Shown here piece by piece: positions 1 through 64,000 of a stretch of 64,000 nucleotides of DNA (position 1 is the stretch's first letter; each line of letters opens with the position of its first letter). Under the pieces are notes generated by a model, which was not told the origin of the DNA, did not search any database, and was given only the letters and a program-made list of their open reading frames with translations. Both the position numbers and the translations under genes were made by a program. Source of the DNA: Actibacterium sp. XHP0104 (GTDB taxonomy: Bacteria > Pseudomonadota > Alphaproteobacteria > Rhodobacterales > Rhodobacteraceae). The DNA lies in assembly GCF_025751515.1 (NCBI RefSeq), contig NZ_JAOWLE010000004.1, positions 186,001-250,000 of the forward strand, written 5' to 3'.

Positions 1-564
1 CGCGGCACCCGTCACCGGGTGAAAGGCCGACGGCACCGTCAGTATCCGCGCGCCCGCATGGGCCAGGGCGCGGTAAAGATAGGGAAAACGCAGATCATAA
101 CAGACGCTCAGCCCCAGCGCGCCAAAGGGCGTATCGGCTACAACGGCCCGATCACCGGGCCGATAGGCATCAGATTCGCGAAACACCTCGCCATCGCCGA
201 TATCGACATCAAACATGTGAATCTTGTCATAACGCGCGGCAATCGCCCCATCCGGCCCGATCAGGAACGACCGGTTAGCGAACCGCCCGTCGGCGTCATC
301 GGTCTTTAGCGCCAAAGACCCGATCAACACCCAGATGCCCAGCGCCGCCGCCTGGTCACGCAGTGCATCCAGGGTGGCATCGTCGGATTCGTGCCGCAGC
401 ACTTCATTCTGAACACTGCGGCTGGTCGAGATACAGTTGGTCGCCTCGGGCGTCAGCACGAAACCGGCACCGCCCTCGGCGGCCCGGCTGATCATCGCCT
501 GGGTCTCGGCCAGATTGGCGACAGGATCGTCGCCCGATGTCAGCTGTATCAGCCCGGCCCGCAC
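1..564 (-). CDS. Carbon-nitrogen hydrolase, Nit/omega-amidase type (3' end outside window)
   Basis: About 188 N-terminal residues are visible; the C-terminus lies beyond the left edge. The nitrilase triad is present: Glu in PEATN, Lys in KIHMFDV, and Cys in SVCYDLRFP. The KIHMFDV and CYDLRFP blocks are typical of the Nit1/Nit2 branch, which hydrolyses deaminated glutathione or alpha-keto acid amides in the cytosol. The chosen start is a GTG three bases after the grxC stop, giving a VRAGLIQLTS opening like the family. It is the last visible gene of a comF-grxC-nit unit. Substrate is inferred only from the family. Confidence 0.88.
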   Translation of the reverse strand, partial: MRAGLIQLTSGDDPVANLAETQAMISRAAEGGAGFVLTPEATNCISTSRSVQNEVLRHESDDATLDALRDQAAALGIWVLIGSLALKTDDADGRFANRSFLIGPDGAIAARYDKIHMFDVDIGDGEVFRESDAYRPGDRAVVADTPFGALGLSVCYDLRFPYLYRALAHAGARILTVPSAFHPVTGAA

Positions 565-567
565 CGA

Positions 568-825
568 TCAGGCGGCCAGGATCGGGTCAAGCTTGCCAGC
601 CCGGTCCAGCGCATACAACTCGTCGCAACCGCCGACATGCTGCCCGTCGATGAAAATCTGCGGCACGGTGCGGCCACCAAGGGCGCGCTGCGTCATCGCG
701 GCACGCTTGTCGGGGTCGCCGGCCACATCGATCTCGACATAAGACACGCCCTTTTCGGCCAGCAGGATCTTGGCGCGGCGGCAATAGCCGCAGGTGGGGG
801 TGGTATAAATCTCGATGGTTTTCAT
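568..825 (-). CDS. grxC: Glutaredoxin 3
   Basis: An 85-residue dithiol glutaredoxin. It opens with MKTIEIYTT, carries the redox motif CGYC near residues 13-16, the cis-proline TVP motif, and the glutathione-contacting GGCDEL segment. Length matches the GrxC family, which reduces protein disulfides and glutathione adducts in the cytosol using glutathione. Upstream in-frame codons exist back to 924, but the family N-terminus and size select the ATG at 825. It follows comF by 37 bases and precedes the nitrilase-like gene by 3, so the three are probably co-transcribed. Confidence 0.95.
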   Translation of the reverse strand: MKTIEIYTTPTCGYCRRAKILLAEKGVSYVEIDVAGDPDKRAAMTQRALGGRTVPQIFIDGQHVGGCDELYALDRAGKLDPILAA

Positions 826-862
826 CTCGGGTATCCTCTGCTTCGCGCCAAGATATAGGGCG

Positions 863-1585
863 TCAAAGCTCTTTCGCAACGCGCGCCAAGACCAGAACCG
901 ACACATTTTTCGCACCTGCGGCAAAACAGGCGTGGCTGGCGGCCGTCATCGTCGCGCCAGAGGTCATCACATCGTCGATCAACAGCACATGCCGCCCCGC
1001 CAGCCGCCCGATACGACGCGGATTCGCCCGGATCGCCCCGGCCAGATTGGAAAAACGGGCGTCATGGCCCTTGCCGTCCTGGCTCTCGGTGCGGCGCGCG
1101 CGAATCAGCAGGTCGGGGCAATGCTCATAGCCCGTGCCCGCCGCGATCCGCGCCGATAGCAGGGCGGACTGGTTATACCGCCGCCGCAACAGCCGCCAGC
1201 GATGCAGCGGAATCGGCGCGACCAGCATGCCATCCTGAAAAATCGGCGCCCCCGCCCGCAGCATCCACCCCGCCCCCGGCCGCGCCAGATCGGCCCGGTC
1301 GCCATGTTTCAGCGCCAGAACCAGCCGCCGCGCATTGTCCTTATAGACCAGCGCCGCCCGCCCCCGCGCCCACGGGCGATCAAACGTCATGCAATCATCG
1401 CAACGCACAGATGTGTCACTATCCTCGCCCGGCAGGGGCACGCCGCAGCAATCACACACCAGCCCGTTGATGAAATGCGTATCGCGCCAACATGGCCCGC
1501 ACAGGCCGAACGCGCCCTCGACCAGCGCGCCGCAGGAAATGCAGGTCGGCGGATAGATCATCTCAAGCGCGCTTTGCAAATTCAT
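863..1585 (-). CDS. comF: ComF-family phosphoribosyltransferase-like protein
   Basis: A 240-residue ComF-family protein. The N-terminus has four Cys pairs, at about residues 15/18, 29/32, 44/47 and 62/65, consistent with zinc binding. The C-terminus carries the PRPP-binding motif VLLIDDVMTSGAT at about 200-212. Family members are linked to DNA uptake and processing in competent bacteria, but many noncompetent species keep the gene and its exact reaction is unclear. It heads the comF-grxC-nit unit and is divergent from the methyltransferase-like gene, with only 37 bases between the start codons. Confidence 0.9.
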   Translation of the reverse strand: MNLQSALEMIYPPTCISCGALVEGAFGLCGPCWRDTHFINGLVCDCCGVPLPGEDSDTSVRCDDCMTFDRPWARGRAALVYKDNARRLVLALKHGDRADLARPGAGWMLRAGAPIFQDGMLVAPIPLHRWRLLRRRYNQSALLSARIAAGTGYEHCPDLLIRARRTESQDGKGHDARFSNLAGAIRANPRRIGRLAGRHVLLIDDVMTSGATMTAASHACFAAGAKNVSVLVLARVAKEL

Positions 1586-1622
1586 GCGATGCCTTCTACA
1601 TAGCGGTCAAAGGACATTGCCG

Positions 1623-2471
1623 ATGACCCAAAGCCCCACCCTGACCGACCGCGCCGCGCTGGCCCGGTTTCGCGCCCGCGCCCAGCGCCGGGCCGAGCCC
1701 GCCCTGTTCCTGCATCAGGACGCCGCCGACGAGATCAAGGAAAGACTGACAGAGGTTAACAGAACCTTTACGGCCCCCGCCGTCGTGTCGGGTTTTCCGC
1801 AGGTCTGGGCCGATCTCATCCCCGGCGCGGTGCATGTGGCCGATGACGACATCCTGGCGCTGGAACCCGGCGCGCATGACCTGGTCATTCACGCCATGGG
1901 CCTGCACTGGGCGAATGATCCGGTCGGGCAGCTGGTGCAATGTCGCCGCGCGCTGCGGCCCGACGGGCTGTTTCTGGGCGTGCTGTTCGGCGGCCATACC
2001 CTGCACGAATTGCGCGCCGCCCTGGCCCAGGCCGAATCCACCCTGACCGGCGGCCTGTCGCCGCGCGTTGCCCCGATGGGCGAGATCCGCGACCTGGGCG
2101 CGCTGCTGCAACGCGCGGGCTTTGCCCTGCCGGTGGCCGATGGCGCGCCGCGGATGGTGACCTATCGGTCGGTCCTGCACCTGATCGACGACCTGCGCGC
2201 CATGGGCGAGGTCAACGCCCTGCACAACCGCCACCGCGCCACACCGCCCCGCGCCCTGTTCGCCGAAATGGCCCGTATCTATCACGAGGCCTATAGCCAG
2301 CCCGACGGGCGGATTCCGGCAACGTTCGAGACGATTTTCCTGACCGGATGGGCCCCCGATGACAGCCAGCAGAAACCCTTGCGCCCCGGCAGCGCAAAGG
2401 TGCGTCTGGCCGATGCCCTGAACACGAACGAGATCACCCTGCCCGACCCCGCGACCCCAAAGCGCGATTGA
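1623..2471 (+). CDS. SAM-methyltransferase-like protein (BioC/NDUFAF5 related)
   Basis: A 282-residue protein that looks like the BioC/NDUFAF5 branch of class I methyltransferases. The block around residues 80-115 (HDLVIHAMGLHWANDPV, then a RRALRPDGLFLGV motif) matches the post-motif I core. The usual glycine-rich SAM-binding motif I is not recognisable: that position reads PAVVSGFPQVW. It may be a non-catalytic or altered member. The ATG at 1623 was chosen over an upstream in-frame ATG at 1584 because the latter would overlap the comF start. No substrate can be named. Confidence 0.75.
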   Translation: MTQSPTLTDRAALARFRARAQRRAEPALFLHQDAADEIKERLTEVNRTFTAPAVVSGFPQVWADLIPGAVHVADDDILALEPGAHDLVIHAMGLHWANDPVGQLVQCRRALRPDGLFLGVLFGGHTLHELRAALAQAESTLTGGLSPRVAPMGEIRDLGALLQRAGFALPVADGAPRMVTYRSVLHLIDDLRAMGEVNALHNRHRATPPRALFAEMARIYHEAYSQPDGRIPATFETIFLTGWAPDDSQQKPLRPGSAKVRLADALNTNEITLPDPATPKRD

Positions 2472-2526
2472 CCCGCCGCCAAATGGGGTTATGTCGGAAC
2501 CAAGACCCTTAACCGCCGAGGACCAC

Positions 2527-3573
2527 ATGACGGAAAAACCCGCCCACGCCCCCGCGGATCATCCCGCCCTGCCGCGCCCCAAGATCGGCGTTCTGATCGC
2601 CAACCTGGGCACGCCCGACGGCTATGATTACTGGCCCATGCGGCGGTATCTGAACGAATTCCTGTCCGACAAGCGGGTGATCGACTATCCGTCATGGAAA
2701 TGGCAGCCGCTGTTGCAGGCGATCATCCTGACCAAGCGGCCGTTTTCCTCGGGCAAGGCCTATCAGTCGATCTGGAACGAGGAAAAGGGCGAAAGCCCGC
2801 TGATGACCATCACCCGCGACCAGACCGATGCCCTGCGCGCCGAGCTGGAGAAAACCTATGGCGCCGAAGTGCTGGTTGATTTCTGTATGCGCTACGGCAA
2901 CCCCTCGACCAAATCCAAGGTGCAGGAGATGGTCGATGCCGGCTGTCAAAAGATCCTGTTCTTCCCGCTTTACCCGCATTACGCCGGCGCCACCTCGGCC
3001 ACCGCGAATGACCAGTTCTTTCGCGCGCTGATGGATCAGCCCTGGCAGCCCGCCGCGCGCACGGTCGCGCCCTATTTCGACAACCCCGCCTATATCGACG
3101 CGCTGGCCCAATCGGTCGAGCGCGCCTATGCCGACCTGCCGAATGCGCCGGAAAAGCTGATCGTGTCGTATCACGGCATGCCGAAACGGTACCTGATGCA
3201 GGGCGACCCGTATCACTGCCAGTGCCAGAAAAACACGCGCCTGCTGCGCGAGCGGCTGGGCTGGTCTGACGCCCAGATCGGCACCACCTTTCAGTCAGTT
3301 TTCGGCCCCGAGGAATGGCTGCGCCCCTATACCGTCGAAGAGGTCGCCCGCCTGGCCCGCGAAGAGGGCATCAAGCGCATCGCCGTCATCGCCCCGGCCT
3401 TTTCCGCCGATTGCATCGAGACGCTGGAAGAGATCAACGAGGAAATCCGCGAAAGCTTTGAGCACGCGGGCGGGCAGGAGTTCACCTATATCCCGTGCCT
3501 CAACGACGAACCCGCCCATATCGCGATGCTGGCCGATGTGGTGCGCGAAAACCTGCGCGGCTGGATCAGCTGA
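2527..3573 (+). CDS. hemH: Ferrochelatase
   Basis: A 348-residue ferrochelatase, which inserts ferrous iron into protoporphyrin IX (or coproporphyrin) in the last step of heme synthesis. Visible signatures are the N-terminal ANLGTP, the metal-binding His in SYHGMP (about residue 216) and the acidic Glu in the CIETLEEI block (about residue 298). The start is the ATG preceded by GAGGA at 2518-2522; an ATG at 2491 in the same frame would add 12 unlikely residues. A strong bidirectional hairpin terminator follows at 3589-3612. Confidence 0.97.
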   Translation: MTEKPAHAPADHPALPRPKIGVLIANLGTPDGYDYWPMRRYLNEFLSDKRVIDYPSWKWQPLLQAIILTKRPFSSGKAYQSIWNEEKGESPLMTITRDQTDALRAELEKTYGAEVLVDFCMRYGNPSTKSKVQEMVDAGCQKILFFPLYPHYAGATSATANDQFFRALMDQPWQPAARTVAPYFDNPAYIDALAQSVERAYADLPNAPEKLIVSYHGMPKRYLMQGDPYHCQCQKNTRLLRERLGWSDAQIGTTFQSVFGPEEWLRPYTVEEVARLAREEGIKRIAVIAPAFSADCIETLEEINEEIRESFEHAGGQEFTYIPCLNDEPAHIAMLADVVRENLRGWIS

Positions 3574-3588
3574 CCAGACAAGCAAAAA

Positions 3589-3612
3589 GGGCGGTGAAAC
3601 CACCGCCCTTTT
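3589..3612. terminator. Bidirectional intrinsic terminator, hemH / small membrane protein
   Basis: A perfect 8-bp stem (GGGCGGTG, loop AAAC, CACCGCCC) is followed by TTTT and preceded by five A residues. It can therefore stop transcription from hemH on the plus strand and from the converging small gene on the minus strand. Confidence 0.88.
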
Positions 3613-3634
3613 CGTAGATCGTAGCGTGCGCTGA

Positions 3635-3814
3635 TTAGTTCGACGCGATCGCGGCAACAGCCAGCAGCAGCAGCAGCGGAACAACCATGCCGCCAGCCGA
3701 CGACGAGGTTTCTTCGACGATAACTTCGGGCTCCATCACCGGCTCGGCCATGTTGCCGGCATAGGCGGTCGAGGCAGCAGCGGTCAGGGCAGCAGCGAGA
3801 ACAAGTTTCTTCAT
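3635..3814 (-). CDS. Small exported or membrane protein of 59 residues, unknown function
   Basis: The 59-residue product begins MKKLVLAAALTAAASTAYA, a clear Sec signal peptide with an Ala-X-Ala cleavage site. A short acidic middle (EPVMEPEVIVEE) follows, then a hydrophobic C-terminal helix (VVPLLLLLAVAAIAS). It would end up anchored in the inner membrane or as a small periplasmic peptide. It converges on hemH across a shared terminator and has its own upstream gap of about 140 bases. I know of no assigned function. A longer in-frame start exists at 3886, but the signal peptide selects 3814. Confidence 0.75.
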   Translation of the reverse strand: MKKLVLAAALTAAASTAYAGNMAEPVMEPEVIVEETSSSAGGMVVPLLLLLAVAAIASN

Positions 3815-3952
3815 TTTTTCACTCCAGAATGGGAACACGGGCGAACCTTTCGCCGCGCGAACACAAAGCGTGTATGTAAACATCACTAAACAGGAAGAAA
3901 AAGATATTTCAACTGGCGTTTTTGTCCAGCGTTCAAAGTTGCAAATATGTGG

Positions 3953-4558
3953 TCAAATCAGCAACACCTGTGTGCCCACCTTGGCATAGCCGAACAGCTC
4001 GGAAATATGCTCGTTATAGAGACCGATACAACCATTCGACGAACGGCGCCCGATCTTGCGCGTGTCATGGGTGCCGTGGATGCGGTAATAGGTCCATCCC
4101 AGATACAGCGCGTGGGTGCCCAGCGGGTTGTCGGGGCCGGGGCCGACATAGTCGGGCCATTCGGGGTTGCGCTTTTTCATCGACGGGGTGGGTCGCCATT
4201 CGGGGCCCTCGACCTTGCGCACCACCGAGGTGCGGCCACGACGGGTCAGCTCCTCTGACAGCGGCACGCTGGTGGGATACAGCTTGTAGGTCTCGCCATC
4301 CGCCGACCAGTAATGCAGCGCGCGCGAGGTCGTATCGACCAGAATCGCGCCGCCCTTGAGATTGGCAAAATAAGGCTCCCATTGCAGGGTGCGGAAGCTG
4401 GAAATGTTGTGCCGAACGATGCTCGACACCTCGGCCTCGATCTCGACCGAACCGGGCAGATCCTGCGCCAGCGATGGCCGGGCCACACCAGACAAAAGGG
4501 CCGCGCCCCCCGCCAGAAACGCCCGGCGGCTATTGATATCAAACGACCCCTTACCCAT
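3953..4558 (-). CDS. L,D-transpeptidase (YkuD domain), Tat-type signal
   Basis: A 201-residue periplasmic L,D-transpeptidase. The N-terminus has a twin-arginine segment (RRAFLAGGAALLSG) and a cleavage region near SLAQ. The YkuD catalytic motif is complete: His in HGTHDT (about residue 161) and Cys in SSNGCIGLYNEH (about 177). Family members make 3-3 peptidoglycan cross-links or attach proteins to the wall, and resist most beta-lactams. The ATG at 4558 is preferred; the preceding codon is GTG. It is divergent from the CAP lipoprotein gene at 4713. Confidence 0.92.
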   Translation of the reverse strand: MGKGSFDINSRRAFLAGGAALLSGVARPSLAQDLPGSVEIEAEVSSIVRHNISSFRTLQWEPYFANLKGGAILVDTTSRALHYWSADGETYKLYPTSVPLSEELTRRGRTSVVRKVEGPEWRPTPSMKKRNPEWPDYVGPGPDNPLGTHALYLGWTYYRIHGTHDTRKIGRRSSNGCIGLYNEHISELFGYAKVGTQVLLI

Positions 4559-4712
4559 CACATGCTCCAGCTTGTGGCCCTGTTTCGCGGTATCTTATGG
4601 CTTTAGCGCCTCAGTCGCAAATCAAACACGCGGTTCTTGGCCGCCCATCATCGAACCGTTTGAACCATGCCACGCTTCGGGCTAGAGGTGGGACAAATAA
4701 GAGGTTCCGCCC

Positions 4713-5252
4713 ATGCTGCGTCTGTTTTCGACCGTCATCTTTGCCGCCTTCACGCTGGCGGCCTGTACCACCACCGCGCCGCAATACGGGCCGGATGGCA
4801 AACCCTTGCCGCGCGTCTATCGCATTGCCGCAGGTGACACGGCCAAGATCCAGTATCGCATGCTTGATTCGGTCAACGCTCTGCGCCAGGTGCGCGGGGT
4901 TGCGCCGCTGCAGCTGAACGCCCAGCTGAACGCCGCCGCCGCCACCCATTCGCGCGACATGTCGGTGCAGAACCGGCCGTGGCATTTCGGCTCGAACGGC
5001 TCGTCGCCGATCGACCGCGTTCAGCGCGCCGGCTATCCGGGCACGATGCTGGGCGAAAACATCTCGGAAACCTACGAGACCGAGCTGGAAACCCTGGCCG
5101 CCTGGATGGAACAGCCCGACACCGCCAACGTGGTGATGGATGCGCGCGCCCGCGACCTGGGCTTTGCCTTCTTCCAGGAACCCAACGGCAAGATCTGGTG
5201 GACCATGGTCACCGGCGCGGGCACCGGCCTGTCGGCCACCGCCGGGTTCTGA
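4713..5252 (+). CDS. CAP-domain (SCP/PR-1 like) lipoprotein
   Basis: A 179-residue lipoprotein: signal peptide with lipobox LAAC (Cys18), then a CAP domain. Family hallmarks are the opening helix LDSVNALRQVRGVAPLQLN, THSRDM, and the GENI block. Bacterial CAP proteins are poorly understood; some are involved in envelope structure or spore coat. It lies between two L,D-transpeptidase genes, with its stop only 3 bases from the end of the second. This suggests an envelope role, but that is inference. The Asp in LNAAAATHSRDM is typical of the bacterial SCP subgroup. Confidence 0.88.
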   Translation: MLRLFSTVIFAAFTLAACTTTAPQYGPDGKPLPRVYRIAAGDTAKIQYRMLDSVNALRQVRGVAPLQLNAQLNAAAATHSRDMSVQNRPWHFGSNGSSPIDRVQRAGYPGTMLGENISETYETELETLAAWMEQPDTANVVMDARARDLGFAFFQEPNGKIWWTMVTGAGTGLSATAGF

Positions 5253-5255
5253 CCC

Positions 5256-5756
5256 TTAGGGAAAGATGTCGATGATGGTGCCGTTGGGCACCATCGACCA
5301 CACCTGTTCAACCTCGCGATCCGTGACCGAGATACACCCCGCCGTCCAGTCGCGCGGCTTGCCCTTATGCTTGCCTGCCTGGCCGTGAATAAAGATATCA
5401 CCGCCCGGCTTTTTCCCCAGGGCCTGCGCCGCCGCCACATCGGCGGTGTTGGGGTATGAGATGCCCAAGGACAGGTGGAACTGGCTGCGATGGTTGCGCC
5501 GGTCGATAAGATAGCGGCCCTCGGGGGTGCGGCCATCGCCTTCGAACTGCTTGTCGCCTTCGGGTGCGAACCCCAACGACACATCGTATTTCTCGAGGAT
5601 TTTCTCGTGATGCATCAGATACATGCGCCGGTTGGCCTTCATCACCACCACGCGCGTGACCTCGGGGCCATCATACCGCGGTATTTGCGGGCTGGATGCA
5701 CAGCCCGTCAGGGCCAAAGCCGCACCGGAAAGAACAAGCTCGCGCCGGGTGAACAT
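5256..5756 (-). CDS. L,D-transpeptidase (YkuD domain) lipoprotein
   Basis: A 166-residue YkuD enzyme with both a twin Arg at residues 4-5 and a lipobox LTGC (Cys19), so probably an exported lipoprotein. The active site is His in IHGQAGKH (about 124) and Cys in TAGCISVTD (about 141). It is shorter than the neighbour at 3953 and of the ErfK/YafK-like type with the PEGRYLID block. An in-frame extension to 5966 exists, but it runs back over the end of the RNA methyltransferase gene and lacks a signal peptide. It ends 3 bases from the converging CAP gene. Confidence 0.9.
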   Translation of the reverse strand: MFTRRELVLSGAALALTGCASSPQIPRYDGPEVTRVVVMKANRRMYLMHHEKILEKYDVSLGFAPEGDKQFEGDGRTPEGRYLIDRRNHRSQFHLSLGISYPNTADVAAAQALGKKPGGDIFIHGQAGKHKGKPRDWTAGCISVTDREVEQVWSMVPNGTIIDIFP

Positions 5757-5830
5757 GGAATACTGCCTTGCCTCGTTTTTTGTTGCGGCGCTTATACCGC
5801 ATTTGCGGGCGGGCTTGAATCCCCCGCGTA

Positions 5831-7045
5831 TCAGCCCCGGCTGAATTTCGCGGCCAGTTCGATATGCGGCGACCAGCGAAACTGATCGACCACCTGCACC
5901 CAGTCCAGCACGTACCCCGCACCCACCAGCAACGCCGCGTCGCGCGCGAATGTCACCGGGTTGCACGACACTGCCGCCACAACCGGCACCTCGGAGCGGG
6001 CGATTTGGCGCATCTGGGCCTCGGCCCCAGCGCGGGGCGGGTCGATGACCACGGCATCGAATCGCTTTAGCTCGTCCGGCATAAGCGGGCGGCGAAACAG
6101 GTCGCGGGTTTCGGTCGAGACCCGGCGCAGCCCCTGCGCCTGGCGCCAGCCCCGATCCAGCGCGGCCATCATCTCGGCCTCGCCCTCGACGGCATGCACC
6201 TCGGCCCGTTCGGCCAGCGGCAGCGAAAACGTGCCCGACCCGGCAAACAGATCGGCCACCGATTTCGCCGGCCCGGCGGCCTCGATCACCGCATCGGTCA
6301 GCGCCGCCTGCCCGGCCTCGGTCGCCTGCAAGAACGCACCGGCGGGCGGCACGACCACCGCCTTGCCGAACCGCTGCGCAGGTGCGCGGCGTTCGACCAC
6401 AAGTTCGCCATTCCAGCTTAGCCGGGCCAGATCATATTGCTGCGAAAACGTGCCTAACTCGGCCCAAAGCGGCCCGTCCAACGGCTTGGCGTTGCGCACG
6501 GCCAGGTCAATTCCGGCCTCGGACCGGGTGAGGGTAAAGCTGATCTCGCCCTTGCGCGACCCGCCGATCGGGATCAGCGCCTCGAGCATCGGCAGCGCGG
6601 CCATCAGGTCGGGATGCAGCAGCCGGCAATCGGGGATCGGCACCACCGTATCCGAGGCCCGCGCATGAAACCCCAGGATCACGCCTTTTTTCGTCCGTCG
6701 CCCGGCCAGGGTCGCGCGCCGCCGCGATTGCGCGGGCGATGTGATCACAGGCCGCATCGGCGCCGACAGCCCCTGCGCCCGCAGCGCGGCCTCGACCACA
6801 CTCTGCTTCCAATCGGCAACAAACCCGTCGCTGGCATGTTGCAGCGTGCAACCCCCGCAAGACTTGTAATGTGCGCAGGGCGGGCGCACCCGATCAGGCG
6901 ACGGCGTCATAATCCGAGGCTGCGCGATGCGACCATCGGTGATCTCGCCCTCGACCACCTCGCCCGGCAGGGCCAGCTGCACGAAAACCGGGCCATCGGC
7001 CACCCCGTCACCAAGATGGCCAAGCCGTTGAATCGTAACGCTCAT
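5831..7045 (-). CDS. RlmD/TrmA-family RNA (uracil-5)-methyltransferase
   Basis: A 404-residue class I RNA methyltransferase. It has a short TRAM-like N-terminus (IQRLGHLGDG...LPGE), an iron-sulfur cluster motif with Cys57, Cys63 and Cys66 (CAHYKSCGGC), a SAM-binding ADLFAGSGTFSLPLA segment, a DPPRAG motif and the catalytic Cys in VSCNPVTF (about 361). This is the architecture of enzymes that methylate uracil in 23S rRNA or tRNA. Which position is modified cannot be read from the sequence. Its start overlaps the cca stop by 4 bases (ATGA), so it is translationally coupled. Confidence 0.9.
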   Translation of the reverse strand: MSVTIQRLGHLGDGVADGPVFVQLALPGEVVEGEITDGRIAQPRIMTPSPDRVRPPCAHYKSCGGCTLQHASDGFVADWKQSVVEAALRAQGLSAPMRPVITSPAQSRRRATLAGRRTKKGVILGFHARASDTVVPIPDCRLLHPDLMAALPMLEALIPIGGSRKGEISFTLTRSEAGIDLAVRNAKPLDGPLWAELGTFSQQYDLARLSWNGELVVERRAPAQRFGKAVVVPPAGAFLQATEAGQAALTDAVIEAAGPAKSVADLFAGSGTFSLPLAERAEVHAVEGEAEMMAALDRGWRQAQGLRRVSTETRDLFRRPLMPDELKRFDAVVIDPPRAGAEAQMRQIARSEVPVVAAVSCNPVTFARDAALLVGAGYVLDWVQVVDQFRWSPHIELAAKFSRG

Positions 7046-8193
7046 TCCGTGATTCCTAGCAATTCATCGCGGCCCAGCGCGAACCCCGACGCGATCCATC
7101 TCTGTTCCAACAACCTCAGCCGCGCGCCCAACGCCGGGCCTTGCAGCGCGGGCATCAGATCGGCGGCCTTGATTGGGAACTCTGCCGCCGCGCCTTGGGC
7201 CACGGCGGCCTGCCAGCCCTGCGGCAAGGGCTGCTCAAAAAGCGCACCGCGCAGCATCAGCGCATCGCGCGCCTCATCCGTGCCCAGCCGATAGCCCAGC
7301 GCCCCCGGCCCATCGGCCGACCCGATCGCCTCGCGCAACCGTTCATGTCGCGCCGCCTCGTCGCGACTAAGCCGCAAGGCCGCAGCCACGTCCTGGCCAC
7401 TCAGCACAGCCAGGCGACGGATTGCATCAGGCGCAACGCCCTCTTCAAGATGCAGCAAAACCGGCAGGGCGCGCGCATCGGCCCCCGGCAAAACCCGCGC
7501 CAACACTCCGGCCTGCGCCATTGCCGCGACCGACGGCCCCGGATCGGGCGCCGAAAGCAGCTTTTTCATCTCGGCGCCCAAGCGTTCGCGCGAAAGTGTC
7601 TCTATTCCAGCCGAAAACGCCGCACAGGCCGCCAACCCGTCAGCATCCAGCCCGGCCTGCGGATCGCCATACCAGGCGTGAAACCGAAAGAACCGCAGGA
7701 TGCGCAGGTAATCTTCGCGGATGCGCATCTCGGCATCGTCGATGAACCGCACCCGCCGCGCCTGCAAATCAGCCAACCCGCCCAGCGGGTCGATGATCTG
7801 CCCATCGGGGCGGGCATAAAGCGCGTTCATGGTGAAGTCGCGGCGATGGGCGTCGGCCTCGGGACCATCGGCATAGGCCACCACCGCGCGCCGCCCGTCG
7901 GTTTCGACATCGCGGCGAAAGGTTGTGACCTCGTGCGGGACGTGGTTCGAAACCACCGTCACCGTGCCATGATCAATGCCCGTGGGCACCGCCGCCAAAC
8001 CGGCGGCGCGCACCACATCCATCACCTGTTCCGGGCGGGCATCGGTGGCGATATCCAGATCGCTGACCGGCGCCCCCAACAGCGCATTGCGCACACAACC
8101 CCCGACAAACAACGCCTGATAGCCCGCATCGGTCAGCGCCGCACAGACCGCGCGGGTCTCGGGCGCGCTGATCCAGGCCTCAGAGATGCGCAT
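7042..8193 (-). CDS. cca: CCA-adding tRNA nucleotidyltransferase / poly(A) polymerase family
   Basis: A 383-residue class II nucleotidyltransferase. The head domain shows LFVGGCVRNALLG and the metal-binding DLDIATDA motif, followed by the RRDFTMNALYA block and the RNA-binding helical domain. It adds or repairs the 3' CCA of tRNA, or polyadenylates RNA. The start at 8193 overlaps the nudix gene stop by one base (ATGA arrangement); longer in-frame starts would lie inside that gene. Two copies of the window's repeated CTCTRTT motif fall in this gene (7098 and 7598) and use AGA, TTG, ATA and ACA codons. Confidence 0.92.
   Translation of the reverse strand: MRISEAWISAPETRAVCAALTDAGYQALFVGGCVRNALLGAPVSDLDIATDARPEQVMDVVRAAGLAAVPTGIDHGTVTVVSNHVPHEVTTFRRDVETDGRRAVVAYADGPEADAHRRDFTMNALYARPDGQIIDPLGGLADLQARRVRFIDDAEMRIREDYLRILRFFRFHAWYGDPQAGLDADGLAACAAFSAGIETLSRERLGAEMKKLLSAPDPGPSVAAMAQAGVLARVLPGADARALPVLLHLEEGVAPDAIRRLAVLSGQDVAAALRLSRDEAARHERLREAIGSADGPGALGYRLGTDEARDALMLRGALFEQPLPQGWQAAVAQGAAAEFPIKAADLMPALQGPALGARLRLLEQRWIASGFALGRDELLGITE
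7598..7610 (+). repeat. Repeated motif copy GTCTCTATTCCAG (in cca)
   Basis: A plus-strand copy of the window-wide motif. Read on the coding (minus) strand it uses ATA, GAG, ACA and CTT codons. A weaker relative, ATCTCTGTTCC, lies at 7098-7108 and forces an AGA codon. Confidence 0.5.
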
Positions 8194-8795
8194 CAGTCGG
8201 CCATGCGCGCCGCCAGCCCACGCAGAATGCGGGCCGTGGCACCCCAGATGTAATAGGGGCCAAAGGGAACGGTGTAATAATACCGCCGTTGCCCCAACCA
8301 CATCCGCGATTGCACAACAAATTGCGCCGGGTCGATCACATGCGCCAGCGGTACGGTAAAGACCTCATCCACCTCTCCGGCCTCGGGGATCGGGCGAAAT
8401 TCTTGATGAATCAGGCCGAAAACCGGGGTTACGGTAAAGCTGGTGACGGTTTCATGGGACGGCAGCGTGCCCAGAATGGTCACGTTTTCAGAGGGCAAGC
8501 CAACTTCTTCGCGCGCCTCGCGCAGCGCCGCCTCGACCGGGCCGGCATCGATGTCATCCTGCTTGCCGCCCGGAAAGGCAATCTGGCCGGGGTGGTGTTT
8601 CAGCCGCGACGACCGCTTGGTCAGCAGCACGCGCGGCCTGTCATGATAGGTGGTCACGCCCACCAGCACCGAAGCCGGGCGCAGCACCCGCCCCGGCGGC
8701 GGGGCATATTGCGGGTTAAGGTCGAAGTCGGACGACCCGTCACCGGGCATCGTTAGCGCGGCGCGCAGGCGCGACAGGGTGTCAGTCGTCGTCAC
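8193..8795 (-). CDS. Nudix hydrolase, coenzyme A pyrophosphatase type
   Basis: A 200-residue Nudix hydrolase of the NudL/CoA-diphosphatase branch. The Nudix signature is present (GGKQDD then EAALREAREEVGL), preceded by the CoAse-specific LLTKRSSRLKHHPGQIAFPG block. Such enzymes split CoA and its derivatives into phosphopantetheine and 3',5'-ADP. The GTG at 8795, overlapping the hslO end by 14 bases, gives the family N-terminus; an in-frame ATG at 8840 is possible but would overlap more. Part of the hslO-nudix-cca-RNA methyltransferase operon. Confidence 0.88.
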   Translation of the reverse strand: MTTTDTLSRLRAALTMPGDGSSDFDLNPQYAPPPGRVLRPASVLVGVTTYHDRPRVLLTKRSSRLKHHPGQIAFPGGKQDDIDAGPVEAALREAREEVGLPSENVTILGTLPSHETVTSFTVTPVFGLIHQEFRPIPEAGEVDEVFTVPLAHVIDPAQFVVQSRMWLGQRRYYYTVPFGPYYIWGATARILRGLAARMAD

Positions 8796-9789
8796 CCGGC
8801 GCCCCCTTGTCGGCCTCGAACCCCAGCGTTTCGGGATCAAGCACGTAATGCGCGCCGCAGAACTGGCAATCGGCGGTCACGATGCCCTCGTCCGTGGTCA
8901 TATGCGCGATGTCCTTGGCCGAGTAGATCGACAGGCTTTCGCGCACACGCTCTTCGGAACAGGTGCAGCCGAACTTGATCGACTGCGAATCGAACACCCG
9001 CGGCTGTTCCTCGTGAAACAGGCGGATCAGCAGGTCGGTCGGCTGAACCGAGGGGCCGATCAGTTCCAGGTCTTCGACGGTATCCAGCAGGGTATTGGCG
9101 CGGATCCAGTTTTCCTCTTCGTCGCCGGTCAGCATATCCGCCGCGCGCAACAGGCCGCCATCGCCCGAACCACCCTCTTGCGCCACATGCGGCGAGGCCT
9201 TGGGCATATGCTGCAACATCACCCCGCCCGCGCGCCAATGTTCGCCTTGCCCAGCCAGGGTCGAGCGGCCAAAGCTAAGCGCGAACCGCGTCGGCAGCTG
9301 TTCGGACTGGGCGAAATAGGTCTCGGCGCAAGAGGCAAGCGACCCGCCGGCGATCGGCGTGATGCCCTGATAGGGCACCATGCCCTCGCCCTGGTCGATC
9401 AGGATTGCCAGATAGCCCTTGCCGATCTGGCTGAACGGATCTGCCGCAACCGGGTCAAGCCGATCCTCGTCATAAGACGCATAGGCCCGCACCCGGGCCG
9501 AGCGGCCGTCCTCGGTCGGGCCATAGTAATCAGTGGCAATCAGCCGCGCTGGCCCATCGCCGCGCACCTGCAACGACAGCTTCCACCGCAGCTTGATCGT
9601 CTGCCCGATCAGCGCCGTCAGCAGCGCGGCCTCGGCAACCAAAGCCTCGATCGCGGGCGGATAATCATGTTGCGCCAAAACCTGATCCAACACCCCGTCA
9701 AGCCGGGCAACACGGCCACGGATATCCGAGCGATCCAACTGGAAGGGCAGGACTGTATCGTCCCAGGCGATTTGAGATCCGAAAGACAT
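8782..9789 (-). CDS. hslO: Hsp33 redox-regulated chaperonin
   Basis: A 335-residue Hsp33, a cytosolic holdase activated by oxidation plus unfolding. The C-terminal zinc switch is intact: CTC (near residue 276) and CQFC (near 308). The ATG at 9789 gives MSFGSQIAWDD, typical of alphaproteobacterial members; in-frame upstream codons lie in the divergent promoter region shared with the next nudix gene. First gene of a four-gene overlapping operon. Confidence 0.95.
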   Translation of the reverse strand: MSFGSQIAWDDTVLPFQLDRSDIRGRVARLDGVLDQVLAQHDYPPAIEALVAEAALLTALIGQTIKLRWKLSLQVRGDGPARLIATDYYGPTEDGRSARVRAYASYDEDRLDPVAADPFSQIGKGYLAILIDQGEGMVPYQGITPIAGGSLASCAETYFAQSEQLPTRFALSFGRSTLAGQGEHWRAGGVMLQHMPKASPHVAQEGGSGDGGLLRAADMLTGDEEENWIRANTLLDTVEDLELIGPSVQPTDLLIRLFHEEQPRVFDSQSIKFGCTCSEERVRESLSIYSAKDIAHMTTDEGIVTADCQFCGAHYVLDPETLGFEADKGAPGDDD

Positions 9790-9865
9790 GGGGTTTCCTT
9801 GCGTGCCTGTGCTTGGCATACCGCGACTATATAGGCGGCACAACCAGACACACCAAGGGGGCAGC

Positions 9866-10300
9866 ATGATCAGACGGTTTGGCGAGGCGGTTCAGGCCGG
9901 AAAGCCCTATCGGGTGCGCCATGGCGCCTATGCGCTGCTGCCCATGGGCAACGGCCTGTTGCTCACCCATCAGGCTTATCCCTACCCGGAATTCCAGCTG
10001 CCCGGCGGCGGTATCGACCCCGGCGAATCCCCGACCGCCGCACTACATCGCGAGGTAATCGAGGAAACCGGCTGGCGCATCGCGGCGCCCCGGCGGATCG
10101 GGGCCTTTCGGCGGTTCACCTATATGCCCGAATATGAAATCTGGGCCGAGAAGGTCTGTCATATCTACCTCGCCCGCCCGGTGCGGCAACTGGATCTGCC
10201 CAGCGAACCGGGGCATCGCGCCGTCGTCGTGCCGGTGGCCCGCGCCGCCAATCTGTTGGGCAATGCCGGCGACCGTCATTTTGCCCGGATGTTGCTGTGA
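9866..10300 (+). CDS. Nudix hydrolase
   Basis: A 144-residue protein with a full Nudix box (GGGIDPGES then HREVIEETGW). It hydrolyses some nucleoside diphosphate-X compound; the substrate cannot be told from sequence. The ATG at 9866 is preceded by a strong AAGGGGG ribosome site. It is divergent from hslO, and its stop directly abuts the stop of the converging response regulator-phosphatase gene with no spacer. Confidence 0.9.
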   Translation: MIRRFGEAVQAGKPYRVRHGAYALLPMGNGLLLTHQAYPYPEFQLPGGGIDPGESPTAALHREVIEETGWRIAAPRRIGAFRRFTYMPEYEIWAEKVCHIYLARPVRQLDLPSEPGHRAVVVPVARAANLLGNAGDRHFARMLL

Positions 10301-11569
10301 TCACGGCCCTCCGTATTCGATCAGCACGGCCGACACGTCATCCGCCATCGGCGCGCTGCCCTGTCGCTCTGTCAGTTGCCAGTAGAGATCATCCAGAACT
10401 TCGGGCCCCGACAGGCGATGCGCATGGCTGATCATCTCGCGCAGACCGTTTTCCTCTAGCATCTCACCGTCGGCCTCTGCCTCGGTGAACCCGTCGGAAT
10501 ACAACAGCAGACGATCGCCCGGGCTAAGCCGGATCTCGAACGATTCATACTCGGCCCCCGGAATCAGCCCGACCGGCACGCCACCGTCACCGACAAATTC
10601 GATCCGGCCATCGGCGCGTTGCACCATCGGGTGCGGATGCCCGGCCTGCACCAGCTTGATCTGCCCGGTGGCCAAATCGGCGATGCCATAGGCCATGGTG
10701 AAATATTCCTCGACCCCCGAATCCGCCAATAACCGCTCGTTCAGCAACAGCGCCACCTCGTCGGGCGGACGCAGGGCAAAGAAGCGATCAAAGCGACGTT
10801 CAAGCGCGATGTTCTGTTCCAGGAACTGCGCATTCAGATAGCCGGCCAGCCGCGCCGTCATCAGCGCCGAAGTCACCCCGTGGCCCGACACGTCGACATT
10901 GTAGAACCCCAGCCGGCGCGGCCCCGGCGAGAACACCCCGACCAGATCGCCGCCCACATGGCCGCAGGGTTTCATCAGCATCGAAACCTGCGTCTTGCCG
11001 AATTGGCAGTGCCGCTCTGGCACCAATGACTCCTGGATCTTGCGCGCCTGGGTCAGGTCGCGATCAATGGTGTCATAGAGCAGCTGCAATTCGTTCAGTG
11101 CCGCGCTGATCATCTGCGTTTTGCGATTCAGCTCGTGCTCCATCATCAATACGCGTTCGCCCGCGATCAGCCGCGCGCGCAGCTCGCTGGCATTCACCGG
11201 TTTCGTCAGAAAATCATCGGCGCCGATCTCCAGCCCGTTCACGATCTCGCCGGTTTCCGATTTCGAGGTCAGCAAGATGAAATACCCGTAAGTATCGCGC
11301 GACAGGGCGCGAAACCGGGCGCAGAAATCCAACCCGGTCATGCCGGGCATCATCCAGTCGCTGATGATGAAATCGATCTGTCGCTGACGGCAGATATCCA
11401 GCGCCTCGCCGCCCGAACCGGCCTCGACCACGTCATAGCCCCAGCGCATCAGCGACGCGCGCAAGATGCGCCGCTGGGCGCGGCTGTCATCCACCAACAG
11501 CACCACCTTTGGTGAGGTGGCCACGGCATCAGGCATCGATGCCAGCGAATGTTTCTCGGCGATTGTCAC
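10301..11569 (-). CDS. Response regulator fused to PP2C-type (SpoIIE/RsbU) phosphatase
   Basis: A 422-residue two-domain protein. Residues about 21-135 are a CheY-like receiver (DD at 27-28, phosphoacceptor Asp71 in IISDWMMPG, Lys in FLTKPVN). A linker helix (NELQLLYDTIDRDLTQARKIQ) leads to a PP2C SpoIIE-type Ser/Thr phosphatase at about 190-420 with metal-binding Asp in GGDLVGVF, DVSGHG and MADDVS. Such proteins dephosphorylate an anti-sigma antagonist in partner-switching pathways. No STAS antagonist or anti-sigma kinase is in the window. It is divergent from a lone Hpt gene at 11733, a likely phosphotransfer partner (inference). Confidence 0.93.
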   Translation of the reverse strand: MTIAEKHSLASMPDAVATSPKVVLLVDDSRAQRRILRASLMRWGYDVVEAGSGGEALDICRQRQIDFIISDWMMPGMTGLDFCARFRALSRDTYGYFILLTSKSETGEIVNGLEIGADDFLTKPVNASELRARLIAGERVLMMEHELNRKTQMISAALNELQLLYDTIDRDLTQARKIQESLVPERHCQFGKTQVSMLMKPCGHVGGDLVGVFSPGPRRLGFYNVDVSGHGVTSALMTARLAGYLNAQFLEQNIALERRFDRFFALRPPDEVALLLNERLLADSGVEEYFTMAYGIADLATGQIKLVQAGHPHPMVQRADGRIEFVGDGGVPVGLIPGAEYESFEIRLSPGDRLLLYSDGFTEAEADGEMLEENGLREMISHAHRLSGPEVLDDLYWQLTERQGSAPMADDVSAVLIEYGGP

Positions 11570-11732
11570 GAAAGCCCCGGTTTGTCTGCCACTGCGACTC
11601 AGTCATGACAGCCCCGGCTTAACACCGCGTGAACGCTAAAATGCCAGCCAAATTCCCGGCGCCATTAGCAACTGCGTAACTTATGCCGGTCACTCTGGTC
11701 ACGTGGGGTGCGCGGCAAGCCGGAGGGGTGGC

Positions 11733-12062
11733 ATGATTGATTGGGACCGCGTTGTAGAGTTGAAAACAGAGGTCGGCGATGATGCCTTTGACGAGGTTGT
11801 CGACCTGTTTCTGGAGGAGACGGATGAAGAAATCGCCAAGCTGACAACTGGCGGATTAGCGGACGCATTGCCCGAGATTCTGCATTTCATCAAAGGCTCG
11901 GCGCTGAACCTGGGGTTTCAGGATCTGGCTGCGCTAAGCGCGCGTTGCGAAAAGGCGCTGGCTGGTGGGGGCACGGTCGATTGTGGCGAGGTGACGGAAT
12001 GCTATCGCCTGTCGAAACAGTGCTTTCTGACCCGTATAGGCCGGTTGCAGCCCGCCGCCTAA
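11733..12062 (+). CDS. Single-domain histidine phosphotransfer (Hpt) protein
   Basis: A 109-residue four-helix Hpt protein. The phosphorylatable His51 lies in HFIKGSALNLGF, matching the HxxKGSS-type motif. It would shuttle phosphate between a hybrid kinase and a response regulator. The start ATG at 11733 is preceded by GGAGGGGTGGC. It is divergent from the receiver-PP2C gene, sharing an upstream region of about 160 bases. Its stop overlaps the ilvA stop on the other strand by 2-3 bases. Confidence 0.88.
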   Translation: MIDWDRVVELKTEVGDDAFDEVVDLFLEETDEEIAKLTTGGLADALPEILHFIKGSALNLGFQDLAALSARCEKALAGGGTVDCGEVTECYRLSKQCFLTRIGRLQPAA

Positions 12063-13306
12063 AGCATGAACTGCGACAGCAATTCGTCGTCGGTGATGTC
12101 GCGATAGGCAAACCCGGCGGCGTCCAGCTTTTTGAACAGGGTGCGGAAATTCTCGGCATGGGTGGTCTCGATGCCGATCAGCACCGAACCAAAGTTTCGG
12201 GCCGATTTCTTGAGATATTCGAACCGTGCAATATCGTCATCCGGCCCCAGCAGTTGCAGGAAATCCCGCAACGCGCCGGGGCGCTGGGGCATGCGTAGAA
12301 CCATGTATTTCTTGACCCCGTTATAGCGCTGGGCGCGCTCTTTCACCTCAGGAAGGCGTTCGAAATCAAAATTCCCGCCCGAGGTCAGGCAGACCACCGT
12401 CTTGCCGGCGATCTGGTCGGCCAGCTCGGGCAGGGCGTCGACGGCCAGGGCGCCGGCGGGCTCTAACACGATGCCCTCGATGTTCAGCATCTCAAGCATG
12501 GTCACACAGATCCGGTCTTCGGGCGCCAGCAGAACATGCCGGCGCGGAACGTTGCTCAGCACCTCAAAGGTCAGCGAGCCGATACGCGCCACCGCGGCCC
12601 CATCAACGAAACTGTCGACCTGTGGCAATGTCACGGGCCGCCCCGCCTCTAGCGCCGCGCTTAGCGATGCCCCGCCTTTGGGTTCGACAAAGCGGATCAT
12701 CGTGCGGGGCGATACCTCTTGCAGATATTGCACCACACCCGCCGCCAGCCCACCCCCGCCCACCGGCAGGATCACCAGATCGGGCGGCCGGGGCAGCTCT
12801 TCGATCAGCTCAACCGCGACCGAGGCCTGACCCTCGATCACGTCACGATCATCGAAGGGCGACAGGAAATGCGCGCCCACCTCGGCGCAATAGGTCTGGG
12901 CGGCGGCAAGGGCGGTATCGAAATAGTCGCCCGTCAGGCGAATTTCGACACAATCTCCGCCGAAAACCCTGGTTTTCTCGATCTTTTGCTGGGGCGTCGT
13001 GACCGGCATGAAGATCACGCCGCGCACACCGAAATGACGGCAGACCCAAGCCACACCCTGGGCATGGTTACCCGCGCTGGCACAGACAAAGACACGCTGA
13101 TCGGGCGCCTCGGCCAGGGCCTTGCGCATCGCGTTGAAAGCCCCGCGGATCTTGTACGACCGCACCGGCGACAGATCTTCGCGCTTTAGCCAGATCTCGG
13201 CGTCATAGCGCGCCGACAGGTGATCGTTGCGCTGCAGGGGGGTCGCGGCAAACACCTCACGCATGGCGCGGGCGGCATCCTGGGCCTGTTTTGAAAACTC
13301 TGGCAT
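12059..13306 (-). CDS. ilvA: Threonine ammonia-lyase (threonine dehydratase), ACT-containing
   Basis: A 415-residue PLP enzyme that deaminates threonine to 2-oxobutanoate, the first step of isoleucine synthesis. The PLP lysine is Lys52 in SYKIRGAF; the glycine-rich phosphate loop GGGGLAAG and SAGNHAQG substrate loop are present. A single short ACT-like regulatory segment (about 325-410) makes this the short form seen in many alphaproteobacteria and Corynebacterium. The ATG at 13306 gives MPEFSKQAQDAA; in-frame codons further upstream lack family similarity. Confidence 0.95.
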   Translation of the reverse strand: MPEFSKQAQDAARAMREVFAATPLQRNDHLSARYDAEIWLKREDLSPVRSYKIRGAFNAMRKALAEAPDQRVFVCASAGNHAQGVAWVCRHFGVRGVIFMPVTTPQQKIEKTRVFGGDCVEIRLTGDYFDTALAAAQTYCAEVGAHFLSPFDDRDVIEGQASVAVELIEELPRPPDLVILPVGGGGLAAGVVQYLQEVSPRTMIRFVEPKGGASLSAALEAGRPVTLPQVDSFVDGAAVARIGSLTFEVLSNVPRRHVLLAPEDRICVTMLEMLNIEGIVLEPAGALAVDALPELADQIAGKTVVCLTSGGNFDFERLPEVKERAQRYNGVKKYMVLRMPQRPGALRDFLQLLGPDDDIARFEYLKKSARNFGSVLIGIETTHAENFRTLFKKLDAAGFAYRDITDDELLSQFML

Positions 13307-13495
13307 CTTGGCCCTCTTCTGGCTGCCGGCTTGGCGATCCTCTGCCGCGCTAGCGTGAACACCGGCAAGTTTCCGCACAAATCCGGGCCGAGCGCAACGT
13401 AAGCTCAAGGCATTTGCAACAATTTGCCATTGTATGGCCCCAATCCAAACTTAACCATTACCGGGAATTTTATTTCGAGACGCCGGAGGAACTCC

Positions 13496-14443
13496 ATGAA
13501 AACCACTCTTCGAAACACAGTAAGTGCGCTGATCGTCAGCGCCATGGCGCTGGGCGCCGTATCAACCGTCAGCTTTGTTCTGACCGCAGATGAGGCATAT
13601 GCCCGCGGCGGCGGCGGTGGTGGCGGCGGCGGCGGTGGTGGCGGCGGCGGTGGAAACGGCGGCGGCGACGGTGGCGGCAATGGCGGCGGCAACGGCGGCG
13701 GTAACGGTGGAGGAAACGGCGGCGGTAACGGCGGCGGCAAAGATAGCGGCAAGGATGCGGGCCATGGGGGCGGAAAGAGCTCTGGCAAGTCGTCCGGCAA
13801 GGCCAGCGGCAAATCCAACAGCAAGGCCAGCAGCAAGGCCGCTGAGAAAACCAACAATGGCCGCGGCAAGATCGCGTCCGAGCTGAAGGGCCTGAACGCA
13901 GCCCATGCCAGCCCGAACGCAATGGCCAACGCCAGCCCCAACAGCATGGTCGGCAAGGTTGCCACCTATCAGGCGGCTGTGCAGAACTCGCAAGCGATCG
14001 ACAGCCAGCTGGGCGATAAGAAACAGGCCCTGGCCGATCTTGAGGCCGCCTATTCCGGCCGCACGTCGGGCGATATTCAGAGCGATATCGACGCCGTCAA
14101 CGGCCAGATCAGCGATCTGGACCCCGAAGCGGAAAGCTATGCCGACGACCTGGCCGATCTCGAAGGTCAGCTGGGCGATCTGAACTCCGAGCTTGAAGGC
14201 GCTGTCGGCTATGAAACCCAGCACGAGGCGCTGGCCGGCGAGGTTGCCGATCTCGAGGCTCAGGCCGCGACCAGCCAGCAGGCCGAAGATGACGCGCTAA
14301 GCGCGGCCACCGGCGGGCGCGCCCTGTCGCCCGAGGCCAAGGCCGAGCTGCACGACATGCTGGGCCTTGAGGCCCCCGAGGCCGAAGAGGCCGGCGAGAC
14401 TGGCGAAGCGGCCGAAACCGAAGAAGCCGCAACCAGCGAATAG
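13496..14443 (+). CDS. Exported glycine-rich low-complexity protein with acidic coiled-coil tail
   Basis: A 315-residue protein of unknown function. Residues 1-37 form a Sec signal peptide (cleavage after AYA). Residues 38-53 are an unbroken glycine run, followed by GGGN repeats to about 84. A Lys/Ser/Gly segment ([17 protein letters not shown]) comes next, then a [13 protein letters not shown] block, and an acidic heptad-like region at 160-285 likely to form a coiled coil. The C-terminus is Glu/Ala rich. The start has a strong CGGAGGA site at 13484-13490. A terminator follows at 14451. Function might be structural or envelope related, but this is a guess. Confidence 0.85.
13602..13740 (+). 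repeat. GGC/GGT trinucleotide tract encoding polyglycine and GGGN repeats
   Basis: A low-complexity run of GGC, GGT and GGA codons interrupted by AAC. Codons are mixed rather than a single repeated triplet. Indels of three bases would change the glycine run without shifting the frame. Confidence 0.9.
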
Positions 14444-14450
14444 ATCAACA

Positions 14451-14481
14451 CGGGGGCGATCACAGGGTCGCCCCCGCTTTT
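14451..14481 (+). terminator. Intrinsic terminator after the glycine-rich gene
   Basis: A 9-bp perfect stem (CGGGGGCGA / TCGCCCCCG) with an 8-base loop, followed by CTTTT, 7 bases after the stop codon at 14443. Confidence 0.85.
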
Positions 14482-14571
14482 CGGCCGCGAACCCGGCCCA
14501 CCCCTTGCCCACAAGGCAAAAAAGACATAAACGCCGCCCGAACCCGTATAATATCCGGAGGCGTTAGTCGC

Positions 14572-15795
14572 ATGTCTGCCCCCAAGAAAGTTGTCCTGGC
14601 CTATTCTGGCGGCCTCGATACCTCGATCATCCTGAAATGGCTGCAAACCGAATATGGCTGCGAGGTCGTGACCTTCACCGCTGACCTTGGCCAGGGGGAA
14701 GAGCTGGAGCCCGCCCGCAAAAAGGCCGAGATGCTGGGCATCAAGCCCGAGAACATCTTTATCGAAGACGTGCGCGAGGAATTCGTGCGCGATTTCGTCT
14801 TCCCGATGTTCCGTGCCAATGCCGTGTATGAGGGCCTGTATCTGCTGGGCACCTCGATCGCGCGTCCGCTGATTTCGAAACGCCTGGTCGAGATCGCCCA
14901 GGAAACCGGCGCCGATGCCGTGGCCCATGGCGCCACTGGCAAGGGCAACGACCAGGTGCGGTTCGAGCTTAGCGCCTATGCGCTGAACCCCGACATCAAG
15001 GTCATCGCCCCCTGGCGCGAATGGGATCTGACCTCGCGCACCAAACTGATCGACTTTGCCGAAAAGAACCAGATTCCGATCGCCAAAGACAAGCGCGGCG
15101 AGGCCCCGTTCAGCGTCGACGCCAACCTGCTGCACACCTCGTCCGAGGGCAAGGTTCTGGAAGACCCCGCCGACGAGGCGCCCGAATACGTGTTCCAGCG
15201 CACCGTCAGCCCCGAAGAGGCCCCCGATCAGCCCGAGTTCATCGAGATCACCTTTGAAAAGGGTGACGCGGTGGCGATCAACGGTGTCGCCATGAGCGCC
15301 GCCACCATCCTGACCGAGCTGAACGAATATGGCCGCAAGCACGGCATCGGCCGTCTGGATTTCGTCGAAAACCGCTTTGTCGGCATGAAATCGCGCGGCA
15401 TCTATGAAACGCCGGGCGGCACGATCCTGCTCGAGGCCCACCGCGGCATCGAACAGATCACGCTGGACAGCGGCGCGGGTCACCTCAAGGACTCGATCAT
15501 GCCCCGCTATGCCGAGCTGATCTACAACGGCTTTTGGTTCTCGCCCGAGCGCGAGATGCTGCAAGCCCTGATCGACAAGTCGCAAGAGCACGTCACCGGC
15601 ACCGTGCGCGTTCGCCTCTACAAAGGCGCCGCCTTTACCGTTGGCCGCTGGTCCGATCACAGCCTCTATTCCGAGGCCCACGTGACCTTTGAAGACGACG
15701 CCGGCGCCTATGACCAGAAAGACGCCGCCGGGTTCATCCAGCTGAACGCCCTGCGCCTGAAACTGCTGGCCGCGCGCAACCGTCGCCTGGGCTAA
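14572..15795 (+). CDS. argG: Argininosuccinate synthase
   Basis: A 407-residue enzyme that joins citrulline and aspartate using ATP in arginine synthesis. The ATP-binding loop AYSGGLDTS is at residues 10-18, and the substrate block [14 protein letters not shown] is intact. Length matches the family. The ATG is preceded by CCGGAGG at about 14555-14561. A perfect TATAAT lies at 14547-14552 but is so close to the ribosome site that it is unlikely to be the real -10 element. A terminator follows at 15814. Confidence 0.97.
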
Positions 15796-15813
15796 GACCC
15801 GCCACAAGATTTC

Positions 15814-15846
15814 AAACCGGCGATGCCCCGCGCACCGCCGGTTTTT
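15814..15846 (+). terminator. Intrinsic terminator after argG
   Basis: A 9-bp stem (AAACCGGCG / CGCCGGTTT) with a 13-base loop and a TTTTTC tail, 19 bases after the argG stop. Confidence 0.75.
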
Positions 15847-15956
15847 CTTTGCCCGAATTGTTTCAGCCGTTCGCCATCGCGTGAGGTCACGGGCTTGTCA
15901 GTTCCCTGTCATCGCCGCCTGCCGTTAGCTAGTGCCCACAGCTACAGGAGACGGCC

Positions 15957-16619
15957 ATGACAATGACCCTGCAAACCACCAAGACGCTGATCCTGGCCTT
16001 TGCCATCGCGCTGGGCCTGACCGCGCATTGCACCGCCGCCAGCGCCGCACCCAAGGAAACTGCAATCTTCGCGGGCGGGTGTTTCTGGTGCGTCGAAGCC
16101 GATTTCGAAAAGGTCGAAGGCGTGAAAAGCGCGGTGTCGGGCTATACCGGCGGCACGACCGTGAACCCGACCTACAAGGATGTCACGCGCGGGGGCACCG
16201 GCCATTACGAGGCGGTAAAGATTACCTATGACCCCGATCAGGTCAGCTATGAACAGCTGCTGCACCTGTTCTTCCGCAGCGTTGACCCGCTGGATGCCGA
16301 CGGCCAGTTCTGCGATCGCGGCGACAGCTATCGCACGGCGATTTTCGTCTCTAACTCGACCGAACACGCCGCCGCCGAGGCCGCCAAGGCCAAGGCCGGC
16401 GCCGATCTGGGCAAGCGTATCGCCACGCCGATCCTGCCCGCCGCGCCGTTTTATGACGCCGAGGATTACCACCAGGATTACTATAAAAAGACCGAGCGCG
16501 TGCTGACCCGCTTTGGCCCCAAGACCAAGGCCGAGGCCTATAAACGCTATCGCCAGGCCTGTGGCCGCGATGATCGGGTGAAGCGTATCTGGAAAGACGC
16601 CGCCGCCTTTGCCAAATAG
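15957..16619 (+). CDS. msrA: Exported peptide methionine sulfoxide reductase A
   Basis: A 220-residue MsrA with a Sec signal peptide (hydrophobic core about residues 9-22, cleavage near ASAAP, 28-32). It therefore probably repairs oxidised methionine in the periplasm rather than the cytosol. The catalytic Cys42 is in GGCFWC and a resolving Cys is in QACGRDD near the C-terminus. Other MsrA blocks ([25 protein letters not shown]) are conserved. The ATG at 15957 has a CAGGAG ribosome site. A shared terminator with maeB follows. Confidence 0.93.
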
Positions 16620-16633
16620 GCCGCGCGGCAAAG

Positions 16634-16669
16634 AAAAACCCCGGCAAGGCGCGCCCTGCCGGGGTTTTT
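16634..16669. terminator. Bidirectional intrinsic terminator, msrA / maeB
   Basis: An AAAAACCCCGGCA arm pairs perfectly with TGCCGGGGTTTTT across a 10-base loop. The A run upstream and the T run downstream make it functional on both strands for the convergent genes. Confidence 0.92.
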
Positions 16670-16675
16670 GTTTTC

Positions 16676-18934
16676 TTAACCGATCTTGCTAGAGGCCAGC
16701 AGCGCCATGTTCAGGATGTCGTTGACCGTGGACACGGTCGAACAGATCTGAATCGGCTTGTCGACACCGGTCAGGATCGGGCCGATCACCGTGGCGCCGG
16801 CCATTTCCTGCATCAGCTTGACCGAGATAGACGCCGAGTGCCGCGCCGGAACCACCAGGATGTTGGCGGGGCCAGTCAGGCGCGAGAACGGGTAAAGCTT
16901 GCGCGCATTCTTGTTCAGCGCCACATCCACCGTCATCTCGCCCTCATACTCGAAATCGACACCCCGCTTTTCCAGCACCTGCGGCGCCAGATGCATCTTG
17001 TGGGCGCGTTCCGACATCGGGTAGCCGAAGGTCGAGAAGCTGACGAACGCCACGCGCGGCTCCAGGCCCAGACTGCGGGCCACGGCGGCGCTGCGCTCGG
17101 CAATATTGGCCAGATCGTTTTCGTCGGGCCATTCATGCACCAGCGTGTCGGCGATCAGCACGATCCGCCCCTTGTGCAACAGCGCCGTCACCCCAACCGC
17201 CCCGTCCGATGCCTTGGCGTCAAACACGTGGTTGATCTTGTCCAGCACCTGCGCCGAACGCCGGGTCGCCCCGGTGATCATGCCGTCGGCATGGCCATGT
17301 TCCAGCATCAGCGATGCAAACACATGACGGTCGCGCGACGCCATACGGTGGCTGTCGTGCATGTCGTAACCGTTGCGCTGCAGGCGCTTGTACAAGAAGT
17401 TGCGATAGCTATCGAGGTGCCGCGAGTTTGCAGCATTCACGATTTCCAGCTCGCGATAGGCGTCACCGATCCCGGCCTGCTCGAGCATACGGCGCACGTT
17501 GTCTTCGCGCGCGATCACCAGAGACTTGCCGTAACCGCCGCGCTGATACTGAACGGCGGCGCGCAGAACACGCTCGTTATCGCCTTCGGCAAACACGATC
17601 CGGGCCTGCGAAGATTTCGCACGCGCCGCGATGCCGCGCAGGATGCTGGCGGTCGGGTCCATCCGCGCCTTCAGCGATTCCTGATAGCCATCCATGTCGA
17701 CGATCGGGCGACGGGCCACACCAGTATCCATACCCGCACGGGCAACCGCCGGCGGGATGATGTGGATCAGACGCGGATCGAACGGCGTCGGAATGATGTA
17801 GTCGCGGCCAAAGGTCAGCTTGCGGCCATAGGCCATCGCAACCTCGTCGGGCACATCGGCACGGGCCAGTTCGGCCAGGGCCTGGGCGCAGGCGATCTTC
17901 ATCTCGTCGTTGATCGCGCGGGCGTGGATATCCAGCGCGCCGCGGAACAGGTAGGGAAAGCCCAGAACGTTGTTCACTTGGTTCGGGTAATCCGACCGCC
18001 CCGTGGCGACGATCGCATCGGCGCGCACCGAATGGGCCTCTTCCGGGGTGATTTCCGGGTCAGGGTTGGCCATGGCAAAGATGACCGGATTGTCGGCCAT
18101 GCTGGCAACCATCTCAGGCGTCACGGCACCCTTTGCCGATACGCCCAGGAACACGTCGGCACCCTCCATCGCCTCTTCCAGGGTGCGGGCATCGGTCTCG
18201 GCCGCATGGGCCGATTTCCACTGGTTCATGCCCTCGGTGCGGCCCCTGTAGATCACGCCCTTGGTGTCGCACATGATACAGTTGTCGTGCTGAGCACCCA
18301 TGGCCTTGATCAGCTCAAGGCAGGCGATCCCCGCCGCGCCCGCGCCGTTCAGCACGATGCGGCAATCCTCGATCTTCTTGCCCGAAATATGCAGCGCATT
18401 GATCAGACCGGCGGCACAGATCACGGCGGTGCCGTGCTGGTCGTCGTGAAACACCGGAATGTCCATCTCTTCCTTGAGCTTCTGCTCGATGATGAAACAT
18501 TCGGGCGCCTTGATGTCTTCAAGGTTGATCCCGCCAAAGGTCGGGCCCATCAGCTTGACGGCCTTGATGATCTCGTCCGGGTCTTCGGTATCCAGCTCGA
18601 TGTCGATGGCGTTGACGTCGGCGAAACGCTTGAACAGCACCGCCTTGCCCTCCATCACCGGCTTGGATGCCAGCGCGCCCAGATTGCCGAGGCCCAGAAT
18701 GGCCGTACCGTTCGATATCACGGCCACCATGTTGCCCTTGACCGTGTAATCGTAAGCCGTGCCGGGATCGGCGGCGATTGCCTCCACCGGCACCGCAACG
18801 CCGGGGCTGTAAGCCAGCGAAAGATCCCGCTGGGTATTCATGGGTTTTGACGAGACGATCTCGTATTTCCCCGGGGTGGGTTCCAGATGATAGACTAACG
18901 CCTCTTCATCCGTAATCTTGTTATTGGTCCCCAT
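16676..18934 (-). CDS. maeB: NADP-dependent malic enzyme with C-terminal phosphotransacetylase-like domain
   Basis: A 752-residue MaeB-type protein. The N-terminal malic domain (about 1-425) decarboxylates malate to pyruvate; visible motifs are SLAYSPGVAVP, the metal-binding DDQHGTA and the Rossmann LNGAGAAGIA. The C-terminal half (about 430-752) resembles phosphotransacetylase and is thought to have a regulatory role, sensing acetyl-CoA. Length is typical. The gene has a well-placed ribosome site (AAGGAGG) and promoter (18962-18990) in the region shared with mutS. Confidence 0.96.
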   Translation of the reverse strand: MGTNNKITDEEALVYHLEPTPGKYEIVSSKPMNTQRDLSLAYSPGVAVPVEAIAADPGTAYDYTVKGNMVAVISNGTAILGLGNLGALASKPVMEGKAVLFKRFADVNAIDIELDTEDPDEIIKAVKLMGPTFGGINLEDIKAPECFIIEQKLKEEMDIPVFHDDQHGTAVICAAGLINALHISGKKIEDCRIVLNGAGAAGIACLELIKAMGAQHDNCIMCDTKGVIYRGRTEGMNQWKSAHAAETDARTLEEAMEGADVFLGVSAKGAVTPEMVASMADNPVIFAMANPDPEITPEEAHSVRADAIVATGRSDYPNQVNNVLGFPYLFRGALDIHARAINDEMKIACAQALAELARADVPDEVAMAYGRKLTFGRDYIIPTPFDPRLIHIIPPAVARAGMDTGVARRPIVDMDGYQESLKARMDPTASILRGIAARAKSSQARIVFAEGDNERVLRAAVQYQRGGYGKSLVIAREDNVRRMLEQAGIGDAYRELEIVNAANSRHLDSYRNFLYKRLQRNGYDMHDSHRMASRDRHVFASLMLEHGHADGMITGATRRSAQVLDKINHVFDAKASDGAVGVTALLHKGRIVLIADTLVHEWPDENDLANIAERSAAVARSLGLEPRVAFVSFSTFGYPMSERAHKMHLAPQVLEKRGVDFEYEGEMTVDVALNKNARKLYPFSRLTGPANILVVPARHSASISVKLMQEMAGATVIGPILTGVDKPIQICSTVSTVNDILNMALLASSKIG

Positions 18935-18961
18935 CGCTTCCTCCTTATTTTTTATCCCTCC

Positions 18962-18990
18962 GTCATAGCGTCACAATTCTGAACCCTCAA
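18962..18990 (-). promoter_or_regulatory. Putative sigma-70 promoter for maeB
   Basis: On the minus strand, TTGAGG (18985-18990), a 17-base spacer and TATGAC (18962-18967) precede maeB by about 28 bases. The spacing is ideal and each hexamer matches four or more consensus bases. Confidence 0.45.
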
Positions 18991-19063
18991 TAAAATATGG
19001 AAATCCGCTTTCCCCATTTTGCGCAGCCCTCTAATCTGTCGGCACATAAATTCGGGGGAAGTC

Positions 19064-21709
19064 GTGACGATCGCCAACGCAGCCGTGACGCCGATGATGG
19101 CGCAGTTTCTGGAAATCAAAGAGGCGCACAGGGATGCGCTTCTTTTTTACCGGATGGGCGATTTCTACGAGATGTTCTTTGACGATGCCGTCGCCGCGTC
19201 CGAGGCGCTGGATATCGCGCTGACCAAACGCGGCAAGCACCTGGGCGAAGACATTCCCATGTGCGGCGTGCCGGTGCATTCGTCCGAAAGCTATCTGCTG
19301 ACGCTGATCCGTAAGGGCTTTCGCGTCGCGGTCTGCGAACAGCTCGAAGACCCCGCCGAGGCGAAAAAGCGCGGCTCGAAATCGGTGGTGAAACGCGGGG
19401 TTGTGCGGCTGGTCACCCCCGGCACCCTGACCGAGGAATCCCTGCTTGAGGCGCGGCGTCACAACTATCTGGCCGCCTTTGCCACGGTGCGCGATCAGGC
19501 AGCATTGGCGTGGGTCGATATCTCGACCGGCGCGTTTCGCGTCATGCCCTGCCCGCCCGCGCGCCTGTCGCCCGAACTGGCCCGCCTCGCCCCGCGCGAG
19601 GTCGTGATCTGCGACACAGATGACGCGGATTGGGCTGAAATAGTCACTGAATCGGGCGCTGCGCTGACCCCCCTGTCGCGCGCCAGCTTTGACAGCACCA
19701 ATGCCGAAACCCGCCTGACCAGCCTGTTCGGCGTCGGCACGATCGACGCATTCGGCAGCTTTACCCGCGCCGAAATGTCGGCCATGGGCGCCATCGTCGA
19801 TTACCTGGACATCACCCAAAAGGGCAAACTGCCGCTGCTGCGCCCCCCCGCGCGCGAGGCCATCACCCGCAACGTCCAGATCGACGCCGCCACACGCCGC
19901 AACCTTGAACTAACCGCCAGCCTGTCGGGCGGGCGCGACGGCTCGCTCTTGGCCTCGATCGACCGCACCGTCACCGCCGCCGGCGCGCGCCTGCTTGAAC
20001 GGCGCATCTCCAGCCCCTCGCGCGACCTGCCCACCATCCACGCCCGGCTTGAATCGGTGCGTTTCATGGTGGAACAGTCTCGATTGGCCGAGACCCTGCG
20101 CGCCCACCTGCGCAAGGCCCCCGACATGGATCGCGCCCTGTCGCGGCTGGGTCTGGAACGCGGCGGCCCGCGCGACCTGGCCGCCATCCGTAATGGCTTG
20201 GCCCAGGCCGCCGATATCGCCGCCGACCTGCCAGAAACCCTGCCGCCCCTGCTGGCCGATGCCGCCACCGCCCTGACCGGCCACGATCAGCTGCTTGACC
20301 TGCTCGATCAGGCCCTGATCGCCGAGCCGCCCCTGCTGGCCCGCGACGGCGGCTTTATCGCGCCCGGCTATGACCCCGATCTCGACGATGCCCGCCAGCT
20401 GCGCGACGAAGGCCGCTGCGTCATCGCCCGGATGCAGTCCGACTATGCCGCCCAAACCGGCATTCAGTCGCTCAAGATCAAGCATAACAACGTGCTGGGC
20501 TATTTCATCGAAACCACCGCAACCCATGCCGAAAAGATGCTGTCGGCGCCGCTGTCCGACAGCTTTATCCACCGCCAGACCACCGCCAACGCCGTGCGCT
20601 TTACCACGGTCGAGCTGTCTGAAATGGAAACCAAGATCCTCAACGCCGGCTTTCGCGCGCTCGACATCGAAAAGCACCTGTTCGAACAGCTGCGCAACGC
20701 CATCCTCGACCACGCCGCCCAGATCGCCCAAGCCGCCAGCGCCCTGGCCGAGATCGACCTGGCTGCCGCCTTTGCCGACCTGGCCAGCGGCGAAAACTGG
20801 TGCGAACCCCATGTCGATGACAGCCGCGCGTTCGAGATCACCGGCGGCCGCCATCCGGTCGTCGAGCGCGCCCTGCGCAAACAAGGGGCCGAACCCTTCG
20901 TCGCCAATGACTGCGACCTGACCGCCACCGACACCGCCGCCGTCTGGCTGCTGACCGGCCCGAACATGGCCGGTAAATCGACATTCCTGCGCCAGAACGC
21001 GCTGACCGCCCTGCTGGCCCAATCGGGCAGCTTCGTCCCCGCCAGCCGCGCCCATATCGGGTTGGTCTCACAACTCTTCAGCCGCGTCGGCGCCTCGGAC
21101 GACCTGGCGCGCGGGCGATCGACCTTCATGGTCGAAATGGTCGAAACCGCCGCCATCCTCAACCAAGCCGACGACCGCGCCTTGGTCATCCTCGACGAAA
21201 TCGGCCGCGGCACGGCAACCTATGACGGCCTCTCGATCGCCTGGGCCACGCTCGAACACCTGCACGACGTCAACCGCTGCCGCGCGCTGTTCGCCACGCA
21301 TTACCACGAAATGACCGCCCTGGCCGGCAAACTCCCCGGCGTCGAAAACGCCACCGTCGCCGTCAAGGAATGGCAGGGCGAGGTGATCTTCCTGCACGAG
21401 GTCCGCCGCGGTGCCGCCGACCGATCCTACGGCGTGCAGGTCGCCAAACTGGCCGGCCTGCCCGAGGCCGTCGTCGCCCGTGCGCGCGTGGTGCTGGAAG
21501 CATTGGAAAAAGGCGAACGCGAAGGCGGCCCGGGCCAAAAGGCCCTGATCGACGACCTGCCGCTTTTCGCGGCCACACCCGCCCCCGCCGCAACCCCGGC
21601 CAAAGACTCCGCCGCCCTCGACCGCCTGCGCGATATCCATCCCGACGGCCTGACACCGATCGAGGCGCTCAACCTGATCTACGAGCTCAAATCGCTCGAC
21701 GACCAGTAG
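19064..21709 (+). CDS. mutS: DNA mismatch repair protein MutS
   Basis: An 881-residue MutS. The mismatch-reading Phe34 and Glu36 lie in FYRMGDFYEMF. The ATPase has TGPNMAGKST (631-640), a LILDEIGRGTATYDG Walker B region and the FATHYHEM switch. It recognises base mismatches and recruits MutL. The GTG at 19064 follows GGGGGAAG at a normal distance; an in-frame ATG at 19019 would lack such a site. Codon use shifts to fewer GC-ending Leu/Gly codons nowhere, so it looks native. Confidence 0.97.
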   Translation: MTIANAAVTPMMAQFLEIKEAHRDALLFYRMGDFYEMFFDDAVAASEALDIALTKRGKHLGEDIPMCGVPVHSSESYLLTLIRKGFRVAVCEQLEDPAEAKKRGSKSVVKRGVVRLVTPGTLTEESLLEARRHNYLAAFATVRDQAALAWVDISTGAFRVMPCPPARLSPELARLAPREVVICDTDDADWAEIVTESGAALTPLSRASFDSTNAETRLTSLFGVGTIDAFGSFTRAEMSAMGAIVDYLDITQKGKLPLLRPPAREAITRNVQIDAATRRNLELTASLSGGRDGSLLASIDRTVTAAGARLLERRISSPSRDLPTIHARLESVRFMVEQSRLAETLRAHLRKAPDMDRALSRLGLERGGPRDLAAIRNGLAQAADIAADLPETLPPLLADAATALTGHDQLLDLLDQALIAEPPLLARDGGFIAPGYDPDLDDARQLRDEGRCVIARMQSDYAAQTGIQSLKIKHNNVLGYFIETTATHAEKMLSAPLSDSFIHRQTTANAVRFTTVELSEMETKILNAGFRALDIEKHLFEQLRNAILDHAAQIAQAASALAEIDLAAAFADLASGENWCEPHVDDSRAFEITGGRHPVVERALRKQGAEPFVANDCDLTATDTAAVWLLTGPNMAGKSTFLRQNALTALLAQSGSFVPASRAHIGLVSQLFSRVGASDDLARGRSTFMVEMVETAAILNQADDRALVILDEIGRGTATYDGLSIAWATLEHLHDVNRCRALFATHYHEMTALAGKLPGVENATVAVKEWQGEVIFLHEVRRGAADRSYGVQVAKLAGLPEAVVARARVVLEALEKGEREGGPGQKALIDDLPLFAATPAPAATPAKDSAALDRLRDIHPDGLTPIEALNLIYELKSLDDQ

Positions 21710-21729
21710 CCTTTTCATCTTGGATAAAA

Positions 21730-21766
21730 TACCTCGGGGGGCACGGGGGGCTGGCCCCCCGCCCCG
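21730..21766. repeat. GC-rich palindromic element between mutS and grpE
   Basis: A stem GGGGGG-CTGG-CCCCCC (21745-21760) sits within an outer CGGGG/CCCCG pairing and follows an ATAAAATACCTCGGGG lead-in. This lead-in resembles intergenic palindromes I associate with Rhodobacteraceae genomes. It may also act as a terminator for the converging genes, although it lacks a T tail. Confidence 0.55.
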
Positions 21767-21769
21767 AAA

Positions 21770-22333
21770 TCAGGATTTCGGCGTCGACGACACGCCAACC
21801 TGCGCCGGGCGCAGCAGGCGGTCGTGCAGCATGAAACCGCCGGTCATCACCTGAATAATGTCGCCAGCCTTGGTGCCGGGCACCGGGGCCTCGAACATCG
21901 CCTCGTGCATCTGCGGGTCGAACCTGTCGCCCACCTGCGGGTTCACCTGGGTCACACCATGCTTGGCGAACACATTCAACAGCTCGCGCATCGTCAGCTC
22001 GACACCTTCGATCAACGCCTTGTTGCTTTCGCGCTGGTCCTCGGGCACCGCCTCAAGCGCGCGGTTCAGGTTGTCGAACACCGGCAGCATGTCGCGCGCC
22101 AGTTTCGATCCGCCATATTGCTCGGCCTCGCGGCGATCACGATCGCTGCGCTTGCGCGAGTTCTCGGCGTCGGCCAGCGCCCGCATAAAGCGGTCGCGCA
22201 GCTCGTCGCGCTCGGCGCGCAGCGCCTCCATCTCGTCGGCTTCGCGCTCCAGCTCATCCAGGCCCAGCACGTCTTCGGTTTCGCCCATGTCGGTCAGATC
22301 GACCTGGGGCTCGTTCTTCTCAGCATCTGCCAT
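21770..22333 (-). CDS. grpE: GrpE nucleotide exchange factor
   Basis: A 187-residue GrpE, which releases ADP from DnaK. It has an acidic coiled-coil N-terminus (residues about 15-75, ERDELRDRFMRALADAENSR) and the C-terminal beta domain with VTQVNPQVGDRFDPQMHEAM and GFMLHDRLLRPAQVGV. It follows hrcA by 3 bases and is clearly co-transcribed with it, an arrangement common in alphaproteobacteria. Confidence 0.96.
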   Translation of the reverse strand: MADAEKNEPQVDLTDMGETEDVLGLDELEREADEMEALRAERDELRDRFMRALADAENSRKRSDRDRREAEQYGGSKLARDMLPVFDNLNRALEAVPEDQRESNKALIEGVELTMRELLNVFAKHGVTQVNPQVGDRFDPQMHEAMFEAPVPGTKAGDIIQVMTGGFMLHDRLLRPAQVGVSSTPKS

Positions 22334-22336
22334 CTT

Positions 22337-23407
22337 TTACCTCTTACCCCGATCAGAGATCAGTTTTCCGACCAGTTGGGCGGTGTAATCGACGATCGGG
22401 ACAATCCGTCCATAGTTCAGCCGGGTCGGGCCGATCACCCCCACCGCACCAATGATCTTTCGGTCAGCGTTCATATATGGAGACACCACCAAAGAGGAAC
22501 CCGAAAGTGAGAAAAGTTTGTTCTCGGAGCCAATAAAAATGCGCACGCCCTCGCCCTGTTCGGCCAGTTCCAGGAATTCGGCAATGTCGCGCTTGCGTTC
22601 AAGGTCGTCGAACAGGCTGCGTATGCGTTCCAGCTCTTCGGCGGCGGCCGCATCTTCCAGCAGATTCGACCGACCGCGCACGATCAGGCGTTCGTAATTC
22701 TCGCCGGCATTTTCCCAGATCGCCGCGCCGGTTTCGACCAGTTCGCGCGCCAGCACGTCCAGCTGTTGCCGACGCGCCTTGATCTCGCGCTCGACCACCA
22801 CGCGCAATTCGCTCAGCGTGCGACCCTCGGCCAGCGCATTCAGAAAATTCGCCGCCTCGCGCATCGAGCTGGGCGTCTGCCCCATCGGCGGGGTGAAGAC
22901 GCGGTTTTCGACGTGACCGTCGGCAAAGACCAGAACCACCAGCGCCCGGTCATGGCCCAGCGACACGAATTCGATATGGCGAATGGGCGCCTCGTGTTTC
23001 GGGGTCAGCACCAGACTGGCCCCATGGGTCACACCCGACAGGGCCGACCCGACCCGATCCAGCAAACTGCCCATATCGCGGTCATTATTGCCCAGTGTCG
23101 CGTCCAGCTTTTCGCGGTCGCCATCATCCAGATCACGCACCTCTAGCAGACCGTCGACAAACATCCGCAGCCCCAGCTGCGTCGGCACGCGCCCCGCCGA
23201 TACATGCGGGCTGTCGAGCAGGCCCATATATTCGAGGTCTTGCATCACGTTGCGAATGGTTGCGGCGCTGACCTTTTCGCTCATCTCGCGGGTCAGGGTG
23301 CGCGACCCGACCGGGCCGCCACTGTCCAGATAACCCTCGACCACGCGGCGAAACACCTCGCGCGATCGCTCGTTCATCTGGTTCAGAATGTCCGCTCGGT
23401 CAGTCAT
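22337..23407 (-). CDS. hrcA: Heat-inducible transcription repressor HrcA
   Basis: A 356-residue HrcA, which represses heat-shock operons by binding CIRCE inverted repeats. The N-terminal winged helix ([21 protein letters not shown] region, residues 33-55) and the C-terminal [31 protein letters not shown] block are conserved. No CIRCE element is found upstream of hrcA in this window, so it is not obviously autoregulated. It is divergent from rph. Confidence 0.96.
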
Positions 23408-23433
23408 CCGACCCCTTTCCGTACTGCCCCGCC

Positions 23434-23461
23434 ATTAAAGAGGATGCGCTCGTGGCGTCAA
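23434..23461 (-). promoter_or_regulatory. Putative sigma-70 promoter for hrcA-grpE
   Basis: On the minus strand, TTGACG (23456-23461), a 16-base spacer and TTTAAT (23434-23439) lie 27 bases before the hrcA start. Both hexamers match five of six consensus bases. Confidence 0.5.
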
Positions 23462-23524
23462 TCGGGCTTGCACCAGCGGCAAAGGCATGGGAACACACCG
23501 CCAATCAAAAAAGAGGATGACATG

Positions 23525-24241
23525 ATGCGCCCGTCTGGTCGTGATGTAAGCGAAATGCGCTCGATTTCAATTGAAACCGGTGTGATCAAACATGCCGAGG
23601 GGTCTTGCCTGATCAAGATCGGCGACACCCATGTTCTGTGCACCGCCTCGCTGGAACCGCGCGTTCCGCCGTTTCTCAAGGGTTCAGGCCTGGGCTGGGT
23701 CACCGCCGAATACGGCATGCTGCCGCGTTCGACCGGGTCGCGGATGCGGCGCGAGGCCGCTGCCGGCAAACAAGGCGGCCGCACCGTTGAAATTCAGCGC
23801 CTGATCGGCCGCAGCCTGCGCGCCGGTATCGACCGCGTCGCCCTGGGCGAACGTCAGATCACCGTCGACTGCGATGTCATCCAGGCCGATGGCGGCACGC
23901 GCTGCGCCTCGATCACCGGCGGCTGGGTCGCGCTGCGCCTGGCGGTGAACAAGCTGATGAAGGCCGGCGATGTCATTTCCGACCCGCTGACCGATCACGT
24001 CGCCGCCGTGTCTTGCGGCATCTATGCCGGCCAGCCGGTGCTCGATCTGGATTACCCCGAGGATTCCGAAGCCGGCGTTGACGGCAATTTCGTCATGACC
24101 GGTGGCGGCCAGATGATCGAGGTGCAGATGTCGGCCGAAGGCGCCACCTATTCGCGCGCCCAGATGGATCACCTGCTGGATCTGGCCGACAAGGGCATTG
24201 CCGAGCTGGTCGCCGCCCAAAAGGCCGCCGTGGGGGAATAA
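23525..24241 (+). CDS. rph: Ribonuclease PH
   Basis: A 238-residue phosphorolytic 3'-5' exoribonuclease that trims tRNA precursors. Core blocks are MRPSGRD at the start, [31 protein letters not shown] and the phosphate-binding [10 protein letters not shown]. Two adjacent ATGs exist at 23522 and 23525; the second matches the family N-terminus and length, with AGAGGA just upstream. It heads an rph-rdgB-hemW-ybaN operon. Confidence 0.96.
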
Positions 24242-24242
24242 G

Positions 24243-24851
24243 ATGCGCAAGTTCGACAGCGATACCCTGCTGGTTGCCACGCATAACCAGGGCAAACTCG
24301 AAGAGATTGCCGATCTGCTGCGCCCCTATGGGATCGCTGTCACCGGCGCCGCCACGCTGAACCTGCCCGAGCCGGAAGAGACCGGAACAACGTTCATAGA
24401 AAACGCCCGCATCAAGGCCCACGCCGCCGCCAAGGCCACCGGCCTGCCCGCGCTGGCCGATGACAGCGGCCTTGCGGTCGATGCTTTGGGCGGCGCGCCG
24501 GGCGTCTATACCGCCGACTGGGCCGAAACGGGCGATGGCCGCGATTTTCCAATGGCCATGACCCGCGTCTGGGACGAGCTGGAAAAAGCAAACGCGCCCG
24601 CCCCGCGCGCGGCGCAATTCTGGTGCACCTTCGTGCTGGCCTGGCCCGATGGTCATGACGAGGTGTTCGAAGGCTTCGTCCCCGGCCAGATCACCTGGCC
24701 CATGCGCGGCGATCAGGGCCACGGCTATGACCCGATCTTTCTGCCCGACGGCTATGACATCACCTTTGGCGAAATGGACCGCTGGGAAAAGAACCGCATC
24801 AGCCACCGCGGCCGCGCCTTTGAAAAACTGGTAGCGGCCTTTGACCGCTGA
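24243..24851 (+). CDS. rdgB: XTP/dITP pyrophosphatase (RdgB/HAM1)
   Basis: A 202-residue enzyme that removes deaminated purine triphosphates (ITP, XTP) from the nucleotide pool. Motifs are [12 protein letters not shown] near the start, [15 protein letters not shown] and the GYDPIF block. The ATG at 24243 starts one base after the rph stop codon. The end overlaps the hemW start by 11 bases. Confidence 0.95.
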
Positions 24852-26001
24852 TTGGCAGAACGGGGGCTTTGGCCTCTATCTGCACTGGCCGTTCTGCATG
24901 GCCAAATGCCCCTACTGCGATTTCAACAGCCATGTCGCGGCCAGCATCGATCAGGATCGCTGGCAGCGCGCCTACCTGTCCGAAATCGACCGCATCGGTG
25001 CCGAAACCCGGGGCCGCGTTCTGAACACCGTGTTTTTCGGCGGCGGCACGCCCAGCCTGATGCAGCCCGAACTGGTCGCCGCGATCATGGATCGCATCCG
25101 CGCCACCTGGCCTACCGCCAATGATCTTGAGGTCACGCTCGAGGCCAACCCCACCTCGGTCGAGGCCGCACGGTTCATCGGATATCGCAATGCCGGGGTG
25201 AACCGGCTGTCGATGGGGGTGCAGGCGCTGAACGACGACGATCTGCGCCGCCTTGGCCGCCTGCATTCCGTGGCCGAGGCCCGCGCCGCGTTCGACATTG
25301 CGCGCAACACGTTCGATCGCGTCAGTTTCGACCTGATCTATGCCCGCCAAGATCAAACCTACGACGCCTGGCGCGCCGAGCTGACCGAGGCCCTGTCGAT
25401 GGCCGTCGATCACCTGTCGCTGTATCAGCTGACCATCGAACAAGGCACCGCCTTTGGCGACCGTTATGCCCGCGGCAAACTGCGCGGCCTGCCTGATGAG
25501 GACGACGCCGGCGATTTGTATTTCCTGACGCAGGACCTATGCGAAAAGGCGGGGATGGAGGCGTATGAAGTCTCTAACCATGCCCAAAACGGCTCTGAGT
25601 CACGTCACAACATGATCTATTGGCGCTATGGCGATTACGCGGGCATCGGGCCCGGCGCCCATGGTCGCGTGACGATAGACGGGCAACGCTATGCAACCGA
25701 TACCGGACTTTCGCCCGCCAACTGGCTGGAACAGGTCGAAAAAACAGGAAGCGGCGAACAGTCGCGCAGCGCGATCTCTGGCGCCGATCAGGCCGCCGAA
25801 TACCTGATGATGGGCCTGCGCTTGCGCGACGGTATCAGCCTGGCCAGATACGAATCGCTGGCAGGAAAGCCACTAAATACAAACAATATCAATCGCTTAG
25901 CTGATATAGAGATGGTATCGCATCAAGGCGACTCGCTGCGCTGCACCCCCAACGGGCGTGCGGTTCTCAATGCCGTCTTGCGCGACCTGCTGCCGGACTG
26001 A
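24841..26001 (+). CDS. hemW: Radical SAM heme chaperone HemW
   Basis: A 386-residue HemW (formerly called HemN-like). The radical SAM cluster Cys19, Cys23 and Cys26 sit in CMAKCPYC, followed by the [10 protein letters not shown] motif. HemW binds heme and is thought to insert it into respiratory enzymes. The Cys that distinguishes true coproporphyrinogen dehydrogenase HemN is not seen. The start appears to be a TTG overlapping rdgB by 11 bases; no ATG or GTG lies before the essential [11 protein letters not shown] block. Confidence 0.9.
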
Positions 26002-26354
26002 TGCGAGCGGTGTGGTTGATATCAGGGCTGATCTGCGTTGGCCTGGGCATGGCGGGCATCTTCCTGCCGCTGCTGCCAACCGTGCCGTTCATGCTGCTGG
26101 CCGCGTTCTGCTTTGCGCGCTCGTCCGAGCGGCTGCACAACTGGCTGCTGATGCACCCGCGGTTTGGCCATCACATCGTCGATTGGCAAGAACGCGGCGC
26201 CATCACGCGCCGCGTCAAATGGATCGCAACAGTCTCTATCCTTGCGACTTTCGCGATTTCCCTAGCCCTGGACCTGCGCCCACTGGTGCTGGGCATTCAG
26301 GCCGTCACACTGGGCTGTGTGCTGCTGTTTATATGGTCCCGGCCCGAGGGCTAG
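26001..26354 (+). CDS. YbaN-family (DUF454) inner-membrane protein
   Basis: A 117-residue membrane protein with hydrophobic segments at about residues 4-40 (with the motif GIFLPLLPTVPF) and 74-112, and a basic loop between. The motif is diagnostic of the DUF454/YbaN family, whose function is unknown. Its ATG overlaps the hemW stop by one base. The 3' end runs 26 bases into the converging parB gene. It carries one copy of the repeated motif (26232), using ACA, TCT and CTT codons. Confidence 0.85.
   Translation: MRAVWLISGLICVGLGMAGIFLPLLPTVPFMLLAAFCFARSSERLHNWLLMHPRFGHHIVDWQERGAITRRVKWIATVSILATFAISLALDLRPLVLGIQAVTLGCVLLFIWSRPEG
26231..26244 (+). repeat. Repeated motif copy AGTCTCTATCCTTG (in ybaN-like gene)
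   Basis: A plus-strand motif copy, here in sense with a plus-strand gene. It reads ACA-GTC-TCT-ATC-CTT. It shows the motif is fixed on the DNA strand rather than on the coding strand. Confidence 0.45.
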
Positions 26355-27240
26355 CGCTAAGCATCCGGCACAGCTCGTCCAGCTGATCAAGATCGGCATA
26401 GCTGATCGTGATCTTGCCGGCCTCTTGCCCTGGCGGATGGTCAATCGCCACCTTCATTCCCAGATTTGCAGCCAGATCCAGCTCTAGCGCGCGGGTGTCG
26501 GCGTCTTTCTCGCCGCTGGGCGCGGAAACGCGCGGCTTTGACGCCACCGGTTTCGGCCCCTTAGCCAGCTTTTCGGTCTCGCGCACCGACAACCCGCCGG
26601 TAATAACCTGACGCGCCAGCGCGGCAGGATCGTCGGTGGTGATCAGCGCCCGTGCATGGCCAGCGGTCAGCTTGCCCTCGCGCAGATAGTCCTGCACCTC
26701 ATCGGGCAGCTGCAACAGCCGCAACAGGTTGGCGATATGACTGCGCGATTTGCTTAGCGCATCGGCCATCTTTTCCTGGGTGTGACCAAAGCGATCCATC
26801 AGCTGACGATAGCCCTGCGCCTCTTCGATCGGGTTCAGATCGGCGCGCTGAATGTTCTCGATGATCGCAACCTCAAGAACCTCGGTGTCGTCGAATTCAC
26901 GCACCAAAACCGGAATCTGATGCAGCTGCGCGCGCTGCGAGGCACGCCAGCGACGCTCACCGGCCACAATCTCATAGGTGCCAGCCTGGCGCGGGTTGTT
27001 GCGCACGATCAGCGGCTGGATCACGCCCTTTTCACGGATCGAGGCGGCCAGCTCTTCCAGTGCCTCTTCGGCGAAATGGCGGCGCGGCTGATCGGGGTTG
27101 GGCACGACGCTTTCGATCGGCACCAGCATATCGGCGCGGCGCGGGCGGTCTTCGGTCGCGGGCGCCTCTTCGTTCATGTTCACATCGGCGATCAGCGCCG
27201 ACAGGCCACGGCCCAGGCCACGTCTTTCGGGTTTTTTCAT
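26329..27240 (-). CDS. parB: Chromosome partitioning protein ParB
   Basis: A 303-residue ParB. The CTP-binding core has NPDQPRR and GERRWRAS; the helix-turn-helix follows the NIQRADLNPIEEA block, and a C-terminal dimer domain is at about 250-300. ParB loads at parS and spreads as a sliding clamp. The ATG at 27240 (MKKPERRGLGRGLSALI) is used; the preceding codon is TTG. Two perfect parS sites lie about 1.4 and 3.3 kb upstream. The end overlaps the converging ybaN-like gene by 26 bases. Confidence 0.97.
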   Translation of the reverse strand: MKKPERRGLGRGLSALIADVNMNEEAPATEDRPRRADMLVPIESVVPNPDQPRRHFAEEALEELAASIREKGVIQPLIVRNNPRQAGTYEIVAGERRWRASQRAQLHQIPVLVREFDDTEVLEVAIIENIQRADLNPIEEAQGYRQLMDRFGHTQEKMADALSKSRSHIANLLRLLQLPDEVQDYLREGKLTAGHARALITTDDPAALARQVITGGLSVRETEKLAKGPKPVASKPRVSAPSGEKDADTRALELDLAANLGMKVAIDHPPGQEAGKITISYADLDQLDELCRMLSASPRAGTI

Positions 27241-27251
27241 CAATCTTCCCC

Positions 27252-28061
27252 TTATGCCGCGATCGCCGTGCCGCGTTTCAGCATTTCCCGCGCCAGCGCG
27301 CGATAGGCCTGCGCCCCGCGCGAGGTCGGATCGTAATCAAGCACCGGCATCGCGAAAGACGGCGCCTCGCTGACCCGCACGTTGCGCGGGATCACCGTTT
27401 CGAACACCAGCTCGCCCAGATATTCGCGCGCGTCCGATTCCACCTGCTGCGACAGGTTGTTGCGGCCGTCATACATGGTCAGCACCACGCCCTCGATCCG
27501 AAGGCTGGGGTTGGCGGTCTGGCGCAGCTCGCGGATCGACAGCATCAGCTGCGACAGCCCTTCGAGCGCGAAGAATTCCGATTGCAGCGGCACCAGCACC
27601 GAATGCGCGGCGACCATCGCGTTGACGGTCAACAGGCTAAGCGACGGCGGGCAGTCGATCAGAATGAAATCAAAGCCATAGGCATCAATCGCGGGCTGGC
27701 GCAGGGCGTCGTGCAGCAGATAGCTGCGCTTTTCGTTCGAAACCATTTCGATATCGGCAGAGCTAAGATCGGTGGTGGCAGGTGCGATCAACAGGCCCTC
27801 GACATCGGTACGGCGGATCACCTCGCTCAGCGGTGCGTCGTCCAGCAGCAGATCATAGGTGGTGCGGGTGCGCTGGTCGGGCTCGATGCCCAGCCCGGTA
27901 GAGGCATTGCCCTGCGGATCGAGGTCAACGATCAGCACGGTCAGCCCCTCGGCCACCAGCGCGGCAGCCAGGTTGATCGCGGTGGTGGTTTTGCCCACAC
28001 CGCCTTTTTGGTTGGCAACGGCGATGATTTTCGGGCCAGCGGGCCGGCTTGGATCAGACAT
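27252..28061 (-). CDS. parA: Chromosome partitioning ATPase ParA
   Basis: A 269-residue Walker-type ATPase. The deviant Walker A motif KGGVGKTT is at residues 19-26; the [10 protein letters not shown] Walker B region and the DPQGNAS loop are present. ParA uses ATP-dependent DNA binding to pull ParB-parS complexes. It overlaps the rsmG stop by 8 bases and sits 8 bases upstream of parB's start, so the three are translationally close. Confidence 0.97.
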
Positions 28062-28662
28062 GGGAAAGCCCCTTGATTGCCAGGATGACGGCGTTTGAAT
28101 CGGTTACGCTATTGGATTTCTGAACCTCGAAGCGCCAGTTTGCAAGCGCCTCGGTCAGTTCGGCCTGATGGTTTGCGCCCTTGGGGAAAATCGCCACACC
28201 ATCGGGCAAAAGATGCCGCTGGGCAAAGCCCAACAGCACATCAAGCGAGGCCAGCGCCCGCGCCGACAGCACATCTGCGCCCAAGGGCGGCACATCCTCG
28301 ATGCGTTCGGCGATCACATTCGCACGCACACCGGCCTCGCGGGCGACGGTACGCAGAAATGTCGCCTTGCGCTGATCGCTTTCCACCAGCGTGACTTGCA
28401 TGTCGGGCGCATGCTCGGCGGCCAGAATCGCAATCACCATCCCCGGAAATCCGCCGCCGCTGCCCAGATCGGCCCAATGGCGGGCCAGCGGGGCCAACTG
28501 AAAGATCTGCGCGGAATCGACGAAATGCCGCGCCCAAGCGTCGGCCAAAGTGGACTTGGCGACCAGGTTGATCGCCGGATTCCACTTGTGCAGCAGGGAT
28601 TCATAGGTTTTCAGGCGCTCGAATGTTTCACGTGAAACACTCAGCCCGGCCAGGTCACTCAT
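28054..28662 (-). CDS. rsmG: 16S rRNA (guanine-527-N7)-methyltransferase
   Basis: A 202-residue RsmG (GidB), which methylates G527 of 16S rRNA. The SAM-binding block is [18 protein letters not shown] perfect parS palindrome (28624-28639) is embedded in its first codons, encoding SVSRET. It starts by overlapping the mnmG stop by 4 bases (ATGA). Confidence 0.96.
28624..28639. promoter_or_regulatory. parS centromere site 1 (within rsmG)
   Basis: A perfect 16-bp palindrome TGTTTCACGTGAAACA, identical to the canonical bacterial parS consensus. It lies in the 5' coding part of rsmG, about 560 bases before the parA start. Confidence 0.97.
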
Positions 28663-30533
28663 GCGGATTTGCGCCCCATCTGGCGGATTTTGGCCAAAAG
28701 CAACGTCAGCGCGGCGGGGGTCATCCCATCCACGCGCCCCGCCTGCCCCAGCGTTACCGGGCGCACGCGGCCAAGTTTCAGCTTTAGCTCATTCGACAGG
28801 CCTTGCAGCGCGTCGTAATCGAAACCATCCGGAATCGCCTGCGCCTCGTCGCGCTTCATCGCCTCGACATCCATCTGTTGGCGACGGATGTAATTGGCAT
28901 AGAGCGCATCGCGGGCGATCTGGTCGCTAATCTCGGGCGCGACATCGGTCAGCGCCGGTTCAAGCCGCGTGACATCGGCAAAGGTGACATCCGGAAACGC
29001 CAGCAAATCAAAGCCCGAACGGCGGTTGCCATCAGCATTCACCCGTATCCCGGCCTCGTTCAGCTGCTTGGGCGACAGGGCCATCGCATCAAGGATCTCG
29101 CGCGCCTTGCCCATCGCCTGCATCTTGTCGCCAAAGGCGCGGCGGCGGGCCTCGCCCACGCAACCCAGATCAATGCCCATGGGCGTCAGCCGCTGGTCGG
29201 CATTGTCGGCGCGCAGGCTCAGGCGGAACTCGGCGCGCGAGGTGAACATGCGATAGGGCTCGGACACCCCGCGCGTAACCAGGTCATCAATCATCACGCC
29301 GATATAGCTGTCGGTGCGGCTGAATGTGATCGGATCACGCCCCAGCGCCGCCAGCGCGGCATTCAGCCCGGCCACCATGCCCTGCGCGGCGGCCTCTTCA
29401 TAGCCAGTGGTGCCGTTGATCTGCCCGGCCAGATAGAGGCCCGGCACATCCTTGACGGCCAGCGTCGCGGCCAGCGCGCGCGGATCGACGTAATCGTATT
29501 CAATGGCATAACCCGGCTGCAGGATCACCGTATCCTCTAGCCCGCGGATCGAATGAACATAGTCATGCTGCACATCCTCGGGCAGCGAGGTCGAGATACC
29601 GTTCGGATAGACCGTATGGTCGTCCAGACCCTCGGGTTCGAGGAAAATCTGATGCGAGGTCTTATCGGCAAACCGCACGATCTTGTCCTCGATCGAGGGG
29701 CAATAGCGCGGGCCGACGCCCTCGATATGGCCACCATACATGGCAGATCGTTCAAGGTTCTCGCGGATGATCTCGTGGGTTTTCTCATTCGTATGGGTGA
29801 TGCCACAAGCCACCTGCCGCACGAACGGCGTCTTGTTCATAAAGGAAAACACCACCGGATCGTCGTCGCCCGGCTGTTCCTCGAGGATATCCCAGTTGAT
29901 CGTGCGCCCATCCAGACGCGGCGGTGTGCCGGTTTTCAGACGGCCCAGCGGCAGGCCGAAACCATCAATCCGCTCAGCCAGCTTGACCGAGGGCTTGTCG
30001 CCCATCCGCCCGCCCGCACGCCGCACATCGCCAATATGGATCACGCCGCGCAGGAACGTGCCCGTTGTCAGCACGACAGACGCCGCGCGCAGCTCGGACC
30101 CATCCTCTAGCACCACGCCACATACCCGGTCGCCCTGCATGATCAGATCGGTCGCTTCGCCCTCGATCACGGTCAGGTTGGGCGTCGCGGCGATCATCTC
30201 TTGCATCGCGGCGCGATACAGCTTGCGGTCGGCCTGGGCGCGCGGGCCTTGGACAGCGGGGCCTTTGCGGCGGTTCAACAGGCGGAACTGGATGCCCGCC
30301 CGGTCGGCAACCTGCCCCATCAGCCCGTCCATGGCGTCAACCTCGCGCACCAGGTGGCCCTTGCCCAACCCGCCAATCGCCGGGTTGCAGGACATGGTGC
30401 CTAGGTCGGCCTGGCGCAGGGTGATCAGCGCCGTGCGCGCACCCAGCCGCGCCGCCGCATGGGCCGCGTCTGCACCGGCATGGCCACCACCGATGACCAC
30501 CACATCAAAGTCGAGATGTTTCACGTGAAACAC
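28659..30533 (-). CDS. mnmG: tRNA uridine-5-carboxymethylaminomethyl modification enzyme MnmG
   Basis: A 624-residue FAD enzyme that, with MnmE, installs cmnm5U34 in tRNA anticodons. The FAD loop [13 protein letters not shown] begins at about residue 13. Catalytic Cys candidates lie in MSCNPAIGG and in the C-terminal half. The start codon is GTG at 30533; it is itself inside a perfect parS site, so the first six codons read as GTG TTT CAC GTG AAA CAT. It ends 4 bases into rsmG. Confidence 0.97.
30517..30532. promoter_or_regulatory. parS centromere site 2 (over the mnmG start codon)
   Basis: A second perfect TGTTTCACGTGAAACA. The mnmG GTG start codon covers 30531-30533, so two of its three bases lie in the palindrome. 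The sites are 1.9 kb apart and 3.2-5.2 kb from the oriC candidate. Confidence 0.97.
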
Positions 30534-30536
30534 TCC

Positions 30537-31823
30537 TTACTTGCCAAGGCAAAAGCTGGCGAAGATCTCATCCAGAATATGTTCGACATCCACACGCCCC
30601 ACCAACGAATCCAGCGCGCGGATCGCGGTGCGCAGGTCTTCGGCGGCCAGCTCTGCAAAATCAGGGCCCCGTAATACCTGATTCCGCGCCTCAGCAATAG
30701 AGGTCAGCGCATTCACAATCGCCAACCTGTGGCGTTCGCGCGTCGCGGTCACGGCGCGGGCAGCGCGGGTTTCCAGCCGGGCGGTGATATCGGCGATCAG
30801 TTCAGCCACGCCCTGCCCGGTTTTTCCTGATACTGCAGGGCCTTGGCCGGTGGACACATCCGCCTTGCCGCGCAGCACAATGTCATCAGCATCGGGCGTC
30901 AGGCCAAGGGTAGAACCCTCGGCATCCAGCAAAAACACCCGCAAATCCGCGGCCCGCGCCCGGTCGCGCGCGCGTTCAATGCCGATGCCTTCGACCACAT
31001 CATCGGTTTCGCGCAGCCCGGCGGTATCCAGCACCGTCACGGGCAGACCGTGCAGATCCATCCGCACCTCGATCACGTCGCGGGTGGTGCCGGCATATTC
31101 GCTGGTAATCGCGGCCTCGCGCCCGGCGAGCGCGTTCAGCAACGTCGATTTCCCGGCATTCGGCGGCCCGACGATCGCCACCTCGAACCCCTCGCGGATA
31201 CGTTCGGCAGCGGAAACGCCTTCGGCCTCGCGCAGCAGATCGGCCTCGGTGCGGTCCAGCAGGTCGAGCACCTCGGGCGAGACATCGACCGGCACGTCCT
31301 CGTCGGCGAAATCAATCGTGGCCTCCATCAGCGCGGCGGCGCGGATGAGATCAGACCGCCAGACCTCGGCCCGTTTGCCGATGGCGCCCGACAGAACCCG
31401 CAGCGCCTGCTTACGCTGCGCTTCGGTCTCGGCCTCGATCAGATCGGACAGACCTTCGACCTGGGCCAGGTCCAGCCGCTCGTTTTCAAGCGCGCGGCGG
31501 GTAAATTCGCCCGGCTCGGCCAGACGCAGCCCGTCGATGTCGGACAAGGCGCGCAGCACGGCCGTGACGGTGGCGGAGCTGCCATGGGTGTGCAGCTCGA
31601 CCACCTCTTCGCCGGTAAAGCTGTGCCCGGCCTCGAACCGCAATACCAGGGCCTCGTCCAACACCTCATCCCCCTGGCGCAGCAGGCGCAAGGCAGCGCG
31701 GCGCGGGGTTGGCACATCCGCCCCCAAAGCAGACAGGGCCACACTTGCGTGCGGCCCCGAGATCCGGATGACAGCAACGCCCGCCTTACCGCGGGCCGTT
31801 GCCAAGGCATAGATCGTATCCAT
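30537..31823 (-). CDS. mnmE: tRNA modification GTPase MnmE
   Basis: A 428-residue GTPase partnering MnmG. The N-terminal tetrahydrofolate domain starts [23 protein letters not shown]; the G domain has [14 protein letters not shown], the switch [12 protein letters not shown], and the C-terminus ends with the required FCLGK. Slightly shorter than E. coli MnmE (454). It overlaps the rho stop by 3 bases (ATGA) and precedes mnmG by 3 bases. Confidence 0.97.
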
Positions 31824-33094
31824 CAGGCATTCATTGAATCAAAGAATTCCGAGTTCGATTTGGTTTGCTTGAGCTTCGAAATCAGGAATTCGATCGCGTC
31901 GGTCGTGCCCATCGGGTTGAGGATACGACGCAGCACAAAGGTTTTCTGCAGGTCTTTCTGATCGACCAGCAGGTCTTCTTTCCGGGTGCCCGATTTCAGA
32001 ATATCCATCGCCGGGAAGACGCGCTTGTCGGCGACCTTGCGGTCCAGCACGATCTCGCTGTTACCGGTGCCTTTGAATTCTTCAAAGATCACCTCGTCCA
32101 TCCGGCTGCCGGTGTCGATCAGTGCGGTGGCGATGATGGTCAGGCTGCCGCCTTCCTCGATATTCCGCGCGGCGCCAAAGAAACGCTTGGGCCGTTGCAG
32201 GGCGTTGGCATCCACACCGCCGGTCAGAACCTTGCCCGACGACGGCACCACGGTGTTATAGGCACGACCAAGTCTTGTGATCGAGTCGAGCAGAATAACA
32301 ACATCTCGTTTATGTTCGACCAGACGCTTGGCTTTTTCGATCACCATCTCGGCCACGGCGACGTGGCGGGTGGCGGGTTCGTCAAAGGTAGAGCTGATCA
32401 CCTCGCCCTTCACGCTGCGCTGCATGTCGGTCACCTCTTCGGGGCGCTCGTCGATCAGCAGAACGATCAGATAGCATTCGGGGTGGTTGGCCTCGATCGA
32501 ATGGGCGATGTTTTGCAGCAACACCGTCTTACCGGTTCGCGGCGGCGCCACGATCAGCGACCGCTGGCCCTTACCGATCGGCGACACCAGGTCGATGATC
32601 CGGGCCGAGCGATCCTTGATGGTGGGATCTTCGATCTCCATCTTCAGGCGCTCGTCGGGATAGAGCGGCGTCAGGTTGTCAAAGTTGATCTTGTGACGCG
32701 CGCGCTCGGGCTCTTCAAAGTTGATCTTGGTAACTTTGGTGATCGCGAAATAACGCTCATTCTCGCGCGGGGCCTGCATCACGCCCTCGACCGTATCGCC
32801 GGTGCGCATGCCGTGCTGGCGGATCATCTCGGGCGAAACATAGATGTCATCGGGGCCCGGCAGATAGTTCGCCTCGGGCGAGCGCAGGAAACCGAACCCG
32901 TCTTGCAGCACCTCAAGCACACCGTCGCCGGAAATCTCCCAGCCCTCTTCGGCGCGCTCTTTGAGAATGGCGAACATCATGTCGCCCTTGCGCATGGTCG
33001 AGGCGTTCTCGATCTCCAGCTCTTCGGCCATGGCCAAAAGATCTTTGGGGCTTTTCGCCTTGAGATCGGCGAGATTCAAACATTCCTGAGTCAT
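31823..33094 (-). CDS. rho: Transcription termination factor Rho
   Basis: A 423-residue Rho hexameric RNA helicase. Residues 1-45 are the N-terminal helical domain ([22 protein letters not shown]), followed by the RNA-binding cold-shock-like domain ([13 protein letters not shown]) and the ATPase with APPRTGKT. The ATG at 33094 fits the family N-terminus; an in-frame start at 33118 would add eight odd residues. It leads the operon rho-mnmE-mnmG-rsmG-parA-parB, reading away from the origin. Confidence 0.97.
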
Positions 33095-33219
33095 TGGGAA
33101 AACCACGTTACGACCCACGCCAGGCGTTTCAGGGGTCAGGGAAGTGAGTATGGGAGTTTCACGGGCAGGACTGCCCTTCGCCCGTCACATAAGCCCCTGC
33201 GCGCCCCAAGTCAACAAAG

Positions 33220-33669
33220 TCAGAATTTCACAATCACCGACATGACGATCACGATCATCAAAACTGTCGGCACTTCGTTCATCATCCGGTAAGTCTTGCC
33301 GGGCAGAGTATTCGTGCCATTAACGAAATCTTTGCGACGATATCCCAGCCAGTGATGAAACCATGTCATGATCAGCACCGACACCGCCTTGGTCCAGGGC
33401 CAGACCGACGACCAGTCGACGATACCGGGCGTGAAGACCAGCATCAGGCCGAACACCCATGTCGCCGTCATCGCAGGGTTCATGATGAAGCGCAGCAGTT
33501 TACGCTCCATCATCTGAAACAGGGCATCCGTTTCACTGCCCACTTCGACGCGTTCGGTATGATGCACGAACAGCCTGGGCAGATAGAACAGCCCTGCCAT
33601 CCAGCTGATCACCGAAATCACATGCAATGTCTTTGTCCAGGGATAGAGCCCCGCCAGAATATCACCCAA
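33220..33669 (-). CDS. hemJ: Protoporphyrinogen IX oxidase HemJ
   Basis: A 149-residue, four-helix membrane protein of the HemJ family, which oxidises protoporphyrinogen IX in bacteria lacking HemG/HemY. Key residues are visible: His in KTLHVISV near residue 16, VHHTE, and WFHHWLGYRRKDF. The start appears to be TTG at 33669 with GAAAGGAT upstream; no ATG or GTG lies before the conserved YPWTKTLH block. It flanks the origin on the left; rho follows after 125 bases that hold no gene. Confidence 0.9.
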   Translation of the reverse strand: MGDILAGLYPWTKTLHVISVISWMAGLFYLPRLFVHHTERVEVGSETDALFQMMERKLLRFIMNPAMTATWVFGLMLVFTPGIVDWSSVWPWTKAVSVLIMTWFHHWLGYRRKDFVNGTNTLPGKTYRMMNEVPTVLMIVIVMSVIVKF

Positions 33670-33704
33670 GGGTCTGATCCTTTCGATCCGGTCCAGTCAG
33701 GCCC

Positions 33705-33745
33705 TTCTTAAATAAATAAAGAAAGAAAAGAAAAGATGATGATGT
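33705..33745. other. AT-rich candidate DNA unwinding element of oriC
   Basis: A TTCTTAAATAAATAAA-type stretch followed by GAAAGAAAAGAAAAGATGATG. It is far more AT-rich than the surrounding genome and directly precedes the first DnaA boxes. Confidence 0.6.
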
Positions 33746-33755
33746 TTGTAGGGCC

Positions 33756-33773
33756 TGTGGACAGTGTGGATTA
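33756..33773 (-). promoter_or_regulatory. Two tandem DnaA-box-like 9-mers
   Basis: TGTGGACAG (33756-33764) and TGTGGATTA (33765-33773) abut head to tail. In reverse complement they differ from TTATCCACA at two positions and one position. Confidence 0.6.
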
Positions 33774-33907
33774 ATGATCTTTCCACGGTTTCATACACAG
33801 CTATGCCCGGTTGTGAATAGATGTGGGCGACTCGGCTGCTGGCGCAGAAAATTCATAGAAAATACATGTTTATTAACGACTTATGCTGATTTCCTTATGG
33901 CAGAGCC

Positions 33908-33916
33908 TGTGGATAG
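33908..33916 (-). promoter_or_regulatory. DnaA-box-like 9-mer
   Basis: TGTGGATAG is the reverse complement of CTATCCACA, one mismatch from the consensus TTATCCACA. Confidence 0.65.
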
Positions 33917-34078
33917 CCCTGCGGATGAAATCTGAAAGGCGCGCTTATCCCAACGCTGAAAATCTTGCCGCCCACAAGGAATAATATCGGGGTCATCCTT
34001 GACAAGATGCCGGCCATCTGGGGAATTCATCCAAAGGCCCGCATCTGTCCAGAAATCACCCCCGGCCTTATCGGGGGC

Positions 34079-34087
34079 TTATCCACA
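34079..34087 (+). promoter_or_regulatory. Perfect DnaA box
   Basis: TTATCCACA matches the consensus exactly and lies 11 bases before the maf start codon, at the right edge of the origin region. Confidence 0.85.
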
Positions 34088-34098
34088 GGTTCATACCC

Positions 34099-34698
34099 AT
34101 GCCCAAACCCGTGCTGTTGGCGTCAGGCTCTGAGATCCGGCTGCAACTGCTGCGTCAGGCCGGGGTCGATGTCACCGCCAAACCCGCCCGGATCGACGAA
34201 GATGCCATCCGCCACGCGCTAGAGGCCGAGGATGCCACCCCCCGCGACGTTGCCGACACGCTGGCCGAATTCAAGGCCCGCAAGATCGCCGAGAAACAGC
34301 CCGAAGCCCTGGTGATCGGCTGTGACCAGGTGCTGGAATATCGCGGCCAGATCCTGACCAAGCCCACCGATATCGACGACGCCCGCGACCAGCTGCGCCG
34401 GCTGCGCGGCAATCCGCATAAACTGTTGTCCGCCGCGGTGATCTATGACGGGATCGAGCCCGTCTGGCGCCATGTCGGCGAGGTGCGCCTGACCATGCGG
34501 CCCTTTTCGGATGCCTATCTGGACGACTATCTTGACCGCAACTGGCACAGCATTCGCCACGCCGTGGGTTGCTATAAGCTGGAAGAAGAAGGTGTGCGGT
34601 TGTTTTCACGGGTCGATGGCGACTACTTTAACGTATTGGGCCTGCCGCTGTTGCAGGTGCTGGCCTTCCTGACAACGAACGGAACATTACAGGCATGA
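34099..34698 (+). CDS. maf: Maf/Ham1-like nucleotide pyrophosphatase
   Basis: A 199-residue Maf-family nucleoside triphosphate pyrophosphatase. Motifs are [13 protein letters not shown] at the start, the catalytic [10 protein letters not shown] block and SAAVIYD. Family members hydrolyse modified nucleotides such as m7GTP, dTTP or UTP; the substrate is not certain here. It is the first gene right of the origin and overlaps aroE by 4 bases. Confidence 0.93.
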
Positions 34699-35528
34699 TC
34701 CAACGTCCCCCCCTTGCTGGTGTGATCGGCTCTCCGATCGGCCATTCGAAATCGCCGCGCCTGCATAATTTCTGGCTGAAACGCTATGGGATCGACGGGT
34801 TCTATATTCCGATGGAAATCGCGCCCGAGCATCTGGGCAAGGCGATGCGGATGCTGCCCAAGTTCGGCTTTGTCGGGCTGAACGTCACCATCCCGCACAA
34901 GGAAAAGGTGTTGGCCCTGGCCGATGAGGTCACAGATACCGCCCGCCGGATCGGCGCGGCGAATACGCTGGTCTTTGGCGAAAACGGCAAGATCCACGCC
35001 GACAACACCGACGGCTATGGGTTCATGACCAACCTGCGTCACGGCGCGCCCGACTGGGATCCGGCCTCGGGGCCGGCGGCGGTGCTGGGCGCGGGCGGCG
35101 CCTCGCGCGCGGTGATCGTGTCGCTCTTGGATGCGGGCGTACCCGAAATTCGCCTGTCGAACCGCACCCGTGGCCGGGCCGAAACCCTGGCGGCAGAGTT
35201 CGGCGACAAGATCAAGGTGCAGGATTGGGCTGATGCCGGCGATATGCTGGCCGGCGCCGCGCTGCTGGTGAATACGACCTCGCTGGGGATGGTCGGGAAG
35301 AAACCATTGAACATCGTTCTGGATGATCTCTCGCCCGATACGGTCGTGACCGATTTGGTCTATACGCCGCTGCGCACCGAGTTGCTGATCGAGGCCGAGG
35401 AAATCGGCTGCAAGACTGTCGACGGGCTGGGGATGCTGGAACATCAGGCCACCCCCGGCTTTGAGCGTTGGTTCGGCGTGAAACCCGAGGTCGACGAAAA
35501 AGCCCGCGCCGTATTGTTGGGCGCATGA
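34695..35528 (+). CDS. aroE: Shikimate dehydrogenase
   Basis: A 277-residue AroE, reducing 3-dehydroshikimate with NADPH in aromatic amino-acid synthesis. Substrate-binding blocks [14 protein letters not shown] and [10 protein letters not shown] (with the catalytic Lys) and NTDGYGF are conserved, as is the dinucleotide GAGGASRAV loop. It overlaps maf at its start and coaE at its end (ATGA), forming a tight maf-aroE-coaE-dnaQ unit. Confidence 0.97.
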
Positions 35529-36124
35529 GCAGGCCGTTTCTTCTGGGCCTGACCGGGTCGATCGGCATGGGCAAATCGACCACGGCGGCGATGTTCGCGG
35601 CGGCGGGCGTGCCCGTGTGGGATGCCGATGCCGCGGTTCACCGCCTTTATGCGCCCGGCGGCGCGGCCGTCGCCCCGATGCGCGGGCTTTACCCCGATGC
35701 GGTGATCAACGGCGAAATCAGCCGCGACGCGTTGAAAACCTGGATCGGCCGCGACCAAACCGCGCTGAAACAGATCGAGACGATCATTCACCCGCTGGTG
35801 GCCCGTGACCGCGCCGATTTCATCGCGCGTAATGCCGATCATGATATCGTGGTGCTGGATATTCCGCTGCTGTTCGAAACCGGCGCTGCGGGCGGGATGG
35901 ATGCGGTGGTGGTCGTGACCGCCCCGGCCGATATTCAGCGCGCCCGCGTGCTGGAACGCGGCACCATGACCGAGGCGCAGTTCGAAACCATCCTGGCAAA
36001 ACAGCTGCCCGACGTCGAGAAACGCGCCCGCGCCGATTACATTATTCAGACCACCAGTCTTGAGGCAGCGCAGGATGCAGTGAACGGCGTTCTGAAATCC
36101 ATAAGGGGCAAGATCCATGCGTGA
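35525..36124 (+). CDS. coaE: Dephospho-CoA kinase
   Basis: A 199-residue kinase for the last step of coenzyme A synthesis. The P-loop is [12 protein letters not shown] (residues 8-19), with [12 protein letters not shown] and the [10 protein letters not shown] block. The ATG at 35525 overlaps the aroE stop by 4 bases. The 3' end overlaps the dnaQ start by 8 bases. Confidence 0.97.
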
Positions 36125-36851
36125 GATCGTTCTCGATACCGAGACCACTGGCTTTGACCCTGAAAGCGGCGACCGCATCGTCGAGATCGGCGCGATCGAG
36201 CTGTGGAACCACCTGCCGACCGGCAACACCTATCACCAATACATCAACCCGCAGCGGATGATGCCGCAAGCGGCGTTCCAGGTGCACGGCATCGGCCCCG
36301 ACCTGCTGGAACCGCCCCAACCCGCTGCGCCCGGTGCGATCACTTTGGGCGACAAGCCGGTCTTTAGCCAGATCGGGCAGGCCTTTGTCGATTTCATCGG
36401 TGATGCGAAACTGGTGATCCACAACGCGGCCTTCGACATGAAATTTCTCAACGCTGAACTGCGCTGGATGGGTTTGTCGCAACTGCCCTGGGAACGCGCG
36501 GTCGATACGCTGACCATGGCGCGCGACAAGTTTCCCGGCTCGCCCGCGTCGCTGGATGCGCTGTGCCGGCGGTTCAGCATCGACAACTCGTCGCGCACGC
36601 TGCACGGGGCGCTGTTGGACTCGGAAATTCTGGCCGAGGTCTATCTGGAGCTGATCGGGGGTCGTCAGCCCGACCTGGTGCTGGGCGCGGCCAGTCAGGG
36701 CGGCGCGTCAGAAACCGGCGGCAGGTCTGATTGGCGCGTGCCGCCCCGGCCCAACCCCCTGCCCGCGCGTCTGACGGCCGAGGAATCGGCCGCGCATGAG
36801 GCGTTCGTCGCCAAGCTGGGCGATGGCGCCGTCTGGAAGAAATTCGGCTGA
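36117..36851 (+). CDS. dnaQ: DNA polymerase III epsilon subunit (3'-5' exonuclease)
   Basis: A 244-residue DnaQ, the proofreading subunit. DEDDh-type catalytic residues are visible: Asp-Thr-Glu in [10 protein letters not shown], Asp in [13 protein letters not shown], and His-Asp in [10 protein letters not shown]. The C-terminal tail (about 190-244) would bind the polymerase alpha subunit and is Pro/Gly rich. A hairpin terminator follows 9 bases after the stop. Confidence 0.96.
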
Positions 36852-36856
36852 AATGA

Positions 36857-36882
36857 AAAACCCCGGCGCTGGGCCGGGGTTT
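36857..36882. terminator. Bidirectional intrinsic terminator, dnaQ / secB
   Basis: A 7-bp CCCCGGC / GCCGGGG stem has an A run before and TTT after it. It lies between two converging genes. Confidence 0.85.
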
Positions 36883-36888
36883 GTCGGA

Positions 36889-37374
36889 TCAGTTTGCCGG
36901 GCCGGCGTTTTCCGCCTGGGCCTGGGCGCGGCGCTGCGCCTCTTTGCGATAGAGTTCGATGAAATCGACCGGCTCGAGGTTGAGCGGCGGAAAGCCACCG
37001 TCGCGGGTGACATCGCTGACCACGCGGCGCACGAACGGGAAGATCATGCGCGGGCATTCGATCAGCAGGAACGGGTGCAGCTGGTCCTCGGCCAGACCCT
37101 CGATCTGGAACAGGCCGGCATATTCCAGCTCTAGCAGGAACAGCGGCGACTGATCGACCTTGTTCTGCGATTTGACGGTCAGCTTGGTGATCACCTCATA
37201 CTGGTTTTCGACCGGGCGCTTTTTCGCGTCCAGCGCCACCTGCACCTGAATCTCGGGCTGAACGTCGCCCTTGACGCCCTTTTGCACCAGAAAGTTTTCG
37301 AACGACAGATCGCGGGTGTATTGACCCAGGATGTTCATCTTCAGCTGCGGCGCCTCGGCGGCTTGGTCGGTCAT
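36889..37374 (-). CDS. secB: Protein export chaperone SecB
   Basis: A 161-residue SecB, a tetrameric chaperone keeping preproteins unfolded for SecA. The family blocks are LNILGQYTRDLSFENF, EVITKLTVKSQNK and the CPRMIFPFVRRVV segment. The C-terminus is Ala/Gln rich without the usual acidic zinc-binding partner tail, a normal variation among alphaproteobacteria. Confidence 0.96.
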   Translation of the reverse strand: MTDQAAEAPQLKMNILGQYTRDLSFENFLVQKGVKGDVQPEIQVQVALDAKKRPVENQYEVITKLTVKSQNKVDQSPLFLLELEYAGLFQIEGLAEDQLHPFLLIECPRMIFPFVRRVVSDVTRDGGFPPLNLEPVDFIELYRKEAQRRAQAQAENAGPAN

Positions 37375-37431
37375 GTCATGCTCCTGACGAAACTGTGTTG
37401 GCGGGGTGCTTAGCAGATGGGCGCGCCCGCC

Positions 37432-37914
37432 TCAATGCCGCGTCCAGCCTGACGGCAACCGCGAGGCATCATCCGCCGGGGTCACGTCCTGGAACTCGCC
37501 ATCAATGACATCATCGGGTTGCTGGCCGGGGTGCCGGTGCGGCGGCTGGGCGGTGGTAAAGGTCTGGATATGAATGCGTGATTTGATCCAGCGAAAGGCC
37601 ATCGCGCGATTGCCGGGGATCAGCAGCAGGATGCCGACCGTATCGGTGAAAAACCCGGGCGTCAGCAGCAGAACCCCGGCGATCAGGATCATCGCGCCAT
37701 GGGCCAAAGGTTCTGTCGGGTCGCTCATCTGTTCAAAGCTGCCGCGGATCTGCCCCATCGCCAGCGCGCCCTGCGCCCGCATCAGCGTGGTGCCGGCAAT
37801 CGCGGTCAGCACGACAATGCCCAGCGTCGGCCACAGCCCGATCGCCCCGCCGACCTGCACGAACAGCGCGATTTCGATCAGGGGAACCGCCAGAAACAGC
37901 GCCAATAACCACAT
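37432..37914 (-). CDS. fxsA: FxsA family membrane protein
   Basis: A 160-residue protein with an N-terminal hydrophobic region and the FxsA signature (PLIEIALFVQVGGAIGLWPTLG and LLLTPGFFTDTVGILLLIP). FxsA is a cytoplasmic membrane protein named for suppressing F exclusion of phage T7. The C-terminal 45 residues are hydrophilic and variable. It is divergent from the Tim44-like gene; the gap holds a TTGACG sequence at 37952 that could be a promoter for the latter. Confidence 0.9.
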   Translation of the reverse strand: MWLLALFLAVPLIEIALFVQVGGAIGLWPTLGIVVLTAIAGTTLMRAQGALAMGQIRGSFEQMSDPTEPLAHGAMILIAGVLLLTPGFFTDTVGILLLIPGNRAMAFRWIKSRIHIQTFTTAQPPHRHPGQQPDDVIDGEFQDVTPADDASRLPSGWTRH

Positions 37915-38012
37915 TTTCTTGCCTTTCTCATCAACGGGCCGTTAGCTGGACTTGACGCGACCCGTGCCTTACATAAGTGCAACGTGACAGTTTCTCAAAC
38001 CCCCGGGCATTC

Positions 38013-38675
38013 ATGAACCCTAGCATCATTCAGCTTCTGGTCCTTATAGGCGTCGCCGTTTTCCTGATCCTCAAACTGCGATCGGTTCTGGGCACGCGCG
38101 AAGGCTTTGAAAAACCGCGTGTTGACCTGCCCAAACCGGCAGAGCGCACCACGCATCGCGATTTTGAGGTGATCGAGGGCGGCGCCGATGCCGATATCAC
38201 CGATCACGTGCCCGACGGCTCGGATGCCGCCAAGGCGCTGGCCGCGATGAAGCTGACCGAGCCGGGGTTCAACGTGGATCAGTTCCTGACCGGTGCGCGC
38301 GGTGCCTATGAAATGATTCTGATGGCCTTCGAGAACGGCGATATCGGGTCGGTTCAGGGCTTTCTGTCCGAGGACGTTTACGAAAGCTTCCTGTACGCGA
38401 TTGCCGACCGCGAAGATAAGGGCCTGAAGATCGACGCTACCTTTGTCGGCCTGCGCGAGATCGAGCTGGTCAACGCCACCTTTGCCCGCGACACGAACGA
38501 GGCAGAGCTGACCGTGAAATTCGTGGGCGAGCTGACCTCGGTTGTGCGCAACACCGCCGGCGAGGTTGTCGAGGGCGACGCCAACCAGATCAAGCGTCAG
38601 CGCGATGTCTGGACCTTTGCCAGGGAAATGGGCGCGAACGATCCCAACTGGCAGCTGGTCGCCACCGGGGAATGA
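38013..38675 (+). CDS. Tim44-like domain protein, membrane anchored
   Basis: A 220-residue protein with one N-terminal transmembrane helix (residues 3-19), a Pro-rich linker, and a Tim44-like domain (about 85-215; TGARGAYEMILMAFENGDIG, then DVWTFAR). Bacterial relatives (TimA/Tim44-like) are inner-membrane proteins of uncertain role, related to a mitochondrial import factor. The first ATG in a plausible position is 38013; an in-frame start at 37977 is possible. It overlaps mltA by 4 bases. Confidence 0.85.
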   Translation: MNPSIIQLLVLIGVAVFLILKLRSVLGTREGFEKPRVDLPKPAERTTHRDFEVIEGGADADITDHVPDGSDAAKALAAMKLTEPGFNVDQFLTGARGAYEMILMAFENGDIGSVQGFLSEDVYESFLYAIADREDKGLKIDATFVGLREIELVNATFARDTNEAELTVKFVGELTSVVRNTAGEVVEGDANQIKRQRDVWTFAREMGANDPNWQLVATGE

Positions 38676-39706
38676 TCGGTGCGCTGCGGTCGTTTGCCGC
38701 TGCGGTGGCTGTGACCGTGGCGGGCGCGGTGTCCGCATTGGGTGCGACTGCGGAAATCCTGCGGTTTGACGATCTTGAAGGCTGGGCCGATGACGATCAC
38801 GCCGCGGCCTTTGCCGTTTTCCTGAACACCTGCGGCGATCTGGATGCCGACACCTGGGGCGCGCTTTGCGCCTATGCGCGCTCTGGCCCCGATCCGCGCG
38901 CGTTTTTCGAGCTGTTCTTTCGCCCCGTCCTGATCGGCGGCGAACAGCCCGCCCTCTTTACCGGCTATTTCGAGCCCGAGCTGAACGGCGCCCGCAACCC
39001 CGATGCGCGGTTTCGCTATCCGATCTATCGCACCCCGCCCGGCCTGACGCGCGGCCAGAAATGGCACAGCCGGGCCGAGATCGAAAACAACGGCTTGCTG
39101 CGCGGTCAGGGTCTGGAAATCGCCTGGGTCGATGACCCGGTTGATGTGTTCTTTCTGCAAATCCAGGGCTCGGGCCGCATTCGCCTGCGCGATGGCAATG
39201 CGTTACGCGTGGGTTATGGCGGCGCGAACGGGCATGAATACCGCTCGGTCGGGCAGGAACTGGTCCGCCGCGGCGTATTCCAGCCGCATCAGGTCTCGGC
39301 CCAGGTGATCCGCAACTGGGTGCGCAACAACCCGCGCGACGGGCGCGAGCTGTTGCAGCACAACCCGTCCTATGTGTTCTTTCGCCGGGTCACGAACGTG
39401 CCCGCCCATCTGGGCCCGCTGGGCGCGATGAACCGGTCGATCACCCAGATGCGCACCGTCGCGGTCGACCCCGCCTTTACCCCGCTGGGCGCCCCGGTCT
39501 GGATCGAGAAAGGTGGGCGTGGCCCGTTGCGGCGGTTGATGGTGGCGCAGGATACCGGCTCGGCCATCAAGGGGCCGCAGCGCGCCGATATTTTCTTTGG
39601 CACCGGCGATCAGGCCGGGCGCAACGCGGGTGCGGTGCGCGACGCGGGGCGGATGGTGGTGCTGTTGCCGATTGATCAGGCCTTTGCCCTGGCGCCGGGG
39701 GGTTGA
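38672..39706 (+). CDS. mltA: Membrane-bound lytic murein transglycosylase A
   Basis: A 344-residue MltA that cleaves peptidoglycan glycan strands to 1,6-anhydro-MurNAc. It has an N-terminal signal peptide, the FTGYFEPELNGARNP domain-A block, and the 3D domain with the catalytic Asp in MVAQDTGSAIKG followed by ADIFFGTG. No lipobox Cys is seen, so it is probably secreted rather than a lipoprotein. Overlapping genes suggest an operon with the Tim44-like and Smr genes. Confidence 0.94.
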   Translation: MIGALRSFAAAVAVTVAGAVSALGATAEILRFDDLEGWADDDHAAAFAVFLNTCGDLDADTWGALCAYARSGPDPRAFFELFFRPVLIGGEQPALFTGYFEPELNGARNPDARFRYPIYRTPPGLTRGQKWHSRAEIENNGLLRGQGLEIAWVDDPVDVFFLQIQGSGRIRLRDGNALRVGYGGANGHEYRSVGQELVRRGVFQPHQVSAQVIRNWVRNNPRDGRELLQHNPSYVFFRRVTNVPAHLGPLGAMNRSITQMRTVAVDPAFTPLGAPVWIEKGGRGPLRRLMVAQDTGSAIKGPQRADIFFGTGDQAGRNAGAVRDAGRMVVLLPIDQAFALAPGG

Positions 39707-39709
39707 CCC

Positions 39710-40297
39710 ATGGCGCGCAAGCCCCGCGACCTGAATCCAGACGAGCGCAGCCTGTGGAAAAAGGTGTCGGAAACCATCACCCCGATGCACAGCGATCTGC
39801 GCAAAAAAGGCTCTGATCCAGCCGAAAACGCCCCTGCACGGCCTCAGCCCCGGCATCCGGTCAAGCAGTTCAAGATCGGCCAGCGCGCGGCGCATGTTTT
39901 GCCCGGTCACGACCTGATGCCCGATCCGGGCGACCATATGCGCGCCGCGCCGCTGCGGATGGATCGCAAAACCCATCAGCGCATGACCCGCGGCAAGATG
40001 TCACCGCAGGCGCGGATCGACTTGCACGGCATGACCCTGGCCCGCGCCCACCCGGCGCTGATCGGGTTTATCTTGAACGCGCATGACGCCGGGCATCGGC
40101 TGGTGCTGGTGATCACCGGCAAGGGCCGCCACGCCCAGGATGACGGCCCGATTCCGATGCGGCCCGGCGTGCTGCGGCATCAGGTGCCCGGCTGGCTGCA
40201 CGCGCCGCCGCTGGGAACGCTGGTGTTACAGGTCACGCCTGCGCATAAGAAACACGGCGGCGACGGGGCCTATTACGTCTATCTGCGCAGGTCGTGA
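39710..40297 (+). CDS. Smr-domain protein
   Basis: A 195-residue protein. An N-terminal charged region (residues 1-90, RDLNPDERSLWKKVSETITP) precedes a C-terminal Smr domain with IDLHGMTLARAH and the LVITGKGR motif. Smr domains in stand-alone proteins can nick DNA or cleave RNA near ribosomes. It starts 3 bases after the mltA stop and ends directly against the converging hydrolase gene (adjacent stops). Confidence 0.9.
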   Translation: MARKPRDLNPDERSLWKKVSETITPMHSDLRKKGSDPAENAPARPQPRHPVKQFKIGQRAAHVLPGHDLMPDPGDHMRAAPLRMDRKTHQRMTRGKMSPQARIDLHGMTLARAHPALIGFILNAHDAGHRLVLVITGKGRHAQDDGPIPMRPGVLRHQVPGWLHAPPLGTLVLQVTPAHKKHGGDGAYYVYLRRS

Positions 40298-41377
40298 TCA
40301 GGGCGCAATCGCGCTGACCGGGGTCAAGACAACCTCGGTTGCCTCGCGCAGGGTTAGAACCGCGCCGCGCACCAGACCCACGCGCCCCGACTGATCGCCC
40401 GAGATCAGCGCCGCCACATCCGGCAGATTGGCCAGCATTGCAATCAGGGTCGGGCTGCTGGCGACGGTGAAATGGTTCATCGCATCACCCTTAAAATCGG
40501 TCACGTCGAGAACGGTGATATCCAGATCGGCCACCCTCTCGATGCTTTGCACATTGCCCAGACGGTTTCGTTCACCGGTCAGCCGCGCCGAAAGGGCCAG
40601 CGCGCGGTCGCGTTTCGACACGAAGATGAAAAACGGGTCAGGCAGCCGCCCGATCCGCGCCGCCTGAGACCGGAACACATCGATATTGATATCGGGTGAG
40701 ATCAGCACAACCGCATCAACCTGACGCCTCGCCTGCCCGCGCCCGGCGATCTCGATCTGGCGCAGGGTTTCCATCGTAAGATGCGACCCCAGCGAATGCG
40801 CGACGATCAGTACATCGCGCGCCCCCGCCGCCCGCACGTCAGCGATCAGCCGTTCCAGCCCGTCGCGGGCAAACAGCGCGCTGTCGCGATCATAGGCATA
40901 GCCCATCGGGTTGCCGCGCGACGGCCAGGAATAATGCACCGCAACCGCCTTGAACCCAAAGTCATGGACGATCTGCGCGGTGCGGAACAGGCCTTCCGGG
41001 TAGGTGGTATTATACCCGTGAACAAAGATTACGACCTCGCCCTGCGCACTGGATCGCAATGCCTTGCGCAGGCTGTTTCGAAACGCCTGCGGGTCTGAAA
41101 ACGCCGACTGACCGACAAGCGCAAAGGTCTTTTCGGGGTTCGACTTTGCAGCGACCTCTATCTTGCCGATCTGGTGATCGGGCGGAATAGACACGTCGAC
41201 CTGGCCGTATTGAACAATCTCGCTGCGTGAAAACCCGAATGGCCCGGTTTCGTCTTCGCTGCGGCTGGCGGCAAAGAATACCGGGTAGATCCGGCCCGCA
41301 TCGCTGGGCGGAACAATCTGATAGCCGGGACGCGGAGCGCAGGCGCCAAGAAGGAAGATTACCAACAGCAGGCGCAT
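40298..41377 (-). CDS. Alpha/beta-hydrolase lipoprotein (DUF900-like)
   Basis: A 359-residue lipoprotein (lipobox LLGAC, Cys13) with an esterase-type alpha/beta hydrolase fold. The catalytic Ser lies in IVAHSLGSHL; the oxyanion turn FVHGYNTTYPEG and C-terminal His in MNHFTVASSPT support an active enzyme. The family is often annotated DUF900. The substrate is unknown. It starts 17 bases after hslU ends and may be read with it. Confidence 0.88.
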   Translation of the reverse strand: MRLLLVIFLLGACAPRPGYQIVPPSDAGRIYPVFFAASRSEDETGPFGFSRSEIVQYGQVDVSIPPDHQIGKIEVAAKSNPEKTFALVGQSAFSDPQAFRNSLRKALRSSAQGEVVIFVHGYNTTYPEGLFRTAQIVHDFGFKAVAVHYSWPSRGNPMGYAYDRDSALFARDGLERLIADVRAAGARDVLIVAHSLGSHLTMETLRQIEIAGRGQARRQVDAVVLISPDINIDVFRSQAARIGRLPDPFFIFVSKRDRALALSARLTGERNRLGNVQSIERVADLDITVLDVTDFKGDAMNHFTVASSPTLIAMLANLPDVAALISGDQSGRVGLVRGAVLTLREATEVVLTPVSAIAP

Positions 41378-41393
41378 TTGCGGTCCTTTGATG

Positions 41394-42701
41394 TCAGAGC
41401 ACGTAGCGGCTCATGTCGGCCGATTTCAGCAGCTCGCCCAGGTTTTCGTCAACAAAGGCGCTGTTCACCGTGACCGTGTCGCCCGAACGGTCGGGGGCGG
41501 TAAAGCTCAGCTCTTCGAACACCCGCTCCATCACGGTGTAAAGCCGCCGCGCGCCGATGTTTTCGATCGTGCGGTTCACCTCGGCGGCGATGCGTGCCAG
41601 CGCGGCGATGCCGTCCTCGGTGAAGGTGACGGTCACCTCTTCGGTGTTCATCAGCGCGGTATATTGCCGGGTCAGCGCGTTGTCTGTTTCGGTCAGGATG
41701 CGCACGAAATCGCCCTCGGTCAGGGCGCGCAGCTCAACCCGGATCGGCAGGCGGCCCTGCAATTCGGGCAGCAGGTCGCTGGGTTTCGCGATATGGAACG
41801 CGCCCGAGGCGATGAACAGGATATGATCGGTTTTCACCGCGCCATATTTGGTGCTGACGGTCGTGCCCTCGATCAGCGGCAGCAGGTCGCGCTGCACGCC
41901 TTCGCGGCTGACATCGGCGCCGCGCGCATCCGAGCGGGCGCAAACCTTGTCGATCTCATCCAGGAATACGATGCCGTTTTCCTGCACCGCCTCCAGCGCG
42001 GCGCGGTTCACGGTTTCATCATCCAACAGCTTGTCGGCCTCTTCGCCGATCAGCACCTCATAGCTTTCGGCGACAGTCAGCTTTTTCTTGACCGTGCGGC
42101 CACCAAAGGCCTTTCCGAAAATGTCACCGATATTCATCATACCCATGTTCTGACCGGGCTGGCCGGGGATTTCGAACATCGACATCGGGTTGCTGGTGTC
42201 GCTGACCTCCAGCTCGATCACGGTATTGTCCAGCTCGCCGCGCTTCAGCTTGCCGCGGAACATCTCGCGCGTTTGCTCGCGCGCGTCGGTGCCGGCGATC
42301 GCCTCGATCACGCGCTCTTCGGCGGCCTTGTGCGCGGCGGCTTTGACATCCTCGCGCATCCAGTTGCGGGTTTCGATAATGGCGTTATCGACCAGATCGC
42401 GGATGATCTGTTCGACATCACGGCCCACATAGCCGACCTCGGTGAATTTCGTCGCCTCGACCTTGATAAAGGGCGCGCGGGCCAGTTTTGCCAGGCGGCG
42501 TGAGATCTCGGTCTTGCCCACACCGGTGGGGCCGATCATCAGGATGTTTTTCGGATACACCTCGTCGCGCAGATCATCGCCCAGCTGCTTGCGACGCCAG
42601 CGGTTGCGCAGCGCCACGGCAACGGCGCGCTTGGCGTCATTCTGGCCGATGATGAAACGGTCAAGCTCGGATACGATTTCGCGGGGGGTCAGATCGGTCA
42701 T
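41394..42701 (-). CDS. hslU: ATP-dependent protease ATPase subunit HslU
   Basis: A 435-residue AAA+ unfoldase of the HslVU (ClpYQ) protease. Walker [13 protein letters not shown] and the sensor region [12 protein letters not shown] are visible, with the AAA domain interrupted by the large I domain. The C-terminus ends SADMSRYVL, matching the tail that docks into HslV. It overlaps the hslV stop by 4 bases. Confidence 0.97.
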
Positions 42702-43255
42702 TTGCTGATGGTCTCCACGGTCAGGTTGCCGTTGGTGTAAACGCAGATATCGGCGGCAATCACCATGGCCTTGCGGGCGATCTGTTCGGCATCCAGATCG
42801 GTCTCCATCAGCCCGCGCGCGGCGGCCAGTGCGAAATTCCCGCCCGAGCCGATCGCGGCCACGTTATGCTCGGGCTCCAGCACATCGCCCGCGCCGGTGA
42901 TCACGTAAATCTCGGCCCCATCGCTGACGATTAGCATCGCCTCTAGCTTTTGCAGGTATTTGTCGGTGCGCCAGTCCTTGGCCAGCTCGACCGCGGCGCG
43001 CTGTAGCTGGCCGGGGGTTGCCTCTAGCTTGGTTTCCAGCCGCTCCAACAGGGTGAACGCATCGGCGGTCGACCCGGCAAAGCCGCACACAACGTCATGC
43101 CCGCCCGGAGACAGGCGGCGCACCTTGCGCGCGGTGCCCTTGATCACGGTTTGGCCAAGGCTGACTTGCCCGTCACCCGCGATCACCACCGTGCCGCCGC
43201 GTTTGACGCCGATGATGGTTGTGCCGTGCCAGCCGGGGAATTGATCGTCAGCCAT
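42698..43255 (-). CDS. hslV: ATP-dependent protease peptidase subunit HslV
   Basis: A 185-residue threonine peptidase. The catalytic Thr follows a short propeptide ([10 protein letters not shown]) in [10 protein letters not shown]. The ATG at 43255 gives the expected N-terminus; an in-frame extension to 43387 would cross the opposite gene start. Propeptide removal would yield the active Thr at about residue 12. It is divergent from the phosphotransferase gene. Confidence 0.96.
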
Positions 43256-43349
43256 TGGGGTCTCCTCTTCTGTCCGGCCTATATGGGGGTGGACATGCAA
43301 GTCGCAAGTCGGTGACATTGAGAGGTAACCTAGAGCAGCCGGATTGAAA

Positions 43350-44297
43350 ATGCGCGATTTCGAACAGGCATTGGCGATGTTTGCCAATCTGGCCCCACGC
43401 GCGGGCCTGCCCGCAGAGGGCTGGGTGCCTGCGCTGTTGGCGCGGCGTCACGATGCCCAGGCCCATCGCATCGTTGTCGCCTTGACCCATCCCGACCTGC
43501 CCGAGGTGATCCTCAAGGCGCAATTCATGCCCGAAGACGGCATTGATTTCGTGCAATCAGTCTCTGTTCAGGCCGAACTGGCCGATCGCCTGCCCGGTGT
43601 CGCCCGAGTTTTGGCGCGCGACGATGCGGCGCAGGTGGTGCTGATGCAGCGTCTGCCGGGCCGCACCCTGTTCGATCTGTGTGCCAATACGCCGGTCGAA
43701 ACCCATGCCGAACCGCTGCGTGCCGCCGGGCGCTGGCTGGCGCAGCTGCACGGGCTTGATGGCCCCGAAGACCGGGTGTTTCAGCCGAAATTTGCCCTTG
43801 CCCAGATCGACCGGCTAGAGGCAGCGGTGTCGCAGGGCCAAAGCAGCGTCGCCCGCCGCCCGCAATTTATGGATTGCTTGGCCGCGATGCGCGACAACCC
43901 GCCTGTGGGGGCCGAATGCCTGACCAAGGCCGGGCGCGGCCATGGCGACCTGAACCCGCGCAACCTGATGATTGATGGCGATACGGTCGGCGCGCTTGAT
44001 TTCCGCCCCACCCGCATTGTGCCCGTCGCCCATGACCTGGCGCGGTTGTTCACCCATTACGGCGCCTTCCTGCCAGAACTGTCCGATTGCGGCGGCCCCC
44101 TGCCCGGCGTCGATACTACACCGTTCTTCGAGGGCTATGACCTGATTGGCCCCGATGATCACTCGCTGGCCTATCTGATGCGGATGCGGCTGCTGTTTGA
44201 CTGGGCCGCCATCCCAAAACACCAAAGCCGTCGCAGCCCGGCGCAGCAGATCCGTTTTCGCGGCATTCGTCGGCTGATCGACCGCGCCTTTCCATGA
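43350..44297 (+). CDS. Phosphotransferase-family (APH/choline kinase fold) protein
   Basis: A 315-residue APH-fold kinase-like protein. The Brenner motif reads [15 protein letters not shown] and is followed by LDFRPT rather than the usual DFD/DFE, so the metal-binding Asp is present. The substrate is unknown; the fold includes antibiotic and small-metabolite kinases. The ATG at 43350 was chosen over a TTG two codons upstream. It carries a copy of the repeated motif (43560-43573, QSVSVQ) written with TCA, TCT and GTT. A bidirectional terminator follows. Confidence 0.8.
43559..43573 (+). repeat. Repeated motif copy AGTCTCTGTTCAGGC (in phosphotransferase)
   Basis: In the sense strand of a plus-strand gene. 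It forces the codon run TCA-GTC-TCT-GTT-CAG. Confidence 0.5.
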
Positions 44298-44320
44298 AAA
44301 AGGGGCGCCAAAGCGCCCCT
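44296..44320. terminator. Bidirectional intrinsic terminator, phosphotransferase / trxA
   Basis: An 8-bp AGGGGCGC / GCGCCCCT stem with a CAAA loop. The A run (including the stop codon A) makes the T tail for the minus strand; the plus-strand tail is weak, so trxA is the better served gene. Confidence 0.78.
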
Positions 44321-44345
44321 GATCGTTGGTCTTGCCGGTCTGGCC

Positions 44346-44666
44346 TTAGATCGAATCTTCGATCCAGCCCTTCAGCGCGGCCTTGGGTGCGGCGCCGATC
44401 TTGTTCGACACGACCTGGCCGTCCTTGAACAGGAACAGCGCCGGAATGCCGCGCACACCCATCTGCGCGGGCGAATTCGGGTTCTCGTCCACGTTCACTT
44501 TGACGATCTTGACCTTGCCGTCCATCTCTTCGGACAGCTCTTCCAGCGCGGGGCCGATCTGTTTGCAGGGGCCGCACCACTCGGCCCAGAAATCCACGAC
44601 GACGGGAATGTCGGCGGCTATTACTTCTTTGTCGAAAGTGGCGTCGGTGACGGCTACGGTTGCCAT
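44346..44666 (-). CDS. trxA: Thioredoxin 1
   Basis: A 106-residue thioredoxin. The redox site WCGPCK ([10 protein letters not shown]) and cis-proline GIPAL are present. The ATG at 44666 gives [14 protein letters not shown]; the in-frame extension to 44804 lies inside addA's end. A promoter candidate sits at 44701-44729, so it can be transcribed separately from addA. Confidence 0.96.
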
Positions 44667-44700
44667 GATGGCTCTCCTTGGCAGCGGATAAGTTGCCGAA

Positions 44701-44729
44701 AACCTATGGAGCGCCCCGCCTAACGTCAA
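44701..44729 (-). promoter_or_regulatory. Putative sigma-70 promoter for trxA
   Basis: On the minus strand, TTGACG (44724-44729), a 17-base spacer and TAGGTT (44701-44706) precede trxA by about 35 bases. The -35 box overlaps the addA stop. Confidence 0.5.
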
Positions 44730-47700
44730 GATGTCGTTGCGTCGCGCAGCGCCACTGCAACGAGTTGTGATGGCAACGTCATCAGCTGGGCGGTCGCCGT
44801 CCACAAGATCGCGGTCTCGATCCGGCGGCCCGGATAGATCTGTTCCAGCGCGGCCGCATAGGCCCCCATTTGCCGCAAAATCCCGCCCGGCACATCCTCG
44901 GGCCGGCCGGGGACCACGGCGTTTGATTTGTAGTCAATGGCTAGAACATGATCGGGCCCGACGATCAGCCGATCGATCGCGCCCAGGATTGGCGCGTCAA
45001 ATCCGGGCAGATGCGCGGTGATCTCGACCTCGCACAGCGCATGGGGTGTAAACACATGGGACAAGTGTGGCGCGGTCAAAATAGTCTCTGTTTCAGCGTA
45101 AATCGCGTCAAACCAAGGCGGTGCCTCTGCTCCGATCAGGCGGCGGGCCAGCGCGGGGCGCTGCTCGGGCGGGTGATTTGGCAAATGCTCCAACAACAGA
45201 TGCAAATGAGTGCCGCGCAGCTTGGCCTGATCTTCGGGCAGGCCCTCGCCCTCGCCCGGCAGCGCCTTTGCGCCGCCCAGATCGGACGGCGATACCAGCT
45301 GTGGCGGGCGCTCGGGCGTCGGCACCGGTTGCCGCGCCCAGCCGGGCAGTTCGGGCGCGGGCGGCGTGTCGCGCGCGGCCGTTTCGGCGGCCCCCGACCA
45401 ATCGCCCAATTCCAGCCGCAGCCCCGGCCCGTTGGCAAACTCATGCACCACCGCGCCGCTGCGCTGCATCCCCTCGGCCACGCGTTCATACCAGCTATTG
45501 CCCTTGTCCAGCTCGCCGGCGGCGCAGGTGATTAGCCATTGTTCGGCCCGGGTCATGGCGACGTAAAGCAGCCGGTTGCGTTCCTCTTCCTGCTTGTCGC
45601 GCAAGGCGCCCATCGCGGCCTCGATTGCTGGCGGCGCGTCCTCGGCGTTGGTTTTCCACAGCACCGCATCGTCATTTGCCAGCAGATGATCCTGAATCTT
45701 GATCTCGCGCTTCGCGGTGTCGGGCAAGATCACCACCGGCGCCTCAAGCCCCTTTGACCCATGCACCGTCATCACCCGAATGCGGTCGCCTGCGCTGTCG
45801 GGCTGGCGCTTGATCTCGACCTCGCCCGACTGCATCCAGGTTAGGAATCCGGTCAGGCTGGGAACCTCGCTGCGCTCATAGGCCAGCGCCTGAGACAACA
45901 GCGCGTCGATGCCATCTTCGGCCTCTTCGCCCAGCCGCGCGATCAGGCGGCGGCGGCCATCATGGCGGGTAAGAACCCGTTCAATCAGGTCATAAGGCCG
46001 CAGGAAATCAGCATCGCGCATCAAGGCTGACAGCATCGAAACAGTCTCTGTCCCGGCCCAATCGGCGTCACGCAGCGCCGCCCACAGATAGCTGCGCCCC
46101 CGCCCCGCTGCCAGCCGATACAGCATCGCCTCGTCCCAGCCAAAGAGCGGCGACTTCAGCGCGCAGGCCAGCGCATAGTCATCTTCGGGCGTGGCCAGAA
46201 AGGCCAAAAGCGCGGTCAGATCCTTGACCGCCAGCTCGCCCCCGATTTTCAACCGATCCGCCCCCGCAACCGGCAGGCCGGCGGATTTGCAGGCACGGAT
46301 GATTTCGTGAAACAGCTCGCTGCGCCGCTGCACAAGGATCAGCACATCGCCCGCCCGCAGCGGCCGGCGACCGCGATCCTTGTCGGCCAGGCTTTCGTTC
46401 TCGATCATATGGGCGATCTGCGCCGCGATCTGATTGGCCAGTCGCACCACGTGATGCTCGGGCGACAGCAGATCGCGCGGATCTTCCCAATCTTCGGGGT
46501 CGTCGCTGCCCGATTTGTCGAACGGCGCCCACAGATCGACGCGCCCCGGCAGGTCAGCGTTAAACGCGCGGTGCAGGATGTCATCGCCAATGCCGCGCCG
46601 CGCGTTTTCGTGAAACGTGTTGTCGACCACGCCCAAAATAGCGGGCGACGAGCGGAAGGAATATTCCAGCTGAGTCGTGACCAGCGGCGTATCCGCAGGC
46701 AAGCGCGCGTGAAAATGGTCGCACATCTGATCAAACCCATCAGGATCGGCGCCCTGAAAGCTGTAGATCGACTGTTTCTTGTCGCCCACCACAAAGATCG
46801 TGCGCTGAATGTCGTCGCGCGCCCCCTGCCCGGCGGCGAATTCGCGGCTCAGCAGGTCGATCACCTGCCATTGCAGCGGGCTGGTGTCCTGCGCCTCGTC
46901 GACCAGGATGTGATCAATGCCACCGTCCAGTTTGAACAGCACCCATTCGGCGACATCGGGGTCGGTCAGCAGGGCGCGGGTTTTCAGGATCAGGTCGTCG
47001 AAATCAAGCCAGCCATGACGCAGCTTGCGATCATCATAACGGCGCAGAAACGGCGCGGCGAACTGATGCAGGGCCAGCGTCTTGCGCGCAGACATCAGCC
47101 CCAGCCGCAGCGGCCGCGTATCGGCGACGCGCTGCATCAACTGCTCGATCTGCGGCATCAGACCGGCCAGACCGGCGCGGGTATCCTTTGTTGGAAAAGA
47201 GCCTATCTTGGCTCCAAACGGTGTTTTCGCGGATTTACCCGTCAGGAAAGGCCCTTCGAGCGCCTCTAGGTCCGCCAGGCCAAACGGTGCGCGAACACCA
47301 GCCAGAGCCGCCCCCGCCCTGACGTCCAGCGACGACCCCGCCAGCAGCGCCGGCACCAGTTGCGACAACAGGCTTTCCTCTGACCCCAAAAACACCCGCG
47401 ACAACACGCCGGCCTCATCCAGATCGGCGGGCAGCCCATGCGCGGCCCAGATCGCAGCCGCATCGGGTGCGGTCGGAAAATCGGCGCGGCGACTGGCGAT
47501 CTCGGCGGTCAGGGCGTTGATATCGGCCCCGCCCATATGCCGCGCCAGCGCGATCAGCGCCCCGGCATCGGCGCCTTGGGCCATCTCGTCAACGATCTCG
47601 GCCCGCAATTGCTGCGCGGCGCGGTCGTCCATTTCGACGAATTGCGGTGAAACCCCCGCCTCTAGCGGAAAGCGGCGCAGGATCGCGGCGCAAAAGCTGT

Positions 47701-48070
47701 GGATCGTCTGAATTTTCAGCCCGCCGGGCGTCTCGATCGCGCGGGCGAACAGCTGCCGCGCCCGGCGCAGCGTGGCGTCATCGGGCCGGTGATCAAGGCC
47801 CAGATCCGCAAGCCGATTGATCAGATCGCGCTGATCCAGCATCGCCCATTCGCCAAGCCGCTGGAACAGACGGTTCTGCATCTCGCTGGCGGCGGCCTTG
47901 GTATAGGTCAGACACAAGATCTGCTGCGGCTCGACCCCGTTCAGCAACAGCCGCGCCACCCGGTTGGTCAGAACCCGAGTCTTGCCCGAGCCCGCATTGG
48001 CCGACAGCCAGGTCGAGCACTCCGGCCGCGCGGCCTGAACCTGGCGTTCGCTGGCGGCATCACGTCGCAT
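44726..48070 (-). CDS. addA: Double-strand break repair helicase AddA
   Basis: A 1114-residue UvrD-like helicase and nuclease. Walker A is in [15 protein letters not shown]; the helicase motifs [11 protein letters not shown] and [14 protein letters not shown] follow. The C-terminal nuclease carries GAIDRLI and [12 protein letters not shown], matching the Cas4/RecB nuclease core. With AddB it resects broken ends for RecA. The ATG at 48070 overlaps the addB stop by 11 bases. Two repeated-motif copies (45084, 46044) lie inside, using ACA, ACT, ATT and GTT codons. Confidence 0.96.
45083..45099 (+). repeat. Repeated motif copy AGTCTCTGTTTCAGC (in addA)
   Basis: Antisense to addA; coding-strand codons are GCT-GAA-ACA-GAG-ACT-ATT. 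A second copy, ACAGTCTCTGTCCCGG, is at 46041-46056. Confidence 0.5.
46041..46056 (+). repeat. Repeated motif copy ACAGTCTCTGTCCCGG (in addA)
   Basis: Antisense to addA; coding-strand codons are GGG-ACA-GAG-ACT-GTT. It has the ACAG-TCT-CTGT near-palindrome in full. Confidence 0.5.
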
Positions 48071-51014
48071 CGCCCACCTCCTGCGGTTCGGGGTCGTCGG
48101 TCTCATCCCATTCGCCATAACGGGCAAGGTGGTCGTAATCATGGGTCTCGGCCCGCGCCATCACCGCCCGGCGCGATACATAGCCCTGCGCGCGTTCGCC
48201 ATAGCGGTCGATCAGCTGCCCCAGCTTGGCCAGGGTTTCATCCGCCGCGCCCGGTTCCAGCTGGTTCTTGCCCTCGCCGGGCTTTGAACCCAGCCCGATA
48301 TAGGCGGCATGGCTGACGGGTGACGGCGGCAGATCGCCAAAGCCGGTGCGCTCGGCAATCGCGGCCTCTAGCAGCAGCTGCTTGTCGAACAGCTTGACCT
48401 GTTTGGGCGACGGCGGCTGCCCCGATTTGTAGTCGAAGATCGCCAGCGTGCCGTCATCGCGCTGGTCGACCCGGTCGGCCTCGGCGCTAAGAACAAACCC
48501 GTTTTGCAGTGTAACAGAGCCTCTTTCTTCCAGCAAAGCGGGCTTACCAATCTCCTGGCGCTGGTATTCTTCGGTCAGGAAATGGTCGATGACCTGCTCC
48601 AGCCGCACGCGCCAGATTTGCCGTGTCGCGGGCCAGGGCGCTTGCGCGTCAAACACGCGGTCGGCAATGGCCAACAGGTCGGCGCGGGCGATGTCGCGGT
48701 CGGGCGAAACGCCGGCACGCAGGAATTCTTCGAACACCTTGTGCAAGATCGTGCCGCGCACCCGCGGTTCGGGCTGCCGCGCCAGCGGATCAAGCGGCCG
48801 CAGCCCCAGCACATATTGCGCGTAAATCGCATAAGGGTCGCGGATCAGCGTCTGAATCCGCGTCACCGACAGGCGTTTGGGCCGCACGCCTGTGGGCGGC
48901 TGCGGCGCGGGCCGGCGGGCGGGCGGAATGCGCTGGGCGGGCTCATCCAGTCGCGCGGCCATCGCCATCAAATCAGCTCCGCGCCGGCGCATCTCGGCCA
49001 ACGCATCCTTGCCGCCCTGGCGTTCCAGCCCGTCCAGCAGGTTGGTCATCCGGTTCAACCAGCGCGACGGCACAGTCTCGGCCTCGGCATCCCGGATCGC
49101 GCGGGTCAGGATCACCTGGCGCGACGCCACCGCCTGTTGAAAATCATGCGCCGCAAGGCCGATACGCCGTTCGGGCAGCAACAGGCCCAGCCGCGCGCGC
49201 ATGTCGCGGTTCAGCCACGGATCGGGCGGAGGCAGTTGCGGCCAGCTGCCCTCGTTCAGCCCGCCAAGGATCACCAGATCGGCGCCCTGAACGCGGGCCT
49301 CAAGCGTGCCCCAGATCAGGATGCCGGGGTGCGGGCGCAGCGGGTCGTGCACCTCTTGGCCGGTCAGAATAGAGCGCAGCAGATCGCCGTATTCGCGCGG
49401 GGTCATCTCGCCGCCATGCCCGGCCTCGTCGCGCAGCGCGGCAATCGCCGCGCGCGTGGTTTCGCCCGCCGCCTTGTCCCACAGTCCGCCCGCGCCTTGC
49501 CCGTCGGGGCCGGCGGCGCAGCATTCGGTCAGTGCGATATGCCGGTCGATCTGGGTCAAAAGCGGCTCTGTTCCGGCAGAAAACAGCCCGTTCAGCAGCT
49601 CACCCAACCATGCCGCCCAGGCGGCGACGCCCTCGATTGTCGGGTTCGCCCCGGCCCAGGCCGTCAGTATATCGGCGTCGATAAAGGGCACGGAATTGCG
49701 ACGCAGTTGCAATTCCAACTCGCGCGTGGCCAACAGATGTGGCCCGCGAGACTGCGGGGTCGAACAGGTCAGCGGATGTTTCAAAACGGCCAGCACCGCA
49801 TCCGAAGTCGCCACCCGCCCGCGCAGCTCGGCTAGTTGACGCAACAGGCGTCCAGGCGCGGAAAGGTGCAACGGCGTGCCGGCGCTGTCATCGGGCTCAG
49901 CCCCCCAGCGATCAAGCGCGGCGGTCACCTGACGTGTCAGCATCCGGTCGGGCGAGATCAGCGCGGCCGTCTGCCCCGCCTCGGCCGCCTGCCGCAAGGC
50001 CAACGCGATCGAAAGGGCCTCATCCCGCGGCGACGGCGCCTCGATCAGGGTCAACCCGTCGGTTGCTTCGGCCAAATCGGTCAGATTGCGGCCCTCGTCC
50101 AGCCATTGATCGGTGACGGGCGCGGGGCGCAGCGCTAGCGAAATCAGGCGGTTTCGGGCCGGGTTAGGCTCTGTTTTGGCCTCAACCCAGGCCCGCGTGT
50201 CGGTCGGATGCAGCTCGACCATGTCGGCCAGCCGTCGAAACCGAAATTGCGGGTGGTCCTCGGCGGTCAGCGCATCGGCCATGCCGTCCCAAACCGGGGC
50301 GCCGAGGTTGAAATCGAACCCGGGCAGCACCACCGCCCCCTGCGGGAGCCGCGCGACGGCCGCCATGAACAGCGCGGTCGCGCCCCGCGACCCGGTCGAG
50401 CCCGCGACAATCATCGGATGCTGGGGCGGGTTTTGCTTCCAGCGGTCGGCCAGCATTTCGGCCGCCAGGCGATTGCGCGCCTCGCGGTCCGGGGCCATGC
50501 GGGCCTCGTCGCCAAAGAACTGTTCGACCAGCGTGATAAAGCTGCGGCTGCGCGCCCAGTGGGCCGACAGGTGCGACAGGTCAAGCTGATGCAGCGCCTC
50601 GGGGCCGACGCCCTCGCCCTGCATTTCATCCATCAGGGCGGCCAGGCTGTCGGCCAGATCAAAGGCCGAGGCGCGTGGTGCCAGGTCGGGTTGGGCATCC
50701 AGCAGGCGGGCGATTAACTGGGCCAGCTCCAGCCGCCGCCGCAGGGCTGGCACCGCAGCGGGCAGTTCCGCCATGTCGCCAAGCGCGGTGATCAGCCGGA
50801 TGCGCGGCAGAATCCGCGGCTGGCCATCGGCCAGCAGCTCGATCAACCGCCGCCGCATCCGCTGCGTGTTCACGATGATTTCGACCCGACCCCAATCCTC
50901 GGGCGGGGCATTTTTCAGTCTCTGTTCCAGCCCGATCAGCAGGTTTTTGGGGAAGTCCGCGCCGGGCGGCAGGCCAAACAGACGCGGCCCGGGCTCGGTA
51001 AACAGCTTAACCAT
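48060..51014 (-). CDS. addB: Double-strand break repair protein AddB
   Basis: A 984-residue AddB, the partner of AddA. The C-terminal nuclease has the ADRVDQRDDGTLAIFDYKSGQ core (split as AEADRVD and FDYKSG). The N-terminus lacks a usable Walker A, as usual. The four iron-sulfur Cys of Gram-positive AddB are absent, typical of the alphaproteobacterial type. The ATG at 51014 overlaps the murU stop by 8 bases. Related motif copies are at 49564, 50167 and 50918 on the plus strand and 48513 on the minus strand. Confidence 0.95.
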   Translation of the reverse strand: MVKLFTEPGPRLFGLPPGADFPKNLLIGLEQRLKNAPPEDWGRVEIIVNTQRMRRRLIELLADGQPRILPRIRLITALGDMAELPAAVPALRRRLELAQLIARLLDAQPDLAPRASAFDLADSLAALMDEMQGEGVGPEALHQLDLSHLSAHWARSRSFITLVEQFFGDEARMAPDREARNRLAAEMLADRWKQNPPQHPMIVAGSTGSRGATALFMAAVARLPQGAVVLPGFDFNLGAPVWDGMADALTAEDHPQFRFRRLADMVELHPTDTRAWVEAKTEPNPARNRLISLALRPAPVTDQWLDEGRNLTDLAEATDGLTLIEAPSPRDEALSIALALRQAAEAGQTAALISPDRMLTRQVTAALDRWGAEPDDSAGTPLHLSAPGRLLRQLAELRGRVATSDAVLAVLKHPLTCSTPQSRGPHLLATRELELQLRRNSVPFIDADILTAWAGANPTIEGVAAWAAWLGELLNGLFSAGTEPLLTQIDRHIALTECCAAGPDGQGAGGLWDKAAGETTRAAIAALRDEAGHGGEMTPREYGDLLRSILTGQEVHDPLRPHPGILIWGTLEARVQGADLVILGGLNEGSWPQLPPPDPWLNRDMRARLGLLLPERRIGLAAHDFQQAVASRQVILTRAIRDAEAETVPSRWLNRMTNLLDGLERQGGKDALAEMRRRGADLMAMAARLDEPAQRIPPARRPAPQPPTGVRPKRLSVTRIQTLIRDPYAIYAQYVLGLRPLDPLARQPEPRVRGTILHKVFEEFLRAGVSPDRDIARADLLAIADRVFDAQAPWPATRQIWRVRLEQVIDHFLTEEYQRQEIGKPALLEERGSVTLQNGFVLSAEADRVDQRDDGTLAIFDYKSGQPPSPKQVKLFDKQLLLEAAIAERTGFGDLPPSPVSHAAYIGLGSKPGEGKNQLEPGAADETLAKLGQLIDRYGERAQGYVSRRAVMARAETHDYDHLARYGEWDETDDPEPQEVGDAT
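50916..50930 (+). repeat. Repeated motif copy CAGTCTCTGTTCCAG (in addB)
   Basis: Antisense to addB. On the coding strand it forces an AGA codon (CTG-GAA-CAG-AGA-CTG). Relatives GGCTCTGTT are at 49564-49572 and 50167-50175. Confidence 0.55.
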
Positions 51015-51696
51015 CCGCAAGCATCTTTTCCGCGATCTCGATGCCCTCGGGGTGGCCGACATCGCACCATCCGCCGGGATGAACCACGCCGAACACGCGT
51101 TCGTCCAGCAGCATCGAATCCCACAGCAAGTTCAGCGAAAACGCCGGGTCGGGGATGATGGCCAGCCCCTCGGGGCGGATGATCTGGGCGCCGGTATAGA
51201 CATAGCCGGGGCCGCGCGTCAGGTGGCCCGCGTCATCCATCGAAAAATCGCCCTCGCCCGCATGGGCCAGCGCGCGATCGGCCGAGATCAGCAGCAACAG
51301 CGCGTCCATCTTGGCCGGGTTCCAGGCGCGGGCCAGTGTGGTCAGCGGCGACGGGCCGGTCCAGACCGCATCGGAATTCACGGTGAAAACCGGCCCCGCG
51401 CCCAACAGCGGCAGTGCCTTGCGCAGCCCGCCGCCGGTTTCCAAAAGGTTATCAGATTCATCCGACAGCGCGATATCGGGCCGGTCGGACAGATGCGCGG
51501 CGACCTGATCGCCCAGATGATGCGTGTTCGCCACGATCCGCGCCGGGCCATGCGCGTCGATCTGGGTCAGGGCGTGGTCGATCAGCGTCTTGCCCCCAAC
51601 CTTGATCAGCGGCTTGGGGCAGGTGGCAGTCAGCGCGCCCATGCGGGTGCCGCGCCCGGCGGCGAACAGCATCACCGCGTCAGGATGGTCTTGCAT
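51007..51696 (-). CDS. murU: N-acetylmuramate alpha-1-phosphate uridylyltransferase-like nucleotidyltransferase
   Basis: A 229-residue nucleotidyltransferase. It has the MLFAAGRGTRMGALT and CPKPLIKVGG motifs with the metal Asp in FTVNSDAVW. Next to an AmgK-type kinase it most likely turns MurNAc-1-phosphate into UDP-MurNAc in the peptidoglycan recycling route known from Pseudomonas. The start ATG at 51696 lies inside the amgK end (25 bases overlap). The pathway role is inferred from adjacency and family. Confidence 0.85.
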   Translation of the reverse strand: MQDHPDAVMLFAAGRGTRMGALTATCPKPLIKVGGKTLIDHALTQIDAHGPARIVANTHHLGDQVAAHLSDRPDIALSDESDNLLETGGGLRKALPLLGAGPVFTVNSDAVWTGPSPLTTLARAWNPAKMDALLLLISADRALAHAGEGDFSMDDAGHLTRGPGYVYTGAQIIRPEGLAIIPDPAFSLNLLWDSMLLDERVFGVVHPGGWCDVGHPEGIEIAEKMLADG

Positions 51697-52697
51697 TTCG
51701 ACTTTATCCTTTCGCGGATTTCGGGCGTGGGGGCGGGCAGGGTGGCCAGCACGGTTTGTTTCAGCCCGGCCAGCGCGGGGTGGTCGAGGTCTTGCATCAG
51801 ATAAGACCACACCCGCGGCATCAGGTCGACATAATGCGCCTTACCGTCGCGAATACATAGCCGCGCAAAGACGCCGATGATCCGCAGGTTGCGCTGGGCA
51901 CCCAGCGCGGCATAGGCGGCGCGGAACCGGTCGTCGGGCTGGCCGGTGGTGGCGATATAGCGGGTCAGCATCGCGCGCTGTAGAGCGAGCGGCACGTCGC
52001 GGCGCGCGTCCTCTAGCAGAGACACCAGATCATAGGCCGGGTGGCCAGCCATACCGTCCTGGAAATCCAAGAGGCCGACCCGCGCAACCCCGTCGCGATC
52101 GGGCAGCCACAGCAGGTTTTCGGCGTGATAATCACGCTGAATCAGCACGGGCGTTTCGGGGGCAAGATCGGTTAAAACAGTCTCTATCTCGGCCTGAAAC
52201 GCCTGTTTTTGTTGCGCGCTGGTGGGTTGGTCGGCACCGGGAAGATACCAGTCATGCACCAGCGCCGACAGGCTGGCCATCAGAGGCGGATCATAAGCGG
52301 GCAGGTCAGTCGGGGCAGGGTGGTCGTGCAGCTTCGCCAGCAGATCGGTGGCGCAGGCATATATGGGGTCTTCCAGCGCGGGGTCGCGCTTGACCGCGCG
52401 GGCAAAAAGATCATCGCCCAGGTCTTCCAGCAGCAGAAAGCCCTGCGCGGTGTCCTCGGCCAGGATGCGCGGGGCCGACAGGCCAAGATCGCACAGATGG
52501 CGAGCAATGCGAGTAAAGGGGCGCACGTCTTCGCCCTTGTTGGTGGGGGCATCCATCAGCACGGCCGTGGTGCCATCGGGCCGGGTCAGGCGATCATAGC
52601 GCCGGTTCGAGGCATCGCCGGCCAGCGGAGCGACGCTGGCATCGCCCCAACCTGCGCGCGCGATGAAATCCCGCGCTTGCGCGTCACGCTGTGTCAT
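51672..52697 (-). CDS. amgK: Anomeric sugar kinase, AmgK-like
   Basis: A 341-residue APH-fold kinase with LIQRDYHAENLLW (Brenner region) and LLDFQDGMAGHPAYDL. Paired with MurU, it matches AmgK, which phosphorylates MurNAc/GlcNAc at C1 in cell-wall recycling. The ATG at 52697 is used; the preceding codon is TTG. It overlaps tsaE's end by 14 bases. One repeated-motif copy (52180) uses ATA, ACT, GTT and TTA. Confidence 0.85.
   Translation of the reverse strand: MTQRDAQARDFIARAGWGDASVAPLAGDASNRRYDRLTRPDGTTAVLMDAPTNKGEDVRPFTRIARHLCDLGLSAPRILAEDTAQGFLLLEDLGDDLFARAVKRDPALEDPIYACATDLLAKLHDHPAPTDLPAYDPPLMASLSALVHDWYLPGADQPTSAQQKQAFQAEIETVLTDLAPETPVLIQRDYHAENLLWLPDRDGVARVGLLDFQDGMAGHPAYDLVSLLEDARRDVPLALQRAMLTRYIATTGQPDDRFRAAYAALGAQRNLRIIGVFARLCIRDGKAHYVDLMPRVWSYLMQDLDHPALAGLKQTVLATLPAPTPEIRERIKSKCKTILTR
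52178..52193 (+). repeat. Repeated motif copy CAGTCTCTATCTCGGC (in amgK)
   Basis: Antisense to amgK. The coding strand uses ATA-GAG-ACT-GTT-TTA, all rare here. Confidence 0.5.
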
Positions 52698-53175
52698 CAA
52701 GGCATCCTTTCAGGGTCGCGGCCCAGCGCGGGTCGTCTGACGCGATGGTCAGCGCACGGCTGTCATCGGCATTGGCGGCAAAGCCAAGCACCAGCGCGCC
52801 CGGCGGGGTCAGGTCGGCCAGCCGGTCGGGCCATTCCACGAGGCATAGCGCGGATTCGAACGCGTCGATCAGGCCCAGCTCGATCACGTCATCGGGGTGT
52901 GACAGGCGGTAAAGATCGGCATGCCAGATTTCCAGATCGCCGGCCTCGTAGGTCTGAACCAGGGTAAAGGTGGGCGAGGGCACGTCTTCGAACGCATCGG
53001 CCTGCGCAAGCAGGTGCTGGATCAGCGAGCGGGCGAAATGGGTCTTGCCCGCGCCGATCGGCCCCTGCAGCAACAGCACGTCGCCCGGCCCCAGGCGCGG
53101 CGCGATACAGGCGGCCAGCGCGGCGGTGTCCTCGGGCAGGGGCAGGGTCAGCGAATGGGCGAATGCGGCGGTCAT
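52684..53175 (-). CDS. tsaE: tRNA threonylcarbamoyladenosine biosynthesis ATPase TsaE
   Basis: A 163-residue TsaE. The P-loop LLLQGPIGAGKTHFAR, SPTFTLVQTY and the DLYRL and WPDRL blocks are conserved. It drives t6A modification of tRNA with TsaB, TsaD and TsaC. The ATG at 53175 was chosen for family fit. It heads the tsaE-amgK-murU-addB-addA chain of overlapping genes, downstream of divL by 42 bases. Confidence 0.95.
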   Translation of the reverse strand: MTAAFAHSLTLPLPEDTAALAACIAPRLGPGDVLLLQGPIGAGKTHFARSLIQHLLAQADAFEDVPSPTFTLVQTYEAGDLEIWHADLYRLSHPDDVIELGLIDAFESALCLVEWPDRLADLTPPGALVLGFAANADDSRALTIASDDPRWAATLKGCLDDTA

Positions 53176-53217
53176 GGCCGACAGTTTTAACGCCCCCCCG
53201 CGCGCCCGCAAGCGCGA

Positions 53218-54753
53218 TCAGGCAGGGCTGGGTTCAACCGGCGCCATCGCGCGGAATGCGATCAGCGTGCCACCCCCGCCGATGGCTTGAATCCGGCAAT
53301 TCAGCGCCCGCCCGTCCGACAGGCGCACGGTCTCGGCGCGCGGCGAGCGCGGCCCGATATGGGCGATGAAATCGCGCGCGTCGGCCCACATGTTCGAGGG
53401 CACGCATTTGTCCTGCCACAGGCGCGTGGCATCGCGGATATTGACGTCACCCAACGTGGTCGACGGATCGTGCCCCCACAGCCGCACATAGGCCTCGTTC
53501 GACATGGCCAGAATGCCGGCGGGTGAAAAGACGGCGATGGCCTCGTCCAGGCTATCAAGCACGGCCTGGCCCATTTCCAGCTCGGCCCGGAACCGGCGGG
53601 TCAGCGAGATTTCGGCGCTGATATCCTGAAACAGAAAGGCCACGGCCCCGTCGGGATGCGGGCGCCCGGTGACGCGATAGGTCAGCCCCGAGGGCAGCGT
53701 CCAGGTGGCCTGATACTCGCCCGAGGCCGCGCCCTCTTCCAGCTCGGCCATCTCGCGGCGCCAGGTCTTGTAGTCGCGCGGCACCGGGATCATCTGGTTC
53801 TCGCGCAGCTTGTCGAGAAATTCGTAAAGCGAGGGCCGCGCGGCCAGGAACTCGGGCCCCAGATGGGTCAGGTCGACCAGCGCCGGGTTGAACATCACCA
53901 GATTGCGCGCGCGGTTGAAGATCGCCAGCCCGGTCGGCAGATCGGCAAAGGTTTTGCTGAGGGTCTGAACAAAGTTCCGCAGCGCGGTTTCAGCGCTGAC
54001 CAGCGCGTCGGCCTGCTGGGCAAAGAACATCGGCGCGTCGGGCTGATCGAGAGCGGTGCAGTCATACCATTGCGTCTGGCCATCGGGGGTGGTCAGCGAC
54101 AGGCGGCGCGGCGCCGGGGCATCGCCGGGCATCTCGAACAGCCGGGGCAGGGGCCAGACCAGCGCATCATCACCCTCTTGCAGCGCCTCGGCGCGCGACA
54201 GGTAGGCGTGGTTGGCCCAGACGACATCGCCCTGCGCATCCTGTTGCCAGGCCAACACCGGCATATGCGCCACGACCCGCCGCAGGGTGTTCAGCTCGGC
54301 CGTTTGGGCGGCAAGGCACTGGCTGTCGAGCGCGGCCGACACGTCGCCGCCCGAGGTATCCGACAGGGTAATCCGCGCCAGGCCCCGCGCCCAGGTGGCC
54401 AGCAGCCGACCCTCGCCATGCGGAGTGGTCAGCTCGGTGCGGCCGGTTTGTTCCAGCTGTGCGATTTCACGCTGGAAGGCGGGGAAATGCGGGGTCAGCA
54501 GCTGCACCAGCCGCGACCAGTCGCTGGGCCCGGCGGGCGCGGCGTTCAGCAATTGCCGCGCGCTGGGCGTGGCATCAACCAGTTTGTGCCGGTCGAACAG
54601 GAACACCGCCTCGCTGGCGCGCTGCCCGGTCAGCCCGGCATCCGAGCGCCGAACCGCCCAGCGCGGCAGATAGCTGGCGGCCAGCAGGGCGGTCAGCACG
54701 GTCAGCACCGAGGTGGTGGCGATGATCAACGCAAAGGTCCAATCCAGGGTCAT
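53218..54753 (-). CDS. divL: PAS-domain protein, DivL-like, without kinase domain
   Basis: A 511-residue protein with an N-terminal transmembrane helix (residues 5-25), several PAS-like segments (about 40-150, 155-280, 395-505) and a RRFRAELEMGQAVLDSLDEAIAVFSPAG region that links them. There is no HisKA or ATPase domain. Placement between tsaE and regB matches my memory of Rhodobacter capsulatus DivL (rcc00042), a kinase-less protein acting in the CckA-CtrA pathway. The symbol rests on that recollection; the domain content is seen. Confidence 0.8.
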   Translation of the reverse strand: MTLDWTFALIIATTSVLTVLTALLAASYLPRWAVRRSDAGLTGQRASEAVFLFDRHKLVDATPSARQLLNAAPAGPSDWSRLVQLLTPHFPAFQREIAQLEQTGRTELTTPHGEGRLLATWARGLARITLSDTSGGDVSAALDSQCLAAQTAELNTLRRVVAHMPVLAWQQDAQGDVVWANHAYLSRAEALQEGDDALVWPLPRLFEMPGDAPAPRRLSLTTPDGQTQWYDCTALDQPDAPMFFAQQADALVSAETALRNFVQTLSKTFADLPTGLAIFNRARNLVMFNPALVDLTHLGPEFLAARPSLYEFLDKLRENQMIPVPRDYKTWRREMAELEEGAASGEYQATWTLPSGLTYRVTGRPHPDGAVAFLFQDISAEISLTRRFRAELEMGQAVLDSLDEAIAVFSPAGILAMSNEAYVRLWGHDPSTTLGDVNIRDATRLWQDKCVPSNMWADARDFIAHIGPRSPRAETVRLSDGRALNCRIQAIGGGGTLIAFRAMAPVEPSPA

Positions 54754-54816
54754 GGCAGTCTTCCCAAAAGCAGCTTGTGCGACTTTGCGTGGGAATGGTT
54801 AAGCCCCGGTTAACCG

Positions 54817-56187
54817 TTATGGCGTCATCGGCAGGTTCTCGGCGGTGTCGGGCCCCGAGGCAGCGATATCGGAGCGGGTCCAGATCACCTCGACCACCGC
54901 GCCGGTCGGGCCGGGATCGCCGGGCCGGGCATGGGCCGGGTCGCGCCCATTGGCAAAGCTCAGCTCGGCGCCGGTGCGTTCCAGCAGGGTCTTGGCGATG
55001 AACAGGCCCAGCCCCATGCCCTCGTATCCGGGGCGGGTGTCGGCGCGCTTGCGCATGAACGGGTCGCCGATGCGTTCCAGCACCTGCGGCGCATAGCCGG
55101 GGCCGTCATCCATCACCCGAACCCCGATGTGGTGATCCGACCACTGCATTTCGACCCAGACGGTGCTGGCGGCGAAATCGACGGCATTTTGAACAAGGTT
55201 CCGAAGCCCGTGAATGATTTCGGGCCGGCGCGCGATAACGGGTTGGCGGGTGCCGGAATTGGCGGGCGCGTCTTCGATGATAACGGTCTTGCCGCGCGAC
55301 TGGTGCGGCTCGGCGGCTTCGGTCACCACAGCCGATAGCGGCGCGGAATGCATGTGCAGGTCATCTTTGCCCGCGCGCCCCATCGACCGCAGAATGTCGC
55401 GGCAGCGATCGGCCTGTTGCCGGATCAGTTGGGCATCGTCGCGCAGATCGGGGTCGTCCGACAGCTCTTCGGCCAGCTCGCTGCTGACCAGGGTGATCGT
55501 GGCAAGTGGGGTGCCCAGCTCATGCGCATAGGCGGCGACGACACCGCCCAGATCGGTCAGCTTTTGCTCGCGCGCAAGGGCCATCTGCGTGGCCAGCAAC
55601 GCGTCGGCCATCGAGTTGATCTCGGACGTGACGCGGTTGGCATAGACCGACAGAAAGGCGACCCCGATCACGATTGCGGCCCAAAACCCGAACCGGAAAA
55701 TATCTGGCAGGTTCTGTTCCACCCCGCGCGCGTTTTCCAGTGGCAGAAAGACGAACATCATCACGGTGATCAACACGCCCGCACTGGTCGCCAGGATCAG
55801 CGTGCACCGCTGCCCCAACGCCATGGCCGAGATCACCACCGGCGTCAGCACCAGCAGGGCAAAGGGGTTGTTCAGCCCGCCGGTCAGGAACAGGAGCGCC
55901 GACAATTGCACCAGATCAAACAACAGCGTCTTTAGCGCGCCGCGCCGGGTTAGGCGGGTGTTGGGCGGATAGACAAAAATCGCCGCCAGGTTCACGATCA
56001 TCGCGGCGCCGATCACGGCGCAAACCGGCCCCAGCGGCGGCCGCAACCCGAACTGGGCATAGGCCGCACCCAGCGCCACGATCTGACCCGTGATCGCCAC
56101 CCAGCGCAGCCAGATCAGCGTGCGCAGGCGGATCCACTGGCTGCGTTCACCGGGGGCAAGCAGGCCGATCGCGCTGGATTCCGTCAT
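54817..56187 (-). CDS. regB: Redox-sensing histidine kinase RegB (PrrB/ActS)
   Basis: A 456-residue membrane kinase. Six hydrophobic segments occupy residues about 20-175, with the ubiquinone-sensing heptapeptide GGLNNPF. The phosphorylation His222 is in AAYAHELGTPLA. The redox Cys lies 40 residues on, in ADRCRDIL, equal in spacing to the R. capsulatus RegB Cys265. The ATPase end has LVQNAVDFA and EGMGLGLF. The ATG at 56187 has a G-rich ribosome site; 56199 is an alternative. It is divergent from senC. Confidence 0.96.
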   Translation of the reverse strand: MTESSAIGLLAPGERSQWIRLRTLIWLRWVAITGQIVALGAAYAQFGLRPPLGPVCAVIGAAMIVNLAAIFVYPPNTRLTRRGALKTLLFDLVQLSALLFLTGGLNNPFALLVLTPVVISAMALGQRCTLILATSAGVLITVMMFVFLPLENARGVEQNLPDIFRFGFWAAIVIGVAFLSVYANRVTSEINSMADALLATQMALAREQKLTDLGGVVAAYAHELGTPLATITLVSSELAEELSDDPDLRDDAQLIRQQADRCRDILRSMGRAGKDDLHMHSAPLSAVVTEAAEPHQSRGKTVIIEDAPANSGTRQPVIARRPEIIHGLRNLVQNAVDFAASTVWVEMQWSDHHIGVRVMDDGPGYAPQVLERIGDPFMRKRADTRPGYEGMGLGLFIAKTLLERTGAELSFANGRDPAHARPGDPGPTGAVVEVIWTRSDIAASGPDTAENLPMTP

Positions 56188-56273
56188 TTCCGCCCCCATG
56201 TGACAAGTCGTAACCTTGTATATCCTCTGACTTCGGTGGATCAATGCGCGCAAATGACGGCAGGAGCTTTGGC

Positions 56274-56897
56274 ATGACACGGACCTATGCAATCTTGGCG
56301 GCTATCGTTGCGGTGGCCTTTCTGGTGGGCAGCTATGCCTGGACGGCGCTTAAGGCGCCGGCCGACAAATATGCCGAATGCCGGGGTGGCCAAGTTGCTG
56401 GCGGTACCAGCACGATCGGCGGGCCGTTCACGCTGGTCGACGAAAACGGTGTGACCGTCACCGATGCCGATGTCATCACCGGGCCGACGCTTTTGTATTT
56501 CGGCTATACCTTCTGCCCCGATGTCTGCCCCGCCGACAACGCCCGCAACGCCGAGGCGGTCGACCTGCTGGATGCGATGGGCAAGACGGTGAACCCGATC
56601 TTTATCTCGATCGACCCCGAGCGCGATACGCCCGAGCAGATGAAGGAATTTACCGACTACATGCATCCGCGCATGCTGGGGCTGACCGGCTCTCCCGAAC
56701 AGGTTAAGGCCGCGTCGCAAGCCTATCGCACCTATTTCAAGAAAGAAGAGGGCGGTGACCCCGAATATTACCTGGTCGACCATTCGACCTTTACCTACTT
56801 GGTTTTCCCGCAAGAGGGCTTCGTCGAATTCTTTCGCCGTGACGACTCGCCCCAGCAGATGGCCGACCGGGTGGCCTGTTTCATGGATGCGCAATAA
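56274..56897 (+). CDS. senC: SCO/SenC copper-binding assembly protein
   Basis: A 207-residue SCO1/SenC (PrrC) protein with an N-terminal membrane anchor (residues 5-22) and a thioredoxin fold outside. The copper ligands are Cys81 and Cys85 (CPDVC) and His170 (VDHST). It delivers copper to cytochrome c oxidase and is also tied to RegB signalling. The ATG at 56274 follows CAGGAG. Gene order regB<>senC-regA is the classic Rhodobacter arrangement. Confidence 0.96.
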   Translation: MTRTYAILAAIVAVAFLVGSYAWTALKAPADKYAECRGGQVAGGTSTIGGPFTLVDENGVTVTDADVITGPTLLYFGYTFCPDVCPADNARNAEAVDLLDAMGKTVNPIFISIDPERDTPEQMKEFTDYMHPRMLGLTGSPEQVKAASQAYRTYFKKEEGGDPEYYLVDHSTFTYLVFPQEGFVEFFRRDDSPQQMADRVACFMDAQ

Positions 56898-56909
56898 CGC
56901 GCGGATAAA

Positions 56910-56938
56910 TTGACGCCTCGCACGCAACTAATTAGAAC
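56910..56938 (+). promoter_or_regulatory. Putative sigma-70 promoter for regA
   Basis: TTGACG (56910-56915), a 17-base spacer and TAGAAC (56933-56938) lie between senC and regA. It would allow regA expression independent of senC. Confidence 0.4.
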
Positions 56939-56973
56939 CTTTCCAAATACTGAATGTGTTTGGAGGGTGCGGC

Positions 56974-57528
56974 ATGGCCGACAGTGAGGTGCAGGATATC
57001 GGGCCAGACCGGTCTTTGCTGCTGGTCGATGATGACGAGCCGTTCCTGAAACGCCTGGCGCGGGCCATGGAAAAGCGCGGGTTCGAGCCCGAAACCGCCG
57101 AAAGCGTCGCGGCCGGCAAGGCCATCGCAACCGCCCGTCCGCCCGCCTATGCGGTGATCGACCTGCGGCTTGAAGATGGCAACGGCCTGGACGTGGTCGA
57201 AACCCTGCGCGAGAACCGGCCCGACGCCAAGATCGTGGTGCTGACCGGCTATGGCGCGATCGCCACCGCCGTCGCTGCCGTCAAGATCGGCGCCACCGAT
57301 TACCTGGCCAAACCCGCCGATGCGAACGAGATCACCGCCGCGCTGCTGGCGAACGGCGAGCTGCTGCCGCCGCCGCCCGAAAACCCGATGTCGGCCGACC
57401 GCGTACGCTGGGAACATATCCAGCGCGTCTACGAGCAATGCGACCGCAACGTCTCGGAAACCGCGCGCCGGCTGAACATGCATCGCCGCACGCTGCAACG
57501 CATCCTGGCCAAACGCAGCCCGCGCTAG
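56974..57528 (+). CDS. regA: Redox response regulator RegA (PrrA/ActR)
   Basis: A 184-residue regulator. The receiver has the acidic DDD at 19-21 and phosphoacceptor Asp63, at the same residue number as R. capsulatus RegA. The four-proline linker PPPP joins a Fis-type helix-turn-helix at about 143-184 (SETARRLNMHRRTLQRILAK). It controls respiration, carbon fixation, photosynthesis or nitrogen genes in relatives. Confidence 0.97.
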   Translation: MADSEVQDIGPDRSLLLVDDDEPFLKRLARAMEKRGFEPETAESVAAGKAIATARPPAYAVIDLRLEDGNGLDVVETLRENRPDAKIVVLTGYGAIATAVAAVKIGATDYLAKPADANEITAALLANGELLPPPPENPMSADRVRWEHIQRVYEQCDRNVSETARRLNMHRRTLQRILAKRSPR

Positions 57529-57595
57529 GGTGCGCCCTATTGTGACGTAACAGTGTTTCCGCTCCTGGCCGCAGGATTGGGAAAGAGAGGACCGT

Positions 57596-58555
57596 ATGCT
57601 TCGCAAAGCCTGGCAAAGCGGGATGATCGCCATGGCGCGCTCGCCCCGGATCAAGACCTTCATGCAAAACTCGCGCGCGACGTCTTTTCTGTCCGAGAAA
57701 TATGTCTCGGGCAAATCCGTGCAGGATGGGGTGCGGCGCGCCCAGGCCCTTATGGCCGAACAGGGTGTCCGCAGTTCGCTGTTCTACATGGGCGAATATG
57801 TCGACACGCTGGACCGGGTCGAAGAGAACGTCGAGAACAAGCTGAACGTGGCCCGCGCCCTGTCGGAAACGGCGCTTGATATTCACGTGTCTGTCGATCC
57901 GACGCAGATCGGTCATCATGTCGACCCCGCGCTGGTCGAAGAGCGCGCCCTCAAGATCGCCGCCGAGATCGGGCGCGGGGCCGAAATCAGCGCCGGCCAG
58001 GTTCATTGCCTGATGTTCGACATGGAAGACGCCTCGCTGAATGACCCGACAATCCGCATTCACAACCTGGTTCAGGACCGGGGCTATCCGACGGCCCTGA
58101 CGCTTCAGGCCTATCTGCGGCGAACCGAGGCCGACCTGCGCGCGCAAATCCTGCGCGGCAGCAAGGTGCGGCTGGTCAAGGGCGCTTTCGCCGCCAACGC
58201 CGATATCGCGTTCCAAAGCCGCGCAGAGATCAAGGATAATTCGCGCAAGCTGATCTCGATGATGCTGTCCCCCCAGGCCAAAGAGGCGGGGTTCTATCCG
58301 ATCATCGCCACCCATGACACCAACCTGCACGAGTTTGCCATCGCGCGCGCCCGCGAAAACGGCTGGCAGCCCGGCGACTACGAATTCGAAATGCTGCTTG
58401 GCGTGCGCGAGGACGTCGCCCGCGCGCTGGCAGAGCGGGGCGAGCGTATTCGTCTTTACGTGCCGTTCGGGCATGACTGGTGGCCCCATGCCGTGCGTCG
58501 TATCGGGGAAAACCCGGCCAATGCGGTGCTGCTTGCCCGGTCCCTGGTAAGCTAA
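57596..58555 (+). CDS. Monofunctional proline dehydrogenase
   Basis: A 319-residue PRODH-fold flavoenzyme. Diagnostic blocks are LMFDMEDASLND, RLVKGAF, ATHD, EFEMLLGVRED and YVPFGHDWWPHAVRRIGENPAN. It oxidises proline to pyrroline-5-carboxylate and passes electrons to quinone. There is no fused aldehyde dehydrogenase domain, so it is the stand-alone form rather than PutA; the partner enzyme must be elsewhere. Confidence 0.93.
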   Translation: MLRKAWQSGMIAMARSPRIKTFMQNSRATSFLSEKYVSGKSVQDGVRRAQALMAEQGVRSSLFYMGEYVDTLDRVEENVENKLNVARALSETALDIHVSVDPTQIGHHVDPALVEERALKIAAEIGRGAEISAGQVHCLMFDMEDASLNDPTIRIHNLVQDRGYPTALTLQAYLRRTEADLRAQILRGSKVRLVKGAFAANADIAFQSRAEIKDNSRKLISMMLSPQAKEAGFYPIIATHDTNLHEFAIARARENGWQPGDYEFEMLLGVREDVARALAERGERIRLYVPFGHDWWPHAVRRIGENPANAVLLARSLVS

Positions 58556-58620
58556 CACGGCTCTGTTCGGCGTCGATATAGACCCAGTTGAGGCGCCGAG
58601 GCGACCTTTGGAAGAACGGC

Positions 58621-59211
58621 TTACATCTGCGCCAGCAGCTCCTCGTGCCGCGCGGTGAAATCGCGGCGCACTTCGACCGGCGGGCGCAGGTGCAGGGTCA
58701 GCCCGGCAATCAGGTCGGGGTTTTGCTTGCCAAAGAACTTGTCGCCCTCGGCACGGGTGAACCCGGCGATCTGCGTGGCCTCTAGCCAAGCCGACACCTT
58801 GTCGGCGGCCTTGATCTTGCGCTTCACCAGTTTCGGCACCACCGCGGGCAGGCCGAACCGGATGTGAATCGCCGCCGACAGCCGGTCATCCAGCGCGCCA
58901 TATTCGGGGCCGACCGCCGCCTTGACCGGAGAAATCATGTCGCCGATCACATATTCCGGCGCGTCATGCAGCAGGGCGGCCAGCTTCCATTTCACCGGCG
59001 CATCGGGGTTCATCCGGCTGAAAATCTGTTCGACCAGCAGCGAATGCTCGGCCACGGAATAGGGGAAATCGCCAACCGTCTGCCCGTTCCACCGCGCGAC
59101 AAAGGCCAGCCCGTGGGCGATGTCCTCGATCTCGATATCCACCGGGGTCGGGTCCAGCAGGTCAAGCCTGCGACCGGACAGCATCCGTTGCCATGCGCGC
59201 GGTTGTTTCAT
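58621..59211 (-). CDS. HD-domain phosphohydrolase (YfbR-like)
   Basis: A 196-residue HD-domain protein. Metal ligands appear in [23 protein letters not shown] and [13 protein letters not shown], typical of YfbR-like 5'-nucleotidases that dephosphorylate deoxynucleoside monophosphates. The substrate is inferred. The start at 59211 is favoured; the very long in-frame read-through to 60699 crosses ahcY and is not coding. It is divergent from ahcY. Confidence 0.88.
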
Positions 59212-59253
59212 GGTCTTTCCTCCTGCGGAAATCCCTGCCACGGCCCGCACGCA

Positions 59254-59282
59254 TTGTCGAGCCACCGATCCGGTGCTATGTG
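59254..59282 (+). promoter_or_regulatory. Putative sigma-70 promoter for ahcY
   Basis: TTGTCG (59254-59259), a 17-base spacer and TATGTG (59277-59282). The spacing is ideal and the start codon is 34 bases downstream. No SAH or SAM-SAH riboswitch could be recognised in the 105-base leader. Confidence 0.35.
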
Positions 59283-59316
59283 GCCCCCAAACGCACATTC
59301 CCAAGGAGCAAGCGAT

Positions 59317-60711
59317 ATGTCGCAGGACTATGTCGTCAAGGATATCGCGCTGGCCGATTTCGGTCGCAAGGAACTGGATATCGCCGAAACCGAAATGCCC
59401 GGCCTGATGGCCCTGCGCGAGGAATATGGCGAGGCCAAGCCGCTGAAAGGCGCGCGGATCGCGGGCAGCTTGCACATGACCGTGCAGACGGCGGTGCTGA
59501 TCGAAACGCTGGTCGCGCTGGGCGCCGAGGTGCGCTGGGCCTCGTGCAACATCTTTTCCACCCAGGATCACGCGGCGGCGGCAATCGCGGCGGCGGGCAT
59601 TCCGGTGTTCGCGACCAAGGGCGAAACGCTTGAGGAATATTGGGACTACGCTGACCGGATCTTCATGTTCGATGAGGGCGGCGCGAACATGATCCTGGAC
59701 GATGGCGGCGACGCGACGCTGTATATCCTGATCGGCGCGCGGGTCGAAGAGGGCGAAACCGACCTGATCGAGACCCCGACCAGCGAAGAAGAGGTCGCCC
59801 TTTTCGCGCAGATCAAGAAACGCCTGGCGGAAAGCCCCGGCTGGTTCGTCAAACAGCGCCACATGATTCAGGGCGTGTCCGAGGAAACCACCACCGGCGT
59901 GCATCGTCTGTACAAGATGATGGAGAAAGGCCACCTGCCCTTCCCGGCGATCAACGTGAATGACAGCGTGACCAAGTCGAAATTCGACAACAAATACGGC
60001 TGCAAGGAATCGCTGGTCGATGGCATCCGCCGCGCCACCGATACGATGATGGCTGGCAAGGTCGCCGTGGTCTGTGGCTATGGCGATGTGGGCAAAGGCA
60101 GCGCGGCCTCGCTGCGCGGCGCCGGTGCGCGCGTCAAGGTCACCGAGATCGACCCGATCTGCGCCCTTCAGGCCGCGATGGACGGGTTCGAGGTGATCAC
60201 GCTGGAGGACGTGGTCGACAGCGCCGACATTTTCATCACCACCACCGGCAACAAGGACATCATCCGCATCGAGCATATGCGCGCGATGAAGGACATGGCC
60301 ATCGTTGGCAACATCGGCCATTTCGACAATGAAATTCAGGTCGCCGCGCTGAAGAACCACAAATGGACCAACATCAAGGACCAGGTGGATATGATCGAGA
60401 TGCCCTCGGGCAATCGCATCATCCTGCTGTCCGAGGGCCGTTTGCTGAACCTGGGCAATGCAACCGGGCATCCGTCGTTCGTGATGTCGGCCTCGTTCAC
60501 CAACCAGGTGCTGGCCCAGATCGAGCTGTTCACCAAGGGCGATCAGTATGACAACCAGGTCTATATCCTGCCCAAGCATCTCGACGAAAAGGTCGCCCGC
60601 CTGCACCTGGCCAAGGTCGGCGCCAAGCTGACCGAGCTGAACCCCGATCAGGCCGACTATATCGGCGTGACGGTGGATGGGCCGTACAAGCCGGAACACT
60701 ATCGGTACTAA
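59317..60711 (+). CDS. ahcY: S-adenosyl-homocysteinase
   Basis: A 464-residue SAH hydrolase, which splits S-adenosylhomocysteine to adenosine and homocysteine and so relieves product inhibition of methyltransferases. Blocks include the [18 protein letters not shown] segment, [13 protein letters not shown] and the NAD loop [10 protein letters not shown]; the C-terminus ends in KPEHYRY. AAGGAG (59303-59308) marks the ATG at 59317. It is divergent from the HD gene and followed by a terminator. Confidence 0.98.
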
Positions 60712-60731
60712 GATACCGTCGACACAGAATG

Positions 60732-60758
60732 AAAAAGGGGGCCGCTTGGCCCCCTTTT
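60732..60758. terminator. Bidirectional intrinsic terminator, ahcY / trpB
   Basis: A 7-bp GGGGGCC / GGCCCCC stem with loop GCTT, A run before and TTTT after, between the convergent ahcY and trpB. Confidence 0.9.
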
Positions 60759-60782
60759 GCGTTTGATATCAGCGGTTAGGGA

Positions 60783-61991
60783 TCAGAGATCCTCGCCAAA
60801 GCCAAAAGTCTCGGTCACATAGTCGATATCCTTATCGCCCCGGCCCGACAGGTTGATCAGGATCGACTTGCCCGGGTTCTTGGGCGCCTCGCGCATGGCA
60901 AAGGCCACGGCATGGGCGCTTTCCAGCGCGGGGATGATGCCTTCGTGGCGCGACAGGGCAAAGAACGCGTTCAGCGCCTCTTTGTCGTCGCAGGCGGTAT
61001 AGTTGGCCTTGCCCGTGCGATAGAGATAGGCGTGTTCCGGCCCGACGCCGGGGTAATCAAGGCCCGAGGCAACGGTGTGCACCGGCGCGGGTTCGCCGTT
61101 TTCGTCCTTTAGCACCATCGTGCGGAAGCCGTGAATATCGCCATCCTCGCCAAAGGTGATGGTGGCGGCGTGATCGCCCAGCTTCGACGAGGTGCCCAGC
61201 GGCTCTACCCCGTAAAGGGCCACGTCTTCGTCATCGATGAACCCGGCAAACAGGCCCATCGCGTTCGATCCGCCGCCGACGCAGGCAGCAACCATGTCGG
61301 GCAGCTGGCCGGTCATTTCCATGAACTGCTCGCGCGCCTCGATGCCGACGACATGCTGGAAATCGCGGACCATCATCGGGAAGGGATGCGGCCCCACGAC
61401 AGACCCGATCGCGAACAGCGCCGTATCGGCCTGGCCCAGATAGGATTGGAACGCGCTGTCCACGGCCTCTTTCAGCGACCGCCCGCCAAAGCCCACCGGC
61501 ACCACGGTCGCGCCCAACAGTTTCATCCGGGTGACGTTCGGCGCCTCTTTGGCGATGTCGATCTCGCCCATGTGAATTTCGCACTCCATGCCGAAATAGG
61601 CCGCCGCGGTGGCCAGCGCCACGCCGTGCTGACCGGCGCCGGTTTCGGCCATCAGCTTGGTCTTGCCCATATGCTTGGCCAGCAGCGCCTCGGCCATGCA
61701 GTGGTTCAGCTTGTGCGCGCCGGTGTGGTTCAAGTCTTCGCGCTTGGCATAGATCTGCGCACCGCCGGCCATGTTCGACAGGTTCTTCAGATGCGACACC
61801 GGGGTCGGGCGGCCCTGGAAATGCTTGCGGATATAGCGCAGGTCGCGGATGAACTCGGACGATTTCGAGATCTTCTCATAGGCCTCACGGATCTCTTTGA
61901 AATGCGGCTCCAGCGGCGGGGGCAGCATCGCGCCGCCATATTCACCGAAATAGCCATCCTTGGTGGGGGTCGTCTTGAGATAAGAGGTCAT
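60783..61991 (-). CDS. trpB: Tryptophan synthase beta subunit
   Basis: A 402-residue TrpB1-type enzyme, joining indole and serine. The PLP Lys is in [10 protein letters not shown], and the PLP-phosphate loop [10 protein letters not shown] is clear. Other trp genes are absent from the window, so trpA and trpF must lie elsewhere or past the unlinked region. It is divergent from the DUF2853 gene. Confidence 0.97.
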
Positions 61992-62240
61992 GTGTCACTG
62001 TCCCGGGTTTTCGTTTCATTCGATATGACAATTCCCCGATAGGCGCGGCAAGCCCAGTTTTCGCCCGACGCCCGAAAAACAGGCACACAAGGCCCCAACC
62101 CGCCCAATGATGACCCTGCGGCACGGGGAATCACGGCCGATATTTTCCCTTTGTGCCCGCCCGCCTAGCCGCTAGTCTTTGGTCCGAGGCTGCAAAAGGC
62201 CTAGTAAACCGGCGTCAAGCCAACAGGTAGGAGAGAATTT

Positions 62241-62582
62241 ATGGGTAAGCGCGACGATCTGATCGCAAAGTATGCCGATGACCTGAAAAACAAATGCGGT
62301 ATCACGCCGGATATGGACCTGCTGACCAAGGTCACCATCGGCTGTGGCCCGGCGATCTATGACGCCGATGCCTCGACCGTTGCCGCCTCGCAGGAAAGCG
62401 AGCTGGAAACCGTCAAGAACAATTTCCTCATCAAAAAGCTGGGCCTGGCTGACGGCCCCGAACTGATGGATGCGATCAATTCGGTCGTCGAAACCTATGG
62501 CCAGTCCGAGCGCAACAAATACCGCGCCGTGGTCTATTACATGCTGACCAAGCATTTCGGCAAAGAGTCGATCTACGGCTGA
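62241..62582 (+). CDS. DUF2853-family protein
   Basis: A 113-residue cytosolic protein with the DUF2853 pattern (MGKRDDLIAKYADDLKNK start, KVTIGCGPAIYDADASTV, and the YYMLTKHFGKES end). Function is unknown. The ATG has a good GTAGGAGAG site. It has a 249-base upstream region shared with trpB and its own terminator at 62603. Confidence 0.88.
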   Translation: MGKRDDLIAKYADDLKNKCGITPDMDLLTKVTIGCGPAIYDADASTVAASQESELETVKNNFLIKKLGLADGPELMDAINSVVETYGQSERNKYRAVVYYMLTKHFGKESIYG

Positions 62583-62602
62583 TCAACCCAAAGCCGACCC
62601 AG

Positions 62603-62633
62603 CGCCCGCCCATTGTGGCGGGCGTTTGCGTTT
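62603..62633 (+). terminator. Intrinsic terminator after the DUF2853 gene
   Basis: An 8-bp stem CGCCCGCC / GGCGGGCG with a CATTGT loop and TTTGCGTTT tail, about 20 bases after the stop. Confidence 0.7.
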
Positions 62634-62716
62634 CTGCTTCGTTAACATACTGATTTAGCTTAAATTCTTGGTATTTCGAATTTGCGCGGCGTGCCCGAAT
62701 GCCGTATCAATCCTGT

Positions 62717-62817
62717 GTCAGGCCAGGATGGCCGGACCCTTATACAGAACACGTGTGGTGCAATGGGAGCACGTGGGGTGGATGGAGGGTTCCGGTGGTC
62801 CGGGGCCCTCCATTTTA
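62717..62817 (+). ncRNA. Candidate small RNA of about 100 nt
   Basis: There is no convincing ORF here. A promoter-like TTGCGC (62682-62687), 17-base spacer and TATCAA (62705-62710) would start RNA near 62717. The transcript would fold into a GGCC-AGGAT-GGCC hairpin, a CACGTG-paired hairpin (62750-62775) and a strong terminator: ATGGAGGG pairs with CCCTCCAT (62782-62813) enclosing CCGG/CCGG, followed by TTTT. The terminator lies beyond the one serving the DUF2853 gene. No Rfam family could be recognised by eye. The minus-strand EVE gene converges on it. Confidence 0.45.
62782..62817 (+). terminator. Strong intrinsic terminator without an upstream ORF
   Basis: A perfect 8-bp ATGGAGGG / CCCTCCAT outer stem, an inner CCGG/CCGG helix, and a TTTT tail. 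It faces plus, but the nearest plus-strand stop codon is 200 bases away and already has a terminator. Confidence 0.8.
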
Positions 62818-62824
62818 TGTCAGA

Positions 62825-63244
62825 TCAGGCACTAATCCCGCCCAATTCGCAGATGATCTGCCATTCGGCGTCGGTCACGGGCTGCACCGACAGGCGCGAG
62901 TTGTTGACCAGCACCATATCGGCCAGCCGCGGATCGGCCTTGCACATGTCCAGCGTCACCGGGGTTTCCAGCGCACGCACGGCCTTGATGTCCACGCATT
63001 CCCAGCGCGGGTCATCGGTCTTGCTGTCAGGATGGGCCTCGGCGATCACCTCGACCACGCCGACGATGCGCTTTTCATTGACCGAGTGATAAAAGAACCC
63101 CAGATCGCCGATCTTCATCGCCCGCATGTTGTTGCGCGCCTGATAGTTGCGCACGCCGTCCCATTCCTCGCCGGCATCGCCCTTGGCAACCTGGTCATCC
63201 CAGCCCCAGGTGTTGGGCTCGGATTTGAACAACCAATAGGCCAT
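62825..63244 (-). CDS. EVE-domain protein
   Basis: A 139-residue PUA-like EVE domain. The opening AYWLFKSEPNTWGWDDQ and the GDLGFFYHS block are diagnostic. EVE domains bind modified nucleic acid bases such as 5-methylcytosine. Function in stand-alone form is unclear. It overlaps the yciI-like gene by one base, in the gpsA-yciI-EVE unit. Confidence 0.92.
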   Translation of the reverse strand: MAYWLFKSEPNTWGWDDQVAKGDAGEEWDGVRNYQARNNMRAMKIGDLGFFYHSVNEKRIVGVVEVIAEAHPDSKTDDPRWECVDIKAVRALETPVTLDMCKADPRLADMVLVNNSRLSVQPVTDAEWQIICELGGISA

Positions 63245-63519
63245 CAGCCGATCACCCGGTTCCAGTGCTGGATCGTGACGCTGTCGAACAGCCCGGCCTT
63301 GGCATAGGGGTCCCCCGCGGCCCAGTCATTGGCGGCGGTCATGTCGGCCAGATCCAGAATCAGCAACGAGCCGCACATCTCGCCCGCGTCGCTGAGGAAC
63401 GGGCCGGCCTGCTGAACGACGCCAGTTTCCTTGAGATAGGCCAGATGGGCGTCGCGGTTGGCTTTACGGGTCTCCAGGTGGCCGGGTTTGTCACGGCAGA
63501 TCACGGCAAAAAGCGGCAT
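63244..63519 (-). CDS. YciI-family protein
   Basis: A 91-residue YciI-like protein (ferredoxin-like fold; RDAHLAYLKETG and AGPFLSDAGEMCGSLLIL blocks). Its active site of His/Asp is of unknown use. It lies between gpsA and the EVE gene with one-base overlaps or abutting ends, so all three are one operon. Confidence 0.9.
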   Translation of the reverse strand: MPLFAVICRDKPGHLETRKANRDAHLAYLKETGVVQQAGPFLSDAGEMCGSLLILDLADMTAANDWAAGDPYAKAGLFDSVTIQHWNRVIG

Positions 63520-64000
63520 TCATTCCTCCTTGAGCGGGCGCGACAACAGCGCACCCGTGGCATCCGATATGGTGCAGTTTCCATCCAGAACCGCCGCCAC
63601 CATCGTGGTCAGCGGCATGTCGATTTCGCGCGCGCGCGCCAGCTTGGCCACCGCGCGCGCGGTCGAGGCGCCCTCGACCGTGACCTTGGCATCAAAGCCT
63701 TGACCCCGCCCCAGCGCCAGCCCGAACCGAAAGTTGCGCGACTGTTCCGAGGTGCAGGTCAGCACCAGGTCGCCCAGGCCCGACAGGCCGGAAAGCGTCT
63801 CTGTTTCAGCCCCAAGCGCCTTTGCAAGGCGCTGCATCTCGGCAAATCCACGGGTCATCGTGGCGGCGCGGGCGCTGTCGCCCAGCCCGGCGCCGATGAC
63901 AATGCCGCTGGCAATCGCGATCACGTTTTTCAGCGCGCCGCCCAGCTCGGCCCCGGTGGTGTCGGGGCTGCGATAAAGCCGCAGCACAGGCGTAGACAGC
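63520..64000 (-). CDS. gpsA: Glycerol-3-phosphate dehydrogenase [NAD(P)+] (5' part outside window)
   Basis: The C-terminal 159 residues or so of GpsA, which makes sn-glycerol-3-phosphate for phospholipids. The catalytic Lys is in [11 protein letters not shown]; the block [16 protein letters not shown] and GKxxxx-type end ([10 protein letters not shown]) agree. The N-terminal NAD fold lies past the right edge. One repeated-motif copy (63797) is inside, written GCT-GAA-ACA-GAG-ACG on the coding strand. Confidence 0.95.
63796..63810 (+). repeat. Repeated motif copy CGTCTCTGTTTCAGC (in gpsA)
   Basis: Antisense to gpsA, using an ACA codon. The plus-strand orientation is retained although the site is about 30 kb from the origin. 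Confidence 0.5.

Follow-up and report, generated by a model that had tools for sequence, protein, structure and literature searches.

The question raised by this locus is whether the 429-bp intergenic region that separates hemJ from maf (33670-34098) in Actibacterium sp. XHP0104 is the place where the chromosome starts to replicate, or a spacer that serves only its two flanking genes. The window, that is, the whole stretch of 64,000 nucleotides analysed, covers bases 186,001-250,000 of a 280,444-base contig in a genome of 2.69 Mb and 21 contigs, and the closest named relatives of its maf gene belong to Rhodobacteraceae, e.g. Actibacterium. According to a codon-usage gene model, no internal gap in the window is longer than this region; the initial annotation regarded it as the sole gene-free stretch longer than 300 bases, which holds with one reservation, as there is a single other internal gap above that length, a doubtful one of 308 bp and 65% GC at 58556-58863. 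The AT-richness claimed for the hemJ-maf gap was confirmed, with 48% GC vs. about 63% for the genome. To its left, rho, mnmE, mnmG, rsmG, parA and parB are transcribed away from the gap, and to its right maf is followed by aroE, coaE, dnaQ and then secB; dnaA sits on a different contig. The window was also scanned for Rfam families and for tRNAs, with no matches. Our analysis predicts that this gap is, almost certainly, the chromosomal replication origin (oriC) at which initiation would occur in vivo. The same identity had been proposed in the initial annotation, and the skew changepoint, the synteny, the unique parS sites, a core found once per genome and the class-wide setting of that core agree on it. 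The coordinates of all features are given in Table 1.

Table 1. Features of the predicted origin region (positions in the window).
Feature	Position	Strand	Basis
Predicted oriC, intergenic between divergent hemJ and maf	33670..34098	.	Exceeds all other internal gaps in length; 48% GC; GC skew breaks at contig 220,500 (window 34,500)
hemJ, left boundary gene	33220..33669	-	NCBIfam TIGR00701, 144.4 bits vs. cut-off 138.05
maf, right boundary gene	34099..34698	+	Best NCBIfam match Maf-like PRK02478.1, E 1e-57, under the model's cut-off
Putative DNA-unwinding element, top strand A/G-rich, bottom strand T/C-rich	33704..33733	.	Least stable 40-mer starts at 33704; AT character kept in 85 aligned relatives
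Trinucleotide array and spacer, candidate DnaA-trio-like; top strand GATGATGATGTTTGTAGG, box strand CCTACAAACATCATCATC	33734..33754	-	Conservation, period-3 signal
DnaA box 2 CTGTCCACA, 2 mismatches	33756..33764	-	Abuts box 1 and faces the trinucleotide array; conforms to the published BUS rule
DnaA box 1 TAATCCACA, 1 mismatch	33765..33773	-	GGAT core 84-93% conserved in 85 relatives
Degenerate DnaA box TCATACACA, TTnTCCACA in relatives	33791..33799	+	Columns 74-87% conserved
DnaA box CTATCCACA, at most 1 mismatch	33908..33916	-	Columns 71-85% conserved, gaps counted against
Conserved mid-gap element, consensus TCCACnnnGGAnnA	33971..33984	.	G33979 94%, G at 33980 in 93% of relatives, A33981 87%
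Perfect DnaA box TTATCCACA beside maf start	34079..34087	+	C34084 98%, C34086 92%
parB and parA	26329..28061	-	parB TIGR00180, 210.8 bits; parA, ParA-family matches
Perfect parS, within rsmG start	28624..28639	.	Motif search
Perfect parS, within mnmG start	30517..30532	.	Motif search

The GC skew, named beforehand as a possible refutation of an origin at this site, was analysed on the home contig and in 36 sampled stretches of a one-contig relative (G004), and its outcome favoured the site. The best single changepoint, fitted without using the site, was found at contig position 220,500, adjoining the gap (219,670-220,098 on the contig) at a distance of about 0.4 kb, with a block-permutation p below 1/2000 and a 2-lnL support interval of 217.0-237.5 kb, a width that is a limit of the data. 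The skew was -0.049 to the left of the changepoint and 0.001 (0.0006) to its right. In G004, the cumulative-skew minimum over 3.42-3.56 Mb occurred at 3,475,899, 1.6 kb from the homologous core at 3,477,500, and the sampled skew changed sign near 1.6 Mb (positive before, negative after), on about the opposite side of the chromosome from the core.

The partition system points to the same place. In the whole genome just two parS sites were found at up to one mismatch, both of them 3-5 kb to the left of the gap and beside parAB, and parAB together with the two parS lies within about 8 kb of the gap. G004 carries two perfect parS as well, also 3-5 kb to the left of its core. Both parS are inside coding sequence, and the spacing between them is 1893 bp here vs. 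1917 bp in G004; a 16-mer that differs from parS at two positions, TGTTCCTCGTGAAACA, was also observed at 9005-9020, about 25 kb from the predicted origin. Most of the named family loci with enough flank display the order parB-mnmG-mnmE-rho-(hemJ)-gap-maf-aroE-dnaQ, the exceptions being a few loci ended early by contig ends. When hemJ is present, the gap of the named family loci measures 374-429 bp, and when rho is the left neighbour instead, the distance from the core to maf is unchanged (about 250-300 bp). This kept synteny, the uniqueness of the parS sites and a hemE/COG1806/maf setting of the core across the class bear out the earlier suggestion that the gene order and the nearby parAB/parS fit alphaproteobacterial origins. 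Among the individual loci, no hemJ was found beside the origin in L024, L032, L034, L036, L045, L050, L058, L062 and L063, nor in L078, L081, L092, L096-L098, L100 and L109, in all of which rho adjoins and the core is retained. Two other loci, L193 (G016) and L194 (G002), have COG1806 (PF03618 in G016) between the origin and maf, as in Caulobacter, and most of the family is without it at this place.

Within the gap, a search that allowed one mismatch found three DnaA boxes vs. 0.023 expected (Poisson p about 2e-6); none of 500 shuffles of the gap reached this number, and such a cluster of three boxes within 429 bp is unique on the 280-kb contig. Of the four DnaA-box-like 9-mers that were listed initially, the perfect one is confirmed, and the count of four hinges on the mismatch limit. 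Perfect boxes counted genome-wide were uninformative (8 matches vs. 7 in the reversed control). The GANTC site also listed is present, at 33829, but a single site in the gap is about the chance expectation and carries no weight as origin evidence. Searches of the gap with the strict consensus of CtrA (TTAA-N7-TTAA) and of IHF (WATCAN5WTR) returned no sites. The mid-gap element at 33971-33984 resembles two degenerate DnaA boxes placed back to back.

The left part of the gap contains, in this order, an AT tract, the trinucleotide array GATGATGATG, a GC-rich spacer and tandem DnaA boxes, which on the DnaA-box strand read TAATCCACA-CTGTCCACA-GGCC-CTACAAACATCATCATC-TTTTCTTTTC. By nearest-neighbour energy, no 40-mer on the 280-kb contig is less stable than 33704-33743, in keeping with the unwinding-like element suspected initially. 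The alignment of 85 diverse gaps of the family delimited a core at 33704-33799, composed of the AT tract, AAAnGATGATG, TGTAGG and the abutting DnaA boxes, with conserved box-like sites outside it at 33908, 33971-33984 and 34079. Inside the array and spacer, G33735, T33737, G33738, T33740, G33741, G33748, T33749 and G33751 are conserved in 86-96% of the 85 family members.

A sequence-only profile of this core (R1), built from 34 sequences, scored 74 bits at the core and no more than 5 bits elsewhere in the window, this being its single match in the genome. Over 31 genomes of the family, R1 gave one match each in 25 and was missing in 6, and 24 of the 25 matches lay a short way upstream of maf, COG1806 intervening in two cases; since many of these 31 genomes fed the profile, there is some circularity in the family result. 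In four genomes of the family outside the training of R1 (L163-L166), the match also falls between maf and hemJ. In a class-wide draw, R1 matched 69 out of 385 genomes, and because it misses most of the class (316/385) the absence of a match means nothing. All 65 matching places outside the family were checked, and 56 showed the setting hemE/rho-core-COG1806/maf (24 of 25 stronger matches, 31 of 39 weaker ones, and G045 with hemE-core-COG1806-maf); none of the hemE, rho, COG1806 or maf genes was seen at the remaining nine. In the 31 weaker matches, oriented alike, 9-170 bp separate the core from hemE or rho on its left and 190-470 bp separate it from the gene on its right, and in other families R1 finds the core between hemE and COG1806 in the same orientation. 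A putative unwinding core is, as judged by this profile, recognisable at the equivalent position in numerous other Alphaproteobacteria.

These results bear on another explanation, that the gap does no more than provide promoters for its two flanking genes, hemJ and maf, with a regulatory role for the conserved AT-rich core. The gap parts divergent genes and surely holds their promoters; nevertheless, the spacing of core and maf is preserved where rho, and not hemJ, adjoins, the core retains its orientation in other families with hemE or rho on the left and COG1806 or maf on the right, and neither hemJ nor maf accounts for the break in skew or for the parS. As the core persists though the flanking genes change, we rejected the promoter explanation, which we consider very improbable. 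A location of the origin elsewhere on the contig could be argued from the raw cumulative-skew minimum, which falls at contig 237,145 (window 51,145), 17 kb from the gap and barely inside the support interval of the changepoint. However, skew right of the gap averages close to zero, so the raw minimum drifts off the site, whereas the slope changes at the gap; moreover, the window contains no other core match above 5 bits and the contig no second cluster of three DnaA boxes. Such a displaced origin is, in our judgement, improbable in the extreme, and the hemJ-maf gap is retained as the predicted oriC.

The right-hand order maf-aroE-coaE-dnaQ-secB found here is also that of the Caulobacter crescentus origin (Cori). 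The experimentally mapped Cori sits between hemE and COG1806 (PMC1914354), and our locus resembles it in that rho and heme genes lie to the left and parABS within a few kb, and in its AT-rich tract and several DnaA boxes (PMC1914354; PMC6399470). It differs in that hemJ and maf, rather than hemE and COG1806, flank the gap, and in lacking strict CtrA and IHF consensus sites within the gap, while Cori has five CtrA sites and one IHF site (PMC1914354). Such sites are not a defining feature, since alphaproteobacterial origins with zero CtrA sites exist and not every element is required (PMC1914354). For Rhodobacteraceae, oriC predictions are available for 101 genomes, obtained with Ori-Finder plus proximity to parAB (PMC6699656), and the criteria applied there, i.e. 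a GC-disparity break, a local GC minimum, DnaA boxes and nearby parAB, also hold for our locus; unlike here, the passages of that study on these predictions describe no conserved core of unwinding element, trinucleotides and DnaA boxes and name no flanking genes. The origin is ordinary for its class, and its mildly new part is the class-wide, variant trio-like array.

In the BUS (B. subtilis type) arrangement, DnaA boxes are followed by a GC-rich spacer, DnaA-trios and an AT-rich tract, and the BUS rule asks for at least three 3'-NAN-5' units, preferably 3'-GAT-5' (CTA) where they adjoin the box, no more than 16 bp from a DnaA box with up to two mismatches (PMC8287927). Our core is alike in its tandem DnaA boxes, GC-rich spacer, trinucleotide repeats and AT-rich tract, with a spacer of 12 and four NTN units, and unlike in that the units are ATC (CAT by phase) and not the preferred CTA, and in that the CAA or CAT units of many relatives break the middle-base rule (PMC8287927). 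A single place in the gap agrees with the rule, at box 33756 with spacer 12 and the run ATC ATC ATC TTT, which is also countable from spacer 15; 7.4% of shuffled gaps do so with four units, and chance is therefore not negligible. The window array has one CTA after the GC spacer and is then out of phase. Among the 85 family cores, 44 agree with the rule vs. 8% of shuffles, and a C-phased run of at least three units occurs in 56 vs. 7% of shuffles. The period-3 signal reached z = 13.2 in the family and 6.9 in the class vs. single-base shuffles, values that come from related sequences and are not to be taken as probabilities. Unit counts were CAT 108, CAA 38 and CTA 22 in the family, and CAA 24, CTA 15 and CAT 8 in the class. 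As an isolated observation, the hemJ-maf gap of L040 (G015:C26) has CTACAAC and CATCATCATC units in an order unlike the rest of the family, and the weak R1 match of that genome falls on another contig.

As read from these comparisons, the array occupies the DnaA-trio position, but often with the middle A on the box strand, against the rule. It is conceivable, if somewhat doubtful, that DnaA does not read the array, which would then be bent or unwinding-prone DNA or the site of another alphaproteobacterial protein, e.g. GapR, with the identity of the origin unaffected. The 41 of 85 family cores that depart from the published rule, several of them with CAACAAC arrays devoid of the required middle base, argue for that possibility, whereas the place, spacing and orientation of the array relative to the DnaA boxes fit the DnaA-trio layout, several relatives (L092 and L110 among them) have a perfect CTA CTA CTA, and the window itself agrees with the rule. 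Open-licence literature on DnaA-trios in Rhodobacterales or Alphaproteobacteria yielded general BUS papers and no account of this array, which is weak evidence of novelty.

In the mechanism predicted here, DnaA would bind the abutting boxes at 33756-33773, and the outlying boxes at 33791, 33908, about 33975 and 34079 may assist this binding. The DnaA oligomer would then grow towards hemJ, across the GC-rich spacer and onto the array at 33734-33754, engaging one strand, so that the least stable stretch (33704-33733) might be opened and the replicative helicase loaded there. Segregation of the duplicated origins would fall to ParB, bound at the pair of parS sites 3-5 kb left of the gap. We tentatively suggest, without giving it the better chance, that a single ancestral origin core of fixed orientation is common to Alphaproteobacteria, and that in it DnaA opens the DNA over a variant CAA/CAT/CTA code that breaks the 'middle adenine' rule of DnaA-trios.

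Taken as the predicted oriC, this locus places the origin in a draft genome with no recourse to wet-lab data, and R1 may serve as an origin finder for many alphaproteobacterial families. The DnaA-trio rule was derived from Firmicutes and a few other phyla, and our findings raise the question of whether it is valid in Alphaproteobacteria, whose conserved repeats frequently consist of CAA or CAT units. What deserves a test is the class-wide core with its variant trinucleotides.
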